The position numbers were made by a program, and so were the translations under genes. DNA of 62,121 bases from Nitrospira sp. (lineage in GTDB: Bacteria > Nitrospirota > Nitrospiria > Nitrospirales > Nitrospiraceae), in contig JARFPM010000009.1 in the NCBI GenBank assembly GCA_030444405.1, positions 1 through 62,121 on the forward strand, read 5' to 3'. The notes below the pieces were generated by a model that was not told where the DNA came from, searched no databases, and saw only the letters and a list, made by a program, of their open reading frames with translations. This document shows positions 1-62,121 of the stretch, piece after piece (the stretch's first letter is position 1; each line of letters begins with the position of its first letter).

Positions 1-705
1 TATCCAATTCCACAAGCCGGAGAGCCAGTTCATGATCATGTCGATCCACGAGTCGCTTGTCGAAGGTTGATCCCCCTTCACGGAAGGTGCAGGTGCTGCC
101 GACGTGACAGGAGGTGGAGTCGGAGGACTCGGATTGGTTTGCGCAATTTCTGGTGATGCCTCACTCGGACTGGTCGGTACCATGGAGGGAGGCGGTTCTA
201 TGACGGCGGCCTGGGTTATGGCAGGCTTGTTCGCACTTGATGCGACCAATGCCGATGATTTGGCCTGTTGTATTTCTTCCTTGTACTGAGCCACCTTGGT
301 CTGCAAGGAGACGCTCTCCTGCCGAATATCCAATATCTTGCGCGCCAAATGCCAACTCTCATTCATTAAGTTTGCCACCTGTGTTTTTAGCGACGCGAGA
401 GTGTTCTCCGCTCGTTGTCTCATGATCGGCAACTGTTCTTCTTCCCGCTGAATGGCGGCGTGCAGTTCGGATACGACGGCATCTTCGCGTCGGTTCGAGG
501 CCTGCCATCCCGCGATCTCCCCGTCCAACTCCCTGACGTCCTCTCGTACCGCTTCCAACACTTGGGTCTGTGCCAACGTCTCCGCCTTGACCCTTTCGTA
601 CGTACGCCGACTGACACAGCCGACATCCGAGAGCAAGACCGCGGCGAGCACACAGAGAACAACCCGTTGAGCGACCAGAGACGCTGTGCCGGTAGGACAT
701 GTCAT
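1..705 (-). CDS. Coiled-coil lipoprotein, C-terminus cut by window edge
   Basis: The frame stays open for 235 codons from an ATG at 705 to the window edge, so the 3' end is missing. The N-terminus has a hydrophobic stretch ending in a lipobox-like Val-Gly-Cys at about residues 29-31, so export and lipid anchoring are likely. Residues about 35-135 are rich in Glu, Gln, Lys, Leu and Ala with heptad-like spacing, suggesting a coiled coil. This is followed by a Pro/Ser/Ala-rich linker (about 145-215). The last visible residues are Trp-rich and hydrophobic (about 220-235), possibly a membrane-associated helix. No enzyme motif is visible and no family is recognised. It is transcribed away from the ferritin-like gene across a 98-base divergent gap. 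Only other frames produce long ORFs here, but this frame has clean coding character throughout. Confidence 0.75.
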   Translation of the reverse strand, partial: MTCPTGTASLVAQRVVLCVLAAVLLSDVGCVSRRTYERVKAETLAQTQVLEAVREDVRELDGEIAGWQASNRREDAVVSELHAAIQREEEQLPIMRQRAENTLASLKTQVANLMNESWHLARKILDIRQESVSLQTKVAQYKEEIQQAKSSALVASSANKPAITQAAVIEPPPSMVPTSPSEASPEIAQTNPSPPTPPPVTSAAPAPSVKGDQPSTSDSWIDMIMNWLSGLWNWI

Positions 706-803
706 GGGTATTGCCTCATGGGTTAACCAAACCGAAGCCCTTGTGCCTTGGGTCAGCAGTCGGTCTGGCGAGTAGCTGTGCGTAAGATGTACACAGATGA
801 TGG

Positions 804-1523
804 GTGTCAGTCAACCCTTCTGCCCCTCCCTTCGAGAAGCACTTGGATAACCAGCCACAGGTTGCGTACTATGAGGCCATCATGTCGTCTGATGCGGCTA
901 CGCCCATTCGGCTCCCACCGGAGTGTGAGACCGCTCTCTTGGAACGGTTTCTCAAAGCAGAAGCCATGGCGCTTTGGACAGTACGGTCGGCGCGTCTACA
1001 AGACGTTCCTCAGAACGTCTATGCCTTTCTCCGAAAACACGAGGAAGATGAGCAGCAGCATCTCTCGCAGTTTGAAACCATGATCGGCCGTCAACCTCGC
1101 GAACGGGAACGGCTTCCGTCCGTGCCAAGGCAATGGCCCGCGCTGGCGGTTCAGCTCTATGGGTATGAGTCGTTGGGACTTGAATTCGCGACGTTACTCG
1201 TCACGTTACGGCCGGACTTGGTCTCGATCCGCGAGGACGAACTTGTCCATGTGGAATTCTTTGAGCAAGAGATTCACCGCATCCTCAGAGGCGGTGCTGC
1301 CGCTGCCGAACAAGCCCGGGTCTCCGCGCTCGCGTGGTGGCGGAAATTACCGCGAACAGTTGATCGCTATCTCGAAGCGACGGTGCTCGATCCTTGTCGG
1401 CAGGCGCTGGCAGAGCAAATCCTCGTTGCAATCGATCGGCGTTTCCGTGAAACAGGACTTCTTCAGAGAAAGGAAGCGACGACGATGAGGTCGGTCAGGC
1501 TTGATCAGGAAGAAGGCCGGTGA
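804..1523 (+). CDS. Ferritin-like diiron protein
   Basis: This 239-residue protein carries the spacing of ferritin-like four-helix diiron proteins: a Glu-rich helix, an ExxH motif (EQQH, about residue 84), a further helix with Glu residues (about 120-130) and a second ExxH (ELVH, about 147). Such proteins bind two irons between the helices; whether it stores iron, oxidises a substrate or detoxifies peroxide cannot be told from the sequence. There is no signal peptide, so it is probably cytoplasmic. The longest frame begins with GTG at 804. An ATG at 882 preceded by GAGG five bases upstream is an attractive alternative start (213 residues) and leaves all metal motifs intact. The 3' end overlaps the convergent accA gene by 29 bases. 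Confidence 0.7.
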   Translation: MSVNPSAPPFEKHLDNQPQVAYYEAIMSSDAATPIRLPPECETALLERFLKAEAMALWTVRSARLQDVPQNVYAFLRKHEEDEQQHLSQFETMIGRQPRERERLPSVPRQWPALAVQLYGYESLGLEFATLLVTLRPDLVSIREDELVHVEFFEQEIHRILRGGAAAAEQARVSALAWWRKLPRTVDRYLEATVLDPCRQALAEQILVAIDRRFRETGLLQRKEATTMRSVRLDQEEGR

Positions 1524-2466
1524 CGGCCCCCATCTTGCGGTATTTCTGATCCCGCTGAGCAATGAGTCGTTCGGCGGGTAAATCAAATAGATCGAACAAT
1601 TGGTTGGTCAGTGCCTTTCCGACCAGGTCGCAGACGACCCTTGGCTCGCGATGAGCACCGCCCAGCGGTTCGGAAACAATCGTGTCGATCACGCCAAGCT
1701 CAAGAAGATCGTTTGCGGTCATTTTCAATGCAGAAGCGGCATCGGGAACCTTTGCCGGGCTGTCCCAAAGAATCGCGGCACAGCCTTCCGGTGAAATCAC
1801 CGAATAGACCGAATGTTCCAGCATGAGAACACGGTCGGCGACGCCGAGAGCCAAGGCGCCTCCGCTCCCTCCTTCGCCGATGACCACCGAAATAATCGGC
1901 ACGCTCAACCGAGACATGACAAACAGATTACGGGCGATGGCTTCCGCTTGCCCGCGCTCCTCGGCACCGATGCCGGGATAGGCACCAGGCGTGTCAATAA
2001 AGGTGATGATCGGGCGGTTAAACTTTTCCGCCATCTTCATGAGGCGGAGCGCCTTCCGATACCCTTCCGGGTTGGGCATGCCGAAATTCCGTTGCATGCG
2101 CTCCTTGAGGGTTTTGCCTTTCTGATGGCCGATAATCATCACAGGGCGGTCGTTGAATCGGGCGAATCCCCCCACGATGGCCCGATCGTCTCCAAACACA
2201 CGGTCACCATGCAATTCGAGAAAGTCCCGCGTTAGTTCATTGATATAGTCCAGTGTGCTGGGCCGTTGAGGATGTCGGGCCAGTTGCGTTCTTTGCCAGG
2301 GGGTCAGATTTTTGTAGAGTTCGTGTTCGGCTTGAGCCAGCTTCGCTCGAAGCTTCCGAAGGTCGTTTTGGACGGAGGATTTGCCGCTGGTGGCCGCGGC
2401 GGATAGTTTCTCGATCTTCTCCTCGATCTCTCGGATCGGCTTTTCAAATTCAAGGTAATCGCGCAT
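1495..2466 (-). CDS. accA: Acetyl-CoA carboxylase carboxyltransferase subunit alpha
   Basis: AccA pairs with AccD to transfer the carboxyl group from biotin to acetyl-CoA, giving malonyl-CoA, the first committed step of fatty-acid synthesis. The protein has the family's N-terminal helical section, then the crotonase-type carboxyltransferase fold with conserved GHQKG, DTPGAYPG and GEGGSGGALA stretches. The start is placed at the ATG at 2466 because the following residues (MRDYLEFEKPI) line up with the usual AccA N-terminus and give 323 residues, close to the 319 of E. coli. A GTG at 2499 would add 11 residues. It lies just downstream of dnaE on the same strand, a short gap that suggests co-transcription. 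The last residues overlap the end of the ferritin-like gene. Confidence 0.95.
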   Translation of the reverse strand: MRDYLEFEKPIREIEEKIEKLSAAATSGKSSVQNDLRKLRAKLAQAEHELYKNLTPWQRTQLARHPQRPSTLDYINELTRDFLELHGDRVFGDDRAIVGGFARFNDRPVMIIGHQKGKTLKERMQRNFGMPNPEGYRKALRLMKMAEKFNRPIITFIDTPGAYPGIGAEERGQAEAIARNLFVMSRLSVPIISVVIGEGGSGGALALGVADRVLMLEHSVYSVISPEGCAAILWDSPAKVPDAASALKMTANDLLELGVIDTIVSEPLGGAHREPRVVCDLVGKALTNQLFDLFDLPAERLIAQRDQKYRKMGAVTGLLPDQA

Positions 2467-2518
2467 AGCCCTGTTCACTTTCATCCAACGATCAGCCACA
2501 CGGCCCGACTGAAGACCT

Positions 2519-5500
2519 CTAACATAGCAAAGAGAGGGCCCCTTTGCCTAGCACTTCCTCAACATCCGACACAAAATGGTCGCTGGCGCAGACGGTGAGA
2601 TGCGGGAGGGGAGCCGTCTCGGCTTCCAAGGTACCATCGGTTCGAATCGACATCGAGATCGAGGTACTGCCGGGATGCCGTCGAAAGATGTCCAGCAACC
2701 GAGGCAACTGCTCACGCACTTCCTGGCGATCCGTGAGGTTGATGCGAATGCGTTTGATGGACTGGGCCTGTACTTCGGCTAGCGGCTCGATTTTGCTTCC
2801 GCGAATCTTAGTACCCTTATCACCACGATCGATGGTGCCGGTGATGCGGATAATCCGCTCCGGTACGATCAACTCACCGGCGGTTCTGAATAAATCGGGA
2901 AACACGATCACTTCCGTAGTCCCTTGCAGGTCTTCCACCGTGAGGTAGGCCATCCGATCGCCCTTCTTCGTCAGCATCGACTTGACCGTGGCGATGATGC
3001 CGCAGATCTTCACCTCGCTGCCGTCAGCACAGTCTTTCAATCCCGACGTCGTGGTGGTGGACAAGGCGCCCAGCGTCGCTTCGTAGCGGGCGAGGGGATG
3101 GGCGGAAATATAGAACCCGGTCAGTTCCCGTTCGTACTTCAATCGTTGCGCTTGATCCCATTCCGCAAGCGAAGGCAGCGGGGGAGTCGGCAAGGTCGTT
3201 GAGGTGGTGTGCCCGTTTAGTTCCTCTCCGAAGATACTGATTTGCCCGAGCTCACGCTCGCGCTGAGCAGCCGCACCTTCTTCCACGGCTTGATCGAGCA
3301 CCGCCATCAGTTGTGAGCGCTTGGCACCGGTGGAATCGAAGGCACCGGCCTTGATCAGGCCTTCCAACATCCGTTTATTCACTTTGTGAAGATCGACCCG
3401 TCGGCAGAAGTCAAAAAACGACCCGAAGGTGCCTGTCTGAGTCCGCACCTCCAAGACTGACTCCACGGCTCCCTCACCGACGTTCTTAATGGCTGCCAAA
3501 CCGAACCGGATTGCCCCGCCTGCGACGGCAAAGTGCGTTTGGCTGGCGTTCACGTCCGGCCCCAGCACTTTGATGCCCAGATCCCGACATTCCGTGAAAT
3601 AACCGACCAGCTTGTCCTGGTTGCCCATGTCGGTCGTCATGAGGGCGGCCATAAATTCGGTCGGGTAGTGGGCTTTGAGGTAGGCCGTCTGGTAACAGAC
3701 GACGGCATAGGCGGCCGCGTGCGATTTATTGAAGCCATATCCGGCGAATTTTTGAATCAGTTCGTACAGTTTTTCCGCCTTTTTCTCAGGAATGTTCTTT
3801 TGCTTCGCGCCATCGAGGAACTTGGCACGCAACTTTTCCATTTCCTCCGGCTTCTTTTTGCCCATCGCACGACGAAGAATATCAGCTTGGCCCAATGAGA
3901 ACCCGGCCATCTTGTTGGCGATTGCCATGACCTGTTCCTGGTAGACGATCACACCATAGGTATCCTTGAGGATCGGCTCCAGTTCGGGCACCTCATAGGT
4001 GATCGGGACCTTGCCCTGCTTTCGCTTGATGAAGTCAGGAATGAGATCCATCGGTCCTGGTCGATACAGCGCGATGATGGCGATGATGTCTTCGAACCGG
4101 TCGGGCTTCAATCCGGTGAGCAGATCGCGCATGCCGGAGCTTTCCAGCTGGAACAGCCCGGTTGTTTTTCCGGAGCTCAAGAGGGCAAAGGTGGCTGGAT
4201 CATCGAACGACACCTGATCGATCACAAGCGGCGGCGCCTCGGGATGCGTTTCGTTGATCAGGGTCTCGGCACGCCGAATCATCGTGAGGGTCTTCAGTCC
4301 GAGGAAGTCGAATTTGACCAACCCGATCTTCTCGACGTCTCCCATCGAGTACTGAGTCACGATTTCGTCGTTGGCGCCCTTGTAGAGCGGCACGTGGTCG
4401 GTGAGCGGTCCTTCGGAGATCACGACGCCGGCCGCATGGGTCGAAGCATGACGGGCCAGACCTTCGAGGGATTGCGCATTGGTCATGAGCTCTTTGACCT
4501 TCGGGTCCGTCTCCACCAGTTCGCGCAACCGAGGCTCGGTCTCTAACGCTTGCTGCAGCGTGATGTTCAATTGATTGGGGACAAGCTTCGCGACTTTGTC
4601 CGCGTCGGCATAGGACATTTCCAACACGCGCCCCACATCGCGGATCGCCGCCTTGGCCCCGAGGGTCCCGAAGGTAATGATCTGAGCGACGTGGTCGGTA
4701 CCATACTTGTCCACCACGTAATTGATCACTTCCCCCCGGCGATCCATACAAAAATCCATATCGATATCGGGAAGCGAGACGCGCTCAGGATTCAAGAAGC
4801 GCTCGAATAAGAGCGTATAGACCAGCGGATCGAGGTCGGTAATGCGCAGGGCATAGGCGACAAGGCTGCCGGCGGCAGAACCTCGACCAGGCCCGACGGG
4901 GATCCCTTTTGATCGAGCGAAGCGGATGATGTCCCAGACGATGAGAAAGTAGCCGGCAAAGCCCATCGAGCAGATCACCATCAGTTCTTCCCGGAGGCGC
5001 TGATCATAGACGGCGGAAACAATCCGGCTGGGCCGCTCCTTCAGCCGTTCCTTCAGTCCGGCGAGGGCGAGATGTTCCAGATAGGACTCACGATCCTGGA
5101 ACTCTTCCGGAACGCGATACTGCGGGAGATAGGTCTTGTTCAGCGGAAGGTCGAGATCGCAATAGTCAGCGATGCGGCAGGTGTTCGTCACGGCGCCAGG
5201 AAATTCTGCGAACGCCGGAGCGATTTCCTCCGTTGATTTGACGTACAGTTGATCCGTGTCAAACTTCATCCGGCTGGGGTCACTCACCGTCTTTCCCGTC
5301 TGCAGGCACAGCATCAACTCATGCGGCCGCGCGTCGTCCTTCTTCAGGTAGTGACAATCATTCGTGCCCGCCAGCGGAATCCCGAGCTTCTTGTGAATTT
5401 CCATCAAGCCGCCATTGGCCACCCGCTGATGATCGAGTCCGTTGGCCTGCACTTCGAGGTAGAAATGATCCTTCCCAAAGATCTCTTGAAATTCGCCGGC

Positions 5501-5983
5501 CACCGCCATCGCACCATCCATATCTTTCTGGCCGATCAGATAAGGAATCTCCCCACTCAGGCAGCCGGAGAGGGCGATAATTCCATCATGGTGTAGCTTT
5601 AACAGTTCCTTATCAATTCGAGGTTTATAATAAAATCCTTCAAGATATCCTTTACTAACGAGTTTGATGAGGTTCTGATAGCCGGTGACATTTCTCGCGA
5701 GGAGAATCAGATGATAGTAATCATTATGCGCGAGGCCGCTGTCTTTCTTGGCATGCCGGCTTCCCAAGGCCATATAGGCTTCACAGCCGATGATCGGCTT
5801 GACGCCCACTTCTTTGGCTTTGCGATAAAACTCGACCGCGCCGAACATATTGCCATGGTCCGTCATCGCCACGGCCGGCTGGTCGAAGGACTTGATCTGC
5901 CGAACCAGCGGCTCAATCTGATTCGCACCGTCGAGGAGACTGAACTGAGTGTGGAGATGAAGATGGACAAAAGAGGAAGCCAC
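2519..5983 (-). CDS. dnaE: DNA polymerase III subunit alpha
   Basis: This is the catalytic subunit of the replicative polymerase (1154 residues, normal for DnaE1). The N-terminal PHP domain starts with the metal-binding HLHTQFSLLDGA stretch at residues 7-20. The palm follows, with the GPGRGSAAGS nucleotide-binding loop (about 364-373) and the catalytic aspartates in PDIDMDF (D406 and D408). The third aspartate is probably in KFDFLGLK. The tandem HhH region follows, and an OB-fold domain with a C-terminal tau-binding part closes the protein (about residues 980-1154). No intein is seen. It lies directly upstream of accA. Fragments resembling codons 38-50 of this gene reappear at about 9113 and 11765 as scars of a nearby tandem duplication. 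Confidence 0.97.
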   Translation of the reverse strand: MASSFVHLHLHTQFSLLDGANQIEPLVRQIKSFDQPAVAMTDHGNMFGAVEFYRKAKEVGVKPIIGCEAYMALGSRHAKKDSGLAHNDYYHLILLARNVTGYQNLIKLVSKGYLEGFYYKPRIDKELLKLHHDGIIALSGCLSGEIPYLIGQKDMDGAMAVAGEFQEIFGKDHFYLEVQANGLDHQRVANGGLMEIHKKLGIPLAGTNDCHYLKKDDARPHELMLCLQTGKTVSDPSRMKFDTDQLYVKSTEEIAPAFAEFPGAVTNTCRIADYCDLDLPLNKTYLPQYRVPEEFQDRESYLEHLALAGLKERLKERPSRIVSAVYDQRLREELMVICSMGFAGYFLIVWDIIRFARSKGIPVGPGRGSAAGSLVAYALRITDLDPLVYTLLFERFLNPERVSLPDIDMDFCMDRRGEVINYVVDKYGTDHVAQIITFGTLGAKAAIRDVGRVLEMSYADADKVAKLVPNQLNITLQQALETEPRLRELVETDPKVKELMTNAQSLEGLARHASTHAAGVVISEGPLTDHVPLYKGANDEIVTQYSMGDVEKIGLVKFDFLGLKTLTMIRRAETLINETHPEAPPLVIDQVSFDDPATFALLSSGKTTGLFQLESSGMRDLLTGLKPDRFEDIIAIIALYRPGPMDLIPDFIKRKQGKVPITYEVPELEPILKDTYGVIVYQEQVMAIANKMAGFSLGQADILRRAMGKKKPEEMEKLRAKFLDGAKQKNIPEKKAEKLYELIQKFAGYGFNKSHAAAYAVVCYQTAYLKAHYPTEFMAALMTTDMGNQDKLVGYFTECRDLGIKVLGPDVNASQTHFAVAGGAIRFGLAAIKNVGEGAVESVLEVRTQTGTFGSFFDFCRRVDLHKVNKRMLEGLIKAGAFDSTGAKRSQLMAVLDQAVEEGAAAQRERELGQISIFGEELNGHTTSTTLPTPPLPSLAEWDQAQRLKYERELTGFYISAHPLARYEATLGALSTTTTSGLKDCADGSEVKICGIIATVKSMLTKKGDRMAYLTVEDLQGTTEVIVFPDLFRTAGELIVPERIIRITGTIDRGDKGTKIRGSKIEPLAEVQAQSIKRIRINLTDRQEVREQLPRLLDIFRRHPGSTSISMSIRTDGTLEAETAPLPHLTVCASDHFVSDVEEVLGKGALSLLC

Positions 5984-6101
5984 GAAACATACACCTCGTT
6001 ATCGGATTGTAGTGAGGGTGCAAGAAGGAGTCAACGGCGGACCAGGCAGAGAGGAGCCATCTCATAGAGACGCCGTCAACAAACCGTCTATTGTGAGATT
6101 A

Positions 6102-8033
6102 CTAGAGCCGTTCCCCGTACTTTCGGTAGTGTTGCTCCTTGGCGTCGGCGATCCACTTGTCCCGTTTAATGCGTTCCGGATCGGTCTCGAGCTTCTTGGC
6201 GATCTTCTCGATATCTTCCGGTTTCCAACGGGCAATTTGGATAAACGTGTAGGTGCCCATCTTATTCAGGGTCTGTGCAAAAACCGGCCCGATCCCGTGA
6301 ATCTTTTTGAGATCGTCTTTCTGACTGTCCTTACCCACCTTGGGTTGTCCTCCTTGGGAACTCAGTTCGGCTCTATTCGGACGAGCCTGAGGAGGCACCA
6401 CGGTTGCTGGAGCTGGTTTCGTCCGAATGGCCACGCGCAGTTCTCTGAGGCGCTTTTGCAGGCGATCGATGCGTTCATCTTTCTCTGAAATACTCCGGAC
6501 CTCCTCGACGAGAGCGTGACGCTCCGCTTGAAGCGCATGCAGCTCACGGTGGAGGCTCGCAATCTGCTCGTCTCGTTCATGCAAACGTTGCTCGCTGAGC
6601 AGATGTTGCGCGCGGAGTTGTTCCTGTGCGGCGCATTGTTCTTGGAGCTTCGCTGTTTCGACTTCGAGTTCTTGCACGGTGCGCGCGTGAGTTCTTTCCC
6701 ATTCTTTGAGTTCTGATTGCTTCTCGCGAAGGAGGTGGGTGACCGGCACAAGTTCTGCGATCCGCCGATCGCGCTCCGCGATGGCCTGTTCCAGCTGCTG
6801 AATCGCGCCGCGATGGGCGGCTTCCCGATCACTCAATTCGACCTCCAGCTGATGGATACGGCTCTGCACCGACTCGAACTTCTCCAGGCGCGCTCGGAGT
6901 TGGTCCCGATCGGCAAGGCCTTCGTTGAGTTGGGCAATATGCTCGCGCTGCACCCGGACTTCCTGTTCTATAACTTCGCGCGCTTGTTCGGCTGTACGAC
7001 AAGCCTGTTGGGCCGCGCGAAGTTCGTCAGCCTGGGCGGCCGCGACCACATCGACCTCGCCGATTCGACGGTCTCGTTCACCAATGGACCGTTCGAGCTG
7101 CTGGATCATGCCGCGATGGGCGGCTTCGCGATCACTCAGCTCGACTTCCAGTTGATGCACGCGATCTTGCACCGATTCCAGCCTTTCCATGCGGGCGCGG
7201 ACCTGGTCCCGATCGGCAAGGTCTTTGTTGAGTTGCGCGATATGGTCACGGAGGACGCGGATCTCTTCCTTCAAGACCTCGTGCGTGTGTTCCGCAGCTC
7301 GACAGGCCTGCTGAGCCCCGCGGAGTTCTTCCAGCTGGGCGGCAGCACTCGCATCGACCTCACTGAGCCGGCGGTCCCGCTCCGCGATGGTCTGTTCGAG
7401 CTGCTGGATCATGCCGCGATGGGCGGCTTCGCGATCACTCAGCTCGACTTCCAGTTGATGCACGCGATCTTGCACCGATTCCAGCCTTTCCATGCGGGCG
7501 CGGACCTGGTCCCGATCGGCAAGGTCTTCGGTGAGTTGGTTGATGTGGTCACGCAAGGCCTGCATTTCCTGCTCCATGACCTCGCGTGCTTGTTCCGCAG
7601 CTCGACAGGCCTGCTGAGCTCCGCGGAGTTCTTCCGATCGGGTAGCCGCGATCGATTCAAATTCACTAATCCGGTAGCGTGCCGCAGCTCCGTCAGCTTC
7701 CAAGTCCGTCAATCGCTTTGTCCGTAAGGCCAATTCTGATTCGAGGGCTTTCAGCCGTTCACCACGGGCGGTCAACTCTCGTTGGGCTGAGGAGTAGAGT
7801 GTCTCGGATGACATGATCTTCTGCTCGAGAATCCGCACCGACGAGGTCTTTGCTTTCAAATCACGAGATATCGCCTCCAGCGCCTGTTCTTTGGTTCGTA
7901 AGAGGTCGGCGAGATCCTCGTGTGGGTATTCGGTCGAATGCTTTGGGAGGCGCTGCAAGAACCAGCCGACCGCAACGCCAATACCTGCCGCGATGAGAAG
8001 GCATCCGACCATCTGGCTAATCAGTGTGATCAT
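6102..8033 (-). CDS. Membrane-anchored coiled-coil repeat protein with C-terminal helix-hairpin-helix domain (copy A)
   Basis: The 643-residue protein begins with one transmembrane helix (about residues 5-25, CLLIAAGIGVAVGWFL), so it is probably held in the inner membrane. A long coiled coil follows and includes two full and one partial copies of a 101-residue repeat (about 122-427), each with the LSDREAAHRG signature. The C-terminal 70 residues contain a DDLKKIHGIGPVFAQTL stretch, typical of helix-hairpin-helix domains annotated as flap-endonuclease-like or 50S L21-linked proteins. In such proteins the domain may bind nucleic acid, but no nuclease residues are visible. The gene is followed upstream, 14 bases away, by a BON/OmpA gene on the same strand, and the pair has been duplicated. 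A role linking the inner membrane to DNA or scaffolding is only a guess. Confidence 0.8.
   Translation of the reverse strand: MITLISQMVGCLLIAAGIGVAVGWFLQRLPKHSTEYPHEDLADLLRTKEQALEAISRDLKAKTSSVRILEQKIMSSETLYSSAQRELTARGERLKALESELALRTKRLTDLEADGAAARYRISEFESIAATRSEELRGAQQACRAAEQAREVMEQEMQALRDHINQLTEDLADRDQVRARMERLESVQDRVHQLEVELSDREAAHRGMIQQLEQTIAERDRRLSEVDASAAAQLEELRGAQQACRAAEHTHEVLKEEIRVLRDHIAQLNKDLADRDQVRARMERLESVQDRVHQLEVELSDREAAHRGMIQQLERSIGERDRRIGEVDVVAAAQADELRAAQQACRTAEQAREVIEQEVRVQREHIAQLNEGLADRDQLRARLEKFESVQSRIHQLEVELSDREAAHRGAIQQLEQAIAERDRRIAELVPVTHLLREKQSELKEWERTHARTVQELEVETAKLQEQCAAQEQLRAQHLLSEQRLHERDEQIASLHRELHALQAERHALVEEVRSISEKDERIDRLQKRLRELRVAIRTKPAPATVVPPQARPNRAELSSQGGQPKVGKDSQKDDLKKIHGIGPVFAQTLNKMGTYTFIQIARWKPEDIEKIAKKLETDPERIKRDKWIADAKEQHYRKYGERL
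6753..7670 (-). repeat. 303-base tandem repeats inside coiled-coil gene A
   Basis: The coding sequence contains three successive units with a 303-base period. For example, the CCGCGATGGGCGGCTTC stretch occurs at 7111 and again at 7414, with a diverged version near 6810. Each unit encodes 101 residues: a DRDQVRARMERLES helix, the LSDREAAHRG block, a RDRRI block, and a REVxxEE helix. The last unit is partial. Confidence 0.85.
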
Positions 8034-8047
8034 AAATTCTGTGGTCC

Positions 8048-8911
8048 TTACATGACTAGTTCGATTCGTTGATACTCCTCGAAGCTTGGCTGTGATTTTC
8101 CCTGAGAGAAGGGCTGTGGTGAACCGGTGCCGATTGTTGTAAAGGGGTTGGTGAGTCCATGACTGGTCAGGTACTGCTTGACCGTTTCGGCGCGATGACG
8201 GTTCAGTTGCAGGTTGTGCTCCGTGTTACCCACGGTCGTGGTATGGCTCGTGATTTCAATCGGTGCGTTGGGAGCTTGCCTGAGGAGTGTGATGATTTGA
8301 TTCAGTGCCACCTGTCCTTTGGTCGTGATCGTCGCACTGTTGGGCTCAAACTCGATCGAAGATTTCGCAAGGACTTGGTTCAGCGACAGCTGCAGTGCCG
8401 GGAGAGAAACCGCGATGGAAGAAGACGATGAGGTCGTCGGGGCCACCATCACACGGTCTTCGACGGTGAGCCCCGCCCGTACAGCCGGAGCGATCACCTG
8501 TAAGACATCGGCTTTCTCACGATGACCGGCAACCTGACCGGTCACGACCAACGAACGTCCATCGATGATGATGGAACCACGTTCCACCATCAACCCCAAG
8601 ATCGGCAAGAGTTGGGGAACCGTGTCCACCCATGGAGCCGTGATAGCGTCCCTATCAACGACAAGCTGGTCAATCACACGCATACCCGATTTTGTATAAA
8701 GCGCATGGGCCTGATCGAGAATGATGGCCTTACGGCGTTCGTTGGGCAACGAACCGCGGAGGACTAATTTACTCTGTTCAATGCTGGCGTGAAAGGTGGC
8801 GGGAGTTACAGCCGCGGCTCGTGGCGGTAAAGAGAGATGCCGTGGGATACACACCACGGCAAGAAGTATCAGCGCAATGATACCGCCGGTAAGAATCCTC
8901 GCACGACTCAT
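8048..8911 (-). CDS. BON-like/OmpA C-terminal domain envelope protein
   Basis: This 287-residue protein has an N-terminal signal anchor (about residues 7-24), a middle region resembling repeated BON-like halves (about 40-165, with LRGSLPNERRKAII and VVTGQVAGHREKADV), and an OmpA-like C-terminal domain (about 180-287). The OmpA part shows the typical EFEPNSATIT strand, NxHLQLNRHRAETVKQYL helix and a terminal IGTGSPQP stretch. OmpA-like domains bind peptidoglycan, so it probably sits in the periplasm tethered by its N-terminal helix. The architecture resembles the mycobacterial ArfA type. It lies 14 bases upstream of the coiled-coil gene and is probably co-transcribed with it. A nearly complete internal deletion has reduced the second copy of this gene to the stub at 11370-11576. 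Confidence 0.8.
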   Translation of the reverse strand: MSRARILTGGIIALILLAVVCIPRHLSLPPRAAAVTPATFHASIEQSKLVLRGSLPNERRKAIILDQAHALYTKSGMRVIDQLVVDRDAITAPWVDTVPQLLPILGLMVERGSIIIDGRSLVVTGQVAGHREKADVLQVIAPAVRAGLTVEDRVMVAPTTSSSSSIAVSLPALQLSLNQVLAKSSIEFEPNSATITTKGQVALNQIITLLRQAPNAPIEITSHTTTVGNTEHNLQLNRHRAETVKQYLTSHGLTNPFTTIGTGSPQPFSQGKSQPSFEEYQRIELVM

Positions 8912-9223
8912 GTGACCAGACCGCTATGGATGATGATGTGATGACTGGGGTGCGAGTGATGACGGTACCACACTTGACGACGTATGTACTAGGGTGGCAT
9001 CAGCCAGATCCAGCAGACCAAGCACAAGGGCGACAGAATCTGTTTACTCCTCGTTTGAGGTTAGCCTGCGACGATGTTCCGAGTAACACAGGATCCGCGT
9101 TGAAGAGGCTGTCATGGTCGGTCACCGCCACAGCCGGTTGGTTGAAGGATTTTGAGTGAGTGGACCAGGCAGGGGAGGCACCTCATCGAGACACCGCCCC
9201 AAAAACCGCGTATTCTGAAGTTA
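8912..9223. other. Junction spacer between duplication copies A and B
   Basis: There is no gene here. The left part (8912-9105) is the upstream region of the BON/OmpA gene and recurs at 11577-11765. The right part (9111-9155) is a scar of the dnaE 5' end, matching 5851-5890 with a few mismatches, joined to a copy of the short spacer between dnaE and coiled-coil gene A (9160-9223, matching about 6038-6101). About 150 bases of the dnaE start region are missing in the scar. Confidence 0.7.
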
Positions 9224-11362
9224 TTATACTCGTTCCCCGTATTTTCGGTAGTGTTGCTTCTTGGCGTCGGCGATCCAATTCTGCCGTTTAATGCGATCAG
9301 GATCGGTCTCGAGTTTCTTGGCGATCTTCTCGATATCTTCAGGTTTCCAGCGAGCGATTTGGATAAACGTGCGGGTGCCCATCTTATGGAGAGTGTCGGC
9401 AAAGACCGGTCCGATCCCGCAGATCTTTTTGAGATCGTCCTCTTGAACGTTCTTGTCGGCTTTGGGCTGTCTGACTTGAACATTCGACCCAGCTCCGTTC
9501 TGGCCGGGCTGCTGAGGCGGTGCGGTTGCCGAAACGGGCGTCGCGCGAAGTGACGCCCGCAGTTCTTTGAGTCGCTTTTGCAGCCGATCGATTTGCTCAT
9601 CCTTCCCGGGAATACCTTGGACCGCATTCTGTAAAGCTTGACGTTCCGCGTGCAAGTCATGCAGCTCACGCTGGAGGTTTGCAATCTGTTCATCGCGCTT
9701 TTGCAGGCGTTGCTCGTCAAGCTCGTGTTGCGCGCGGAGTTGCTCCTGTGCCGCCCATTGTTCTTGTAGTTTCGCCGTCTCGGCTTCCAGCTCTTGCACG
9801 GTGCGTGCGTGAGTACTTTCCCATTCTTTGATCGTGGCATCCTTCTCGCGAAGGAGGTGGGTGACCGGTGCAAGCTCTTCGATTCGCCCGTCGCGCTCGG
9901 CGATGGTCTGTTCGAGCTGCTGGATCATGCCGCGATGGGCGGCTTCGCGATCACTCAGCTCAATCTCCAGCTGATGGACGCGGCCTTGCAGAGATTCCAG
10001 CTTCTTCACCTGGGCGCGGAGCCGATCCCGGTCGGCCAGGCCCTCATTGAGTTGCGCGATATGGTCGCGCAGGACCCGGATTTCTTCTTTCAGCACCTCA
10101 CGGGCCTGCTCAGCGGTGTGACAGGCCTGTTGGGCGGTGCGGAGTTCGTCGGTTTGGGTGGCTGTAACGGCATCGAACTCACCGATCCGTTGATCGCGGT
10201 CGGCGATGGTCTGTTCGAGCTGCTGGATCATGCCGCGATGGGCGGCTTCGCGATCACTCAGCTCAATCTCCAGCTGATGGACGCGATCTTGCGCCGATTC
10301 CAGTATTTCCATGCGGGCGCGGAGGTGGTCGCGGTCGGCGAGATCCTTGTTCAGTTGCGCGATATGCTCACGCAGGACCCGGATTTCTTCTTTCAGGACT
10401 TCACAGGACTGTTGGGCTCCGTGGAGTTCGTTTGCCTGGGCGGCCGCGACTATATCGAACTCACCGATACGCCGGTCTCGGTCGGCGAGGGCCTGTTCAA
10501 GCTGCTGAATTGAGCCGCGATGAGCGGTCTCCCGATCACTCAGCTCGACGTGTAGCTGATTAACGCGGACTTGCACGGACTCCAGCTGTTTCGCCTGGGC
10601 ACGCAGGTGGTCCCGGTCTGCGAGGTTTTCGTTGAGTTGGGCAATGTGGTCACGCAGGATCCGGATTTCCTCTTTCAGGACCTCACGGGCTTGCTCGGCA
10701 GTGTGAGAGGCCTGTTGGGCGGTGCGGAGTTCGTCGGTTTGGGTGGCCGCGACGGCATCAAATTCACGGATCCGTTGGTCACGTTCGGCAAGGGTCTGTT
10801 CGAACTGCTGAATCCTGCGGCGATGGGCGGCTTCGCGATCACTCAGCTCGACTTCCAGTTGATGCACGCGATCTTGTGCCGACTCCAGTCTCTCCATGCG
10901 GGATCGGACTTGATCCCGGTCGGCCAGGCCCTCATTAAGTTGGGCAATATGGTCCCGCAGGACCCGGATTTCCTCATTCAGGACCTCGCGGGTCTGCTGG
11001 GTCCCGCGAAGTTCATCCCCTTGGGCAGTGATGATCGAATTGAGCTCGCTGACTTGTTGACGTGCCGCGGCTCCTTCCGCTTCCAGGTTCGCCACTCGAT
11101 TCGACCGGACAGACAATTCTGCTTCGAGCGCCCTCAGCTGCTCGCCGCGGATGGTCAGTTCTCGTTGGGCTGAGGAGAACTGCGTTTCGGACGACATGAT
11201 CTTCTGTTCGAGAATCTGCATCGCTGCAGTCTTCACTTTCAAATCATGCGACGTGGTCTCCAGCGCCCGTTCCTTGGCCCGCAGCAGATTGACAAGCTCT
11301 TGATATTGTTGCTCAAGAGAATCCTTAGAGGGAGGCTGCAACCACCTGCTCATCTTGCTCAT
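9224..11362 (-). CDS. Coiled-coil repeat protein with helix-hairpin-helix domain, no membrane anchor (copy B)
   Basis: This 712-residue paralogue is closely similar to the 643-residue protein at 6102-8033 along its length. It keeps the LEQKIMSSET block near the start, the 101-residue repeats and the C-terminal DDLKKICGIGPVFADTL helix-hairpin-helix. It has three full repeat units and one partial unit (about residues 104-496), one of them shortened by seven residues. The first 25 residues of copy A, which form the transmembrane helix, are absent; the similarity begins at RWLQPPSK. Thus copy B is probably soluble, or is translated from an altered start after the deletion that also destroyed the adjacent OmpA gene. 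The reading frame is fully open, so it may still be expressed, but its upstream partner is broken. Confidence 0.75.
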   Translation of the reverse strand: MSKMSRWLQPPSKDSLEQQYQELVNLLRAKERALETTSHDLKVKTAAMQILEQKIMSSETQFSSAQRELTIRGEQLRALEAELSVRSNRVANLEAEGAAARQQVSELNSIITAQGDELRGTQQTREVLNEEIRVLRDHIAQLNEGLADRDQVRSRMERLESAQDRVHQLEVELSDREAAHRRRIQQFEQTLAERDQRIREFDAVAATQTDELRTAQQASHTAEQAREVLKEEIRILRDHIAQLNENLADRDHLRAQAKQLESVQVRVNQLHVELSDRETAHRGSIQQLEQALADRDRRIGEFDIVAAAQANELHGAQQSCEVLKEEIRVLREHIAQLNKDLADRDHLRARMEILESAQDRVHQLEIELSDREAAHRGMIQQLEQTIADRDQRIGEFDAVTATQTDELRTAQQACHTAEQAREVLKEEIRVLRDHIAQLNEGLADRDRLRAQVKKLESLQGRVHQLEIELSDREAAHRGMIQQLEQTIAERDGRIEELAPVTHLLREKDATIKEWESTHARTVQELEAETAKLQEQWAAQEQLRAQHELDEQRLQKRDEQIANLQRELHDLHAERQALQNAVQGIPGKDEQIDRLQKRLKELRASLRATPVSATAPPQQPGQNGAGSNVQVRQPKADKNVQEDDLKKICGIGPVFADTLHKMGTRTFIQIARWKPEDIEKIAKKLETDPDRIKRQNWIADAKKQHYRKYGERV
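9875..11050 (-). repeat. 303-base tandem repeats inside coiled-coil gene B
   Basis: Four units are recognisable with spacings of 101, 94 and 101 codons. The second unit lacks seven codons corresponding to HTAEQAR. The block LSDREAAHRG or a close variant occurs once per unit. The copy number differs from gene A (four against three), which fits slippage or recombination between units. Confidence 0.85.
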
Positions 11363-11369
11363 AGTTTCA

Positions 11370-11576
11370 ACAATCCTTGCATCAGCAATTCGATACGATG
11401 ATTTTGTTGAAGGCTTGGTTGATGTTTCTCCTGCGAAGGGAACATGTCGAACCAGAGCCGGTCACGGTCAACGGAGTCTTGAGTTCCTGGTGGAGGGAAA
11501 GATGATGTGGGATACACACCACGACGGGGGGCATCAACGCTACCATACTGCCCGTGATAATACCCGCACGCCTCAT
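11370..11576 (-). pseudogene. Remnant of a second BON/OmpA gene with large internal deletion
   Basis: The 5' end reads MRRAGIITGSMVALMP and VVCIPHHLSLH, matching the signal-anchor region of the intact protein at 8048-8911 (VVCIPRHLSL). After about 35 codons the sequence jumps to a region resembling the last 30 codons of that gene: compare the nucleotides at 11386-11450 with those at 8055-8115. The body of about 650 bases is missing and the join is out of frame. The product could be at most a short secreted peptide, so this is called a pseudogene. Its deletion also removed the anchor of the adjacent coiled-coil protein. Confidence 0.75.
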
Positions 11577-11928
11577 GAGCTCAGTCCGCTGTAGATTTGT
11601 GACGACTGGGGTGCGAGGTGTGACCGTACCACATTTGATGAGGTATGTACTAGGGTGAAATTTGGCCGGTCAAGCAGATCAAGCAGGAGAGGGCACAAAG
11701 TCTGTTTGTCGTTCGGCCAAGGGGATCAGCAGAGATGTGGATCACGAAGGGATCCACACTGGATATGTTGCCATGGTCCGTCATGGTGCCGGCCCTGGAG
11801 CCGTTATCTCTGCACATCTCGTTAATGATGGAGCATGCAACAAACTGGGGGATTCACCGGCCTCATCACAAAGGCAAATAGGGTATGCTTCTTTCATTGT
11901 CTTGTCCTCTGCCATCTTCTTACGCGAA
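11577..11928. other. Duplicated spacer and third dnaE scar
   Basis: Bases 11590-11765 match the spacer at 8926-9110, including ACGACTGGGGTGCGA and GTATGTACTAGGGTG. At 11766-11785 the stretch GTTGCCATGGTCCGTCAT closely matches dnaE at 5849-5868. This is where a third unit would begin; nothing further of the unit follows. A weak open frame runs on the plus strand through this region but has no independent support. No other feature is seen. Confidence 0.6.
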
Positions 11929-12130
11929 GATGAGCTGAATAAACTTCCCATGCGGTGGTGGGCGATCATGATCCGTGGGTTCCTCGGTATTCTCCTCGGC
12001 ATCGCCCCGTTTTTCATGCCGGTTGCCACCTTGCTCGCGTTCCTATCTGTTCGGGGCCTATGCCTTCTTTGATGGAGCCTTCAACCTCGTGGCCGCCTGG
12101 CGGCAAACGAGTCGGCAGAGCTGTCGGGCA
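11929..12130 (+). pseudogene. Frameshifted and truncated HdeD-like (DUF308) membrane protein
   Basis: One frame encodes LPMRWWAIMIRGFLGILLG and AFFMP-like hydrophobic sequence up to about 12050. The next frame continues with LFGAYAFFDGAFNLVAAWR. Joined, these form the first two helices and linker typical of HdeD/DUF308 membrane proteins (RWW...FG.YA..DG.F.L.AA.R). A single-base frameshift near 12045 separates them and the remaining four helices are absent. HdeD-type proteins are associated with acid stress in enterobacteria; here the gene is broken and probably inactive. Confidence 0.7.
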
Positions 12131-12222
12131 TCGTTGGAATCGGTGCTTCCCTGCTATAGATCCGCTACCCTCCTTTGGACTTTCTTACTGGAATTGCGCC
12201 CCCATTCGGTGTAAGCGAAGAC

Positions 12223-12687
12223 ATGGGGAAAAGGCTGAGCGCCGGGATCCTGCTCTATCGTATACGGAGACACGCTATCCAAGTACTGCTGGTTCATCCC
12301 GGCGGCCCTTTCTGGGCGAAGAAGGATGATGGAGTCTGGTCGATTCCCAAGGGGGAGTGTGACGAAGGTGCTGATCCGCTGGAGGCTGCGAAGCGGGAAT
12401 TTCACGAAGAAACGGGCTTTGAAGTTCCTGGTGAGCCTGTCCCTTTCAGGCCTGTGCACCAGCCGAGTGGAAAAGTCATTTCCGTCTGGGCAGTGGACGG
12501 CGATATCGACGCGACGGCGATCCGCAGCACCAGTTTCCGGATGGAGTGGCCACCGAAGTCGGGAAAGCTTCAAGAATTTCCAGAGGTCGACCGCGCCGAA
12601 TGGTTCGACCTCTCCACCGCGTATCGAAAGATCCTTCCGGGTCAACGTCCGTTTCTTGCCCAACTTGAACAAATAGTTCAACAATGA
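12223..12687 (+). CDS. Nudix hydrolase
   Basis: A Nudix protein of 154 residues. The Nudix box lies at about residues 45-67 with the metal-binding REFHEETGF core; the box position usually occupied by an earlier Glu is Ala here, which is tolerated because the catalytic Glu residues are in the REFHEE part. Nudix enzymes hydrolyse nucleoside diphosphates linked to another group; this subtype, starting SAGILLYR and containing a KGE-type substrate stretch, is common and usually of unknown substrate. The start at 12223 is chosen because the family begins close to SAGILLYR. An upstream start at 12175 exists but would overlap the HdeD remnant. The following SDR gene starts 40 bases downstream in the same direction. 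Confidence 0.85.
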   Translation: MGKRLSAGILLYRIRRHAIQVLLVHPGGPFWAKKDDGVWSIPKGECDEGADPLEAAKREFHEETGFEVPGEPVPFRPVHQPSGKVISVWAVDGDIDATAIRSTSFRMEWPPKSGKLQEFPEVDRAEWFDLSTAYRKILPGQRPFLAQLEQIVQQ

Positions 12688-12727
12688 ATGGGCTGAGTGA
12701 GAAAGAGAAAGAGAACGACATAACGGC

Positions 12728-13456
12728 ATGATGAACACACCACGACTGAAGGACAAAGTGGCGATTGTCACGGGCAGCAGCAGCGGAATCGGTAAGGCCA
12801 TTGCCCTTCGGTTCGGTCAGGAAGGCGCAAAGGTGGTCGTTGCTGCGAGGCGGTTGCTATTGTGTGAACAGACTGTTTCACAAATCAGGGAGCAGGGTGG
12901 GGAAGCCTGCGCGATCCAGACCGATGTCGCCGACGAGCGGCAGGTCGAACGATTGATGGCTGACACGGTGGCCCGCTATGGCCGGATCGATATCCTGATC
13001 AACAATGCCGGTATCGGCGGAGGGGGTCGCGTGGCTGAGACGAGTACGCAGGCATTCGATCAGGTGATGAACGTCAATTTGCGCGGCACATTCTTCTGCT
13101 GTCGAGCAGGATTCCGACAGATGAAACAACAGGGTGGTGGAGTGATCATCAACATGTCGAGCGTGGCAGGACTACAGGCTTGGGCTAATACTGGAATCTA
13201 TAGTGCTTCAAAACACAGCATCATGGCACTCACCAAATCATTGGCCGACGAAGGTCGGTCTTACCACATTAAAGTCAGTGCCATCTGTCCTGGAGCGGTG
13301 GCGGACGAATTGGTGGACGCCTCCACGGCGGACATTGAGCGTAGTGAAAAGATCGACCCGTTCGATGTGGCGGAAGCGGCTGTGTACCTCTCGACACTCG
13401 GGAAATACGCCGTGGTACACCAGATCGTCATTGATCGGTTGGGTGCTGAGTGGTGA
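12728..13456 (+). CDS. Short-chain dehydrogenase/reductase
   Basis: A classical SDR of 242 residues using NAD(P). The dinucleotide-binding TGSSSGIG motif is at residues 15-22, the structural NNAG at about 91-94, and the catalytic Ser with the YSASK motif at about 145-163. Basic residues after the second strand (AARR) suggest NADP preference. The substrate cannot be predicted. It is immediately downstream of the Nudix gene and may share its transcript. Confidence 0.9.
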   Translation: MMNTPRLKDKVAIVTGSSSGIGKAIALRFGQEGAKVVVAARRLLLCEQTVSQIREQGGEACAIQTDVADERQVERLMADTVARYGRIDILINNAGIGGGGRVAETSTQAFDQVMNVNLRGTFFCCRAGFRQMKQQGGGVIINMSSVAGLQAWANTGIYSASKHSIMALTKSLADEGRSYHIKVSAICPGAVADELVDASTADIERSEKIDPFDVAEAAVYLSTLGKYAVVHQIVIDRLGAEW

Positions 13457-13481
13457 CAATCCGATAGTCGATCTCCCCTCG

Positions 13482-13876
13482 TTATCCCCCAGTCCGTGCT
13501 TCGTTAAGCAGCTTTCCGACAATCCGTTCCAGTTGCCGGCGATGAACCCAGTGGTGAATGGCTGCCAGACAATGCCAGTCATGAGCCGTCATGGGTCCGA
13601 ACCGGGATGCGGATGGCGCGCGTGGTGGCCGAGCTGACCGAGGCGAGTCACGGTTGATTCATAGCCGTCCACGGCTTTGAGAAACCGGTCGATCGTGTCG
13701 GGACCGCTCTGAGGACTTGGCATTCACATCCTGAATGCGAACCTCTTGTCCAAAGAGACGATTGTCGGTCAAGGTTTCAATAATCTGAGCCATGCCTTCA
13801 TCGACGATCCGAAGATGATCGAGCACCATGAACACCGGCCAATGCCATAATCTTCCTCGCTTCGAATTTGAACCAT
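13482..13876 (-). pseudogene. Frameshifted DinB-like protein
   Basis: A strong GGAGG ribosome-binding site and ATG (13876) open a frame MVQIRSEEDYG that is quickly lost. The family-like sequence continues in other frames: WHWPVFMVLDHLRIVDEGMAQII, then TIDRFLKAVDGYESTVTRL, then TAHDWHCLAAIHHWVHRRQLERI before a stop at 13482. The last block, with its H...H spacing, resembles the C-terminal metal site of DinB-like proteins. At least two frameshifts separate the parts. The gene is divergent from the HxlR regulator, so it may have been its target. Confidence 0.65.
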
Positions 13877-13967
13877 CTCGACCTCCTTCCAGTAAAGCGA
13901 TTCCAAATCAGTAACTATTTAAACTATAGTAAATTGCAAATACATAGTCAATGTGGTATGGTATGGG
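13877..13967. promoter_or_regulatory. AT-rich divergent promoter region between DinB remnant and HxlR gene
   Basis: The 91-base gap is unusually AT-rich and holds the repeated ACTAT words and the palindrome ACTATAGT near 13922-13930. HxlR regulators commonly bind their own divergent promoters, so this is a plausible operator. No exact promoter hexamers are claimed. Confidence 0.4.
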
Positions 13968-14285
13968 ATGGCCAAGTCCTATCAACAACGGAGCTGCCCC
14001 GTTGCACGGGCGTTGGACGTGATCGGCGAACGGTGGTCGATCCTGATACTGCGAGATCTGTTCCTTAAAGGACCGCGACGGTTTCAGGATTTTCAGGAAT
14101 CGTTAGCCGGTGTGGCGCCGAATACCTTGTCCGCGCGCTTGAAGACCTTGGAAGGGCAGGGCGTGATTGCCCGTCTTCTCTACAACGAGCACCCGCCAAG
14201 ATTAGAGTATCACCTCACTAAGAAAGGAAAAAGTTTAAGTCCTGTCCTCAAGGCCTTGAAACATTGGGGGAATCGCTACGGCTAA
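13968..14285 (+). CDS. HxlR-family winged-helix transcriptional regulator
   Basis: This 105-residue protein has the HxlR pattern: an N-terminal Cys (CPVARALDVIGERW), a winged helix with LILRDLFLKGPRRFQDF, and recognition helix PNTLSARLKTLEGQG, followed by wing residues EYHLTKKGKSL. Such proteins are small dimeric repressors or activators, often sensing reactive compounds through the N-terminal Cys. The start at 13968 (MAKSYQQRSCP) is chosen over the upstream ATG at 13953 because it matches the family's normal length. It is divergent from a frameshifted DinB-like gene, its probable former target. Confidence 0.88.
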   Translation: MAKSYQQRSCPVARALDVIGERWSILILRDLFLKGPRRFQDFQESLAGVAPNTLSARLKTLEGQGVIARLLYNEHPPRLEYHLTKKGKSLSPVLKALKHWGNRYG

Positions 14286-14401
14286 GATATTTTTTGTTTG
14301 GATGGAAATGTTCTCGCCCAGTGGAGGTATGTATGCGCCCACCCTCATGCGGTGAGCCCGTAGAGACTGTGCCCCTCCGAGTCGCCACTCGGGCAGTGGC
14401 A

Positions 14402-14887
14402 CTAGATCGATGTTTTTTGGTGATCATCCCTGCGCCTGCGGAGATTCGAGCCGATACGAGTGCGTTCGTTCTCATACCCAACTGCGGTGTAGTACAACGA
14501 GCGATCGAAGAACTGACCGAGGATGTACATCAGCTCTAGCTCCCCACGCAGTTCCATCGGGCTATCTGAGAACCCTTCGCGTTGAACAAAGGCGACCATG
14601 TGCTCCCTGGTGGCAGTAATGGCCCAGAGGAAGTGGCTATAGGCGACGCCCTGCGCAGCTCGGCGCGCGCCCAACTCCGTATAGCGCTGTTCGATTTCAC
14701 TCTCACTCATGTGCAACAGCCAGTTACTCAGGTTTTGGTAGATCTCACGGGTGCGAGCTCGGAGTTCGTCCGCAGGGACTTTCCGGAGATCGCTGCAGCG
14801 AGGAGAATTCCAGACCTTCTCACTCAGGTCGCGAGCAAGTTGTTCGGAGTTTTTCTCGATGAGCTTCACCAATCGGTTAGCTGGCAT
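14402..14887 (-). CDS. RsbRD-N-like sensory helical domain protein
   Basis: A stand-alone 161-residue helical protein resembling the N-terminal domain of RsbR-type proteins (RsbRD_N). It shows the family's long helices, including LIEKNSEQLARDLSEKV near the start and a YSHFLWAITATREHMVAFV region at about 80-100. This domain is normally fused to STAS or kinase domains and senses stress; here no output domain is present. It is likely cytoplasmic. The assignment is by pattern only. It converges on the HxlR gene. Confidence 0.6.
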   Translation of the reverse strand: MPANRLVKLIEKNSEQLARDLSEKVWNSPRCSDLRKVPADELRARTREIYQNLSNWLLHMSESEIEQRYTELGARRAAQGVAYSHFLWAITATREHMVAFVQREGFSDSPMELRGELELMYILGQFFDRSLYYTAVGYENERTRIGSNLRRRRDDHQKTSI

Positions 14888-15130
14888 AACGTACCTCTAG
14901 ATTGAGTGGTTCAGTTATAGAAGTGCATGGCATTTTATTGAGGGAGAAACATTACTCGAATGGTGGCACCAACGTCAATGACGCATTCGTCGGGATGGAA
15001 CTGACTCCACCAACTCACAGCAATGGACCGAAACAGGCGGTGCGAGCGAACATGCTGGATCTGACCATCTCCGCTACCCCCTCCAGATCAAGCCGGCTTC
15101 TCGGGATGAGACAGTCGGTTACCTATTGCC

Positions 15131-15159
15131 TTGAACTTATACAACCCATTTGTTATTCT
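15131..15159 (+). promoter_or_regulatory. Probable sigma-70 promoter of purH
   Basis: TTGAAC at 15131-15136 and TATTCT at 15154-15159 are separated by 17 bases, and the purH start lies 65 bases downstream. The remaining part of the 14888-15130 gap holds no recognisable gene or element. Confidence 0.5.
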
Positions 15160-15223
15160 TCGCGCGCCTTTCGTAGTCGGTGGATCTCTTCTATATCTAC
15201 ACACGATTCTAAGGAGTACTTAC

Positions 15224-16777
15224 ATGGCCGGCATCAAGCGGGCGCTGATCAGTGTTTCAGATAAGACCGGAGTCGTCGAGATGGCGAAGGGGCTGGAGGC
15301 CCTTGGCGCGGAAATTTTGTCCACGGGAGGCACAGCCAAAGCATTGCGCGATGCCGGGGTGAAAGTCACCGATGTTGCGGCCTATACGGGATCACCGGAG
15401 ATTCTCGATGGTCGGGTGAAAACGTTGCACCCCAAGATTCATGGCGGCTTGCTGGGACGCCGGTCGCTTCCGGCGCATATCGAACAGATGAATCAACATG
15501 GGATCGGTCCGATCGATGTGGTGGTGGTCAATCTCTACCCCTTTGAAGCCACGATTGCCAAACCAGATTGTCGGTTCGAGGATGCCATTGAAAATATCGA
15601 TATCGGTGGTCCGTCCATGTTGCGGTCGGCAGCCAAGAATCATGAAGATGTGCTGGTCATCGTCGATCCAGCCGATTATTCGCGTGTGCTGGAGGCAGTG
15701 AACGGCAATACGGTGACCCCGGCGCTGCGCCGTGAGTTGGCCATGAAGGTGTTCCAGCATACGTCACGCTATGACGGATTGATCGCCGGCTACCTGGAGA
15801 AACACGCTCGGGCGAGGGAGATCAAGTTCCCGAAAGTATTGTCGCTTCAGTTTGAGTTGGCTGAGTCCCTCCGCTACGGAGAGAATCCTCACCAGCAGGG
15901 TGCGTTCTATCGTGAATTAGACAGCAAGGAGCCATCCGTTTCTCGCGGGAAGATCTTGCATGGCAAAGCAATGTCCTACAATAACTTCCTCGATGCGAAT
16001 TCCGCGCTCGAGTTGGTGAAGGAGTATGAGGAGACGGCTGTCGCGATCATCAAGCACAACAATCCCTGTGGTGTGGCCCTCGGTGAGACGCCGGTGGAGG
16101 CGTACGTCAAGGCGAGAGAGACGGATCCCGTGTCTGCATTCGGCGGGGTGATTGCCTTCAACCGGCCGGTGGATATGGCGGCTGCCAAGGAGATCACGTC
16201 CACGTTTGTTGAGGTCGTGATTGCTCCAGGATTTGTTGAAGAGGCATTGGCCGAATTGAAGCGGAAGAAGGATCTGCGTTTATTGGATGTGGGTCCGTTG
16301 ACGAAAGTGAAGCAGGAAGGGTTCGATCTGAAGAAACTCGTCGGCGGGCTCATTGTGCAAGATCGCGATCTTGGTGTCTTGCCGGATCTTCGGACGCTTG
16401 CTGTGCCGACCATCCGCAAGCCGACGGATGAAGAATATGCCGCTTGTGCATTTGCGTGGAAAGTCTGCAAACACGTCAAGTCCAACGCGATCATCTACGC
16501 CAAGCCTGGCCAGACCGTCGGCATCGGGGCAGGACAGATGAGCCGTGTGGATTCCGTGAAGTTGGCGGCTATGAAAGCGCAACTGCCGGTCAAAGACTGT
16601 GTCATGGCTTCCGACGCGTTCTTTCCGTTCCGCGATGGCCTCGATGCCGCTGCCGAAGTCGGGATCACGGCCATCATTCAACCTGGCGGATCGATCCGAG
16701 ATGCGGAGGTCGTCAAAGCCGCCGATGAACATGGGATGGCGATGATTCTGACGGGCATGCGCCACTTCCGCCACTGA
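15224..16777 (+). CDS. purH: Bifunctional AICAR formyltransferase/IMP cyclohydrolase
   Basis: PurH performs the last two steps of IMP synthesis in the cytoplasm. The N-terminal cyclohydrolase part (MGS-like fold, about residues 1-190) has the ISVSDKTGV and STGGTAKAL phosphate-binding stretches. The C-terminal transformylase part (about 195-517) has the conserved KHNNPCG motif and the end HFRH. Length, 517 residues, is normal. The start at 15224 is supported by AAGGAG seven bases upstream; an earlier in-frame ATG at 15131 would place extra residues before the conserved N-terminus. purD follows in the same direction after a palindromic repeat. Confidence 0.97.
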
Positions 16778-16779
16778 TC

Positions 16780-16909
16780 GGCTGCTGAAAATGGCCTCTC
16801 GCTGCGTTCTCGGGCGCCCGTCCACCTCACTGTGCCAAATGCGTACGCCTCGGTGTCCGAGCTTTCTGCGGCCTTGCGACAGACCATTTCGAACAGCCCC
16901 CAGCAGCAG
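16780..16909. repeat. REP/MITE-like palindromic element between purH and purD
   Basis: The ends form an imperfect inverted repeat: GCTGCTGAAAATGG at 16781-16794 and CCATTTCGAACAGC at 16884-16897, with a further CAGCAGC at 16901. The sequence between contains the repeated style TGCGTTCTCGG and TGCGGCCTTGCGAC, resembling interspersed palindromes seen in intergenic regions. Whether it is multicopy cannot be seen here. Confidence 0.55.
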
Positions 16910-16968
16910 TCCGAAAGCGCAGATTCATTTCAAGAATCCCCAGTAGCTGTACACACAGGGCAATTCAC

Positions 16969-18243
16969 ATGAAAATTCTTGTCGTTGGGAGTGGCGGGCG
17001 AGAGCATGCGATGGTGTGGAAGCTCGCGCAGAGTCGGCGCCAGCCGGTCTTGTACTGTGCCCCAGGCAATGCGGGGATTGCTTCATTGGCGACCTGCATC
17101 CCGATTAAGTCGGACGACGTTGCCGGCCTGAAAGATTTCGCGATCCAAGAAAAGATTGATGTCACGGTGATCGGGCCTGAAGCGCCGCTCGCGTTGGGCA
17201 TCGTCGACGAATTCCGCACAGCTCGGCTCAGGGTTTTTGGACCGACCAGGAACGCTGCTCGCTTGGAAGCCAGTAAGAGCTTCGCGAAGGAGGTTATGGC
17301 ACAAGCCAAGATCCTGACGGCTCACTCCAAAAGTTTCGAAAAGATCGACGACGCACTGGCCTATGTCGAGCGGCAGAAGTTACCGGTCGTGATCAAAGCT
17401 GACGGGCTGGCTCAAGGAAAAGGTGTCATCATTGCGTCCACTCAGGACCAGGCGAAGCAGGCGATTGTGGATTCGATGGAGAAGGCCGTGTTCGGCCAAG
17501 CCGGCAAACAGGTGCTGATCGAGCAATTTCTCGACGGCGAGGAACTGACGATCATGGCGTTTACCGATGGCAAGACCGTGGTGCCGATGCCTCCGGCGCA
17601 GGATCATAAGCGGGTGGGCGATGGAGACACGGGCTTGAATACCGGCGGGATGGGCGCCTATTGCCCGGCACCACTGGGCACGACCGAGATCCAGGATCGA
17701 GTCCGTCGCGAAGTCTTGCAGCCGATGGTGGACGCCATGGCACGGCTCGGTTCGCCATTCCAAGGTGTGCTGTACGCAGGACTGATGGTGATGCACGGGG
17801 CGCCATACGTGCTCGAATTCAACGCTCGTATGGGCGATCCTGAAACTCAAGTTGTGCTGCCCTTGCTGAAGACTGATTTAGTCGATGTTCTTGAAGCTGT
17901 GAGTGAACATCGTCTTGACCAACTTTCTGTTGAGTGGCACCCGGACGCGACGGTCTGCGTGGTGATGGCATCGGGAGGCTACCCCGGTGCCTATCAGCAG
18001 GGAATACCGCTCTCGGGACTCCCCCCGGCAACAACTTTGTCGGACTCCTCGATGGTATTTCATGCGGGAACAGCACGGAGGGGGCATGAGATCGTGACAG
18101 CTGGAGGCCGCGTCCTCAGCGTGCTCGGTCGAGGACGAACATTACTTGAGGCACAAGGCGAGGCCTATCGAGTCGTGAAGACGATCTCTTTTGAGGGTTG
18201 CCACTTCCGTACGGACATCGCGCACCAGGCTCTCAAGGCATAA
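16969..18243 (+). CDS. purD: Phosphoribosylamine-glycine ligase
   Basis: PurD joins glycine to phosphoribosylamine in an ATP-dependent step of purine synthesis. The 424-residue protein has the N-terminal VVGSGGREHAMVW stretch, an ATP-grasp domain (about 105-330) with VIKADGLAQGKGV and the metal-binding EFNARMGDPETQ, and a C-terminal domain. The length matches the family. It follows purH, and both would contribute to purine synthesis. Confidence 0.96.
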   Translation: MKILVVGSGGREHAMVWKLAQSRRQPVLYCAPGNAGIASLATCIPIKSDDVAGLKDFAIQEKIDVTVIGPEAPLALGIVDEFRTARLRVFGPTRNAARLEASKSFAKEVMAQAKILTAHSKSFEKIDDALAYVERQKLPVVIKADGLAQGKGVIIASTQDQAKQAIVDSMEKAVFGQAGKQVLIEQFLDGEELTIMAFTDGKTVVPMPPAQDHKRVGDGDTGLNTGGMGAYCPAPLGTTEIQDRVRREVLQPMVDAMARLGSPFQGVLYAGLMVMHGAPYVLEFNARMGDPETQVVLPLLKTDLVDVLEAVSEHRLDQLSVEWHPDATVCVVMASGGYPGAYQQGIPLSGLPPATTLSDSSMVFHAGTARRGHEIVTAGGRVLSVLGRGRTLLEAQGEAYRVVKTISFEGCHFRTDIAHQALKA

Positions 18244-18317
18244 ACCGGGACAGTCACTCTTCTCGAACGACCTACTCATCAAGTTCGTCGATCGCATTCC
18301 GAGGACCCATCCACGCT

Positions 18318-18362
18318 GTAGATCTAGATCTACCTAGATCTGCCTACTGAGGTAGCTGTAGA
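18318..18362. repeat. GTAGATC palindrome cluster
   Basis: GTAGATCTAGATCTAC at 18318-18333 is a perfect 16-base palindrome. It is followed by CTAGATCT and another GTAGATC at 18356, and the segment CTACC/GGTAG forms further pairing. The cluster sits 75 bases after purD and 155 bases before the lipoprotein gene. It could be a terminator-like fold or a protein binding site; nothing more can be said. Confidence 0.5.
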
Positions 18363-18516
18363 TCCGAACAGCCGGGGCCGATCTTCTTTTTAGCCAATTC
18401 GTGCAATCTGTTAGAATATCTTCCCACGACAGTCAGTGCATAACATGCGAGGGACAGAGCATGTCTACACCAACACCTGGTAGAAACGGATCATTTCTGA
18501 TGAAAGGGGAACGGCC

Positions 18517-18954
18517 ATGACACGCCACCCAATGCGGGTAATCAGTACAGTCGTTGGTTTCAGTTTCACACTCGTCCTGGTGGGATGTGATTATTGGCCG
18601 CCAGCCTTGCAGGCTGAGATCGAACAATTGAGATCTGAAACCCAAACCCTGACCATAGAGAAGACTCAGCTTCAGGCCCAGGTCACCGACTTATCCAAGA
18701 CCAAACAGGAGCTGCAGGAGCAGCTTGATGAACTGAGCCGCATCAACCGGGAAAAAACCGGCATGATCACCAGCCTCCAAAACCAGCTGGATGCGACCCG
18801 CGCGAGGGCGTTGAAGGCGATGGCTCAGAAGGCACCGCCTCATAAAACACCGGCGAAACCAACTGGAAGGGCCGCCACCAGACCAGCCTCAAAAAGCGCC
18901 CCCAAGACGCCGGCAAGTAAGAACCAGGCTTCCAAGGCAGTCGGTGTCCGATAA
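18517..18954 (+). CDS. Small coiled-coil lipoprotein
   Basis: The 145-residue precursor has a signal peptide ending in LVLVGC (Cys at about 24), the lipobox of an exported lipoprotein. Residues about 30-95 form a Leu/Gln/Glu-rich coiled coil resembling Lpp-like or SlyB-partner proteins. The tail (about 100-145) is rich in Lys, Ala, Pro and Thr and may reach the peptidoglycan or membrane. There is no catalytic motif and no recognised family. The nearby GTAGATC palindromes may regulate it. Confidence 0.75.
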   Translation: MTRHPMRVISTVVGFSFTLVLVGCDYWPPALQAEIEQLRSETQTLTIEKTQLQAQVTDLSKTKQELQEQLDELSRINREKTGMITSLQNQLDATRARALKAMAQKAPPHKTPAKPTGRAATRPASKSAPKTPASKNQASKAVGVR

Positions 18955-18971
18955 TCGGCCCACGTGCCTAT

Positions 18972-19334
18972 TCATGTAGAGGAAGGCGTCGTCGTACTCG
19001 GTGTAGACGTTGACGAGCTGCTCGATGCCGCTGTCGAGGCCGCTGTAGGGGAAGAAGAGGCGGTACTTGATGGAGCAGCCGCTGCCGGCTCCTTCTTTTC
19101 TCCGGTACTCGTGCCACCGGTTTCACCGCCCGTGCTGGTGGATGGAGGTTTGAGTTTATCGGAGTAGTCGGTGACGTACCAGCCACTCCCCTTAAACATG
19201 ATTCCAGGCGATGAAATCAGCCGTCTGACCGCTTTCCCACACCGTTCACATGTCGAGAGCGGATCATCTTTGATGCTCTGCTTCACTTCAAAACGATACG
19301 AACAGCCGTCGCACTGATATTCGTAAATCGGCAC
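18972..19334 (-). CDS. FmdB-family zinc-ribbon protein
   Basis: The first 55 residues are the FmdB zinc ribbon: MPIYEYQC, Cys pairs CDGC (8-11) and CERC (about 29-32), and a SSPGIMFKGSGWYVTDY stretch. FmdB-type proteins are small putative regulators of unknown mechanism. From about residue 65 to the end (120) the sequence is almost only Ser, Thr, Ala and Pro with a few charged residues, an unusually long low-complexity tail. It is convergent with the lipoprotein gene. Confidence 0.85.
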   Translation of the reverse strand: MPIYEYQCDGCSYRFEVKQSIKDDPLSTCERCGKAVRRLISSPGIMFKGSGWYVTDYSDKLKPPSTSTGGETGGTSTGEKKEPAAAAPSSTASSSPTAASTAASSSSSTSTPSTTTPSST

Positions 19335-19384
19335 CGCTTTCCTCCCTCTTATCGTTACATCGACCTAGATGAGCCAGTCCCCCC

Positions 19385-20578
19385 TTACGCTAACTTCGCG
19401 AACGCCTGCCCCAATCGCTCAAGTCCTCGGGTGATATTCGTCATACTGGTGGCATAGGACAGACGGAGATGCTCGGGGCTTCCAAAGGGTTCACCCGGAA
19501 CGACCGCGATTCGGGCTTCATGCAGGAGATACTGCGCTACGTCATTCGGAGTCTTCAGCACTCCCGAAGGTCCACGTCTTCCCAACAAGCCTTTCACATT
19601 AGGGAACGCATAGAAGGCCCCACTCGGCATTCGGCATGACACACCGGGAATCTTGTTCAACCCTTCCACGATGGCGGTCCGGCGGCGGGAAAACTCTTCC
19701 ACCATTGTGCGAGTGAAGGGCTCCCCAAGACGCAACGCAGCGACGGCGGCCTTCTGCGAGATTGAGCAAGGATTCGACGTGCTCTGACTCTGGATATTAG
19801 CCATCGCTGTCATCAGATCTTTGGGACCAGCCGCGTACCCGATTCGCCACCCTGTCATGGCATAAGACTTTGATACGCCATTGATGATGACCGTGCGTGC
19901 AGCGATCTCTGATCCCAACGAGGCAATGCTGATGTGCGTGGCCCCATCGTAGAGCACCTTTTCATAAATCTCATCCGAAATGACCAGGAGGTCGTGCCGG
20001 ACCGCTGCTGAGGCGATCTGTTCCAACGTCGCCCGATCATACGTTGCACCAGTCGGGTTGCACGGGCTGTTCACGATGATGGCTTTGGTTCTCGGCGTAA
20101 TAAGTCGTTCCAACTCTGGAGTATGGACTGCGTAACCGTCCTCCTCCTTGGTCGGTAACAGAACCGGCGTCGCATCGTTGAGAAGCGCCTGATCCGCATA
20201 AGAAACCCAGTAGGGGATTGGAATGATGATCTCGTCACCCGCTTCGAGCAGGGCCTCTGCCAAATTGTAGAGCGAGTGCTTTGCCCCGCAGGAGACAAGG
20301 ATTTGAGACTTCTCATACCGAAGCCCAAGTTCAGCTTGGAACTTGTCGGCAATCGCGCCCCGTAACTCATCGATCCCGGACGAAGGTGTGTATTTGGTAA
20401 ACCCCTCCCGTATGGCCGCTTCTGCCGCAGCCTTAACCGGCTCCGGCGTGTCAAAATCCGGTTCACCGGCAGAAAAGTCGATGACGTCGAGTCCTTGCGC
20501 GGCCATGGCCTTGGCGGTTGCAGCCATGGCTAACGTCGGGGAGGGCGCGATACGACCGACACGTGCTGCCAATTTCAT
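19385..20578 (-). CDS. aspC: Pyridoxal-phosphate-dependent aspartate aminotransferase (class I)
   Basis: A 397-residue class I/II aminotransferase. It transfers amino groups between aspartate or a similar amino acid and 2-oxoglutarate. Visible landmarks are the substrate loop NSPCNPTGATY, the PLP-lysine motif GVSKSYAMTGWRIGY (Lys at about 235), and the C-terminal Arg of the LRLSYATS stretch. It overlaps coaD by four bases (the ATGA type), so coaD, rsmD and this gene form one operon. The exact substrate specificity (aspartate or prephenate/arogenate) cannot be fixed. Confidence 0.92.
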   Translation of the reverse strand: MKLAARVGRIAPSPTLAMAATAKAMAAQGLDVIDFSAGEPDFDTPEPVKAAAEAAIREGFTKYTPSSGIDELRGAIADKFQAELGLRYEKSQILVSCGAKHSLYNLAEALLEAGDEIIIPIPYWVSYADQALLNDATPVLLPTKEEDGYAVHTPELERLITPRTKAIIVNSPCNPTGATYDRATLEQIASAAVRHDLLVISDEIYEKVLYDGATHISIASLGSEIAARTVIINGVSKSYAMTGWRIGYAAGPKDLMTAMANIQSQSTSNPCSISQKAAVAALRLGEPFTRTMVEEFSRRRTAIVEGLNKIPGVSCRMPSGAFYAFPNVKGLLGRRGPSGVLKTPNDVAQYLLHEARIAVVPGEPFGSPEHLRLSYATSMTNITRGLERLGQAFAKLA

Positions 20579-21063
20579 GGTTTGAGACTCCGGATACGAG
20601 ATTGTAGGCGTCGGGCGACTTCTGGATGAAGAAAATCGATTAAATTTCCACCATGTTGGGCCACGTCTTTGATGATCGTCGAAGACAAGTATGAGTATTC
20701 TTCGCTCGGCATCAAGAACACAGTCTCCACTGTCTTCGCAAGTTTTCGGTTAACGAGCGCCATCTGAAACTCATGCTCAAAGTCTGAAATGGCCCGCAAG
20801 CCGCGGATGATCGCATGAGCGCCTGAACGCTCGACATAGTTGACGAGCAACCCATCGAACTGTGTGACCTCGACCTGTCCGACATCCTTCATGACCAGCT
20901 TTACCATATCAAGGCGTTCTGCCAAATTGAAGAGTGGGTGTTTAGACGGATTCGGAGCGACGGCCACCACCACCTTGTCGAACACGCGCAGGCTGCGGGT
21001 AATGATGTCCGTGTGGCCATGCGTAATGGGATCAAACGTGCCTGGGTAGATGCCGATTTTCAT
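20575..21063 (-). CDS. coaD: Phosphopantetheine adenylyltransferase
   Basis: CoaD makes dephospho-CoA from phosphopantetheine and ATP. The 162-residue protein shows the nucleotidyltransferase THGH motif (about 14-17), the YPGTFDP start, and the SSTIIK-like stretch near residue 128. Length is normal. It overlaps rsmD by four bases upstream and the aminotransferase by four bases downstream, giving tight translational coupling. Confidence 0.97.
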   Translation of the reverse strand: MKIGIYPGTFDPITHGHTDIITRSLRVFDKVVVAVAPNPSKHPLFNLAERLDMVKLVMKDVGQVEVTQFDGLLVNYVERSGAHAIIRGLRAISDFEHEFQMALVNRKLAKTVETVFLMPSEEYSYLSSTIIKDVAQHGGNLIDFLHPEVARRLQSRIRSLKP

Positions 21064-21641
21064 GCCGGCACAATGTGGGGACGGAAGTAGAGGGATAAGA
21101 CGGTATCACCGTAGCAATACCGACGCAAAAACTGGGTGCATCCCAACGACACGGGCAAGGCGGTTTTCGCAGCATGTTCGATGATCAACCATGCGCCCAG
21201 CGCAAACAGATCATCGGTCCTTGGCTCAGCCAGTAAGGATGGAAGCTCAGACGCCTCGGCATAGGGTGGGTCGGCAAAGACAATATCATAGGGACCGTGC
21301 CACTGATCGGGATGGTTGAGGAATTGTTGGACGGTCTGACTCAGCACGGCTATTTCATCACCGATGTGACAGAGCTCCAGGTTTTGTCGCAGCAGTTTCA
21401 ATGCATCCCGGTGCGACTCAACGGAGGTCACGTGTTCAACACCACGGCTTACGGCTTCGATCCCCACGGCTCCGGTCCCAGCGTAGAGATCCAAAAAGCG
21501 ACTGTTCCTAAGCCGATGACCAAGAATTGAAAACAGGGCTTCTCGAACCCGGTCAGAGGTTGGGCGAAGAGCGAGTGTTCGCGGTCCATAGAGTCGACGA
21601 CCTCGGTGGGTACCGGCGATCACACGCATACCAGACAACAT
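21060..21641 (-). CDS. rsmD: 16S rRNA (guanine966-N2)-methyltransferase
   Basis: RsmD methylates G966 of 16S rRNA with S-adenosylmethionine. The 193-residue protein has the family start MRVIAGTHRGRRL, motif LDLYAGTGAVGIEA for the cofactor and the catalytic DPPY tetrapeptide (FADPPY). The ATG at 21641 adds four residues before the usual MRVIAG start, which is at 21629; either is possible. It is the first gene of the rsmD-coaD-aminotransferase operon. Confidence 0.95.
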   Translation of the reverse strand: MLSGMRVIAGTHRGRRLYGPRTLALRPTSDRVREALFSILGHRLRNSRFLDLYAGTGAVGIEAVSRGVEHVTSVESHRDALKLLRQNLELCHIGDEIAVLSQTVQQFLNHPDQWHGPYDIVFADPPYAEASELPSLLAEPRTDDLFALGAWLIIEHAAKTALPVSLGCTQFLRRYCYGDTVLSLYFRPHIVPA

Positions 21642-21751
21642 CGTCTAAGCAATCAAATGTAACACAGCGTTTTTGCAGGGGTCAAGAAATGTGGAAGGTA
21701 GGGCTAGCCGTCTGAGCCGCGACTGAGTCGGGAAGGATCATGGGTGATCTT

Positions 21752-21780
21752 TTGACCGTCTTCTTGCAGAAGACTATAAT
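21752..21780 (+). promoter_or_regulatory. Orphan sigma-70 promoter with near-consensus elements
   Basis: TTGACC at 21752-21757 and a perfect TATAAT at 21775-21780 are 17 bases apart. The promoter points rightward into an area with no plus-strand gene: the next is radC at 22240. The adjoining 21781-21823 forms a hairpin with the 8-base arms GCGATCGT and ACGATCGC. It therefore may drive an untranslated or antisense RNA over the zinc-ribbon gene. No terminator was identified. Confidence 0.5.
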
Positions 21781-21882
21781 GCGATCGTTGGCCTTACTGG
21801 TAGGTAAAGGAAGACACGATCGCCCTAAGAGTCCCAGCAGGTCCCCAGACGGGCCCGAGCTCCGAGCCTGAAGGATCATGAT

Positions 21883-22056
21883 TTACCGAGCCGCGACGGT
21901 CTGAGAATCACGGGCAGCCAGACTCTTTCTACGGTTGTTGGAGATGGTGCGGTCAATAATGGCACCGCAATTGATGCATTTCCATGCATAGAAGACGAGA
22001 AAGAAATCAGAGAACCGTTCCAACATCATCATCCCTTTGCATTTCGGACATTCCAT
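21883..22056 (-). CDS. 57-residue zinc-ribbon protein
   Basis: This short frame begins with ATG at 22056, preceded by GGGAGG at a good distance. The protein opens with a CPKC pair (residues 3-6), has a second pair CINC (27-30) after an aromatic stretch, and ends with a basic tail (RTISNNRRKSLAARD). Four cysteines in two CxxC pairs suggest a single zinc site. Such small ribbons may bind RNA or DNA or a partner protein. It lies upstream of rsmD on the same strand and under the orphan promoter's antisense path. It is shorter than most gene callers accept. Confidence 0.75.
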   Translation of the reverse strand: MECPKCKGMMMLERFSDFFLVFYAWKCINCGAIIDRTISNNRRKSLAARDSQTVAAR

Positions 22057-22239
22057 TGATCCCTCCCAAGGTGGCTACGTTCACAGCTGGTGGCAAACTT
22101 AAGCAAGAGCTGCACCAATTTGTCATATTTCAGTATTTCAACAGGTTATGAATACGTATTTACCTTAGGCGGGTAATTTCCCCTTATTTGCCGGTACAAA
22201 AGAGTCCGGACCGTCAATTTTTTGTCATCGAGGGGCTGC

Positions 22240-23001
22240 GTGGCAGACAAGGGACCGAGAAAAGGCATTGCGTACTGGCCAAAGACCGAACGGCCCCGTG
22301 AGCGTCTTCTTGCCAAGGGGTCTGAAGCCTTGTCCGATGCCCATCTTCTCGCCATCCTCCTGAGAACCGGCCGCCGCGATTCATCCGCCGTGCAAGTGGC
22401 CATCGAGCTCCTCAACCAAGTAGGTGGGCTGGGAGGATTGGCGGCCTGCGGCATTGAAGAACTCTGTGCCATCCCTGGCGTAGGTCCGGCCAAAGCAGCC
22501 CAACTCAAGGCAGCGGTAGCATTAGGGAGACGGTCTCTGGCCGTTCCAATGTCTACGGGCACTCGTATTTCCTCAAGTGCGGATCTCTTTAAACATTTCC
22601 ACCCTGCACTCCGCGATGTGAAACACGAACTCTTCAAGGTCGTGCTGCTGGACGCAAAAAATACTGTAATCAAAGAGACCACGGTCTCAGAGGGAAGCCT
22701 CACGCTCAGCATCGTGCATCCACGAGAGGTTTTTGCGCTCGCCGTCCGGGAATCGGCCGCCGCGGTCATTTTTCTTCACAACCATCCCAGCGGAGATCCG
22801 ACTCCAAGCCTAGAGGATCGGCGATTGACCGATCGATTAGCAACGGCCGGCAAGCTATTGGGGATCTGCGTATTGGACCATGTGATTATTGGAGATGGTC
22901 GCTATGTGAGTTTTGCCGACGAAGGATGGATGACAGGACAGAGAAATGAGTACGAAGGCCCGGACATTATGTCGACCCAAACACCAGCCCGAGGAACGTG
23001 A
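22240..23001 (+). CDS. radC: RadC/JAB-domain DNA repair-like protein
   Basis: The 253-residue protein has the RadC layout: an N-terminal helix-hairpin-helix part (about 25-95, LCAIPGVGPAKAAQLKAA) and a C-terminal JAB/MPN metalloprotease-like domain with HNHPSGDPTPSLED (about 185-199). RadC was once linked to repair, but its activity is unproven. GTG at 22240 is chosen because AGGGG lies four bases upstream; a TTG at 22222 would add six residues. It is followed after 44 bases by the EF-G-like gene. Confidence 0.93.
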   Translation: MADKGPRKGIAYWPKTERPRERLLAKGSEALSDAHLLAILLRTGRRDSSAVQVAIELLNQVGGLGGLAACGIEELCAIPGVGPAKAAQLKAAVALGRRSLAVPMSTGTRISSSADLFKHFHPALRDVKHELFKVVLLDAKNTVIKETTVSEGSLTLSIVHPREVFALAVRESAAAVIFLHNHPSGDPTPSLEDRRLTDRLATAGKLLGICVLDHVIIGDGRYVSFADEGWMTGQRNEYEGPDIMSTQTPARGT

Positions 23002-23045
23002 GGAAGCGACTGACCTAAACGCATACTCAACAAGGAGGGCAGATT

Positions 23046-25148
23046 ATGGAAACAGCCCGTCTGGAGCCCATCAGAAACGTGGCGATCCTATCCAACGCCG
23101 GTGCAGGCAAGACCTCTCTCAGTGAGGCCTTGCTCTATGTCGGTGGAGCGATCCCCGCGCTCGGTTCCGTGACGCAGGGTACCACCGCTTCTGATTTTGA
23201 GCCGGAAGAGCTTCGTCATCGCAATTCGACCAGTACCAGTCTCCTTCAGTTCTCGTGGAATCACACCAACATCAATCTGATTGACCCCCCCGGGGCACTC
23301 GATCTTCTTGGTGAACCACTCGCCGCACTGCAGGCCGTCGATGCGGTTATCCTTATTCTGAGCGGCAACATGGGGGTGAGGACGGAGCTGGCACGGCTGT
23401 GGGCGAGGATCAAAGAGTTGGACCTTCCTTGTCTCCTCTTCGTAAATGGACTCGACAAGGAAGGTGCATCGTTCGAGAACGCTCTGGAGACCTGCCGCCA
23501 GCAGCTCGGCTGTGCTCCAATCCCTATGACGGTACCGGTCAACCCAGGCGCAAATTTAGACGGCGTGATTGATGTGCGACATGAAAAGCTGGTGCGGTCA
23601 GGGCCGACTTCTGCTAAAGCCGAACACCTACCGGTCTTAAACAACCTCGGGAATATTCTGAGCGGAGCGCGCAAACAGCTCGTGGAGGCGATCGCGGAGA
23701 GCGGGGAAACCTTGTTGGAGACCTACCTGACCCAGGGAGATTTGAGCCATGAAGACCTTCTGCAAGGACTCCGACGCGACATCCAGACGAATCAGTTTCT
23801 TCCCGTGTATGCCGGATCCGCCACGCAGAATGTCGGAATCTGGTCCCTGTTGGATGCGATTGTCGCCTTATTGCCGTCATCCTCCGAGCGTGGTGCGGCC
23901 CATCCATGGCACGGTATCCACCCAGAGACTCACGAAGGCTGTGAGCGGAAGGGGAGTCTGCAGGAACCGTTTTCAGCCTATGTCTTCAAGACCATCATCG
24001 ACCCATTCGTCGGACGGCTGTCCTATTGCCGTGTCTTGTCGGGAACAATCCATGCCGATGCCACGGTGCTGAATACTTCAAAACATGTACGGGAGAAGCT
24101 CGGCCATTTCTACACCGTGTTGGGCAAGCGTCATGTGGCCGTCGACTCCGCACGAGAGGGAGAGATTGTGGCGATCGGGAAGCTCAAGGACACACATACC
24201 GGCGACACGCTGTGTCACGAGAGCGCTCCCATCTGTTACCCCATGTTGAGTCTACCCAAGCCAATCTTGTCGTTCGCGATTGAAGCCAAGTCCAAGACGG
24301 ATATCGACAAGGTAAGCCTTGGTCTTCACAAACTCATCGAAGAGGACCCCACGCTGGAATTCGCACGCAATGCCGAAACCAAGGAAATGGTACTCAGCGG
24401 CATGGGGCAGTTCCACATCGATTTGGCCCTCGAGAAACTCCATCGAAAGTTTGGAGCCGATGTCATACTCCATACGCCGAAGGTCCCGTATCGGGAAACG
24501 CTCAAGACGAAATCACAGGCACAGGGCAAGTACAAGAAGCAAACTGGCGGTCATGGGCAATACGGCGATTGCTGGCTTGAAGTGGCGCCGCTCCCGCGCG
24601 GCCACGGGTACGTGTTCGAGAATCGCGTGGTCGGAGGAGCAATTCCTCGAAATTTCATTCCCGCCGTGGAAAAAGGGGTCCTGGAGGCCATGCATGAGGG
24701 ACCGTTGAGCGGGTTTCCGGTCGTCGATGTGCAGGTGGCCGTCTATGACGGATCCTATCATGTGGTGGATTCGTCAGAGATGTCATTCAAGATCGCGGGA
24801 TCGATGGCATTCAAGAAAGCTATGGAGACCGCGCATCCAGTGTTACTTGAGCCTGTTATGATAGTCGAAATAGACACACCCACCGACGCGGTCGGAGCTG
24901 TCATGGGAGACTTGAGCGCCCGACGGGGTCGAATCGTAGCCGTCAACGCGCAAGACCATGCCGAACAGATCAAAGCGTTGGTTCCGCTGGCTGAGCTGCT
25001 TCGATATGCGACGGCCCTCAACGCCATGACCGGGGGGCGGGGCAGCTATGTCATGGATTTCGCGCAGTATGATGAAGTGCCAAGAGAGTTGGCTGCAAAG
25101 GTCATCGAGCGACATAAGGCAGAAGGACAAGCCGCCACGGCCCACTGA
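23046..25148 (+). CDS. Elongation factor G-like GTPase
   Basis: This 700-residue protein has all EF-G domains: GTPase (about 1-270), domain II, then III, IV and V. Sequence motifs are unusual: the P-loop is SNAGAGKTS rather than AHVDAGKT, the switch II motif reads DPPG instead of DTPG, and the base-recognition motif NGLD replaces NKMD. These belong to the EF-G II / FusA2-like group of uncertain role, distinct from the essential elongation factor. Start ATG at 23046 has GGAGGGC upstream. It follows radC and may share its transcript. Confidence 0.88.
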   Translation: METARLEPIRNVAILSNAGAGKTSLSEALLYVGGAIPALGSVTQGTTASDFEPEELRHRNSTSTSLLQFSWNHTNINLIDPPGALDLLGEPLAALQAVDAVILILSGNMGVRTELARLWARIKELDLPCLLFVNGLDKEGASFENALETCRQQLGCAPIPMTVPVNPGANLDGVIDVRHEKLVRSGPTSAKAEHLPVLNNLGNILSGARKQLVEAIAESGETLLETYLTQGDLSHEDLLQGLRRDIQTNQFLPVYAGSATQNVGIWSLLDAIVALLPSSSERGAAHPWHGIHPETHEGCERKGSLQEPFSAYVFKTIIDPFVGRLSYCRVLSGTIHADATVLNTSKHVREKLGHFYTVLGKRHVAVDSAREGEIVAIGKLKDTHTGDTLCHESAPICYPMLSLPKPILSFAIEAKSKTDIDKVSLGLHKLIEEDPTLEFARNAETKEMVLSGMGQFHIDLALEKLHRKFGADVILHTPKVPYRETLKTKSQAQGKYKKQTGGHGQYGDCWLEVAPLPRGHGYVFENRVVGGAIPRNFIPAVEKGVLEAMHEGPLSGFPVVDVQVAVYDGSYHVVDSSEMSFKIAGSMAFKKAMETAHPVLLEPVMIVEIDTPTDAVGAVMGDLSARRGRIVAVNAQDHAEQIKALVPLAELLRYATALNAMTGGRGSYVMDFAQYDEVPRELAAKVIERHKAEGQAATAH

Positions 25149-25153
25149 AATCA

Positions 25154-26545
25154 TCACTCGGAGGATTTGAGCACGACATAAAATGCGCGGTTTTCTCGAA
25201 GCACGCGGAGCAACAGTGTATCGCCACGCCTGGACCGCGCGATGGCTGACGTAAATTCTCCTACGGAAGACACTTCGATACGGTTGACCTCTTTAATGAG
25301 GTCGCCTTCGCGTAAGCCTTCGGCTTGAGCAAGACTGTTGGGCTCAACCTTTGCAATCAGTACACCCTTCGCCTCACGGAGCTTGAACCTCTCCGCCAGG
25401 GCGGCGGTCAAATCTTGGAGCTCAAGACCAAGTCTGACTCCTAACTTCTCCTCTTGCTGAGGAATAGATGCGATGACGGCGGAATCACGGCGCTCGGTGA
25501 GGGGAACCTCCATCGTCAAGTGTTTCAGGTCCCTGACTACTTCTATCTTTGAGGTCGCGCCCGGAGTCAGCGTCGCGATGAGACGAGACAGCTTATTAGG
25601 TGAATCGACTACGTTTCCGTCGATCCTGACGATGACATCACCCGGCTTGATCCCAGCCAAGGCTGCGGGGTCTTTCTCGAAGACTTCGTTCACGAGCACC
25701 CCCTCGCCTTCGGCGACTCCGAATTTTTTCGCCAACTCAGCCGTCAACGGCTGAATCCCAACGCCGAGCCAGCCCCGCACGACCTTGCCCTTGGCAAGTA
25801 ACTGTTCGATGACCTGCTTGGCCATGTTCGAGGGAATGGCGAATCCGATCCCTTGGGCAAAATTGATGATCGCAGTATTGATACCGATCACCTCACCCCG
25901 GAGGTTAAAGAGCGGGCCTCCCGAATTTCCTGGGTTGATCGACGCATCAGTCTGAATGAAGTTTTCGTACCGTGAAAGGTTGATATTTTCGCGACCGATG
26001 CCGCTGACCACACCGAGCGTCACGGTCCGGTCCAGCCCGAACGGATTTCCAACAGCCAGCACCCATTGGCCCACCTTGACGCTGCTGGAATCACCGAATC
26101 GCGCACTGGGTAGCGGCCGATCGGTAGGCACTTTGAGCACAGCCAGATCGGTGTCCGGATCTTTGCCGATCACATGAGCGATGAGCTTCGTCTTATCGGA
26201 GAACCGCACTTCAATTTCGGTCGCATCGCCGATCACATGGTTATTCGTCACGATATGGCCTTCACTGTCGACAATCAGGCCCGAGCCGGAGCCTGATGCA
26301 TTCGGCGTACGCTCGCCGGGTGCATCGCGAAGCCTACCTACACTGGTGATGGGAAAAAGGTTGACAACTGAAGGCTTGGCCTGCTCAGCGAGTTCGGTAA
26401 TGACAGTTTGGATCTCTTCCAGCATGCGAATGCCGGGGGAGTCGGCCGATAATGCCTCGGCCCGGCCGCCTCCTATGACAAAGGAAAGGAGGATTGGAAC
26501 AAAACAGTTCAACACACGTGATGATGGGAATACGATAGCTGACAT
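25154..26545 (-). CDS. degP: HtrA/DegP-type serine protease with two PDZ domains
   Basis: A periplasmic quality-control protease. The signal peptide (about 1-32) is followed by a trypsin-like domain with catalytic His103 (NNHVIG), Asp133 (DPDTDLAVLK) and Ser208 (GNSGGP), and two PDZ domains (about 270-360 and 380-460). The length of 463 residues is normal. It begins seven bases after the upstream TrkA-C protein gene ends, so the two are probably co-transcribed, in that order. Confidence 0.95.
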   Translation of the reverse strand: MSAIVFPSSRVLNCFVPILLSFVIGGGRAEALSADSPGIRMLEEIQTVITELAEQAKPSVVNLFPITSVGRLRDAPGERTPNASGSGSGLIVDSEGHIVTNNHVIGDATEIEVRFSDKTKLIAHVIGKDPDTDLAVLKVPTDRPLPSARFGDSSSVKVGQWVLAVGNPFGLDRTVTLGVVSGIGRENINLSRYENFIQTDASINPGNSGGPLFNLRGEVIGINTAIINFAQGIGFAIPSNMAKQVIEQLLAKGKVVRGWLGVGIQPLTAELAKKFGVAEGEGVLVNEVFEKDPAALAGIKPGDVIVRIDGNVVDSPNKLSRLIATLTPGATSKIEVVRDLKHLTMEVPLTERRDSAVIASIPQQEEKLGVRLGLELQDLTAALAERFKLREAKGVLIAKVEPNSLAQAEGLREGDLIKEVNRIEVSSVGEFTSAIARSRRGDTLLLRVLRENRAFYVVLKSSE

Positions 26546-26551
26546 TGAGTA

Positions 26552-27235
26552 TTATTCTATCTGATCTCTGTCGATGTGCCTACTCTCCAGCGCCGATCTC
26601 GCGACCGAAGTTGTCAGGGGGCGTTGGCCGGTAAACCATGAAACGAGTTGATCGAGTTCTGTTTGAGCACCGATCAAGATCACGATGTCGCCGGGTCGGA
26701 ACAGGAGATCGTTGGTCGGAGCCAACAGAAAAGGCCCTCGTAATACCGTGGCCACGTATGCGGAGGAATACTGTGGGAGCGCGCTGAGCGGCTGTCCAGC
26801 TGCGGCAGCGCCTCGAGCGACGGTCAGCCGTTCAATACCTCCAGAACGAAGCGCCAAATCACGTTGGAGCGAGAGCAGGTCCTGATGGAGCGCCTCGATT
26901 TTGAGCTCACGAATCTGGGCATCAACCTCGATCAATGACTGCTTCAACTCTTGAACACGAGAGATGGCATCAGCTAGCGTCTGATCGATCACACCGATAA
27001 CTGAATCGGGGTGACTTTGGTACAGTAGTCGATCAGAGACCTGCGCGACGATTTGCTGGCCGACCTTGGCCGTGACATCGTCAATTTTCTGCAGCAAGAT
27101 GGAAGCCTGCCAATGTAGATGAATAATCTGAACCTTTCGATTGACCAGTTCAGAAATAGAAAGAATCGTTTCGTAGAACGCACGTCCGGTAATTGAGAAC
27201 TCTTTATGTACGCGGCCAAGAAGCTCGAATTTCAT
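26552..27235 (-). CDS. TrkA C-terminal (RCK_C) domain protein with helical N-terminus
   Basis: The 227-residue protein has an N-terminal helical part (about 1-135) and a C-terminal RCK_C domain (about 150-215, YVATVLRGPFLLAPTNDLL and GDIVILIGAQTELDQL). RCK_C domains bind small ligands and gate K+ or other transporters. No transmembrane segment or Rossmann domain is present, so it may act as a regulatory partner for a transporter encoded elsewhere. It is upstream of the HtrA gene with a seven-base gap. Confidence 0.75.
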   Translation of the reverse strand: MKFELLGRVHKEFSITGRAFYETILSISELVNRKVQIIHLHWQASILLQKIDDVTAKVGQQIVAQVSDRLLYQSHPDSVIGVIDQTLADAISRVQELKQSLIEVDAQIRELKIEALHQDLLSLQRDLALRSGGIERLTVARGAAAAGQPLSALPQYSSAYVATVLRGPFLLAPTNDLLFRPGDIVILIGAQTELDQLVSWFTGQRPLTTSVARSALESRHIDRDQIE

Positions 27236-28030
27236 AGTCTGATAAGATATATTATGTTAACTTTCCAATCGCTCTCTTTTACCTGCCTACCGCTGGCTTC
27301 TCCGATTTCTCTCACGCCAGTATCCCCTATCTTCATAGCGGATCGTGGTTCCGAGGTCAATCGCACAGGAGATTTTTAAGGTCCCGCAGAATCTCCCGTT
27401 GAGCGCGAAGTGGCTCTGAATCCTCTGATGCTGTCTACTGACGCCATGTGCACGGTCATCGTTCATGACGCCCCTGCTCACCTCAAGCCATCGCTCACTT
27501 CATTCAGTACCAGCGCCGGTCTGCAATCACCTGGTTACACTCGCATGATTGGGACAATGAACTGTACCAAGCACAAGACTAACGCAGTTCTCAAGTTGCC
27601 ATGCCACTACGAGTACCTCAACAAGTAATACTTTAATAGTTTGCCATATGGTATTACTTTTATAGATACTTACTCTTGAGATATATTCAGGGTGGACAAC
27701 CGTCTCGTTGTCGCTGTTTCAGCCGGCAAGGAGACCTAGCCTCTCTGGGATATCCTTCTGAATCTGGGCTATTAAGACCGATGCGCTGAGCGTGAGCCTC
27801 GGGATCGGAGACTATTCCGAATCATCACGAGAAGATGTCATGGCGACGGGACATGAATGTGGATGATGAAGCGACTGTGGCCAGCCAACCACGGCTGAGG
27901 CCTGCTCCTATTGTAAGCTCATGGCCCAGGCGAAAACTTCAACCGCTCGTTGACCCATTCGGCCCTTGCAAACCGTTTCTACACTCCGTAAGCTGAAGCA
28001 TACCGTCACGTTTCTCAACTCGTAGCACGT
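27236..28030. other. Large intergenic region, no supported gene
   Basis: The 795 bases between the TrkA-C gene and dnaJ carry only short frames with poor coding character. The main visible structure is the dyad at 27623-27659. Promoters for the flanking divergent genes are expected here, but none could be fixed with confidence. Confidence 0.5.
27623..27659. promoter_or_regulatory. AAGTAATAC/GTATTACTT dyad
   Basis: AAGTAATAC at 27623-27631 and GTATTACTT at 27651-27659 are perfect inverted arms of nine bases separated by 19 AT-rich bases. It could be an operator, or the foot of an RNA hairpin. It has no neighbouring gene within 350 bases. Confidence 0.4.
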
Positions 28031-29089
28031 ATGGCAACGACTCCGCGCGATTACTATCAAATTCTTGGCGTCCCCCGAGCCGCCTCGTCCGACGACATCA
28101 AAAAAGCCTTTCGACGCCTCGCCCGCCAATACCATCCCGATCTCCATGCCGGCGCAAAGAAGGCCGAGATGGAAAAGAAATTCAAAGAGCTCAATGAGGC
28201 GCAGGAGGTATTGACCGACCCGGATAAACGGAAGAAGTACGACCAGTACGGGGCTGATTGGGATCAAGCACAAGCCTTCGAGAAGGCTCGCCAACAGGCC
28301 AAGACACAAGGGTTCGGCGGTCCGTGGGGGTCCGAAGGAGAATACACCGGTCAAGGCGGTAGCGGATCCGGCAGCGATCACTTCTCCGATTTTTTTGAGA
28401 GCCTCTTTGGAAACCGTGAGCGCGGCGGAGCTGGGCGCAGCAGCTCTGGAATGCCGGGCGAGGACATCGAAACCGAAGTCCAGCTGGGGCTGCGTGAAGT
28501 GTTGACCGGTGTCACCAAACGCGTGAATCTGCGTGAACCCCGGACCTGCTCAACCTGTCAAGGGAGCGGTACCGTGCGGGGCCGATCGTGCGCGACCTGT
28601 CAGGGAACCGGGATGACGAGCGAATACAAGACTATTGAAGTGCGGATTCCGGCTGGAGTTCAAGAGGGAACACGGGTGAGAGTTGCCGGAAAAGGTCAGC
28701 CTGGGGCCAATGGCGGAAAACGGGGGGACCTGTACTTTCATGTAGTCATTCCCTCCGACCCCATCTTTCGTCGGCAAGGTTCGGATTTGCATGTCGCCCT
28801 GCCCATCTATCCTTGGGAAGCCATTCTCGGAGCTGAGGTCACTGCTCCAACGTTAGCCGAGCCGGTGAAGGTCAAAGTTCCACCCGGCAGTAAGGCCGAC
28901 GGGAAACTCCGGCTCAAGGGGAAGGGGCTACCCTCTGCCACAGGCGGGCATGGCGATCTTTTCCTGACGTTGCAAATTGTCCTGCCGGCCGGTATCAGCG
29001 AAGACGAACGGCTGTTGTACGAACGTTTGAGCAAGCAACGGCATCCGGATCCGCGAACGGAGCTTCTCCATAGCGCCCAACGGCGTTGA
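28031..29089 (+). CDS. dnaJ: DnaJ-type Hsp40 co-chaperone with half zinc finger
   Basis: The 352-residue protein has an N-terminal J domain with HPD at residues 35-37, which stimulates DnaK ATPase. A Gly-rich region (about 94-140) follows, then two CxxCxGxG motifs (Cys173/176 and Cys187/190) and two C-terminal substrate-binding domains (about 200-340). Canonical DnaJ has four such Cys motifs forming two zinc sites; here only two remain, so one zinc site at most. This places it between classical DnaJ and zinc-free CbpA proteins. A weak hairpin follows the stop at 29085-29112. Confidence 0.9.
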
Positions 29090-29201
29090 GCCGAACCATG
29101 ATCGGCTTCAACGGATAGTTTTGAGTCGAGAGACTCGCTTGCGTTGCGCTGACTGCTATGGCAAGCTTTGGTGCAAGGGCCTCTCAACCAAGGAGGAATT
29201 C

Positions 29202-29879
29202 ATGACGTCTATAACCAAGACGACGGTTGCTTTTGCCGTAGTGTCGGCATGTCTGATGCTGGCTGGCATACCAAGTCTTTGGGCAAATGATCCGAGCCAT
29301 GGCTATGGTGGAGGCGTATACGGCGCCGGAGGTGGACATGGCTACGGGAAGGGGATGATGCACAGCGGGACCGGCCACCTGATTCGGCACCTGCTGAAAC
29401 ACGAAAAGGAGATCGGACTCACCGCCGATCAGGTCACTAAACTGAAAGACATTCAGCTCAATCTTGACAAAGCACGAATCAAGGCCGAAGCCGATATCCA
29501 AATCGCGGAACGTGAACTGAAAGCGCTGACAGAGAATGAGCAGTCCGATCTCGCCGCAATCGAAACCAAGCTGAGACAAAGTGAAGATCTGCAAGTCGGA
29601 CTGCGGATGACGTCCATCAAGACTCGTCGCGATGTGATGGGCTTGCTGACTCCGGAACAACGGGCGAAGGAAAAGTCCGAGCACGACAAGGTAATGGAGC
29701 AGCACAAAGGGCATGGCACACCCCATGGAGGCGCGACGTCGTATGGCATGAATCCTCATGGTGCCAATCCTCACGGGGCCAATCCGCAAGGTGCAAATCC
29801 ACATGGCGTCAATCCACATGGCAAGAACCCCCATGAGGCCGTACCCCCTACACCACCAGGCAACATGTCTGTGCAGTAA
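29202..29879 (+). CDS. Spy/CpxP-like periplasmic protein with NPHGA repeats
   Basis: The precursor has a signal peptide (about 1-28), a Gly/His-rich stretch (30-58), and a helical domain (about 60-165) carrying LTADQ and LTPEQR, the LTxxQ hallmarks of Spy/CpxP periplasmic chaperones and metal sensors. The C-terminal part holds six pentapeptide repeats, mostly Asn-Pro-His-Gly-Ala (184-213). The His-rich sequences may bind metals. ATG at 29202 is chosen because AGGAGG is six bases upstream; the longer frame from 29121 has no such signal. Its stop overlaps the ilvD start (TAATG). Confidence 0.8.
29751..29840 (+). repeat. 15-base tandem repeats encoding NPHGA
   Basis: Six in-frame copies of a 15-base unit encode NPHGA or variants ([20 protein letters not shown]). 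Substitutions at synonymous and non-synonymous sites show that copies have diverged. Confidence 0.85.
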
Positions 29880-31570
29880 TGGGACTACGAAGACCGATGA
29901 AAAAAGAAGTGCGGCTCCAGAGTCATGATCTTCTCGTCGGGGCCGGCCGTGCCCCGGCGAGGGCCATGTTAAAAGCCGTTGGTTTTACGGACGATGACCT
30001 GTCGAAACCTCTCGTCGGCGTGGCCAATACATGGATCGAGGTCATGCCATGCAATTTTCATTTGCGACGGCTTTCCGAACGAGTGAAAGCCGGGATCAGA
30101 GCAGCCGGTGGTACTCCGATCGAATATAACACCATCGCGGTATCCGATGGGATCTCGATGGGTACCGAAGGGATGAAGGCTTCCCTGATCAGCCGCGAGG
30201 TCATCGCAGATTCGATCGAGCTTGTCGCGCGTGGGCACTTGTTTGATGCCGTCGTTGCCCTGTCTGGGTGCGATAAAACCATCCCAGGAACCGTCATGGC
30301 CCTCGCGCGATTGAACTTGCCGTCGCTCATGCTCTATGGCGGCTCGATCATGCCGGGACAGTTTCAGGGACATGATGTGACCATTCAGGATGTCTTTGAA
30401 GCTGTCGGCAAACATGCGTCGGGAAAGATGACCGACGCCGAGCTGAAGGACTTGGAGGATCACGCTTGCCCGGGGCCTGGAGCCTGTGGAGGCCAGTTCA
30501 CGGCCAATACGATGGCCATTGCGTTTGAATTCCTCGGAATTTCACCGATGGGTCGCAATGGGGTTCCCGCTATGGACGGTCGAAAAGACGATGTCGCCTT
30601 TGAGTGCGGCAAGATGGTGATGGAGCTCGTAAAGCAGGATCTGCGCCCGCGCCGGATTATCACTCGGAAGTCATTGGAGAACGCCATCGCCGCCGTCGCC
30701 ACCACCGGGGGCTCGACGAACGCCGTGCTGCACCTCCTGGCCATCGCCCGTGAGTCCGGGATCAAGCTGAGCATCGACGACTTCGACAAGATCAATAGCA
30801 AGGTCCCCTTGCTGGCCGACCTCAAGCCGGGAGGCCGCTTTGTTGCAGCCGATCTCTATGCCGCAGGCGGCACAACTCTGGTCGCCAAACGATTGCTCGA
30901 TGCCGGACTGCTCCATGGTGATCAGCCTACCGTCACAGGTAGAACGATTGGCGAAGAGGCATCACAGGCACGTGAAACGCCCGGACAACAAGTCTTGCGT
31001 CCCCTCTCCTCCCCTATTAAACCGACAGGCGGCCTTGTTATTCTGAAGGGTAATTTGGCGCCGGAAGGTTGCGTGGTCAAGGTAGCCGGCCATTCAATGA
31101 CCAAGTTCCAGGGACCGGCAAAAGTGTTTGATCGAGAGGAGGATGCCTTCGTGGCGGTCAAGGCTGGGCAGATCAAGTCCGGTGATGTCGTCGTCATTCG
31201 GTACGAAGGTCCAGCAGGAGGACCGGGTATGCGCGAGATGTTGGGCGTAACAGCCGCGATTGTCGGCGCTGGCCTCGGCGACTCGGTCGCGCTGCTTACC
31301 GACGGACGTTTCTCAGGAGCGACACATGGATTGATGGCTGGTCATGTTGCTCCCGAAGCAGTCAAAGGAGGGCCAATCGCATCGGTTAGAAACGGCGATC
31401 TGATCACCTTCGATATCCCCAAACGCCGTCTGGATGTGACCTTATCGAAGAAGGAAATCACCACTCGGCTGAAAAAGGTCAAACCGCCTGTGCCGCGTTA
31501 CACGTCGGGCGTGATGGGCAAGTATGCGAGGCACGTCTCGTCCGCATCGGAAGGCGCCATCACGACCTAG
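29879..31570 (+). CDS. ilvD: Dihydroxy-acid dehydratase
   Basis: IlvD dehydrates dihydroxy acids to 2-oxo acids, the third step of isoleucine and valine synthesis. The 563-residue protein shows the iron-sulfur ligand stretches SGCDKTIPG (about 124) and [10 protein letters not shown] (about 197), and the sequence GGSTNAVLH. Its start ATG overlaps the preceding stop codon by one base, and a second ATG at 29897 would be an alternative start. Confidence 0.96.
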
Positions 31571-31621
31571 GCCTCTTCTATCCTGTGGCTCTGTTGATCG
31601 GACTAACGTGAATGCAGGTGG

Positions 31622-32383
31622 TTAACGAAAGTCCCGCCGCTGAAAGATGACAGAGGCAAGCATGAGCAGGAAGGCTGTATAAGCCATGCCATAGGCAGCA
31701 ATCATTAAGAGATCGCCGACTGGCACGTCGAGTTGGTGTGTGACGTGCCCTTTGAGATTGAATCGTTCCAGGTTCGGCAGGATGTAATACATCCCTTCTA
31801 ACACTGTCCGACCGAGCCCTTCCATCTTTTGGCCGAACGCTTTGAGATCAGGCGTTAAGTGGCCGATCACATAGATCGCCAGGGTAAAGATCGCACTGAG
31901 CGTCGCGCTTGAAAATGTAGAAAACAGGAGTGCGACTGCTGTGATGATCATGAATTCCAGTACAATCGTCCCGAGAGCCTTGAAGAGCACGGCATGAACA
32001 GGAACGTCCTGACAATGAAGCACTGCCAACAAACCCGCCGCCATGATCGCCGTATTGATCAACAGCGTGAGACTGAGTCCCATGTATTTCCCTAAAAGAA
32101 ACTGAAAGCGCGCCACCGGCTTGGAGACGATAGTGTAAATCGTTTTCTTTTCGATCTCCTTGCTGACCAGGCCGATGCCGACAAAGATGGCGATCAGCAC
32201 ACCGAAGAAGTTGATACTGCCGAGGCCAATATCCAGGATGAGCCGGTGAAACTCGCCGAGTGTCAATCGCATGAAGATAAGAGAGCTACCGATCATCAAC
32301 AGGGCAAAGATCAAGAGGTTGTAGAGCAGCTTGTCACGGAGGTTTTCGCGAAAGGTATTCACCGCAATCGACAGCACTTTCAT
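31622..32383 (-). CDS. ABC-2 type transporter permease, PilI-like
   Basis: The 253-residue protein has about six transmembrane helices (for example LLYNLLIFALLMIG, INFFGVLIAIFVGIGLV and LMIAAYGMAYTAFLLMLA) and matches NodJ/NatB-type ABC-2 permeases. The gene overlaps the ATPase gene by four bases. In Myxococcus xanthus, PilH and PilI form such a pair next to pilA and are needed for pilus assembly; the same gene order here suggests the same job. Confidence 0.8.
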   Translation of the reverse strand: MKVLSIAVNTFRENLRDKLLYNLLIFALLMIGSSLIFMRLTLGEFHRLILDIGLGSINFFGVLIAIFVGIGLVSKEIEKKTIYTIVSKPVARFQFLLGKYMGLSLTLLINTAIMAAGLLAVLHCQDVPVHAVLFKALGTIVLEFMIITAVALLFSTFSSATLSAIFTLAIYVIGHLTPDLKAFGQKMEGLGRTVLEGMYYILPNLERFNLKGHVTHQLDVPVGDLLMIAAYGMAYTAFLLMLASVIFQRRDFR

Positions 32384-33345
32384 GCATGCACCTCTGTTGC
32401 TTGCTGCACTCCCTTCGCTTCTCTGATGAACAAATCCTCAAGCGATGCCTTGTGAGGGATAAGGGAGACGAGTTTGGCCTTGTGCGCTCTCAGTACATCC
32501 AGCGCTTCATCCACTTGTCGCTGACTCGCTAATACAGCCATGACCCGTTCTCCATGAAGCACCATTTTGGTTGCGAGTGGGCGGACCTCTTCGATGCCCT
32601 TGGGCGAAAGTCGGTCCACCACCATCTCCACTTCTTGGGTCGTTCCGTGGTTGATCAACTCAGATACTTGACCACAGGCAACTAGTCGACCCTTCATAAT
32701 CATAGCGACACGATCACAGAGCAGCTCCGCATCATGGAGGATGTGAGAGCTGAACATGACGGTCTTGCCGGTTTCTTTGAGCCTCAGAATGAGATCGCGC
32801 ACCTCTTTCCTTCCGATCGGATCCAGTCCCGACATCGGCTCATCCAAGATGACTAGGTCAGGATTGTTAATCAGCGCCTGGGCAATTCCCACACGTTGGA
32901 GCATACCCTTGGAAAACTTTCGTAACTGGAGATCGCGAGCATGTGTCATACCGACAAGGTCCAATAATTCGTCGATTCGTTTATCGAGAGCACTTCCTAA
33001 GAGCCCAAAGAGATGCCCGTAGAACCGCAGAAATTCTTGACTTGTCAGATAGTCATAGAAATATGGTGACTCCGGAAGAAATCCCACTTTCGCTTTTGCG
33101 GATGGATCGGCAACCGGTCGTCCAAGCAGAGTGGCCGTTCCCCCACTCGGATAAATCAACCCCATCAGCATTTTGATCGTTGTCGTTTTCCCAGCACCGT
33201 TCGGACCGAGAAAGCCAAAGACTTCACCTCGCTGCACATCGAGCGACAGCCCATCGACCGCTGTCACGCGCCGGCCCCAGAAGCCGACCCGAAATACTTT
33301 CTGTAACTGTTGGATATTGACGACCGGTTCATCTGCTGAAGCCAT
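32380..33345 (-). CDS. ABC transporter ATP-binding protein, PilH-like
   Basis: An ABC ATPase of 321 residues with Walker A GPNGAGKTTT (about 50-59), Q-loop region, the FSKGMLQR signature (about 145) and Walker B LVILDEP. The C-terminal 80 residues form the extra domain found in NatA/CcmA-like exporters of this type. It overlaps the permease gene at its 3' end and follows the TPR gene closely upstream. In position and type it matches PilH. Confidence 0.88.
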   Translation of the reverse strand: MASADEPVVNIQQLQKVFRVGFWGRRVTAVDGLSLDVQRGEVFGFLGPNGAGKTTTIKMLMGLIYPSGGTATLLGRPVADPSAKAKVGFLPESPYFYDYLTSQEFLRFYGHLFGLLGSALDKRIDELLDLVGMTHARDLQLRKFSKGMLQRVGIAQALINNPDLVILDEPMSGLDPIGRKEVRDLILRLKETGKTVMFSSHILHDAELLCDRVAMIMKGRLVACGQVSELINHGTTQEVEMVVDRLSPKGIEEVRPLATKMVLHGERVMAVLASQRQVDEALDVLRAHKAKLVSLIPHKASLEDLFIREAKGVQQATEVHA

Positions 33346-33360
33346 CGTGTCCTGCCTCTG

Positions 33361-34290
33361 TTACAGCACTCCTTGTTTGTCCAACCGGAACACCCTGAGT
33401 CGATCAGGATGAGTGGAGCTTCTGACTTGTCCGGTCTTGGAGTCCAGTTGATAGGAACCACCGAACGGTTCCTGAGGTAACTGGCTCAGAGACCCGTTCA
33501 GTATCAAGTCGTGCAATGCTTTCGGATAAGACCCCTGTTTGCTGCGATATCCTTGAACCGCTGTTTCCAATTCTCGAATATCTCGCTCGATCATGATCTC
33601 CTTCGCTCGCTTCCCCAGGACTTCACGTGTGTCAGCATCTTGAGTCTGTTGCCAGAGAGCCCCCAGAAATTGCAGTGCGGTTTCAGGGTTATTCGCCTCT
33701 GCGTACATTCTCGATGCTAGGCCAGGCAAATAAGCTGGACCACCGGGTAATCTCGCAGCTGCAGCAATATAGTCGGCAGCCTTAGCGGCATCACCAAGGA
33801 TAAAATAGTAGTTGTACCCAAGTAAAAATGGGATGTTCCAAACCGTAGGATTTTCCTTGAATCCTTTTTCGAGCAGGCGATTGCTAAGATCAACTCGATT
33901 GGCCAAATTGGTCAACACAACGCCACCTGCATAGTAGACATAGTCATACTGAGGATCCAGTGTGGTGATCACATCCATAGCATGATAGATCCACTCATAC
34001 TCATCAGCCGTGTTCCTTTTCTTACCAAGGACTTGCAGTAGTCGCAACCACACTACATCTGCACCGAGATTATGGTAGCCCAGCAATACTGGCTTCAGAT
34101 GCTCCCCACGGGGAAGCTGGGCCAGCTCCTCGATCTGCCTCGTACTTCTATCAGTGCGATCATCGAGGTATTGTTGAAGTTGAAAAATGGAGACAAGAGC
34201 CAGAATACACCCGGCGGTTAAGAGCCCAATCCGAATGAGTATGTTGGTTGCGCTGCGCGAAGACTGTCGAGTTATTGAAGAGAAGGTCAT
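33361..34290 (-). CDS. Membrane-anchored TPR-like protein with pseudopilin-like tail, PilG-like
   Basis: This 309-residue protein has an N-terminal membrane anchor (about 18-40, LIRIGLLTAGCILALVSIF) and a periplasmic helical region resembling TPR repeats (about 60-225). The C-terminal 75 residues read DIRELETAVQGYRSKQGSYP...LPQEPFGGSYQLDSKTGQV, strongly reminiscent of the globular part of GspG-type pseudopilins without the pilin helix. It is positioned between pilA and the ABC genes, as is PilG in Myxococcus. The function, perhaps a scaffold of pilus assembly, is inferred from this placement. Confidence 0.7.
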   Translation of the reverse strand: MTFSSITRQSSRSATNILIRIGLLTAGCILALVSIFQLQQYLDDRTDRSTRQIEELAQLPRGEHLKPVLLGYHNLGADVVWLRLLQVLGKKRNTADEYEWIYHAMDVITTLDPQYDYVYYAGGVVLTNLANRVDLSNRLLEKGFKENPTVWNIPFLLGYNYYFILGDAAKAADYIAAAARLPGGPAYLPGLASRMYAEANNPETALQFLGALWQQTQDADTREVLGKRAKEIMIERDIRELETAVQGYRSKQGSYPKALHDLILNGSLSQLPQEPFGGSYQLDSKTGQVRSSTHPDRLRVFRLDKQGVL

Positions 34291-34317
34291 GACGGCATAG
34301 TCATCAGAAATAGTCTA

Positions 34318-34343
34318 GCCCGCCGGTTGTTACACCGGCGGGC
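34318..34343 (-). terminator. Hairpin downstream of pilA
   Basis: GCCCGCCGG (34318-34326) and CCGGCGGGC (34335-34343) are perfect 9-base arms around an 8-base loop. It lies 33 bases past the pilA stop in the pilA direction. It lacks a clear T-run, so it may slow or partly end transcription, giving more pilA than downstream mRNA. Confidence 0.6.
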
Positions 34344-34376
34344 CAGATCACGCACGTCTTACACTGTTACACCAGC

Positions 34377-35003
34377 TTAGTAGATGCCGGTTGTGCAATC
34401 CGCCGCTCCGTGGTCAACCGCAGAAACCCAGGTTGAAACACCAGCGTCGCCGTCAAGATTGCTCTTGGCATGGGCAAAGAAGTTATTGGCACCAGCCACG
34501 CCCGCACCCGTCGCACCGGCAATGGCTGCAGTGCAAGAGTTTGTGGCACCGCCCGCACCAGCCGGATGGTAGGTTAGTGCAGGGCCTGCACCTGCAAGCA
34601 CCACTGCGTTCACTGCATAGTGGTAGTTGACATTTCCCGTTGCTCTAAAACCGATGTCATTAAAAAATCCAATGACAATAGGAGCAGCGCCCGTACACCA
34701 TTGCACAGGAGGAGGAGTTGAGGGGAGACCAAGGCCCCACGTAAACGGAATGGTTTTTGTACCCGCAACCGGTAACACAACTCCCTCTGGAGCGACTCCG
34801 ATATAACAGCCCTGTTCACCTTGGAACGATACTTCTGACGTCTTGATGGCCTGAAGGTTGGTCTTCGCCTCGGACTGCCGAGACTTCATCTGATACTGGA
34901 GGAAGTTGGGAATGGCGATGGCCGCCAGGATCCCGATGATCGCCACGACGATCATCAACTCAATGAGGGTGAACCCCTCTTGTTTTCGCAATGCCTTTAA
35001 CAT
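34377..35003 (-). CDS. pilA: Type IV pilin major subunit
   Basis: The prepilin has a short basic leader cut after Gly in KQEG^FTLIELMIVVAI, followed by the hydrophobic helix ending at about residue 40. The leader is MLKALRKQEG, with Glu at mature position 5 as needed for assembly. The globular part (about 45-208) is unusually rich in Gly, Ala and Pro, with four Cys residues that could form disulfides. AAGGAGG lies eight bases upstream of the start. It is the first gene of a pilin/ABC cluster and is preceded by a sigma-54-like promoter. Confidence 0.95.
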   Translation of the reverse strand: MLKALRKQEGFTLIELMIVVAIIGILAAIAIPNFLQYQMKSRQSEAKTNLQAIKTSEVSFQGEQGCYIGVAPEGVVLPVAGTKTIPFTWGLGLPSTPPPVQWCTGAAPIVIGFFNDIGFRATGNVNYHYAVNAVVLAGAGPALTYHPAGAGGATNSCTAAIAGATGAGVAGANNFFAHAKSNLDGDAGVSTWVSAVDHGAADCTTGIY

Positions 35004-35084
35004 CGTCCTGCCTCCTTGTTAATGGTTCACTGACGGCCCGGTTCATAACCTGCGGCGCCTCTGTTGCCGCCTACCGGTGCCTAT

Positions 35085-35100
35085 AGCAGATTTGGTGCCG
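35085..35100 (-). promoter_or_regulatory. Sigma-54-like promoter of pilA
   Basis: Read on the minus strand, the sequence CGGCACCAAATCTGCT matches the TGGCAC-N5-TTGC consensus, with the GG and GC dinucleotides correctly spaced. It is about 83 bases upstream of the pilA start codon. pilA is sigma-54-dependent in many bacteria, controlled by PilR. Confidence 0.65.
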
Positions 35101-35283
35101 GTCAGTGACAAGGCCCAGCGTACCATTGATCCCTGATGATGCAACAAGTTATGAAAAATCAGCCGTGAGCGGGTATATGGCCGGCAGGTCTTTCTACCGT
35201 AATGTGCTCCAGATTGCCAAGAATTGGCACTCGGTTCGGGCGGGTCGAGTGTGGCGAGCTACTGGTGTAGCGTCCCCGAAATA

Positions 35284-35360
35284 CGTTCGTGGTGAGCCGG
35301 TCGAACCATGAACGAAGCAGGCTGAAATCACACGCCTTTCGACATGCTCAGGGCGAACGG
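35284..35360. repeat. REP-like inverted repeat
   Basis: GTTCGTGGTGAGCCGGTCGA at 35285 and its inverted partner CTTTCGACATGCTCAGGGCG at 35336 form an imperfect hairpin. The sequence type (CTTTCGACA-GCTCAGG-CGAACGG) is a widely scattered bacterial intergenic repeat. Related sequence is seen at 59480-59560. The remainder of the 35004-35481 gap holds only the pilA promoter. Confidence 0.6.
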
Positions 35361-35481
35361 ATTATGACAAGAACTTCAGGGATGCAACACTAGGTTGCAT
35401 GAGACGTACTGCTCCCACCAGACCGCATAAAACACCAGGAGCCCTGTGAGGATGGGTGAGGATGGAGCCAATCAGATGGGT

Positions 35482-37332
35482 TTAGGGAGTAGCTTGTTGA
35501 GTGTGCGCCTTCTCTGCAACGCGGCGCTTGGCCTGCTGGATCCGATCTTCATAGGCAGGATTGGTCATGCCAAGTTCACGAAACCGTTGGTGCAGCTTTT
35601 CGTTAGAAGGGTCGAGCTCAAGGGAATGAAGCCACGCCTCTCGCGCGTCAGCAGGCTTTTGTTGCTTGATGTAGATTTCTCCCAAATGCTCATAGAGCAC
35701 TGGGTCATCGCCCACTAATGACACAGCTTTCTTGATCTCGATGAGCGCCTCAGCCAGCATTCCTGACTTGTAGAATGCCCATCCCAGACTATCGACATAG
35801 TAACCATTCTCCGGCTTAAGCGCGACGGCCCGTTTCGTCATGGACAAGGCTTGATCTATCTTGATGCCTCGCTCCGCATAGCTGTAACCGAGATAGTTCA
35901 AGGCATCGGCGTGATGCGGGTCGAGGGAGAGTACCGTTTCCATGGCGCGCTCCACATCGTCAAACCGATTCAGTTTGTCGTAGGCCGTGCCGAGGTTGAA
36001 ATACAGATCGGCGCTCTTCGGATTGTGCCGAATTCCCTCCTCAAACGCCTGTGAAGCCTTTTCGAATTGCTCGCTCTGGAAATGTGCCAACCCTAGGACA
36101 ATGTGCGGTTCAGGCTGTTTCGGCGTGAGACGGACAGCTTCATCGAGATGGGTCACTGCCTCAGGAAATTGCTTGAGGCGATAAAGGAGAATGCCCAGAT
36201 GAACATGACTGTCGGCAAATTTCGGATCCAGATGAATATTATAGCGATAGGTTTCCATCGCCTTTGGAAAGTCCTTGGTCTCTTCGTACAAGTACCCGAG
36301 GTAATCGCGCACCTTCAGTTCAGCTGGCTTGGCCTTCAAGATCTCCGTCAATTGGCTGATAGCCTTTGCAAATTCCTTCTTCTCTCCATAAATCAGCGCC
36401 ACGCGTAACTGCGCATCAAGGTCGCCGGGGTTGTCCGCCAGCAACTTTTCCAGCTCCGCAAGACCTCCGGCATAATCTTTGGTCGCGATATACAACTGGA
36501 CGAGATGTTGTCGAATATCCCTATTTCGAGGATTCACCTGGTGGAGATACTTTTGAAGGACGGCGATGGCCTTGTCCCTCTCTTGGCGTGATTCGTAGAC
36601 TGACGCTTGTGCCAAATAGGCGGGCTCGAACGCCGGGTTCACGGCGATGGCCCGATCGAAATTGGCCAAGGCTTGTTCGGCATTCCCCGATTCTATCGAA
36701 ATGCGGCCCAAATAGTAGTAGCCGACCGGCGAATCGGAGGTATACTGCAACCCCTTCTTGACGGCCTGTTCCGCTTCGGCAATTCGTTTTTGGTTCAAGA
36801 GAATGAGCCCTTTCGGGAAGTACGATTCTCCTCTTTCCGGATCACGCTCAATAGCCTTGTCCAATAACTCCAAGGCACGTTCCGACTTTCCCGCACTGGC
36901 CAAGATACCGGCCATGTGGGTCAGCATTTGTGGTTCTTGTCCCGTTCCCTCTCCAGCTTCATCCGCGTACTGCACCGCCTGAGTTAAATCTCCCAACGCG
37001 AAATACAGAGCGGCTAAACGAGATTTAACCTCGCGGGATTTGGGATCGACTTTCAGGGCGGTATGATATTCCTTCAACGCAGCATCCAGGTCCTGAGCGA
37101 GTTCCGCTTGATGCCCCATCATAAAGTGGTAGGTGGCATCCGACTCGGGAGCCGATGGTGGAGGTGGCAATGCTGAGACCGGTGGAGGTAGCGCTGTCTG
37201 CGGCTGTGGAGAGGCTGCGCAAGCAACCATGGCACCCGAAAGGCACAGGGAGAGCAGCAGTATCGTCCTCACCAAGGGCAGAGCACTCTGTCTGAACGAC
37301 CAACTGTACAAGACCATTCGTGTGTTCCGCAT
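35482..37332 (-). CDS. Large TPR lipoprotein
   Basis: The 616-residue precursor has a signal peptide with lipobox AMVAC (Cys about 38), so it is a lipoprotein. After a Pro-rich linker come about 14 tetratricopeptide repeats (residues about 65-600), each with the typical A-x-x-x-Y/F pattern. TPR proteins act as scaffolds for protein complexes in the envelope. The gene is on the same strand as dnaB with an 81-base gap. The start at 37332 is the first ATG; an ATG at 37317 is also possible. Confidence 0.85.
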   Translation of the reverse strand: MRNTRMVLYSWSFRQSALPLVRTILLLSLCLSGAMVACAASPQPQTALPPPVSALPPPPSAPESDATYHFMMGHQAELAQDLDAALKEYHTALKVDPKSREVKSRLAALYFALGDLTQAVQYADEAGEGTGQEPQMLTHMAGILASAGKSERALELLDKAIERDPERGESYFPKGLILLNQKRIAEAEQAVKKGLQYTSDSPVGYYYLGRISIESGNAEQALANFDRAIAVNPAFEPAYLAQASVYESRQERDKAIAVLQKYLHQVNPRNRDIRQHLVQLYIATKDYAGGLAELEKLLADNPGDLDAQLRVALIYGEKKEFAKAISQLTEILKAKPAELKVRDYLGYLYEETKDFPKAMETYRYNIHLDPKFADSHVHLGILLYRLKQFPEAVTHLDEAVRLTPKQPEPHIVLGLAHFQSEQFEKASQAFEEGIRHNPKSADLYFNLGTAYDKLNRFDDVERAMETVLSLDPHHADALNYLGYSYAERGIKIDQALSMTKRAVALKPENGYYVDSLGWAFYKSGMLAEALIEIKKAVSLVGDDPVLYEHLGEIYIKQQKPADAREAWLHSLELDPSNEKLHQRFRELGMTNPAYEDRIQQAKRRVAEKAHTQQATP

Positions 37333-37413
37333 AACCTTACGTCAGGACAAGTGGGAGGCGGGTCTCTGAACAATTATACCGAGTGTCAGGACGATGCGCA
37401 AACGACTCACTGC

Positions 37414-38766
37414 CTATGCTTCGCGAAGGTCGAGGCTTTCGAATTTGGCGAATCGGTCCTGGAAAAACAACTCTCTTTTCCCTATAGGTCCGTTACGATG
37501 TTTACTGACGATGATGTCGGCAATCCCTTTGCGCTCCGAATTCTGGTCATACACGTCTTCTCGGTAAATGAAGATGACCACATCGGCATCCTGTTCGATC
37601 GCTCCGCTCTCCCTCAGGTCCGCCAGCATGGGGATCGGCGGCTTACGTGCCTCTACCGCGCGACTCAACTGGGACAGGGCTACAACCGGTACATTCAGTT
37701 CCTTCGCCAATGCCTTTAGTGAGCGGGAAATATCGGAGATCTCTTGCTGACGGGACTCCGAATCGCTCCGCCCTTGCATGAGCTGAAGGTAATCCACGAT
37801 GAGAAGATCAAGCCCTTTCTCTGCCTTGAGCCGGCGGGCTTTGCCTCGCATCTGTTGGACGGTAATACCGCCCGTATCGTCGATATAGATCGGTGCCTGT
37901 TCCAATCGGCCGGCCGCCTCCGCCAATCGCCACCAATCCTCCTTTTGAAGTTTCCCCGTCCTCAACGCATGGGAATCGACTCGCGCTTCAGAACTGAGCA
38001 TACGGAGGACGATCTGAGGCTTGGACATTTCCAAGCTGAAGACTCCCACGACCGCATTGGCGTGAATGGCAGCATGCGTCGCAAAACCCAAGGCGAGGCT
38101 CGTCTTACCCATGCTCGGCCGTCCCGCCACCACCACCAAGTCCGAGGCCTGCAGCCCTGCGGTAATATCGTCGAGGTCATAGTACCCCGTAGGAACTCCC
38201 GTAACGTGTTCCTTTCGTTTCGAGAGTTTATCGATAACATCCAGACTTTCCTTAATGACCTGACTGATCGGGCTGAAGGACCGTTCAAGTTTGCCTTGCG
38301 CAATGCTAAATACCGACCGCTCGGCAAAATCGAGCAGGTCATCGATTGAGTCACTGCCTTCATAGCCTCTGGTCAGTACCTCGGTAGAAGTGCTGATCAA
38401 CTGACGGGCCACCGCCTTGTCCCGAACGATCTTACAGTGATACCGAATATTGGCGGAACTGGGAACGATCTGGACGAGTTCAGCGAGATAGGCCGCACCC
38501 CCGATGGCCTCGAGTTCGCCACGAGATTTCAATCGTTCGGTCAGCGTGATCTGATCGATCACTTCTCCGGTGTCGGATAGCTCAAGCATGGCTTGGTAGA
38601 CTTTTTTGTGGGCCGTCCGATAGAAATCCTCTTCCACCAGCAGTTCCATCGCCTTCGGCATGGCAGCGTTATCGAGAAGGATGGCCCCGAGCACCGACTG
38701 CTCTGCTTCCAAGTTCTGCGGTGGTAGTTTCGGTTGAGAGAGATCTACCATCCCGATGGATTTCAT
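37414..38766 (-). CDS. dnaB: Replicative DNA helicase
   Basis: DnaB unwinds DNA ahead of the replisome. The 450-residue protein has the N-terminal helical domain (about 13-115) and a RecA-like ATPase domain (about 170-450) with Walker A GRPSMGKTS, Walker B LLIVDYLQLM and the sensor QLSRAVE. No intein is seen. It overlaps hisZ by four bases (ATGA), so it is translationally coupled to it. That replication and histidine synthesis genes are so linked is unusual and probably only reflects operon history. Confidence 0.97.
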   Translation of the reverse strand: MKSIGMVDLSQPKLPPQNLEAEQSVLGAILLDNAAMPKAMELLVEEDFYRTAHKKVYQAMLELSDTGEVIDQITLTERLKSRGELEAIGGAAYLAELVQIVPSSANIRYHCKIVRDKAVARQLISTSTEVLTRGYEGSDSIDDLLDFAERSVFSIAQGKLERSFSPISQVIKESLDVIDKLSKRKEHVTGVPTGYYDLDDITAGLQASDLVVVAGRPSMGKTSLALGFATHAAIHANAVVGVFSLEMSKPQIVLRMLSSEARVDSHALRTGKLQKEDWWRLAEAAGRLEQAPIYIDDTGGITVQQMRGKARRLKAEKGLDLLIVDYLQLMQGRSDSESRQQEISDISRSLKALAKELNVPVVALSQLSRAVEARKPPIPMLADLRESGAIEQDADVVIFIYREDVYDQNSERKGIADIIVSKHRNGPIGKRELFFQDRFAKFESLDLREA

Positions 38767-40157
38767 AACGCCCCTTCGATGTCGGCACGCAGGCTTGCGA
38801 TGAGACCTGCGATCGACATGGTCTTCTTGCGAATCTGAGTGCGGCCGGTCGCTCCCGCCACACGATGGCGGTTCCCCTGATGAAGCACGACAACCTGATC
38901 GGGATTAAGACTGTCCACGCCAACAACAATAATGATATCGATTTCTGCGTCAAGACCGGCCTTGACCGCGGCACCGATCAAGTCCCGCCCCGATGGATCC
39001 ACGGCCCATTGAACCGTTCGTATCCCCGCATGGCGAAGCTGTTGAGCGACCAAAACCAGTCGTGTCAACAACCCTGGCGGAGCGACGACCAAGACCTCTG
39101 GTCCCACAGACTTCGTCCTCTCGGAAAGGTTCAACCCACGGAAGAGCCGGTCCACACTGAGAGCAAACCCGGTTGACGGAAGGTTCCGACCGAATCGGCC
39201 GATTAAGTGGTCGTAACGCCCACCCCCACCTAACTCCACCCCGATACCGTCGGTAAAGACATCAAAGACGATGCCGTCATAGTAGTCGAACCCTCTGAAT
39301 TCTCCTAGATCCAGCAAAACGGCCTCTTGAAATCCGGTCGCGCAGAGTAGCCGATAGACGTTCGCCAGTCGGTCCACCGCCTGTACCAGCGGCCTCTCAC
39401 CCTTCGCCAATGCGCGCCCTTTCGAGAGAACTTCAGCTTGTCCGCAAAGTTCCAGCGCTTCCAAAATTCTGTGAGCCGACCTTTTGGTCACCCGCTCTTG
39501 CGACAGGATCTCCCCAAGTCTCGGCACATCTTTTCTTGCTGCTGCTTGCTCAGCCCGCTTCTGTCCTTCCAGAGAGAGTCCCGCACGAATGAGGAGGCCT
39601 TTGAAAAACCCAACATGCCCCAGTGAAATCTTGAATGAACGCAATCCGACCTGCCGTAGGCACTCGATCAACAGTATGATGATTTCACTATCGGCGGACG
39701 GATCATCCACTCCGATCAGCTCGGCGCCTACTTGAAAGATTTCTCGATCTCGGCCGGCATGTTCCGGTTCATACCGAAAGACGGTCGCCCGGTACGACAA
39801 GCGCAGCGGAAAGTGAGCGCCCACCATGCCCATCGCCACCGTGCGGGCGATCTGCGCCGTGACGTCGGGCCGCAACAACAGAATACGGCCGGTCGTTCTG
39901 TCTACAATCTTATAGGAGTTCTCTAAGAGCGTTGGTTCGAGACCGGGCGCCAGCACATCGAGATACTCGAAGGTCGGCAGGATAATCTCGTCGTAACCAA
40001 AACGATTGAAATACGCCAGTAATTCGGCTTCCAGATGCCGCACATGGCGGGCAGCCTCCGGCAGAATGGTGGCCATCCCGACCGGAACCAATGAGTGCTC
40101 ACGCAAAAGAGGGAACTGCCCCGAAGTAGTCCTACGCATCGGAGGAGCAGAGGCCAT
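38763..40157 (-). CDS. hisZ: ATP phosphoribosyltransferase regulatory subunit (HisRS-like)
   Basis: The 464-residue protein has the class II synthetase-like catalytic fold with motif 2 (LSYRATVFRYEPEHAGRDRE) and a GGGRYDHLIGRFG stretch, close to HisZ rather than true HisRS. HisZ partners HisG in the first step of histidine synthesis. Unlike usual HisZ proteins, which stop at about 390 residues, it continues with about 100 residues resembling a decayed anticodon-binding domain (about 360-464). It could be a HisS paralogue; the altered motif 3 region makes HisZ more likely. It lies between serA and dnaB. Confidence 0.75.
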   Translation of the reverse strand: MASAPPMRRTTSGQFPLLREHSLVPVGMATILPEAARHVRHLEAELLAYFNRFGYDEIILPTFEYLDVLAPGLEPTLLENSYKIVDRTTGRILLLRPDVTAQIARTVAMGMVGAHFPLRLSYRATVFRYEPEHAGRDREIFQVGAELIGVDDPSADSEIIILLIECLRQVGLRSFKISLGHVGFFKGLLIRAGLSLEGQKRAEQAAARKDVPRLGEILSQERVTKRSAHRILEALELCGQAEVLSKGRALAKGERPLVQAVDRLANVYRLLCATGFQEAVLLDLGEFRGFDYYDGIVFDVFTDGIGVELGGGGRYDHLIGRFGRNLPSTGFALSVDRLFRGLNLSERTKSVGPEVLVVAPPGLLTRLVLVAQQLRHAGIRTVQWAVDPSGRDLIGAAVKAGLDAEIDIIIVVGVDSLNPDQVVVLHQGNRHRVAGATGRTQIRKKTMSIAGLIASLRADIEGAL

Positions 40158-40179
40158 AATAACCTGGTCGCGAGAATCG

Positions 40180-41778
40180 TTACGAAAGGTTGGCGACCTT
40201 GACGGACAGAATATTCGAGCTGGAACGGATCTGCTCCAGGACTGTAGATGGGAATTCCGTATCGGAACCGATGATCAACAACGCATCCCCTCCCCGCTTC
40301 TCCAAAGCACACTGCATCCGCACGATATTGATTCCCTGGTCCCCCAGGACTTTTCCGACCATGCCGATGACTCCCGGACGATCGACATTATGAATCAATA
40401 ACATATGCCCTTCTGGTACAACTTCAACTTGAAATTGGTCAATCTCCGTGACTCGGGCTTCTTTCTTGTGATACAGCGTCCCTGCCGCTTGGTGTGACAT
40501 CTTGCCGGCTTCGACCCGAACCCGGATGAGACTCGTGAAATCCCCGGCGTCCGTGCTCTTAATTTCTTTAACTTCAATGCCCCTCTCTTTCGCCACGATG
40601 GGAGCATTCACGTAGTTCACCGGGTGTTCCATAATAGGACTGAGCAGGCCCTTGAGGACGGCGATGGTCAAGGGCGCGATTGAGAGGGAGGCAACCTCCC
40701 CGCTGTACTCCACCGTGACTCGTTCGATTCCTCCTTGAACGAGTTGAGTTTGAAGCGTGCCGAGCTTCTCGGCCAACGTTAGAAAGGGTTGCAAACGAGG
40801 CAATAATTCCGGAGCGACCGACGGAATATTGACGGCGCCCCTAGCCACACCCTTGGTAAAGTAGTCGACAATCTGTTCCGCAATTCCGATCGCGACGTTT
40901 TCCTGAGCCTCCGTCGTCTGGGCTCCAATATGCGGGGTGCAGATGAAATTATCCAAGGCGAGGAGCGGATTGTCCGGCTTGACCGGCTCTTCTTCAAACA
41001 CGTCGAAGGCTGCAGCGGCGACGCGCTTTGTTTTCAAGGCTTCGCACAAATCGAGCTCGTTAATGATACCGCCCCGGGCGCAGTTCACGATCAGCACACC
41101 GGGTTTCATCTTGGCAATGGCCTGTGCGTTGATGATCCCGCGTGTCTCCGGCGTGAGCGGCGTATGAACCGAAATAACGTCCGCCCGACGGAATAGTTCC
41201 TCAAGGTCCACCATTGTCACGCCCATTCGTTCTGCCCGCTCTGGCGCGAGATATGGGTCAAACGCAACGACGCTCATGCCGATACCTTGTGCCATCTTGG
41301 TCAAGTGACTGCCGATCTGTCCAGCGCCGATGATGCCGAGCACCTTGTTATAGAGCTCGACGCCCATGAATTTGTCCTTTTCCCATTTGCCTGCCTTCAC
41401 CGACGCGGTGGCTTGGGGAATACGCCGACTCATCGCACAGATCATCGACATCGTGTGCTCAGCAGTGGTGACGGTATTGCCTCCCGGTGTGTTCATGACC
41501 ACGATGCCGCGGCGGGTCGCAGCTGGGGTGTCGACATTGTCCAGGCCCGATCCGGCTCTTCCGACAACCTTGAGTTTTTCTGCTGCAGCGATCAGTTCCG
41601 CCGTCACCTTGGTGCCAGATCGCACGATGAGTCCATCGGCGTCTTTTATCTCTTTGAACAACTCGTCCTTCGGCATTTTGGACTTCACCACAACGGTGAA
41701 CCCTGCCTTCTCAAGCGCCTCGACGCCTTGTTTCGACAAGCTGTCGCTGATCAGAATCTTCATTCCCGCTGCGGCCAT
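40180..41778 (-). CDS. serA: D-3-phosphoglycerate dehydrogenase
   Basis: SerA oxidises 3-phosphoglycerate as the first step of serine synthesis. The 532-residue protein has the 2-hydroxyacid dehydrogenase part (about 1-310) with the NAD motif GIIGAGQIGSHLTKMAQ, catalytic Arg in NCARGGII, and His in CTPHIGAQT. It continues with an allosteric-substrate-binding domain (about 320-450) and a C-terminal ACT domain (about 455-532) for serine feedback. ATG at 41778 is preferred because GCGAGG is six bases upstream. It follows a class V aminotransferase gene by 17 bases. Confidence 0.95.
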   Translation of the reverse strand: MAAAGMKILISDSLSKQGVEALEKAGFTVVVKSKMPKDELFKEIKDADGLIVRSGTKVTAELIAAAEKLKVVGRAGSGLDNVDTPAATRRGIVVMNTPGGNTVTTAEHTMSMICAMSRRIPQATASVKAGKWEKDKFMGVELYNKVLGIIGAGQIGSHLTKMAQGIGMSVVAFDPYLAPERAERMGVTMVDLEELFRRADVISVHTPLTPETRGIINAQAIAKMKPGVLIVNCARGGIINELDLCEALKTKRVAAAAFDVFEEEPVKPDNPLLALDNFICTPHIGAQTTEAQENVAIGIAEQIVDYFTKGVARGAVNIPSVAPELLPRLQPFLTLAEKLGTLQTQLVQGGIERVTVEYSGEVASLSIAPLTIAVLKGLLSPIMEHPVNYVNAPIVAKERGIEVKEIKSTDAGDFTSLIRVRVEAGKMSHQAAGTLYHKKEARVTEIDQFQVEVVPEGHMLLIHNVDRPGVIGMVGKVLGDQGINIVRMQCALEKRGGDALLIIGSDTEFPSTVLEQIRSSSNILSVKVANLS

Positions 41779-41795
41779 ATGCATCCTCGCCGTAG

Positions 41796-42938
41796 TTACT
41801 TTGCCATTAAAATTTCTTGCGCTTTGCCGACACCACTTCCCAGCTTTATGGTATGACCAAGTCCTTTCAGAACCATCTCGGTCGCCGCCAATGCGATGAT
41901 CACGTCAAACGAATCCGCATACCCCATATGTGACAATCGAAATATCTTCCCTTTCAGATGATCCTGGCCGCCCGCGGCCGTCATGCCGTATTGCACACGG
42001 AGGTTCTTATAGATAGCCTGTCCATCAATTCCCTCAGGAGCACAGACCGCCGTCAAGGCATCGCTGGGAGACTCCTTTGGAAACAAGGCCATCCCGGCGG
42101 CCTTCACGCCTTCTCGCATCGCTAGAGCCAGCCGTCCCTGCCGTGCAAACATTTTTTCCAGCCCCTCCGCCTTCATTATTCGGAACACCTCTTGAAGTCC
42201 AACGATGAGGGAGACCGTTGGGGTCCAGGCAGTCTGGTTCTTGGTTTGAGTTTCACGCTCTTTTTTGAAATTAAAGTAGAAGGCGGTGTTCTTGGCCTTG
42301 TCGGCCAAGGCCCACGCTTTGTCACTGACACTGACAAACGCCATGCCGGGAGGGAGCATCAGGGCCTTCTGGGAGCCGGTGATCACGACATCCAGGCCCC
42401 ATGCATCAGTCTTGATATCGAATACACCAAGCGCTGTGATGGCATCGACCACCAAAATGGTATTGTCATACCCTTTAATGATCTCACCGAGTGCCTTGAC
42501 GTCATGAGAAACCCCCGTCGATGTCTCGCTGGCTTGAACATACACCGCTTTGATCGAAGGATCTTTCTTTAAGGCATCGGCAACCTGTTGTGGACTGACG
42601 GCATGTCCCCATTCGACCTTGATCTCGTTCGCTTGCACTCCAAAGGTCTTACAGAGTTTGCCCCAGCGCTCTCCAAACTTACCTCCATTGACATACAGGG
42701 CTTTGTCGCCGGGAGACAAAAAGTTTGAGACTGCGCCTTCCATGCCGCCTGTTCCGGACGCCGCCAACATCAATACATCATTCCGCGTTTGAAAGAGCCA
42801 CTTCAGTCCTTCGCGAACCTCCGCGAATATCGGATCGAACTCGGGTGCGCGATGATGGATCATCGGACGAGCCATCGCCAGCAACACCTCCGGAGGAACG
42901 GGCGTCGGGCCAGGAGCCAAGAGATACCGCTTCAACAT
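41796..42938 (-). CDS. Class V aminotransferase (alanine-glyoxylate/serine type)
   Basis: A 380-residue PLP enzyme with Lys in GSQKALMLPPGMAF (about 194) and the start LLAPGPTPVPPEV of the serine-glyoxylate/alanine-glyoxylate group. Adjacent to serA, it most likely supplies phosphoserine or related aminotransferase activity in serine synthesis, replacing SerC, which is otherwise a different family. A role in glyoxylate transamination remains possible. A likely promoter with TTGACA at 43017-43022 (minus strand) and an 18-base spacer lies upstream. Confidence 0.85.
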   Translation of the reverse strand: MLKRYLLAPGPTPVPPEVLLAMARPMIHHRAPEFDPIFAEVREGLKWLFQTRNDVLMLAASGTGGMEGAVSNFLSPGDKALYVNGGKFGERWGKLCKTFGVQANEIKVEWGHAVSPQQVADALKKDPSIKAVYVQASETSTGVSHDVKALGEIIKGYDNTILVVDAITALGVFDIKTDAWGLDVVITGSQKALMLPPGMAFVSVSDKAWALADKAKNTAFYFNFKKERETQTKNQTAWTPTVSLIVGLQEVFRIMKAEGLEKMFARQGRLALAMREGVKAAGMALFPKESPSDALTAVCAPEGIDGQAIYKNLRVQYGMTAAGGQDHLKGKIFRLSHMGYADSFDVIIALAATEMVLKGLGHTIKLGSGVGKAQEILMAK

Positions 42939-43178
42939 TGATCGAACCTCCTTACAATGCGATTCTGGTGGGGTACCACTAGGAGAGGCGGTACGCTATC
43001 ATTTGCGCCGGGAGACTGTCAAGAAATCGACCGGCGCAAACCAGGACCGCATCAGGAATTTTCCCTCTTGCGATAACGCTCGATGACGCTATAGAACCTC
43101 ACCTCAAGTTCCCCGCACCACCGTCTTTTCTCCTCCCGACATGACACGGAAGTACGAGCGTCTTACCCGCTCAATTTC

Positions 43179-43207
43179 TTGACAAGTATGCGGTGGATCG
43201 ATAGTCT
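43179..43207 (+). promoter_or_regulatory. Probable promoter of the lytic transglycosylase gene
   Basis: A perfect TTGACA at 43179-43184 is followed after 17 bases by TAGTCT at 43202-43207, and the start codon is 22 bases further on. A second TTGACA lies on the opposite strand at 43017-43022 for the divergent aminotransferase gene. The rest of the 42939-43228 gap shows no other feature. Confidence 0.5.
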
Positions 43208-43228
43208 TTGATGCTATCGAGGTTATCC

Positions 43229-44509
43229 ATGATGACAAAATGCGCCAGACTGTGGGTGGCCCAAGCGACCGTCGTAGCGGTGTTTGGACTCAGTGGCACC
43301 GTTCTGCTGCCGTCATCCGAGAGTCTGGCCCAGGCTAATCCTGCTAGTGAAGGTGAAATAGAATCGCCCCAAGAGGATGATGACATTGACTCAAACCTAG
43401 TTCCCTTAGAGCCTGAACTGACGGTCTCTCCCCCTGACCTCTCATCGACGGATGGTACTGTAGAGCAACCTGAACATACACCTGGCAAGGCCTTTCTGGA
43501 CACTCCAGGCGCGGTGAGTGCGGATGCTCAAGGTCCGGTGTACAATATTCCCGTCGTCATTGATCAGACCGTACAAAGCCACATTCACTTTTTCAATATC
43601 TCAATTCGAAACAGGTTTGAACAATGGCTTCTGCGCTTTAGTCGCTATCGTCCGTTGGTCGAAAACATCTTTGCCGAATTCAACCTTCCGAGCGATCTTG
43701 TGAATCTCTCCCTTGTTGAAAGCGGCTTCAACCCCTACGCCTATTCACGAGCAAAAGCCACGGGGCCATGGCAGTTTATGAAAGGGACCGGGCAACTCTA
43801 TGGGTTGCGGATCGATCATTATGTTGATGAACGACGTGATCCTATCAAATCCACCGTCGCGGCGGCGCGGTACCTGCGAGACCTCTACGATTTATTCGGC
43901 GCTTGGCCCTTGGCGATGGCGGCGTACAATGCTGGCGAAGGGAAGGTCCTGCGAGCCCTTCAGAAGGCTCAGGCGGAGTCCTTCTCAGAGATCTCAAAAA
44001 CGAAACTCATTCGGGGTGAAACGAAGCAATACGTTCCCCGAATTATGGCTGCGACCATTATTGCGAAGAACCCCGACCAATACGGGTTCAATCAAGATCC
44101 CGTCCCGCTTCACCAATTTGAGGAGGTCGTGGTGACCCGCCCCTTACACTTCCGCGCCATTGCCAACGTGACAGGGATTCCGTACGCCGAGCTGCGGTTA
44201 CTGAATCCGGAGCTGCGCCGAGATGCGACGCCCCCTGACGACTCGGCGTATCATCTGAAGGTCCCAGTGGGAACGAGCGCCAAAGTAGTCGAACTGATCG
44301 ACCGAGTCCCTACATATAAGTTCCCCCCCCTGCGCGCCGGAGGTCAGCGTGTCAAAACCGAGGCTGCCCGCTGGTATCGAGTCCGTATGGGTGACACGCT
44401 TGAGAAGGTTTCTCGACGATTTCACGTTCCTCTCAGAACCCTCAAAGCGCTTAACCACCTGTCCAGCCCAGTGATTAAGGCTGGAGAGCTCCTCGTGATT
44501 ACTCGTTAG
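43229..44509 (+). CDS. mltD: Lytic transglycosylase with LysM domain (MltD-like)
   Basis: The 426-residue precursor has a signal peptide (about 1-34), an acidic linker, and an SLT-type lytic transglycosylase domain (about 140-290) with catalytic Glu in LSLVESGFNPYAYS and GPWQFMKGTG. A C-terminal LysM domain (about 378-425, RVRMGDTLEKVSRRFHVPL) binds peptidoglycan. It cuts murein glycan strands, possibly to allow assembly of envelope structures. The start at 43229 has GAGG seven bases upstream and gives a better signal peptide than ATG at 43211 or TTG at 43208. Confidence 0.9.
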   Translation: MMTKCARLWVAQATVVAVFGLSGTVLLPSSESLAQANPASEGEIESPQEDDDIDSNLVPLEPELTVSPPDLSSTDGTVEQPEHTPGKAFLDTPGAVSADAQGPVYNIPVVIDQTVQSHIHFFNISIRNRFEQWLLRFSRYRPLVENIFAEFNLPSDLVNLSLVESGFNPYAYSRAKATGPWQFMKGTGQLYGLRIDHYVDERRDPIKSTVAAARYLRDLYDLFGAWPLAMAAYNAGEGKVLRALQKAQAESFSEISKTKLIRGETKQYVPRIMAATIIAKNPDQYGFNQDPVPLHQFEEVVVTRPLHFRAIANVTGIPYAELRLLNPELRRDATPPDDSAYHLKVPVGTSAKVVELIDRVPTYKFPPLRAGGQRVKTEAARWYRVRMGDTLEKVSRRFHVPLRTLKALNHLSSPVIKAGELLVITR

Positions 44510-44562
44510 CACACCCAGTCTTGAACGAGTAAGCACCCACTGCTCCGTAACAAGAAGCTTGT

Positions 44563-45339
44563 CTACGGCTTGGATGGCTTTGAAGGGTTGGGAGGAGCCG
44601 GAGTTGTTGCCGCAGGCAAGGGGTCCGGAGTTTTCTTGGCCTCGATCACCTTCACACGCATGGCGGCTTCGCTCGTCAGGGGAGAATTGGGGTAGGTCTT
44701 CATCAGATCCTGATAATGCTTCAAGGCTTCATCGGGCCTTGAGCGATTCTCCTCCAGTCTGGCAAGCTCAAAGAGCGCGTAATCCCGGTTCATTGCGCCG
44801 GAGATCTCAAGGATCGTCGAATAGGCCTTGGCCGCTTGATCTAGATCCCCCTTGAGAAGATAGGCATAGCCCAGTTTTTGGTGTACGAGCCCGAGAAGCG
44901 AAACATGAGCCCCATACATAGAGATAAACCGGTTATAAGCGTCGATCGCTGACGCGAGGTCGTTGGACTGAAGGTGGGCATTCCCAAGACTGAACTGTGC
45001 AAGCGGGGCCGTCGGAGTCCGAGGATACTCATCGACCACCCTCTTATACAGGGCTATCGCTTCTTTCAGGTTGGCTGCCGCCTTCTGCGGATCATTGGCC
45101 GCACGCGTAAAGAGATGGACGGTCGCTTCTCGTTCCAGCTCTTGAGCCTTGCTGGCATTTTGTGCGTCATACCAGAAGACGCCCCAGATGCCTCCCCCCA
45201 TCAAAAGGAGCAGCACCAACCCAACCAAAATCGACCAGCGGTAGTTCGCCAGTCCAAGCATCCAGTGCTCAAGCCCACTCACGAGGTGAGCTTCATCCAC
45301 CGGCAACGTCCGAGGCGGAACTTTAATTCGGTAGCTCAT
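44563..45339 (-). CDS. YfgM-like TPR membrane protein
   Basis: The 258-residue protein has one transmembrane segment (about 36-57, ILVGLVLLLLMGGGIWGVF) followed by a periplasmic TPR region (about 85-230). YfgM-type proteins are linked to the periplasmic chaperone network and Sec translocon. The tail is rich in Pro, Thr and Ser. It is convergent with the transglycosylase gene and divergent from bioF. Assignment is by architecture. Confidence 0.75.
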   Translation of the reverse strand: MSYRIKVPPRTLPVDEAHLVSGLEHWMLGLANYRWSILVGLVLLLLMGGGIWGVFWYDAQNASKAQELEREATVHLFTRAANDPQKAAANLKEAIALYKRVVDEYPRTPTAPLAQFSLGNAHLQSNDLASAIDAYNRFISMYGAHVSLLGLVHQKLGYAYLLKGDLDQAAKAYSTILEISGAMNRDYALFELARLEENRSRPDEALKHYQDLMKTYPNSPLTSEAAMRVKVIEAKKTPDPLPAATTPAPPNPSKPSKP

Positions 45340-45491
45340 CAGTCATCATCACTTCAGGGTTGAGGCAATGGCTTTCTGCGCCAGAACCGTTGCTTTATAC
45401 TAAGGATGAATTCCCGTTGTCAATGCGATGGGAACAGACTCATTGTATGGTCACGACCCTGGTAAGGCTCTAAAGGAAGTTTGGAATCTGC

Positions 45492-46652
45492 ATGTTTCGA
45501 AGCAGACTCAAACAACTCGCTGACCGATCGCTCATGCGCCGACTGTCTCCATTGGAATCAGGCACAGGGCCGACCATCCAATATGCAGGGTGCGAGGTCA
45601 TCTTACTGTCCTCCAACGATTACCTGGGACTTGCGACCCATCCGGAAGTCGTACGCGCCGCGACACACGCAACCGAACAGTATGGGGCAGGGTCCGGAGC
45701 TTCTCGCTTGGTCAGTGGAACGCTTCCTCCCCATACGCACCTCGAAACCGCCCTCGCGAGCTTCAAAGGAACGGAAGCCGCCCTTCTATTCGGGGCCGGT
45801 TACCTCGCAAATATCGGCGTCATTCCGAACCTCATCGGGCAAGGAGGCCTGATCCTAGCGGATCGACTGTGTCATGCCAGTCTCATCGATGGATGTCGAC
45901 TGAGCCGCGCCGATTTTCGAGTATTCCGCCATAGAGACTGTGCACATCTCGAGTCACTGCTTCGACGACAGAGAACAAAACGTCCCACGCTCATCATCAC
46001 AGAAGGGCTATTCAGCATGGATGGCGACCTTGCTCCTTTGTCGGATCTGGCATCGCTGGCCGAGCGATATGAGGCGACGTTGTACGTCGATGATGCCCAT
46101 GGGACAGGCATCATGGGACCGACCGGTCGTGGAACGATCGAGCACGTAGGTCTGGAGCAACGAATCCCCTTTCACATGGGGACGCTCAGTAAAGCACTCG
46201 GTAGCCATGGGGCTTACATCGTTGGGGCCAACGACTTGATTCAGTATTTAGTCAACGTGACCCGTCCATTCATTTTCACAACAGCTCTTCCGCCCGCGAT
46301 CGCGGCGGCCGCCTCGGCTGCGATCGCGGTCATTCAGCGTGAACCGGAACGCCGCATGAGGCTCTGGTCGAATCGACAACGGTTGTTCAATGGAATGCAG
46401 AGGCTCGGTTTTCGTATGACTCAGACCGTCAGTCCGATCCTGCCGATCCTGGTGGGCGACGCAGCCACTGCATCAGCATTAGCCGAACGGCTGCTCTCTT
46501 ACGGCATCTATGCTTCCGCGATCCGGCCGCCGACCGTTCCGGACGGAACCAGCCGCATACGCTTCACTGTGACGTCGGAACACACGACTGAACAGATCGA
46601 CGAAGCGCTGCATGCACTGAACCTCGCTGGTCGTGAGACCGGCCTCCTCTAG
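45492..46652 (+). CDS. bioF: 8-amino-7-oxononanoate synthase or related KBL-family synthase
   Basis: A PLP-dependent alpha-oxoamine synthase of 386 residues. BioF condenses pimeloyl-ACP with alanine in biotin synthesis. Visible motifs include SSNDYLGLATHP, YGAGSGASRLVSGT, DDAHGTGIMG and the PLP Lys in TLSKALGSHGAY (about 235). The 2-amino-3-ketobutyrate CoA ligase (Kbl) is a close relative, but no threonine dehydrogenase is nearby. Other biotin genes are not in the window. Confidence 0.88.
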   Translation: MFRSRLKQLADRSLMRRLSPLESGTGPTIQYAGCEVILLSSNDYLGLATHPEVVRAATHATEQYGAGSGASRLVSGTLPPHTHLETALASFKGTEAALLFGAGYLANIGVIPNLIGQGGLILADRLCHASLIDGCRLSRADFRVFRHRDCAHLESLLRRQRTKRPTLIITEGLFSMDGDLAPLSDLASLAERYEATLYVDDAHGTGIMGPTGRGTIEHVGLEQRIPFHMGTLSKALGSHGAYIVGANDLIQYLVNVTRPFIFTTALPPAIAAAASAAIAVIQREPERRMRLWSNRQRLFNGMQRLGFRMTQTVSPILPILVGDAATASALAERLLSYGIYASAIRPPTVPDGTSRIRFTVTSEHTTEQIDEALHALNLAGRETGLL

Positions 46653-46771
46653 TCGACCTCCTCATCGGCTTGCACCTTCCGGCTATTTTCTTGCTTTCAG
46701 GCTTTGCTATGGCATGATGCACAGGAGATTTTCACATCACGACCAACCCATAACACTGAGGATCACGGGCG

Positions 46772-47830
46772 ATGGATATTTCCAAGCTGCTTACCTTCTC
46801 GGTCAAAGAAGGCGCTTCCGACTGTCATATCAGTGCCGGTGAACCTCCCATGATTCGTATTCACGGAGATCTGAAGAAACTCGACCACCCTCCACTTACT
46901 CCCGACGAAACGCACGCCCTCATCTACGATATGATGAACGACGCTCAACGGAAGGCGTTCGAAGAGAAGCGAGAATGTGACTTTTCCTTCGAACTCGGAG
47001 ACATCGCTCGTTTCCGCGTCAACGTGTTCGTGCAACAGCGGGGGTTAGGCGCCGTCTTTCGGAATATTCCGACAACCATTCTTCCGTTGGAAAAACTCGG
47101 CATGCCGCCGATTCTTCGGCAACTGTGCGACAAGGAAAAGGGATTGATCTTGGTGACAGGACCAACGGGTTCCGGTAAGTCCACCACGCTTGCCGCGATG
47201 GTGGACTATCTGAACAACACGTTTGAAGGTCACATCATCACCATCGAGGATCCCATCGAGTTTGTCCACAAATCCAAGAAATGCCTGGTCAATCAGCGCG
47301 AACTCGGTGTTCACACACTGTCTTTTGCCAATGCCCTGAAATCGGCACTTCGCGAAGATCCGGACATCGTCCTGGTGGGCGAAATGCGGGACTTGGAGAC
47401 TATTCAGTTAGCGTTGACCGCTGCAGAAACTGGACACCTGGTCTTCGGCACGCTCCACACCTCGAGCGCGCCCAAAACGATCGACCGCATCATCGACGCG
47501 TTCCCACCGGCACAGCAGGCACAAATCAGGACCCAGCTTTCTGAGGCACTGGAAGCCGTACTCACCCAAACGCTGCTGAAGAAGAAGACGGGAGGACGTG
47601 TCGCCGCGCTGGAAATCATGGTTGCGACGACAGCCGTGAGGAACCTGATCCGCGAGGCCAAGCTACACCAAATCCCCGGGATCATGCAGGCAAGCCAAAA
47701 AGACGGGATGCAAACGATGGACATGGCGCTGGTCGAGCTCGCGACGCGCGGAATCGTCCACAAGGCCGAAGCACAGTCCCGCAGTATGACCCCCAATCTC
47801 TTCGGCACACCGATGACCGGAGTGGCCTAG
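46772..47830 (+). CDS. pilT: Type IV pilus retraction ATPase PilT
   Basis: This 352-residue ATPase pulls pili back into the cell by removing pilins. It has an N-terminal PAS-like domain and the RecA-like core with Walker A GPTGSGKST (about 132), Asp box (IEDPIEFVH), Walker B VLVGEMRD and His box ETGHLVFGTLH. The Walker B Glu and His box identify PilT-type retraction ATPases. It lies 26 bases upstream of a second paralogue. These act on the pilus encoded by pilA elsewhere in the window. Confidence 0.93.
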   Translation: MDISKLLTFSVKEGASDCHISAGEPPMIRIHGDLKKLDHPPLTPDETHALIYDMMNDAQRKAFEEKRECDFSFELGDIARFRVNVFVQQRGLGAVFRNIPTTILPLEKLGMPPILRQLCDKEKGLILVTGPTGSGKSTTLAAMVDYLNNTFEGHIITIEDPIEFVHKSKKCLVNQRELGVHTLSFANALKSALREDPDIVLVGEMRDLETIQLALTAAETGHLVFGTLHTSSAPKTIDRIIDAFPPAQQAQIRTQLSEALEAVLTQTLLKKKTGGRVAALEIMVATTAVRNLIREAKLHQIPGIMQASQKDGMQTMDMALVELATRGIVHKAEAQSRSMTPNLFGTPMTGVA

Positions 47831-47856
47831 CGCACGAACGCGACGGAGCACGGCTG

Positions 47857-49032
47857 ATGGATGTTCGTAGTCTCCTAACTGTGATGGTAGATCGCGAAGC
47901 GTCGGACTTATATTTGACCGTCGACGCCCCGCCGATCTATCGCATCCATGGCGCCACGCAACCGACCGACGCCCCCCCGTTCACCAATGAGCAGCTCGAA
48001 GCGCTGGGGTTAGCTTTGATGCGCGGTCAACAGCGAGGGGAATTCGAAGAAAAGATGGAGATGAACCTGGCGCTCTATTACAAGGAGTTGGGTCGTTTCC
48101 GCGTCAATATCTTCAGACAAAAAGGCAATGTCGGGCTGGTCTTCCGGCATATCAAGGCGGAAATTCAGACGGTCGAGCAGTTGCAACTCCCTCCGATCAT
48201 CAAAGATATCGCGATGACCAAACGCGGGCTGGTGCTGGTGGTGGGCGCAACCGGGTCCGGGAAGTCGACGTCGTTGGCCGCCATGATCGACCATCGCAAT
48301 ACCGTCCACCAGGGCCATATCATTACCGTGGAAGACCCGATCGAGTTCGTCCATCAGCATAAGAAATCCATCATCACGCAGCGCGAAGTCGGATTCGATA
48401 CCTTGACCTTCCAGAACGCGCTGAAGAATACGCTCCGTCAAGCTCCGGATGTGATTCTGATCGGTGAGGTGCGCGATACGGAAACCATGGAAGCGGCAAT
48501 TACCTTTGCCGAGACCGGTCACCTATGCATCGGAACGCTGCACTCAAATAACGCAAACCAGGCGATCGAACGCATCATGAACTTTTTTCCGGTCGAGCGC
48601 CATGCCCAGATCTACCTGCAACTGTCGCTGAATCTGCGCGCGATTATCTCCCAGCGATTAATTCCGTCGGTCGACGGCAAACGCGTCCCGGCCTTAGAAA
48701 TCATGCTGGACACGCCGCGCGTCAAGGATCTGATCAAGAAAGCCGAGGTCGACACTCTCAAGGAAGCCATGGAACAGGGCATTGACGAAGGGTGCCAGAC
48801 CTTCGATCATGTTCTATTTCAGCTCTACAAGGCGAACAAGATCTCGCTGGAACAGGCCCTCATCAACGCGGATAGTGCAAACAATTTGCGCTTGAAAATC
48901 AAGCTGGAGGGGCTGAAAGGCGATGAGGCCGTGAACGCCTTGCTTGATAAGCAGATGGGCGGGGGCGGTACGGATGCGTTTAAGATTCAGGGCAGCGCTT
49001 CAGGAAACGTGACTCCACTTCGAAAACGATAG
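47857..49032 (+). CDS. pilU: PilT-paralogue retraction ATPase PilU
   Basis: The 391-residue paralogue has the same layout, with Walker A GATGSGKST, VEDPIEFVH, and VILIGEVRD/ETGHLCIGTLH motifs. It carries the longer C-terminal extension typical of PilU (about 345-391). PilU assists PilT as an auxiliary motor that increases retraction force. It is likely in one transcript with pilT. A cytochrome c gene converges on it after 12 bases. Confidence 0.9.
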   Translation: MDVRSLLTVMVDREASDLYLTVDAPPIYRIHGATQPTDAPPFTNEQLEALGLALMRGQQRGEFEEKMEMNLALYYKELGRFRVNIFRQKGNVGLVFRHIKAEIQTVEQLQLPPIIKDIAMTKRGLVLVVGATGSGKSTSLAAMIDHRNTVHQGHIITVEDPIEFVHQHKKSIITQREVGFDTLTFQNALKNTLRQAPDVILIGEVRDTETMEAAITFAETGHLCIGTLHSNNANQAIERIMNFFPVERHAQIYLQLSLNLRAIISQRLIPSVDGKRVPALEIMLDTPRVKDLIKKAEVDTLKEAMEQGIDEGCQTFDHVLFQLYKANKISLEQALINADSANNLRLKIKLEGLKGDEAVNALLDKQMGGGGTDAFKIQGSASGNVTPLRKR

Positions 49033-49044
49033 TTTCCTATCTTT

Positions 49045-49548
49045 TCACGGGGCTGAACTCCCTTCGGTTTGACGTTCAAGATACGCCGCGATCTTTTCCA
49101 GAGCCAGCGCACTCAGTTTGGATCCGTACCAAGTCGGCATGGTATGTGCTGGATACCCCTGCACCACAAATCGCTGGGGCTCTAGCACCGATTCAACGAT
49201 ATACTCATGCACCGTCTTGGCTTCTCCCCGGTACCCTGGATCCTTGAGTCGTTGCGGGCCGGTCGTACCGAGTACCAACGGAGGTCCGACTTGGCCGGTC
49301 GCACCTGGAATCCCGGGAATCATGTGGCACACCGGACAGCCGGGTCTGGTCAACACATCGACGAGTGGTTCATCGCCTGTCACCAGCGAAATAGCCTCCG
49401 GCATGAGTGCGGGGTTCGTGGACTGGTTTGGTGTAGGGCTGGAGCTTCGGAGATCACGAAGCGCCCACCAAACCGACAACAAGATCAGACCGACGGCCAT
49501 CCAGACTACGAGCCGGTCCCGAGCCGATCGGACCTTGACGTCCTTCAC
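49045..49548 (-). CDS. Membrane-anchored monohaem cytochrome c
   Basis: The 167-residue protein has an N-terminal transmembrane anchor (about 13-30) and one haem-binding CPVCH motif (about 71-75). The likely axial Met is in HTMPTWYGSKL (about 139). It would carry electrons in the periplasm. It starts after a gap of just four bases following the YidB-like gene upstream. Partner oxidoreductases are not in this window. Confidence 0.85.
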   Translation of the reverse strand: MKDVKVRSARDRLVVWMAVGLILLSVWWALRDLRSSSPTPNQSTNPALMPEAISLVTGDEPLVDVLTRPGCPVCHMIPGIPGATGQVGPPLVLGTTGPQRLKDPGYRGEAKTVHEYIVESVLEPQRFVVQGYPAHTMPTWYGSKLSALALEKIAAYLERQTEGSSAP

Positions 49549-49552
49549 TTCA

Positions 49553-49963
49553 TCAAGCCCCCATCTTTCCTTGTACTAGTTTAAGGAGCTGATCAAGCCC
49601 GCCGGCTTCGATCTTGCCGTTCGGAGTCAGTTTATCGACCAAATCCGGCAGGATACCGGCAAGCTGCGCGCTGGCTGCACCAGGGGAGAGCCCTGCTTTA
49701 CCCGCCACTTGGTTAAGAATGTTGCTTCCTAAGCCTTGCTCGATCTGACTGGGAGTCACCGGCAGATTCTGCGCCCTACTCACCCACGAATTTACAATCT
49801 CGCCCAGACCGTTTTTCTGAAAGGCTTGGACGAGCCCTGCCAATCCACCGATGCTGCCGTTCTGGCCCAACAGGCTGGTCAAAGCCTGAAGAAGAGGATT
49901 GTGACCGCTTTGATCTCCCATCACCCCACCCACGGCTTGCCCCAATTGATCCATCAATCCCAT
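49553..49963 (-). CDS. YidB-like (DUF937) protein
   Basis: The 136-residue protein starts MGLMDQLGQAVGG and contains Gly-rich, Leu-rich sequence with LPVTPSQIEQGLG and the end IEAGGLDQLL, typical of the YidB/DUF937 group of unknown function. The start at 49963 has GGAAGGAG upstream and matches the family; a longer frame from 50230 is without support. It ends four bases before the cytochrome gene on the same strand. Confidence 0.85.
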   Translation of the reverse strand: MGLMDQLGQAVGGVMGDQSGHNPLLQALTSLLGQNGSIGGLAGLVQAFQKNGLGEIVNSWVSRAQNLPVTPSQIEQGLGSNILNQVAGKAGLSPGAASAQLAGILPDLVDKLTPNGKIEAGGLDQLLKLVQGKMGA

Positions 49964-50323
49964 GACCGACTCCTTCCTGTAGAAGTATGTGTCTCGGACC
50001 CTTGCGGGCTTCATTTCATTCCGTAGGGGATGTACCATATGTGCCGGAAACAGTCTAATGGCCAGATGCGTCGATATTGATCGCAGAGGAAGAGAGATCA
50101 CTAGACCGCACGTCAGATATCGTATGTGTCTCGGTTGATCATGCCTAGCGATGAGTGTCCGCCCACGGCGATTGATCCAAATCTTTTCCGAGGGAGACTC
50201 CCAGTTGGCTATTCCAACCGCTCTACTCATGCTGAACTACATCGCGTCATCTTTCGACCGACGATCCCCCTTTTACAGGGCTATACATCGATCAAACTTT
50301 TGCTAGTATGTCCATAGGGAGTC

Positions 50324-50995
50324 ATGAGGATTCACAGGAACATTTCCCCTATTAAGGCTCTTCTCAACGCGGGTCTTGTGTTTACAATACTACTCTGGAC
50401 ACCGAGTCACGCACCCGCAGAAATGTATATCGCTGGAGATGTGGGAGTGAATTTTGCGGATCGCATTAGCAGTATTGCGGGAACGGGCCCTCAGGCCGGA
50501 ACTCCGGGACCTTTCGTCGACTTTGATCTCCAAAACTCAATTACTTATGGAGGCAAGGTGGGTTACTTCCCCGGGCACAGTTGGTTCGGAATTGAGGGCG
50601 AAGTGTTTCATGCAACACCTCACATTAAGAGTTTGCCGGCCACCCCGACGTTAGATGAAGTCCCCGGCATCCATTTTCGAATAACTACTGTTGGCGCCAA
50701 CTTCATTGCACGGTATCCAGGCCGCACCTTCCAACCCTATATTGGCGTCGGCATAGGTGCGGCAATCGCCCACATCGGGGACACCGACACGGTTCAGAGC
50801 GACACGGATGTGGCTGTGGCGTGGAACGTGTTGGCTGGCCTGCGCGCATTCGTCACACCTACCATCGCCGTCTTTACGGAGTATAAGTATACCGGAGCAT
50901 CGCTGCAGTTCGACGAAGCATTCGGCCCCGATGGTGGTTTTGCAGGCAACTATGGAGCCCAGTATGTCCTGGGTGGGTTGTCCTACCATTTTTAG
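50324..50995 (+). CDS. Outer membrane beta-barrel protein
   Basis: This 223-residue precursor has a signal peptide (about 1-32) and a barrel-like sequence with alternating hydrophobic residues ending in Phe (GGLSYHF). Segments such as TFQPYIGVGIGAAIAHI and VFTEYKYTGASLQF are strands of OmpW/OmpA-beta type barrels. No specific substrate can be given. The lipoprotein gene follows after 15 bases, so the two may be co-expressed. Confidence 0.8.
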   Translation: MRIHRNISPIKALLNAGLVFTILLWTPSHAPAEMYIAGDVGVNFADRISSIAGTGPQAGTPGPFVDFDLQNSITYGGKVGYFPGHSWFGIEGEVFHATPHIKSLPATPTLDEVPGIHFRITTVGANFIARYPGRTFQPYIGVGIGAAIAHIGDTDTVQSDTDVAVAWNVLAGLRAFVTPTIAVFTEYKYTGASLQFDEAFGPDGGFAGNYGAQYVLGGLSYHF

Positions 50996-51010
50996 GAGAG
51001 GGAACCTTCA

Positions 51011-51697
51011 ATGTCACGGATGACGGTACCCACTACCCTGGTATGCGGGTTGCTGATTTTGTCCGCCTGCGCGGAATCTGCACATCAAGTCCTGCGCAAT
51101 GCGGAGAGACTCGGTGTACCTCCTGAACTGGAGAAGGAAATCGACACCAGTGTGAGTTTTGCAGATTTGCAAAAAGCCCCCGGTGAATACGTGGGGCGAA
51201 CGGTGATGATTGGTGGTATCGTCATCCGGGCCAAAAGGACGCGGTCAGGGACCGAGTTGGAGGTTTTGCAGTTGCCGACCGAGAAAGAAGGGACCTTGAC
51301 AGAAGATCGTATTCGATCCGAAGGACGATTCCTGGCAGTTCGAGAAGAATTTCTCGACCCAGCAAGTGTCCCTGCGGGTACGCCCATTACCGTGATCGGG
51401 ACCATGAAAGGCATAACCACGAAACAGCTGGACGAAAGTGACTATACTTATCCCCTCATCGAGGTTAAACATATTATGGATTGGAACAGCATCGCAGCAC
51501 AGAGACCGAGGGATTATTATGATGGCCCCTATTATCCACCCTATGGCTGGGGCTGGTTCTACCCCTACAGTTACTATGGCGGTTATTGGGGATGGCCGGG
51601 GTTTTATAGGCCTTATCCCTATTTCATTCCGAGGTCGTCGCCGTCACCTCCGCCGCCACCTCCGCGAAGCGTTCCTCCGAATCTCAGGAGAAGGTAG
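51011..51697 (+). CDS. Slp-like outer membrane lipoprotein
   Basis: The signal peptide ends in the lipobox LLILSAC (Cys about 20). Residues 40-165 resemble the Slp family, including SFADLQKAPGEYVGRTVMIGG and a PLIEVKHI strand. The C-terminal 60 residues are rich in Tyr, Pro, Gly and Trp, with a Pro run, and are probably disordered or surface-exposed. Slp proteins are starvation-induced lipoproteins in enterobacteria. It lies between the barrel protein and the dioxygenase gene. Confidence 0.8.
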   Translation: MSRMTVPTTLVCGLLILSACAESAHQVLRNAERLGVPPELEKEIDTSVSFADLQKAPGEYVGRTVMIGGIVIRAKRTRSGTELEVLQLPTEKEGTLTEDRIRSEGRFLAVREEFLDPASVPAGTPITVIGTMKGITTKQLDESDYTYPLIEVKHIMDWNSIAAQRPRDYYDGPYYPPYGWGWFYPYSYYGGYWGWPGFYRPYPYFIPRSSPSPPPPPPRSVPPNLRRR

Positions 51698-51736
51698 CGG
51701 TTTCTGTCTTTAGACACCTACTGTAAGGGGCAGAGA

Positions 51737-52480
51737 ATGGGACCGGAGGAAGGACAAGATAAGCATACTGGGCAACTCCTCTCTCGTCGTGATGCAATGG
51801 TGTTGCTGGGGACGACTGGTGCCATCTGGATGATGGGAGGAAGGCTGGCCCTAGCTCAGACCGTTACCGCTACGTCTTCATCCCTCTGCCTTGTCCGCCC
51901 TGAGCAGACTGAGGGGCCCTATTATGTCGATGAGCGTTTGCATCGGTCCGATATCCGCTCCGATCCGGCCGACGGGCGAATCAAGCCTGGTACCTCGTTG
52001 AGGTTGACGTTTCAGGTGATGCGTCTCACTGACGGAGACTGTCAACCCTTACCGAATGCTCAAGTCGATGTCTGGCATTGTGATGCAATGGGTGTCTATT
52101 CCGATGTGCGGGATCCGGGATTCAACACCGTCGGCCAAAAGTTTTTGCGCGGGTACCAGCTGACCGATGCGCAAGGAACAGCGGGATTCCTGACCATCTA
52201 TCCCGGCTGGTACCCTATACGAACAGTACACATTCATTTCAAGATCCGCACGGCGCCCATGGCCCGGAAACGCTACGAATTTACCTCCCAATTGTACTTT
52301 CCTGATGACCTGACAGACCGCGTTCATACCGCTCTCCCCTACTCGTCGAAAGAACGGCGTCGAGTACGAAATCAGAACGATTTCATCTTCCGTGACGGTG
52401 GTGATCAATTGATGATCGAGCCCTTGGCAAAGAACGGTGGCTATGAAGCAATCTTCCCAATCGGTTTAGAGCTCCCTTGA
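51737..52480 (+). CDS. Tat-exported intradiol ring-cleavage dioxygenase-like protein
   Basis: The precursor of 247 residues has a Tat-type signal (SRRDAMVLLG). The mature part has a dioxygenase_C-like beta fold with probable iron ligands Tyr in TEGPYYVDE and Tyr/His/His in GWYPIRTVHIHFK. Intradiol enzymes split catechol rings using Fe(III). Exported members of this group are of unknown physiological substrate. It follows the Slp-like gene after 39 bases. Confidence 0.85.
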   Translation: MGPEEGQDKHTGQLLSRRDAMVLLGTTGAIWMMGGRLALAQTVTATSSSLCLVRPEQTEGPYYVDERLHRSDIRSDPADGRIKPGTSLRLTFQVMRLTDGDCQPLPNAQVDVWHCDAMGVYSDVRDPGFNTVGQKFLRGYQLTDAQGTAGFLTIYPGWYPIRTVHIHFKIRTAPMARKRYEFTSQLYFPDDLTDRVHTALPYSSKERRRVRNQNDFIFRDGGDQLMIEPLAKNGGYEAIFPIGLELP

Positions 52481-52574
52481 GCACTGTCCTCCGGACTTCT
52501 GCTTATTGACGATCTGCATAGAATCCCGATACCCTGCATTTTACCCACTCACCTTTCTCTAGGAGGACATGCCT

Positions 52575-53291
52575 ATGAAACTGTTGCGTGATGCCGCTCT
52601 CCTGATATGCGTGATGCTAATCCCTTTCACAGTACGTGCTGCGCCTCAGCCGGAAGTGCAGGTCGATTACTCGGCCGACAGCACGATGGAGACAGAAGGC
52701 ATGACGATGAAGTCCCGCATCTACCACACGGCCGGCAAGGAGCGGACGGAAATGGGCGGAGCGGACGGCATGACGACGATCACCCGAAAAGACAAGAAGG
52801 TCGTGTGGCAACTGATGGGTGACATGTACATAGAGATGCCGATGGATTCATCGAATGCCTCCGGTACGGACGCATTCGACATTGTCGAGCAGACTGAGGT
52901 GGGCCAGGACACGATCAACGGCATCAAGACCACCAAATCCAAGATCGTTGCCGTGAAGAAGGACGGCTCGGGAAAATTCGGTGGGTTCTTCTGGACCACG
53001 AAAGAAGGCATCACCGTTAAGATGGACATGCTGTCGAAAGAAGGCGACAAGAAAATGCGTATGACGAGCGAGCTGACCAACCTAAAGATCGAAAAGCAGG
53101 ATCCTGCCATCTTTGAAATCCCAGCCGGCTACACCAAGAACGACATGGGCGCCATGATGGGCCAGATGATGATGGGCGGAGATCAGCCTCAGGAGGGGGG
53201 GCGTAGCCGCAGACCAAAGAAACCCAGGACGGAGGAAGGTGAATCGGCCATCGACGTCAACAAAATGATGAAAGGCTTCTTTGGTAAGTAA
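52575..53291 (+). CDS. Exported DUF4412-like protein
   Basis: The precursor has a signal peptide (about 1-23) followed by a beta-rich domain with VQVDYSADSTMETEGMTMKSRIYHT and a Met-rich end (MGAMMGQMMMGG at about 195-206). This resembles DUF4412, perhaps a lipid- or metal-linked periplasmic fold similar to LolA. The Met-rich segment may bind copper, but this is a guess. ATG at 52575 is chosen because AGGAGG is eight bases upstream. It lies 15 bases before the next gene. Confidence 0.75.
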   Translation: MKLLRDAALLICVMLIPFTVRAAPQPEVQVDYSADSTMETEGMTMKSRIYHTAGKERTEMGGADGMTTITRKDKKVVWQLMGDMYIEMPMDSSNASGTDAFDIVEQTEVGQDTINGIKTTKSKIVAVKKDGSGKFGGFFWTTKEGITVKMDMLSKEGDKKMRMTSELTNLKIEKQDPAIFEIPAGYTKNDMGAMMGQMMMGGDQPQEGGRSRRPKKPRTEEGESAIDVNKMMKGFFGK

Positions 53292-53306
53292 CGGAGGTCG
53301 TCACCG

Positions 53307-54302
53307 ATGCACCCGACAAGAGTAGCTGGATATACACTGATGCTCATGGCCCTCGCGGTGCCAGCCGTTCGCGCGGACGACATTTGCGGCGGAACTCAGG
53401 AACGGGCGAAGGCAACCGCCGAGGCACGGGAGTCCATCGCCAAGGCGGAAAAGACCGGCAACCAGGCGGACCTGTTCATCGCCTACCAGTCCACCGCAGC
53501 GGACGACTGCCTGGCTCCGGAGCTCATCTTCAAGGCCAGAGCGAACATGGGGAATGTTGGGCGGGATTTGGCGGCAAAAGCCGAGAGCAAAGGAGTACTG
53601 TACTCGAGTGAACCCATCGCGGTCAGGGCGGGCGAAGGACGCCGGGCGAATCAGGGGGCGTCGGCCTTTGCGTGGCTCGAAGCCATCCGAGACTACCCTG
53701 AGGCCAACCGGGTCATGTTGAAGGCCGTGCAGGCTAAATCGGACGACCTGTCCTTGTTCAAGGCGGCCTGGAACGTGGACCAAGGCCGGTATGGACCTCG
53801 CGATCCAGAGACCGGCAACAGCCTCCCCTATGCTTCCCCCTCTGCGTACCGCCAGACCCTTGAACGTACCGCGACGGCCAACGCGGACCGGCTGATGAAG
53901 GCCGAGGAAAAAGATGCGCAAGGACTCACTGGAAGCCTCGGCGATGTGGGCGTGGCTACCGCAAAGTCGCTCGAAAAGCTCAGAACTGCTGCTGAGTGGA
54001 TGAAGTATCTTCCCGGTGGAGACAAGCCTGCAAAGGATCGGGCAGAACAGCGAGGCGATACCATCATGAAGCGTCCGGATCCGACTTTTACGCAGGGCCA
54101 GGCGATGATGTATTACGAATTTTCCGGTTCGCCGAAGGCGAAGGGTTTGGCAGTCCAAATCAAGAAGAAGAATGAGGAGTCTCAGCAAGCCCTAGAGAAG
54201 GCGGGCGAAAGCATGAAGAAGTCGTTCACCCAGAAGAACGAAGCCGAACAAAAGCAATTCGACAAGAAGAAAGCCGACCTCGAAAAAGAACTCGGATTTT
54301 GA
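53307..54302 (+). CDS. Exported helical protein of unknown function
   Basis: The 331-residue precursor has a signal peptide (about 1-23). The mature part is alanine- and charge-rich and predicted helical; it contains two Cys residues (about 27 and 68) that could form a disulfide. The last 55 residues are a Lys/Glu/Gln-rich helix. I do not recognise a family. It is transcribed with the DUF4412-like gene. The next region is mobile-element debris. Confidence 0.7.
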   Translation: MHPTRVAGYTLMLMALAVPAVRADDICGGTQERAKATAEARESIAKAEKTGNQADLFIAYQSTAADDCLAPELIFKARANMGNVGRDLAAKAESKGVLYSSEPIAVRAGEGRRANQGASAFAWLEAIRDYPEANRVMLKAVQAKSDDLSLFKAAWNVDQGRYGPRDPETGNSLPYASPSAYRQTLERTATANADRLMKAEEKDAQGLTGSLGDVGVATAKSLEKLRTAAEWMKYLPGGDKPAKDRAEQRGDTIMKRPDPTFTQGQAMMYYEFSGSPKAKGLAVQIKKKNEESQQALEKAGESMKKSFTQKNEAEQKQFDKKKADLEKELGF

Positions 54303-54464
54303 CACGCACCCTATCTGAGCGGCGAGTCGGTTCCTGCAAAGCCGCATCCTTGGCTGATTCACTCCGCCTTGACACCCGTCCATTCGAGAGCCGTGGTGAA
54401 TAATGTTCCAGAGGTCCTTATGAAACCGGGGGTAGACACTGCCGTTCAGGGGCAAGATAAAGGG
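54303..54464. other. Non-coding gap before the transposase debris
   Basis: No supported gene is seen in this short stretch. The first 5' part of the RAYT gene should lie here but is not recognisable, so it was lost or heavily diverged. Confidence 0.4.
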
Positions 54465-54688
54465 ATCGCCCATACGCAGCGCTGGCAGGCCCACCATCAC
54501 ACGGCTGGAACCGGCCCCGTATCTCAAGGCCGCTTCCGGTCCTTTCCCGTTCAGACGGATCATCATTTTCTCATGATCGCGCGCTATGTAGAGCGGAATC
54601 CGCTGCGGGCGAGGCTGGTCCGGCACGCCGAAAACTGGCAGCGGTCAAGCCTGTGGCGACGAACGCAGGGAGACGTGAGACTAACGAG
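54465..54688 (+). pseudogene. RAYT (Y1 transposase) middle fragment, left of the insertion
   Basis: The translated sequence HTQRWQAHHHTAGTGPVSQ followed by GRFRSFPVQTDHHFL and ARYVERNPLRARLVRHAENW matches REP-associated tyrosine transposases. The N-terminal third with the catalytic HxH is absent. The frame ends where an IS1182-type element begins. It continues in the fragment at 56448-56661. Confidence 0.85.
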
Positions 54689-56447
54689 CCTGTAGAACAA
54701 CTACTCTGAGATTCCCACCTTCTCGCCCCAGGCCACCCGCCGTCCCGAGCCGGTTCGGGGTTTCACGGGGCGATGTTGACCGACGGGCATCATGACCGCG
54801 GTTCTGCCTTTCTACCCCGCTCAGCAGTGGGCGATCTTCTCGATTTTGTGGACCAGGGTGAACAGCTTCCATTGGGCATCCACCTTTCGTTGACCCCGCA
54901 GCGTGAAGCGCCGAAGCCCTTTGTTCTTGAGGTTCGCGAACACCGGCTCGACGATGGCGATGCGCTGGTTATAGGTGTAGCGTCCCAAGGGGGTGTCGAA
55001 CTTGCGTTTCATCTTTTCGATCGGCGTTTCGTTCTTGTCTGCCGTCTTGCCGATGAAGATCGTGACTTGCTTGGTGTCGGTGGCCTTGGGGGTGGTGAGG
55101 CAGCGGCTTCGTAGCGTACACGGACGGCAGACGGACTTGGCACCCCGGAATTTCACCCCGAGGTAACCGTGCACATCGATGTTGTTGCCGTTGCGGGAGA
55201 GCTTATGGCCGGCAGGACAATGGCCGGTGCGGCTGGTTTCGTCGTAGTCGAAGTCCTTGGCCGTGAAGCGGTCGTGGATTCTGCCGGCGCGGCGGCGTTT
55301 TTCCTGTCGGGACCGCTCCTTATAACGATCAGCGTTAGCAAAGGCTGGGTCGCGCTGGCGGTGATTACGATCGGCAATATAGGCGTCGATATGATTCTCT
55401 TGGGTGTAACGAACGCCCGATTGGCTGGAGTAGCCGGCATCGGCGGTGAGGGTGGTCTTCTCGAAGACATTCTCGCTGATCCCGGCCGCCTGGCATTGGG
55501 CCTTCGTCGCCGCGATCATCGGGGCTAGGAGGTGGGCCTCCTGCCCTTCGCCGTGGGCTTCGGCGGTCACGACGATCTGGTGTTTGCCGTCCACGACCGC
55601 AATACCGTTGTAGCCCTGGATCACGCCATGGTTGGTGGCCATCTTGGCGCTGTCGGGGTCGGTAATGTTGCTCTTTCTCTCGGCCCCGGCAGGGCCGATA
55701 TTCTTCTTGGCGGTCTTTAAGAAACCTTTGATGTGTTCGATCTTGCGTTCATAGGTCCGCCGCTTCCGGTCTTCCTGAGTGGTGACCGGGGAGAGTTTCT
55801 CCTGCGCCTTCGGGGAGCGATGCCGCTCGATGATCTTCGTGGCCGCGGCTTCGAGCTTCTTCTGCTTGCGGCGTAGCTCCTGGTGTGTGCCGCTCCATTG
55901 CTTGGCGGCATTGGCCGGGAGCTTGCAGCCGTCGATGGCGAAGCTGTTCTGGCCGATCAGCTTCAATTCCGAGGCGTACATCAAGACATCGGTAAAGACA
56001 CTCGCCACCTCCCGATGCATCTGGCTGATGAAGTCGGCGAGCGTCGTGAAGTGCGGACGGGTGTCGGCCGAGAGCGCCATGAACATCACGTTGCGCTCAC
56101 AGGCCTCGGCGAGGTTGCGGCTGGAGCTGATGCCCTTGTAGTACCCGTACAAGACGATCTTCAGTAGCACCGCCGGATCGTAGGCGAGCCGCCCGGTCTC
56201 GTCATTGGCGTAGCGGTCCTCAAAGGGCGAGCGATCGATATGCTGCTCGACGATCTCGTGTAAGGCGGATTCGAAGGAACCGGGCAGGATCTGATCGCGA
56301 AACGACACCGGGATGAACTTGCCCTGATCAAGGTTATAGGACTGGTAGCGGGCCATCGACACCTCCTGTCCTGAGCTGAGCGGTGCGTGATCACCAATCA
56401 CCCGCCGATGGCCGAATTGTCCATGAGAAAAGTAGTTTTTCTACAGG
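54689..56447 (-). mobile_element. IS1182-family insertion sequence
   Basis: The element is about 1759 bp. Its ends are CCTGTAGAACAACTACTCT on the left and AGTAGTTTTTCTACAGG on the right, forming imperfect inverted repeats of about 18 bases. It carries one transposase. It sits inside a RAYT gene. The outside bases GAG and CTC combine to the palindrome GAGCTC when the element is removed, and the RAYT frame is restored. There is no target duplication visible. Confidence 0.85.
54821..56356 (-). CDS. IS1182-family transposase
   Basis: The 511-residue transposase has the N-terminal DUF772-like part (about 1-110, with YDPAVLLKIVLYGYYKGISSSR) and a DDE-type catalytic part with FAIDGCKLPANAAK, DPDSAKMATNHGVIQGYNG and a C-terminal Glu region (YNQRIAIVEPVFANLKN). 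It would move the element by cut-and-paste. ATG at 56356 is chosen because AGGAGGT lies just upstream. No frameshift is seen, so it may be active. Confidence 0.92.
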   Translation of the reverse strand: MARYQSYNLDQGKFIPVSFRDQILPGSFESALHEIVEQHIDRSPFEDRYANDETGRLAYDPAVLLKIVLYGYYKGISSSRNLAEACERNVMFMALSADTRPHFTTLADFISQMHREVASVFTDVLMYASELKLIGQNSFAIDGCKLPANAAKQWSGTHQELRRKQKKLEAAATKIIERHRSPKAQEKLSPVTTQEDRKRRTYERKIEHIKGFLKTAKKNIGPAGAERKSNITDPDSAKMATNHGVIQGYNGIAVVDGKHQIVVTAEAHGEGQEAHLLAPMIAATKAQCQAAGISENVFEKTTLTADAGYSSQSGVRYTQENHIDAYIADRNHRQRDPAFANADRYKERSRQEKRRRAGRIHDRFTAKDFDYDETSRTGHCPAGHKLSRNGNNIDVHGYLGVKFRGAKSVCRPCTLRSRCLTTPKATDTKQVTIFIGKTADKNETPIEKMKRKFDTPLGRYTYNQRIAIVEPVFANLKNKGLRRFTLRGQRKVDAQWKLFTLVHKIEKIAHC

Positions 56448-56661
56448 CTCAACAGCCTGGCTCAGTGACTGACCGGTGACTCGTCCGCGAAACTGGGTGG
56501 TGCAGGTGAATTGTCCTAAGAGCCGCAAGGAACTGGAGTCCTTTCGCCTCAGTGTGCAGCGCGGCCACCCGTTTGGAGATGAAGCGTGGGTCCGCCGGAT
56601 GGCAAGACGGTTTGGCATGGAATCAACCTTGCGCCCTCGGGGGCGACCGAAAGGTTCTTGA
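56448..56661 (+). pseudogene. RAYT C-terminal fragment with internal stop, right of the insertion
   Basis: The sequence SRKELESFRLSVQRGHPFG, then DEAWVRRMARRFGMESTL and RPRGRPKGS is the RAYT C-terminus. It is in frame with the left fragment if the IS is removed. The upstream part reads WLSD*PVTRPRNW, where a Trp is expected at the stop, so TGG has probably become TGA. The gene was thus inactivated both by the insertion and by a nonsense mutation. Confidence 0.85.
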
Positions 56662-56760
56662 GCAAAGACGCTCAGCCTCGTTTCTCATCCAAACAGGATA
56701 TCCGGATCGATGACCCAGCGGTTCACTTCATCGCTAGGCGCCACGGAAAGCGATCACCCG

Positions 56761-56915
56761 ATGGCGCAGAAGTTGGCTATCTCTGGAATTAGCGGTCGCA
56801 CGGGACGCGAACTTGCCAAGATCGCCAGCTTGAAGGGCTGGGAGGTTCGTGGTTTCGTCCGCCCGACGAGTGGGGCTGACGGCGGCATCGTCAATTGTCA
56901 GGTTCTGGGGGGGGG
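56761..56915 (+). pseudogene. N-terminal fragment of an NAD(P)-binding NmrA-like protein
   Basis: The frame MAQKLAISGISGRTGRELAK, then KGWEVRGFVRPTS, is the start of a Rossmann NAD(P)-binding protein with GxxGRTG motif. After about 50 codons it runs into a G-run and loses similarity. Only this fragment remains; it is not joined to anything on the same strand. Confidence 0.6.
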
Positions 56916-56944
56916 AACTTTGAGGAACTCGATTGGGTCATTCG

Positions 56945-57215
56945 TCAATATGCACGCCAGACCCCACTGCATGCACCAAGTAGGCAGGCCCAGGGCAATA
57001 TGATACGATAGGTGCACGAGGCGGCCTGCAGCGACCAGAGCGTCCCATTGGTATCTGTTTCGGCGAAGTAGGTCTGGTCCGGTGCTTTGATGAGAGCGCC
57101 CAGGCGGGTCAATAGCTGCATGGTGCGCTTGATGATCTTGAGTAGCACAGCCTCTAGCTCGTCCGAAGAAGGAGCCGCCGCCCTGTGGAAGACCGGTACG
57201 CCGTCGAGCACCGGA
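56945..57215 (-). pseudogene. IS91-type transposase fragment
   Basis: The minus strand encodes SSDELEAVLLKIIKRTMQLL, then LWSLQAASCTYRI, which matches a stretch of IS91-family Y2 transposases just before their C-terminal region. Both ends and the catalytic region are missing. It indicates past element turnover here. Bases 57216-57398 hold no supported gene. Confidence 0.65.
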
Positions 57216-57398
57216 GGAGAGGCTTGATCAAGCTATCGACGGCGTCGCAGAAAGATTCCGGACCTTCTCCGGTGGTTGTTCTCGATGGGCCCAGCGGTCT
57301 GCTTTTACAATAAGCCGCTAACTTAACTTGTGAGAATTATTTCTCCGCCACGAATCGGATTGTCTCGGCTCCGCCGGACTCGATTGCCAGCCGCGAGC

Positions 57399-58403
57399 CT
57401 ACGTCGTGATGAAACCGGCAGCCCGAAACCAGCCCAGGGCTTCTCCCACAGCGGCGCTGCAGTCGCGCATGGGTTGCAGTCTCAGCTCCCGCGCCGACTG
57501 ACGTCCATCAAAGCGAAAGTGTCTCTGCGTCAGTCGAACCCCCGTGACCGTTGCCATGGGCACAGCTGTGGTGAGGTGGCTGCAAACCCGTTCTTCGAGA
57601 TAAGCAAAGGCGAGGGCAATCACGTAGGGAACTTGCCATCGCGGCGCGGGACGACCGCTCAGCTTGGCCAGTAAACGAAAAAGGCCACGGATGGTCCAGT
57701 CTTCAGCGGCCAGCAGATAGCGACGGCCGATCTCGCCGTACTCGGCAGCAGCCCAGATGCCGGCGGCGGCGTCGCGAACGTCGATGAGATTGAGACTGCC
57801 GTCCAGATAGCCTTTGACCCGACCGTTGTAAAAATCACAGATCAAGCGGGATAGTGGCCCCAGTCTAACGTCGCCGGGACCAACAGGGATGGTGGGCCGA
57901 ACAATCACCACCGGCTGTCCGGCTTCTACGGCCTGGTGGGCAGCCTGTTCGGCGAGCCACTTACTGCGACAGTAAGGCCCGATCATGTCGCTCAGTGAAG
58001 TCTGGGTTTCTTCCGTGATCATTTCCTGACCATGCGCCGTCGCGAGAATCGATTCCGTGGAGACGTGGACGATGCGGCGGGTGCCGGCGCTCCGGGCGGC
58101 TTTGAGCACATGGCGCGTCCCTTGGTGGTTGACCTGCTCGAAGTCATCCGGGTTGCGCGCCCACAGGTTGGGATTGGCCGCCAGGTGCACCACAATGTCA
58201 CAGTCGCGCGCCGCCCGCGCCACGGCCGCTCCATCGCGGATGTCGGCGAAGAGTATCTCGATCTGGTCTTGCGGCAAGTGCGAGACTGCTGCGCCCGGCT
58301 TCTCCAGCACAAGCACCGCATGATTCGCAGCGACGAGCTGCCGCACCAGATGCGAGCCGATGAATCCCGCGCCGCCTGTAACTAGGACCCTGCACGGCTT
58401 CAT
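57399..58403 (-). CDS. hpnA: NAD-dependent epimerase/dehydratase, HpnA-like
   Basis: A 334-residue extended SDR with TGGAGFIGSHLVR (about 9-21) and catalytic YCRSK (about 145-149). It resembles hopanoid-associated sugar epimerases (HpnA) through HLAANPNLWARNPDDFEQVN and the late part GRRYLLAAEDWTI and LSGRPAPRWQVPY. HpnA is thought to act on sugars of hopanoids, but its substrate is unproven. It overlaps the reductase gene by four bases. Flanking IS debris and a high GC content suggest acquisition. Confidence 0.7.
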   Translation of the reverse strand: MKPCRVLVTGGAGFIGSHLVRQLVAANHAVLVLEKPGAAVSHLPQDQIEILFADIRDGAAVARAARDCDIVVHLAANPNLWARNPDDFEQVNHQGTRHVLKAARSAGTRRIVHVSTESILATAHGQEMITEETQTSLSDMIGPYCRSKWLAEQAAHQAVEAGQPVVIVRPTIPVGPGDVRLGPLSRLICDFYNGRVKGYLDGSLNLIDVRDAAAGIWAAAEYGEIGRRYLLAAEDWTIRGLFRLLAKLSGRPAPRWQVPYVIALAFAYLEERVCSHLTTAVPMATVTGVRLTQRHFRFDGRQSARELRLQPMRDCSAAVGEALGWFRAAGFITT

Positions 58404-59392
58404 AAGATCAGCTCGTCCAGCCTCTGCAGAGCTGGTTGGAGCGATTCATTTTCCATGCGTTTGAGCAGCGAGTAGGCGCGACGATTTTGGGGACAGGGTC
58501 GATCACCTGCCAGGTGCAGAAGATGGCCGTTGTAGTTGTCGATCTCGGTGCGACCTTTGGGAACGTCCCCCGACATGGAACAATACGTGTTGCGCAAGCT
58601 CAAAGAAAACGGCCAGGCGAGCGTCCAGGCGAGCGCTCGGAAGCCCAGGATACGGTCGACTGTGTCGGGGTGAAATGGTCCGATCTTACCCAAAGGCACC
58701 CCAGCATCTTTCAGAATCCGGTAATTCTCGCGCAACAGGGCAAAGAACAGCTGCCGCGCCCTGCGATTGATCAACAGCTGGCTGTTATCAAGTCCCGCAG
58801 CCGCCGCGAGCGGGCTGATGGCGGAGTTATACATCAATTTCGCATACTTGTAGGGCAGGATCTCTACGACCTTTCGGACCCGAAAGCGTCCATGTCGCCG
58901 CAGTACTTCGATCATCGATTCCACAGAGGTAGATTCGCGGCGGTGCTCGCTCAAGGCAGTGTGCCCAAAATGCAGACTCCCCCCTCGGGTGATTCGCGTG
59001 TGCGTTTTGTGAGGAAAACACTCGGAGACGAACGAGGAGATGCCTTCGATATAACTGCGCTCGATCAGGTCGGGATCAAAGCCGTTCTGAACTGGAATGA
59101 TGGTAACTGTCGGGGGCAGTCGATTCAGCACCGCCTTGTTGTCATAGCATTTCGTACAAAGAAGGATGACACCCTCTTGCGGCGGCTGCCACTCCGCAAA
59201 ATGGACGAACTTTGCCGGAAGCAAGGGATGCCCATCAAGACCCACGCCATGAGAGCGCCCCCAGTGCACCTTGGCCGGGTTGGCCTCGACAAAGGTCACA
59301 TCGACACCGCCCGCGCGCAAAGCGTAGCCTAGGGCACATCCGATGCCGCCCGCTCCCACCACGAAGACTGCGTTCGAAAGATGATCGGCCAT
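58400..59392 (-). CDS. ApbA/PanE-family reductase
   Basis: This 330-residue protein has an N-terminal NAD(P)-binding VVGAGGIGCALGYAL motif and the C-terminal helical fold with KLMYNSAISPLAAAAG and the EIDNYNGHLLHLAG stretch seen in ketopantoate reductase-like proteins. A role in pantothenate synthesis is possible but the gene context with an HpnA-like epimerase suggests a different 2-oxo or sugar-like substrate. The epimerase gene follows with an overlap of four bases. The start uses ATG at 59392. Confidence 0.8.
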   Translation of the reverse strand: MADHLSNAVFVVGAGGIGCALGYALRAGGVDVTFVEANPAKVHWGRSHGVGLDGHPLLPAKFVHFAEWQPPQEGVILLCTKCYDNKAVLNRLPPTVTIIPVQNGFDPDLIERSYIEGISSFVSECFPHKTHTRITRGGSLHFGHTALSEHRRESTSVESMIEVLRRHGRFRVRKVVEILPYKYAKLMYNSAISPLAAAAGLDNSQLLINRRARQLFFALLRENYRILKDAGVPLGKIGPFHPDTVDRILGFRALAWTLAWPFSLSLRNTYCSMSGDVPKGRTEIDNYNGHLLHLAGDRPCPQNRRAYSLLKRMENESLQPALQRLDELIL

Positions 59393-59447
59393 TTCCCTTG
59401 AACTCTAAAACCTCGATTCCGAGCGTATAGATATTCTGGCAGATTCT

Positions 59448-59585
59448 TAGCAGGCTGCGGAAAAACTCGATTTGTGTGCTTCGACAGGCTCAGCGGGAAC
59501 GAAAAACCCCGGTATATTCAATGACCGCTCCGTTCGTCCTGAGGCTCTCGTAAGGATAAACGGAGGGTTTTTCCGCAGCCTGTTA
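59448..59585. repeat. Large REP-like inverted repeat
   Basis: TAGCAGGCTGCGGAAAAACT at 59448-59467 and GTTTTTCCGCAGCCTGTTA at 59567-59585 form near-perfect outer arms. Inside, CTTCGACAGGCTCAGCGGG and CGTTCGTCCTGAGGCTCTCG form a second imperfect pair. Another outer arm occurs alone at 60869-60886. This looks like an interspersed element. The rest of the gap to hpnM has no gene. Confidence 0.75.
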
Positions 59586-59637
59586 GAGAAACGACCTGAC
59601 GAATTTCACTTTGCCGTTCTGGTCGCCAGCAGCGCGA

Positions 59638-59658
59638 CTTTAATTGTTTAAATTAAAG
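59638..59658. promoter_or_regulatory. CTTTAATT/AATTAAAG dyad
   Basis: Perfect 8-base inverted arms around GTTTA lie 53 bases right of the large inverted repeat. It may be an operator site or a weak hairpin. The hpnM start is 380 bases further on. Confidence 0.35.
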
Positions 59659-60040
59659 GTCCACCTACTCATCACTCGCAGCTAACCCTAGTTATCACTT
59701 GCCCACAGCAAGCGGCTGATGATAGTAGATTCAGGTGAGCCAAAAGTCAATCGCTTGGCTCATTTGGCGGGCACGGCCAAGACCGGACAGTGGCTAGAAA
59801 AGGGGGCGGGATGAGCTGACCCTCTTTCTCAAACTCAAACTTCTCAGTGTCTGACGTAATTCATGGGGAAAGACTGAGAACATTGCGAGCTTCATCCAGG
59901 TCTCCCTTTCACCCAATAGCTCACGTAAGTCTCCCGAGTTTGACGGGTATGAAGAAGGCCCTTGGCATATGATATCATGGAGCACCGGGACATCCCGCCG
60001 TCTAAGTGTATCAAGACATGTCTGGGAAGGAGGACTGTTC

Positions 60041-60667
60041 ATGTGTCTCAAAAAGCCTGCCTTCACCGGCTTCTCTCTTCTGGTGTTCTGCACTGTTATG
60101 GCTCTGCCTCTGCCCATCAGGGGTGAGACGCTAGAGCCCACCCAAGTCATATCACGCTTCAGCATGGCGCTGATCGAAGCAATGAGAGGTGGCAAAGAAT
60201 TGGGGTTCAACGGCCGCTACCGACTGCTTGAACCAGTCGTGACAGAGACCTTCTTGCCTCCTTACATGGCGAGTGTCTCTGTAGGCAGACATTGGAAGAC
60301 TCTCACGCAGGAGCAGCAGCGGCAGTTTGAAGAAATCTATGCCGAATGGCTGATTGCGAACTATGCGAAGAATTTTCACGCATACGCAGGAGAGCGCTTC
60401 GAAATAACGAAACAGTCCCAGATGGCAGGCGGCGCTGCAGTCCTGAGCAAACTTCTGAACTCTAAAGGCAAAGAAACGGAGTTCGACTACCGTCTGCGAA
60501 TGACGGAGGATGCCTGGCGCATTGTGGACATACGCATTTCGGGCGTGAGTCAGCTTGCCAATACGCGCGCTCAATTTGTGAGCGTCCTTGATCAAAAGGG
60601 TTTTGACGAGCTCGTTGCGTCGCTCAAGCGAAAGATTCGGGACTTCTCCCGGAGCGATGGCGAATGA
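60041..60667 (+). CDS. hpnM: MlaC/HpnM-family periplasmic lipid-transfer protein
   Basis: The 208-residue precursor has a signal peptide (about 1-29) and a MlaC/Ttg2D fold, seen in GRYRLLEPVVTETF, YAEWLIANYAKNF and WRIVDIRISGVSQLANTRAQF. Such proteins carry phospholipids through the periplasm; HpnM is linked to hopanoid transport. The start has AAGGAGG eight bases upstream. The neighbouring hpnN-like gene supports the HpnM name. Confidence 0.88.
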   Translation: MCLKKPAFTGFSLLVFCTVMALPLPIRGETLEPTQVISRFSMALIEAMRGGKELGFNGRYRLLEPVVTETFLPPYMASVSVGRHWKTLTQEQQRQFEEIYAEWLIANYAKNFHAYAGERFEITKQSQMAGGAAVLSKLLNSKGKETEFDYRLRMTEDAWRIVDIRISGVSQLANTRAQFVSVLDQKGFDELVASLKRKIRDFSRSDGE

Positions 60668-61106
60668 TCCAAGGCCCACGTCACGGTTGAGATATGTGAC
60701 CCTGAACTCTTCGCGACCTGGTCGCGTGATCCTGCCAAACGTGAACGCGCGTGACGCCGACATCAGACCGCATTGGGTTCGACCAGGACAGGCGATCTGC
60801 CCACACTGAGACATTTCACCTCTACAGAAGAAGATCGTGCTCTCTACGGGTTTCACTCAATGAACGAACGAGTTTTTCCGCAGCCTGCCAAAGGGACGGA
60901 CATATCAGAGACGCTGGCGAGCGGGGTTCAGCCAAGAGGCTTGCTGAATCCGTACCTCCAGCTTGCCGTGAACGGCCTGTTGGTCTCCGCCAGCGGGTTG
61001 CCGCTGAAGCGCTGGGCGACAGTGACCACGCAGGTTTCGGGATCGCCTTGGGCTGAATGGCTGAGATAATCTGAAGGGCCCAAACTTACACCGACCCGAA
61101 CCAACC
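60668..61106. other. Gap between hpnM and hpnN with solo REP arm
   Basis: The only recognisable feature is GAGTTTTTCCGCAGCCTG at 60869-60886, an isolated copy of one arm of the repeat at 59448-59585. Open frames here have no coding support. The gap length (439 bases) is unusual between hpnM and hpnN, suggesting an insertion or deletion has occurred. Confidence 0.55.
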
Positions 61107-62121
61107 ATGTCCACCGAGCCTACCCTTACCCGCACACAGCGCCTGCTGAGCGCATGGGTTCTCCTCATTCAGCGTAATGCAGTCGCCGTTCTCGTGGTCA
61201 GTGTCCTGCTGACGTTTGGGACCCTCTGGTACTCCGCCGCCAATTTCAAGATGAACGCCGACATCCGCGGCATGATGTCTGACAAGCTGTCCTACCGCGG
61301 ATTGTACAAGGAGTTCTCCAAGGCCTTTCCACAACAGAGCGACACCGTCGTCGTTGTCATCGATGGCATCACCACGGAACAGACAGAGGCAGCCCGGAAA
61401 GCTATAGCCGAGCAACTGAGGAAAGAGGAAGCGATCTTTGCCAGCGTCTATGAACCAGGGGCAGGAGCGTTCTTTCAAAAGAACGGCCTCCTGTACCTGA
61501 ACATCGAAGAACTGGAGAGACTCGGAGACCGACTCTCGGCAGCCCAACCCTTTCTGGCGCTTCTTTCCAAAGACCTCAGCATCCGCGGGCTTTTCGAGGG
61601 CGTTGAAAAGGCCTTGGAGCAAGAAGATCTCAGTGAGGCTCATGACCGCACTCTTGCCCGACTCCTCGATGGGATGAGCAACGCCTTCGATAGCGCGGTT
61701 CACGAAACGGTCTACCAGATGTCATGGGAGGGCCTGGCGCTCGACACAGAGCGGACCGCGAGGCGATGCCGCCAGTTCATCATACTGAAGCCACGAGTTG
61801 CGGATGCATCCCTGTCTGCGGAAAGCGTCCACATCGAGACCATTCGCCGGATTGCCAGGCAGTTCGGCTACAATAAGACCGGAACCGCGCGAGTGCGGAT
61901 CACGGGAGATTTCGCACTTGCTTACGAGAACCTCCTAGAGGTCCGCAATAGCACAGGAATTGCGACCGTCGCATCCCTCCTTCTTGTGGCGCTGGTCCTT
62001 TCTGTGGGTCTCTACTTCTCATGGCGCCTCATCTTTTGCAGTCTTGTCACATTGATCATGGGGCTCATCTGGTCCACCGCATTTGCTCTTGCCACCGTGG
62101 GCAGTCTCAACATGATCTCCG
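61107..62121 (+). CDS. hpnN: RND/MMPL-family hopanoid transporter HpnN (start only)
   Basis: The visible 338 codons run from ATG at 61107 to the window edge. There is a first transmembrane helix (about 24-47, NAVAVLVVSVLLTFGTLWYS), a large periplasmic loop (about 50-290), and two further helices at the end (ASLLLVALVLSVGLYF and LVTLIMGLIWSTAFALATV). This is the layout of MMPL/HpnN exporters, which move hopanoids to the outer membrane. A full protein would have about 850-900 residues. It pairs with hpnM. Confidence 0.9.
   Translation, partial: MSTEPTLTRTQRLLSAWVLLIQRNAVAVLVVSVLLTFGTLWYSAANFKMNADIRGMMSDKLSYRGLYKEFSKAFPQQSDTVVVVIDGITTEQTEAARKAIAEQLRKEEAIFASVYEPGAGAFFQKNGLLYLNIEELERLGDRLSAAQPFLALLSKDLSIRGLFEGVEKALEQEDLSEAHDRTLARLLDGMSNAFDSAVHETVYQMSWEGLALDTERTARRCRQFIILKPRVADASLSAESVHIETIRRIARQFGYNKTGTARVRITGDFALAYENLLEVRNSTGIATVASLLLVALVLSVGLYFSWRLIFCSLVTLIMGLIWSTAFALATVGSLNMIS

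Follow-up and report, generated by a model that had tools for sequence, protein, structure and literature searches.

A probable Nitrospiraceae version of a widespread two-gene, ArfA-type envelope module, with a predicted cytoplasmic helix-hairpin-helix domain

The Mycobacterium tuberculosis protein Rv0899 (ArfA/OmpATb) consists of a transmembrane (TM) anchor, a BON-like B domain and an OmpA-like C domain. It has been reported to form pores and to be connected with low-pH conditions and with the secretion of ammonia (PMC6151718). In the OmpA of Acinetobacter baumannii Ab169, D268, paired with R283, is needed for peptidoglycan association (PMC6572160). A helix-hairpin-helix (HhH) domain of the COG3743 type (H3TH) is found as a C-terminal extension of NuoE, ribosomal S2, L21 and the phasin PhaH, all soluble cytosolic proteins.

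The window analyzed here is a stretch of 62,121 nucleotides from Nitrospira sp. (contig JARFPM010000009.1). Two genes of its minus strand, 14 nt apart, encode P0002, the upstream one, and P0001. The initial annotation had read them as an OmpA-type protein and a coiled coil ending in an HhH domain; both genes are real, and this architecture was confirmed. Their features are as follows.

8048..8911, minus strand: P0002, ArfA-like TM-BON-OmpA protein, 287 aa (ORF, profiles and AF2 model)
8849..8905, minus strand: N-terminal TM helix of P0002, aa 3-21, with an invariant Cys21 (VCIPRHL) and without a lipobox (alignment and AF2 model)
8432..8809, minus strand: BON-like domain of P0002, about aa 35-160 (match to the Rv0899 B domain 2KGS, Z 13.2)
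8051..8413, minus strand: OmpA-like domain of P0002, aa 167-287 (Thr225 for the peptidoglycan-contact Asp; Arg240 kept)
6102..8033, minus strand: P0001, membrane-anchored copy of the TM-coiled-coil-HhH protein, 643 aa (ORF and translation; conserved adjacency)
7956..8012, minus strand: N-terminal TM helix of P0001, about aa 8-26, with a GxxxGW motif (Cys11 on the periplasmic side, basic residues after the helix; predicted N-out/C-in)
6753..7658, minus strand: three tandem coiled-coil repeats of P0001, 303 nt (101 aa) each (repeat search, family D1)
6105..6317, minus strand: C-terminal HhH domain of P0001, aa 573-643, of the COG3743/NuoE-extension type (profile, sequence and fold comparison)

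P0002 opens with the hydrophobic helix MSRARILTGGIIALILLAVVCIPRHL. Arg residues precede this helix, as is usual for an N-in anchor, and the OmpA side is predicted to be periplasmic. Lipoprotein status was rejected, as the residue before Cys21 is V/L/I/F and not G/A/S. The OmpA-like domain reaches the curated PF00691 score (59.2 bits vs a cut-off of 27.2) and has the fold of OmpA/Pal C domains (Z 12-17). For the AF2 model (mean pLDDT 84), the best whole-length fold match is Rv0899 (Foldseek E 3.3e-13), with Z 12.6-15.5 to C domains, and the P0002-family profile matches 2L26 over positions 27-285 (E 5.9e-31). The order of TM anchor, BON-like B and OmpA C domain seen in ArfA/OmpATb is present in P0002 (AF2 model; folds 2L26, 2KGS and 2KGW). 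We call the protein ArfA-like because it scores under the curated cut-off for the ArfA/OmpATb N-domain (NF051434, 41.9 vs 81 bits). The BON domain proposed initially holds as a fold: PF04972 (BON) has no match to P0002 or anywhere on the contig, the BON_like model PF21923 stays below its cut-off on P0002 (15.1 vs 24.1), and the similarity rests on the likeness of the modeled fold to the Rv0899 B domain.

P0001 opens with the hydrophobic helix MITLISQMVGCLLIAAGIGVAVGWFLQRLPK, followed by the coiled coil with its three repeats and a 71-residue HhH domain (AF2 pLDDT 91), and is predicted to be a single-pass membrane protein with N-out/C-in orientation. The same orientation is predicted for all 34 TM-HhH proteins compared, since in every N-terminus Lys/Arg are more numerous on the C-terminal side of the helix than on its N-terminal side; these 34 anchors also have a common motif of the form LLLAAxxGxxxGWxxxR. 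As the HhH domain extends cytosolic proteins (NuoE, S2, L21, PhaH and others), it belongs in the cytoplasm, where the initial annotation had placed it.

The pair is widely conserved. Among the 146 genomes searched, complete or nearly complete P0002 orthologues were found in 31 other species of the genus; two further genera of the family also have them, at 46-49%. The HhH domain was detected in 73 of 395 Nitrospirota genomes, every one of them in this family, and homologous pairs lie side by side in several of its genera, with short gaps or 4-nt overlaps. In the regions fetched, the OmpA gene is nearly always directly upstream of the TM-coiled-coil gene, often overlapping it by 4 nt. A further, divergent locus of the same layout is present in some Nitrospira, where an OmpA protein of roughly 190 aa accompanies a TM protein bearing one, two or three HhH copies. 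Downstream of the pair, dnaE/accA are kept within the genus; a functional tie to them was rejected, as this neighborhood is not kept in all other genera.

A scan of named genomes mapped the pair to Bacteroidota (Spirosoma, Rudanella, Fibrisoma), Actinomycetota (Acidimicrobiia), Alphaproteobacteria (Hyphomonas, Sphingomonadales, Robiginitomaculum), MAGs of Gammaproteobacteria and Burkholderiales, and one Myxococcota MAG. In Rhizobium lusitanum, it lies on a plasmid record. A Paraburkholderia OmpA match was rejected as a pair member, as it is part of a type VI secretion cluster. HhH matches, with OmpA neighbors in a subset, were obtained in 9/198 Actinomycetota genomes, 33/198 Bacteroidota genomes and 23/185 genomes from the class of a MAG that is gammaproteobacterial by its title. 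In all, no fewer than five phyla have the pair: Nitrospirota, Bacteroidota, Actinomycetota, Pseudomonadota and Myxococcota (the one MAG).

An OmpA-domain gene stands directly upstream (same strand, ending at most 300 nt upstream) of 86 of the 105 TM-HhH genes for which the upstream region was sufficiently covered, a count in which a few loci repeat one place and which may carry a mild bias, the TM filter and model having been built from OmpA-linked proteins. Of the remaining 19, 12 come third in OmpA-HhH-HhH triplets of Bacteroidota. The window's genome has just 12 OmpA-domain genes in 3.46 Mb, so that such neighbors would arise by chance in well below one percent of cases. The linkage noted at first in the window is that of a module conserved across several phyla.

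Within this module, OmpA travels with the TM anchor and not with the HhH domain, because one locus, and extra copies at two others, have a partner without detectable HhH in which OmpA and the TM-coiled-coil are still paired, and because four loci lack both the OmpA gene and the TM copy and have kept the soluble HhH protein described below. A periplasmic-face Cys is present at both TM helices in 43 non-identical pairs, at neither in 25 and at one only in 17, some of the last stemming from a cut-off OmpA N-terminus; the Spirosoma pairs have the Cys on the OmpA side only. By lineage, the co-occurrence is a modest association (Fisher one-sided p 0.017-0.037) from a small, post hoc test, with lineages grouped by hand and pairs not independent within them. 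The linkage and the paired cysteines suggest a direct complex of the OmpA protein and the HhH anchor via the membrane, possibly with a Cys21-Cys11 disulphide in Nitrospira. It is quite unlikely, in our view, that the two are merely co-expressed, as an ArfA-type stress or permeability protein and a separate membrane HhH protein sharing one operon. The pore and the low-pH and ammonia link of Rv0899/OmpATb would agree with such an arrangement, as would the small TM proteins that occupy the ArfB and ArfC positions of mycobacterial-type loci; it is opposed by the joint loss or retention of OmpA and TM anchor, the common TM motif and the co-occurring cysteines.

The initial annotation had also suggested a connection to cytoplasmic DNA, which the analysis does not support. 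In such a wall-to-chromosome tether, the HhH domain would bind DNA non-specifically and the pair would fix the nucleoid to the wall. The Nitrospira domain does have a canonical GIGP hairpin with Ala (GIGPVFAQTL), and the two HhH domains of the window have net charges of +4 and +6. The best fold neighbors of the HhH model are the RadA/Rad51 N-terminal domain, the POLQ HhH and the NusA C-terminal domain, including the NusA AR2-SuhB complex (Z 6.6-7.8), and the Y-family polymerase HhH is also among the neighbors; there was no strong fold match, and no Foldseek match below E 0.1. The charge, however, is not conserved, with a mean of +4.4 in Nitrospiraceae vs -2.6 (down to -7) in the OmpA-linked proteins of other phyla, and the DNA-binding HhH models of Pfam (HHH_5, IMS_HHH, DNA_pol_lambd_f) stay below their cut-offs (15-19 vs 24-30 bits). 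The domain is also fused to NuoE, S2, L21, PhaH, and AtpG-like and ABC ATPase-like proteins, the last two named from N-terminal sequence only. The extension of NuoE, L21, S2 and PhaH is homologous to the P0001 C-terminus (E 1e-10 to 1e-15, with the C-terminal part of the NCBIfam models); the host-protein part of these models is absent from P0001, and the P0001 HhH aligns with the fusion proteins. Its nearest sequence relatives in the PDB are annotated 'Reaction center protein O chain' and 'NADH:ubiquinone oxidoreductase 41 kd complex I subunit', and the HhH domains of these entries (8yy9/9wqv) are not among the 50 fold matches listed, perhaps for want of a modeled HhH in those structures. Because the domain is mostly acidic outside Nitrospiraceae, misses the DNA-binding cut-offs and has membrane-complex subunits as PDB relatives, its cytoplasmic target is more likely a protein than DNA. 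A general DNA tether is improbable to about the same degree as mere co-expression; DNA binding may occur in Nitrospira alone.

At the other end of the proposed linkage, the peptidoglycan Asp/Arg pair (D268/R283 in Ab169 OmpA) is incomplete in P0002, with Thr225 for the Asp and Arg240 kept at the same 15-residue spacing; Asp is found at the equivalent of position 225 in 21/24 orthologues. Asn237 for Ser and Tyr280/Gln281 for Asn-Arg are further departures from near-invariant OmpA residues. Of the peptidoglycan-binding OmpA-type protein proposed initially, the OmpA type is confirmed by PF00691; peptidoglycan binding is a property of the family that is doubtful for P0002, as is wall binding by this copy in the window's genome. 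One could see here a decaying remnant, with an OmpA partner on its way out of use and the HhH coiled coils as the sole part of importance here, given these substitutions, a second OmpA copy that is already lost, and some Nitrospira that are without the OmpA/TM pair altogether. Yet the P0002 ORF is intact, with 64-71% identity to same-genus orthologues over its whole length, and Cys21 and the TM motif are retained; we give decay a low probability.

Upstream of the pair lie the products of a duplication that the initial annotation had described as common to both genes.

9224..11362, minus strand: P0003, second coiled-coil-HhH protein, without a TM helix, 712 aa (relatives start MSTLxRWLQ; ancient soluble paralogue)
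11382..11576, minus strand: residual 64 codons of a second OmpA-partner gene, with the reading frame broken beyond the TM helix (repeat families D4, D5)

The duplication is real at the DNA level, where the tandem unit starts some 100 nt ahead of the OmpA gene and extends to the end of the HhH gene (repeat analysis, families D1-D5). At the protein level, the second OmpA is only the 64-codon remnant, and the second coiled coil is without a TM helix in the window and in relatives alike. A conserved small 'mini-OmpA' upstream of the soluble copy was rejected, as the remnants differ in frame and length between the relatives' genomes. The TM-less paralogues of relatives (400-1130 aa) have a conserved start, MSTLxRWLQ, and an HhH domain usually 77-92% identical to that of P0001, and are kept without OmpA in some genomes. 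Because relatives show the same decay together with the conserved start and HhH domain, the duplication is an old one in this genus, and its soluble HhH product has been maintained. The least probable reading of the locus is a crescentin-like cytoplasmic coiled-coil cytoskeleton for cell shape, with a secondary OmpA linkage: the long 101-residue repeat coiled coils, the conserved soluble paralogue that survives without OmpA in some genomes and a weak match of P0003 to the crescentin rod (Rod_CreS, PF19220) would suit it, but that match (17.4 bits vs a cut-off of 100) is as any coiled coil would give, and in other phyla the long coiled coil gives way, in several partners, to a short or Pro/Ala-rich arm while the OmpA linkage persists.

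We lean, with somewhat more confidence than doubt, toward a two-protein device that connects the wall to a cytoplasmic arm with an HhH docking domain. The ArfA/OmpATb-like protein would contribute an N-in TM anchor and periplasmic BON-like and OmpA-like domains, the latter for peptidoglycan. Its partner, N-out/C-in, would contribute the GxxxGW helix, a variable cytoplasmic arm (here the repeat coiled coil) and the C-terminal HhH for docking. The two TM helices would pack together, in Nitrospira possibly with the Cys21-Cys11 disulphide at the periplasmic face, so that the wall-bound anchor could fix a cytoplasmic scaffold at set sites, to which the HhH domain would recruit protein partners. The soluble paralogue P0003 could co-assemble with P0001 via the same coiled coil and HhH domain. 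We infer that the locus carries the Nitrospiraceae form of a widespread two-gene, ArfA-type envelope module. Two 'hypothetical/OmpA family' genes of many phyla would thereby become a single unit open to testing, for which topology, a TM/Cys contact and a docking domain are predicted. A bolder proposal, for which we see only a slim chance, is a hitherto undescribed trans-envelope linker of at least five phyla, ancestral to or a sister of mycobacterial ArfABC. In it, an ArfA-like protein bound to the wall would be joined, by a disulphide or by helix packing, to the HhH anchor, which would organize, at sites fixed by the wall, cytoplasmic or membrane complexes that bear the same HhH tag (respiratory complex I, ATP synthase, ribosomes, storage granules).

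The initial annotation knew of no described system with this pair, and our search of the open-access literature (most subscription journals lie outside it) found no description of an OmpA/TM-HhH pair, and nothing relevant on COG3743 or on HhH with NuoE; the individual parts do have described relatives. EzrA is a membrane-anchored coiled coil with an N-terminal TM helix and then a cytoplasmic part, comparable to P0001. ZapG (YhcB/DUF1043), which one report describes as connecting the Z-ring with septal peptidoglycan synthesis (PMC8163987), likewise has a short N-terminal TM helix followed by a cytoplasmic part. Unlike P0001, both are without an HhH domain and have no known OmpA partner, and an approximate N-terminus of E. 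coli ZapG scored near background on the TM-anchor model.

NuoE, S2, L21 and PhaH carry the same C-terminal HhH as P0001 but are soluble and without an OmpA partner. The Rhodobacteraceae O chain (8yy9 and three further entries) and 41 kd subunit (9wqv) have a homologous C-terminal HhH (E 3e-10 to P0001). One homologue of these proteins is a membrane protein, like P0001; unlike P0001, homologues of its type have two TM helices and no adjoining OmpA gene, and some adjoin NuoE-HhH genes. The pair offers a fresh frame for these HhH extensions on complex I, ribosomal proteins and a reaction-center subunit.

The closest system is arfABC. P0002 has the same TM anchor, BON-like B domain and OmpA C domain as ArfA/OmpATb, and its partner differs from those of Mycobacterium by the long cytoplasmic coiled coil. 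Two clear actinobacterial arfA genes are followed, in the ArfB and ArfC positions, by a 50-aa and a longer TM protein; no HhH is visible in those read, one being cut off by the locus end. The gene downstream of P0002 encodes TM-coiled-coil-HhH, and its likeness to ArfB/ArfC is confined to the TM segment. On the TM-HhH anchor model, the TM segments of the ArfB/ArfC-position proteins rank 74 and 81-83 of 343 N-terminal TM segments, just behind the TM-HhH proteins, which is suggestive only of common descent with the TM-HhH anchors. The claim of novelty is narrowed to this extent: the OmpA partner resembles ArfA, and the arfA-arfB-arfC operon of the mycobacterial type has the look of a reduced relative. 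The pair gives arfABC and its small membrane partners a new context as well.

A second OmpA/TM-HhH locus was found in the window's own genome, and some relatives carry an extra OmpA gene with a short partner. These loci, together with an ORF cut off by the window edge, are:

L103, contig C111, 8958-10028: second OmpA/TM-HhH locus, at a contig end
L129, 4638-6076: extra OmpA and short TM-coiled-coil pair
L132, 6970-8396: extra OmpA and short TM-coiled-coil pair
Window, 1-705: truncated ORF, start lipoprotein-like, LLSDVGCVSRRTYERVK

At L103, a deletion has removed the OmpA domain, and the TM-HhH protein carries the N-terminal TM of OmpA as an in-frame fusion. The extra OmpA proteins of L129 and L132 are 353-361 aa long, and no HhH is detectable in their TM-coiled-coil partners (114-126 aa). 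Counterparts of the edge ORF are retained near accA in relatives.

In L075, L080, and L082, two overlapping or adjacent frames make up the TM-coiled-coil-HhH gene. The break lies within the repeat region and may reflect a repeat assembly error, decay, or frameshifting.

HhH domains of the P0001 type were also found fused to AtpG-like (L197) and ABC ATPase-like (L194) proteins, both named from their N-terminal sequence alone, and to ribosomal proteins L21 (L210) and S2 (L110). Finally, HhH proteins with two TM are present in Rhodobacteraceae (L196, L199, L180, L188, and others), some of their genes adjoining NuoE-HhH genes; the L196 protein has a homologue of solved structure, 8yy9 ("Reaction center protein O chain").
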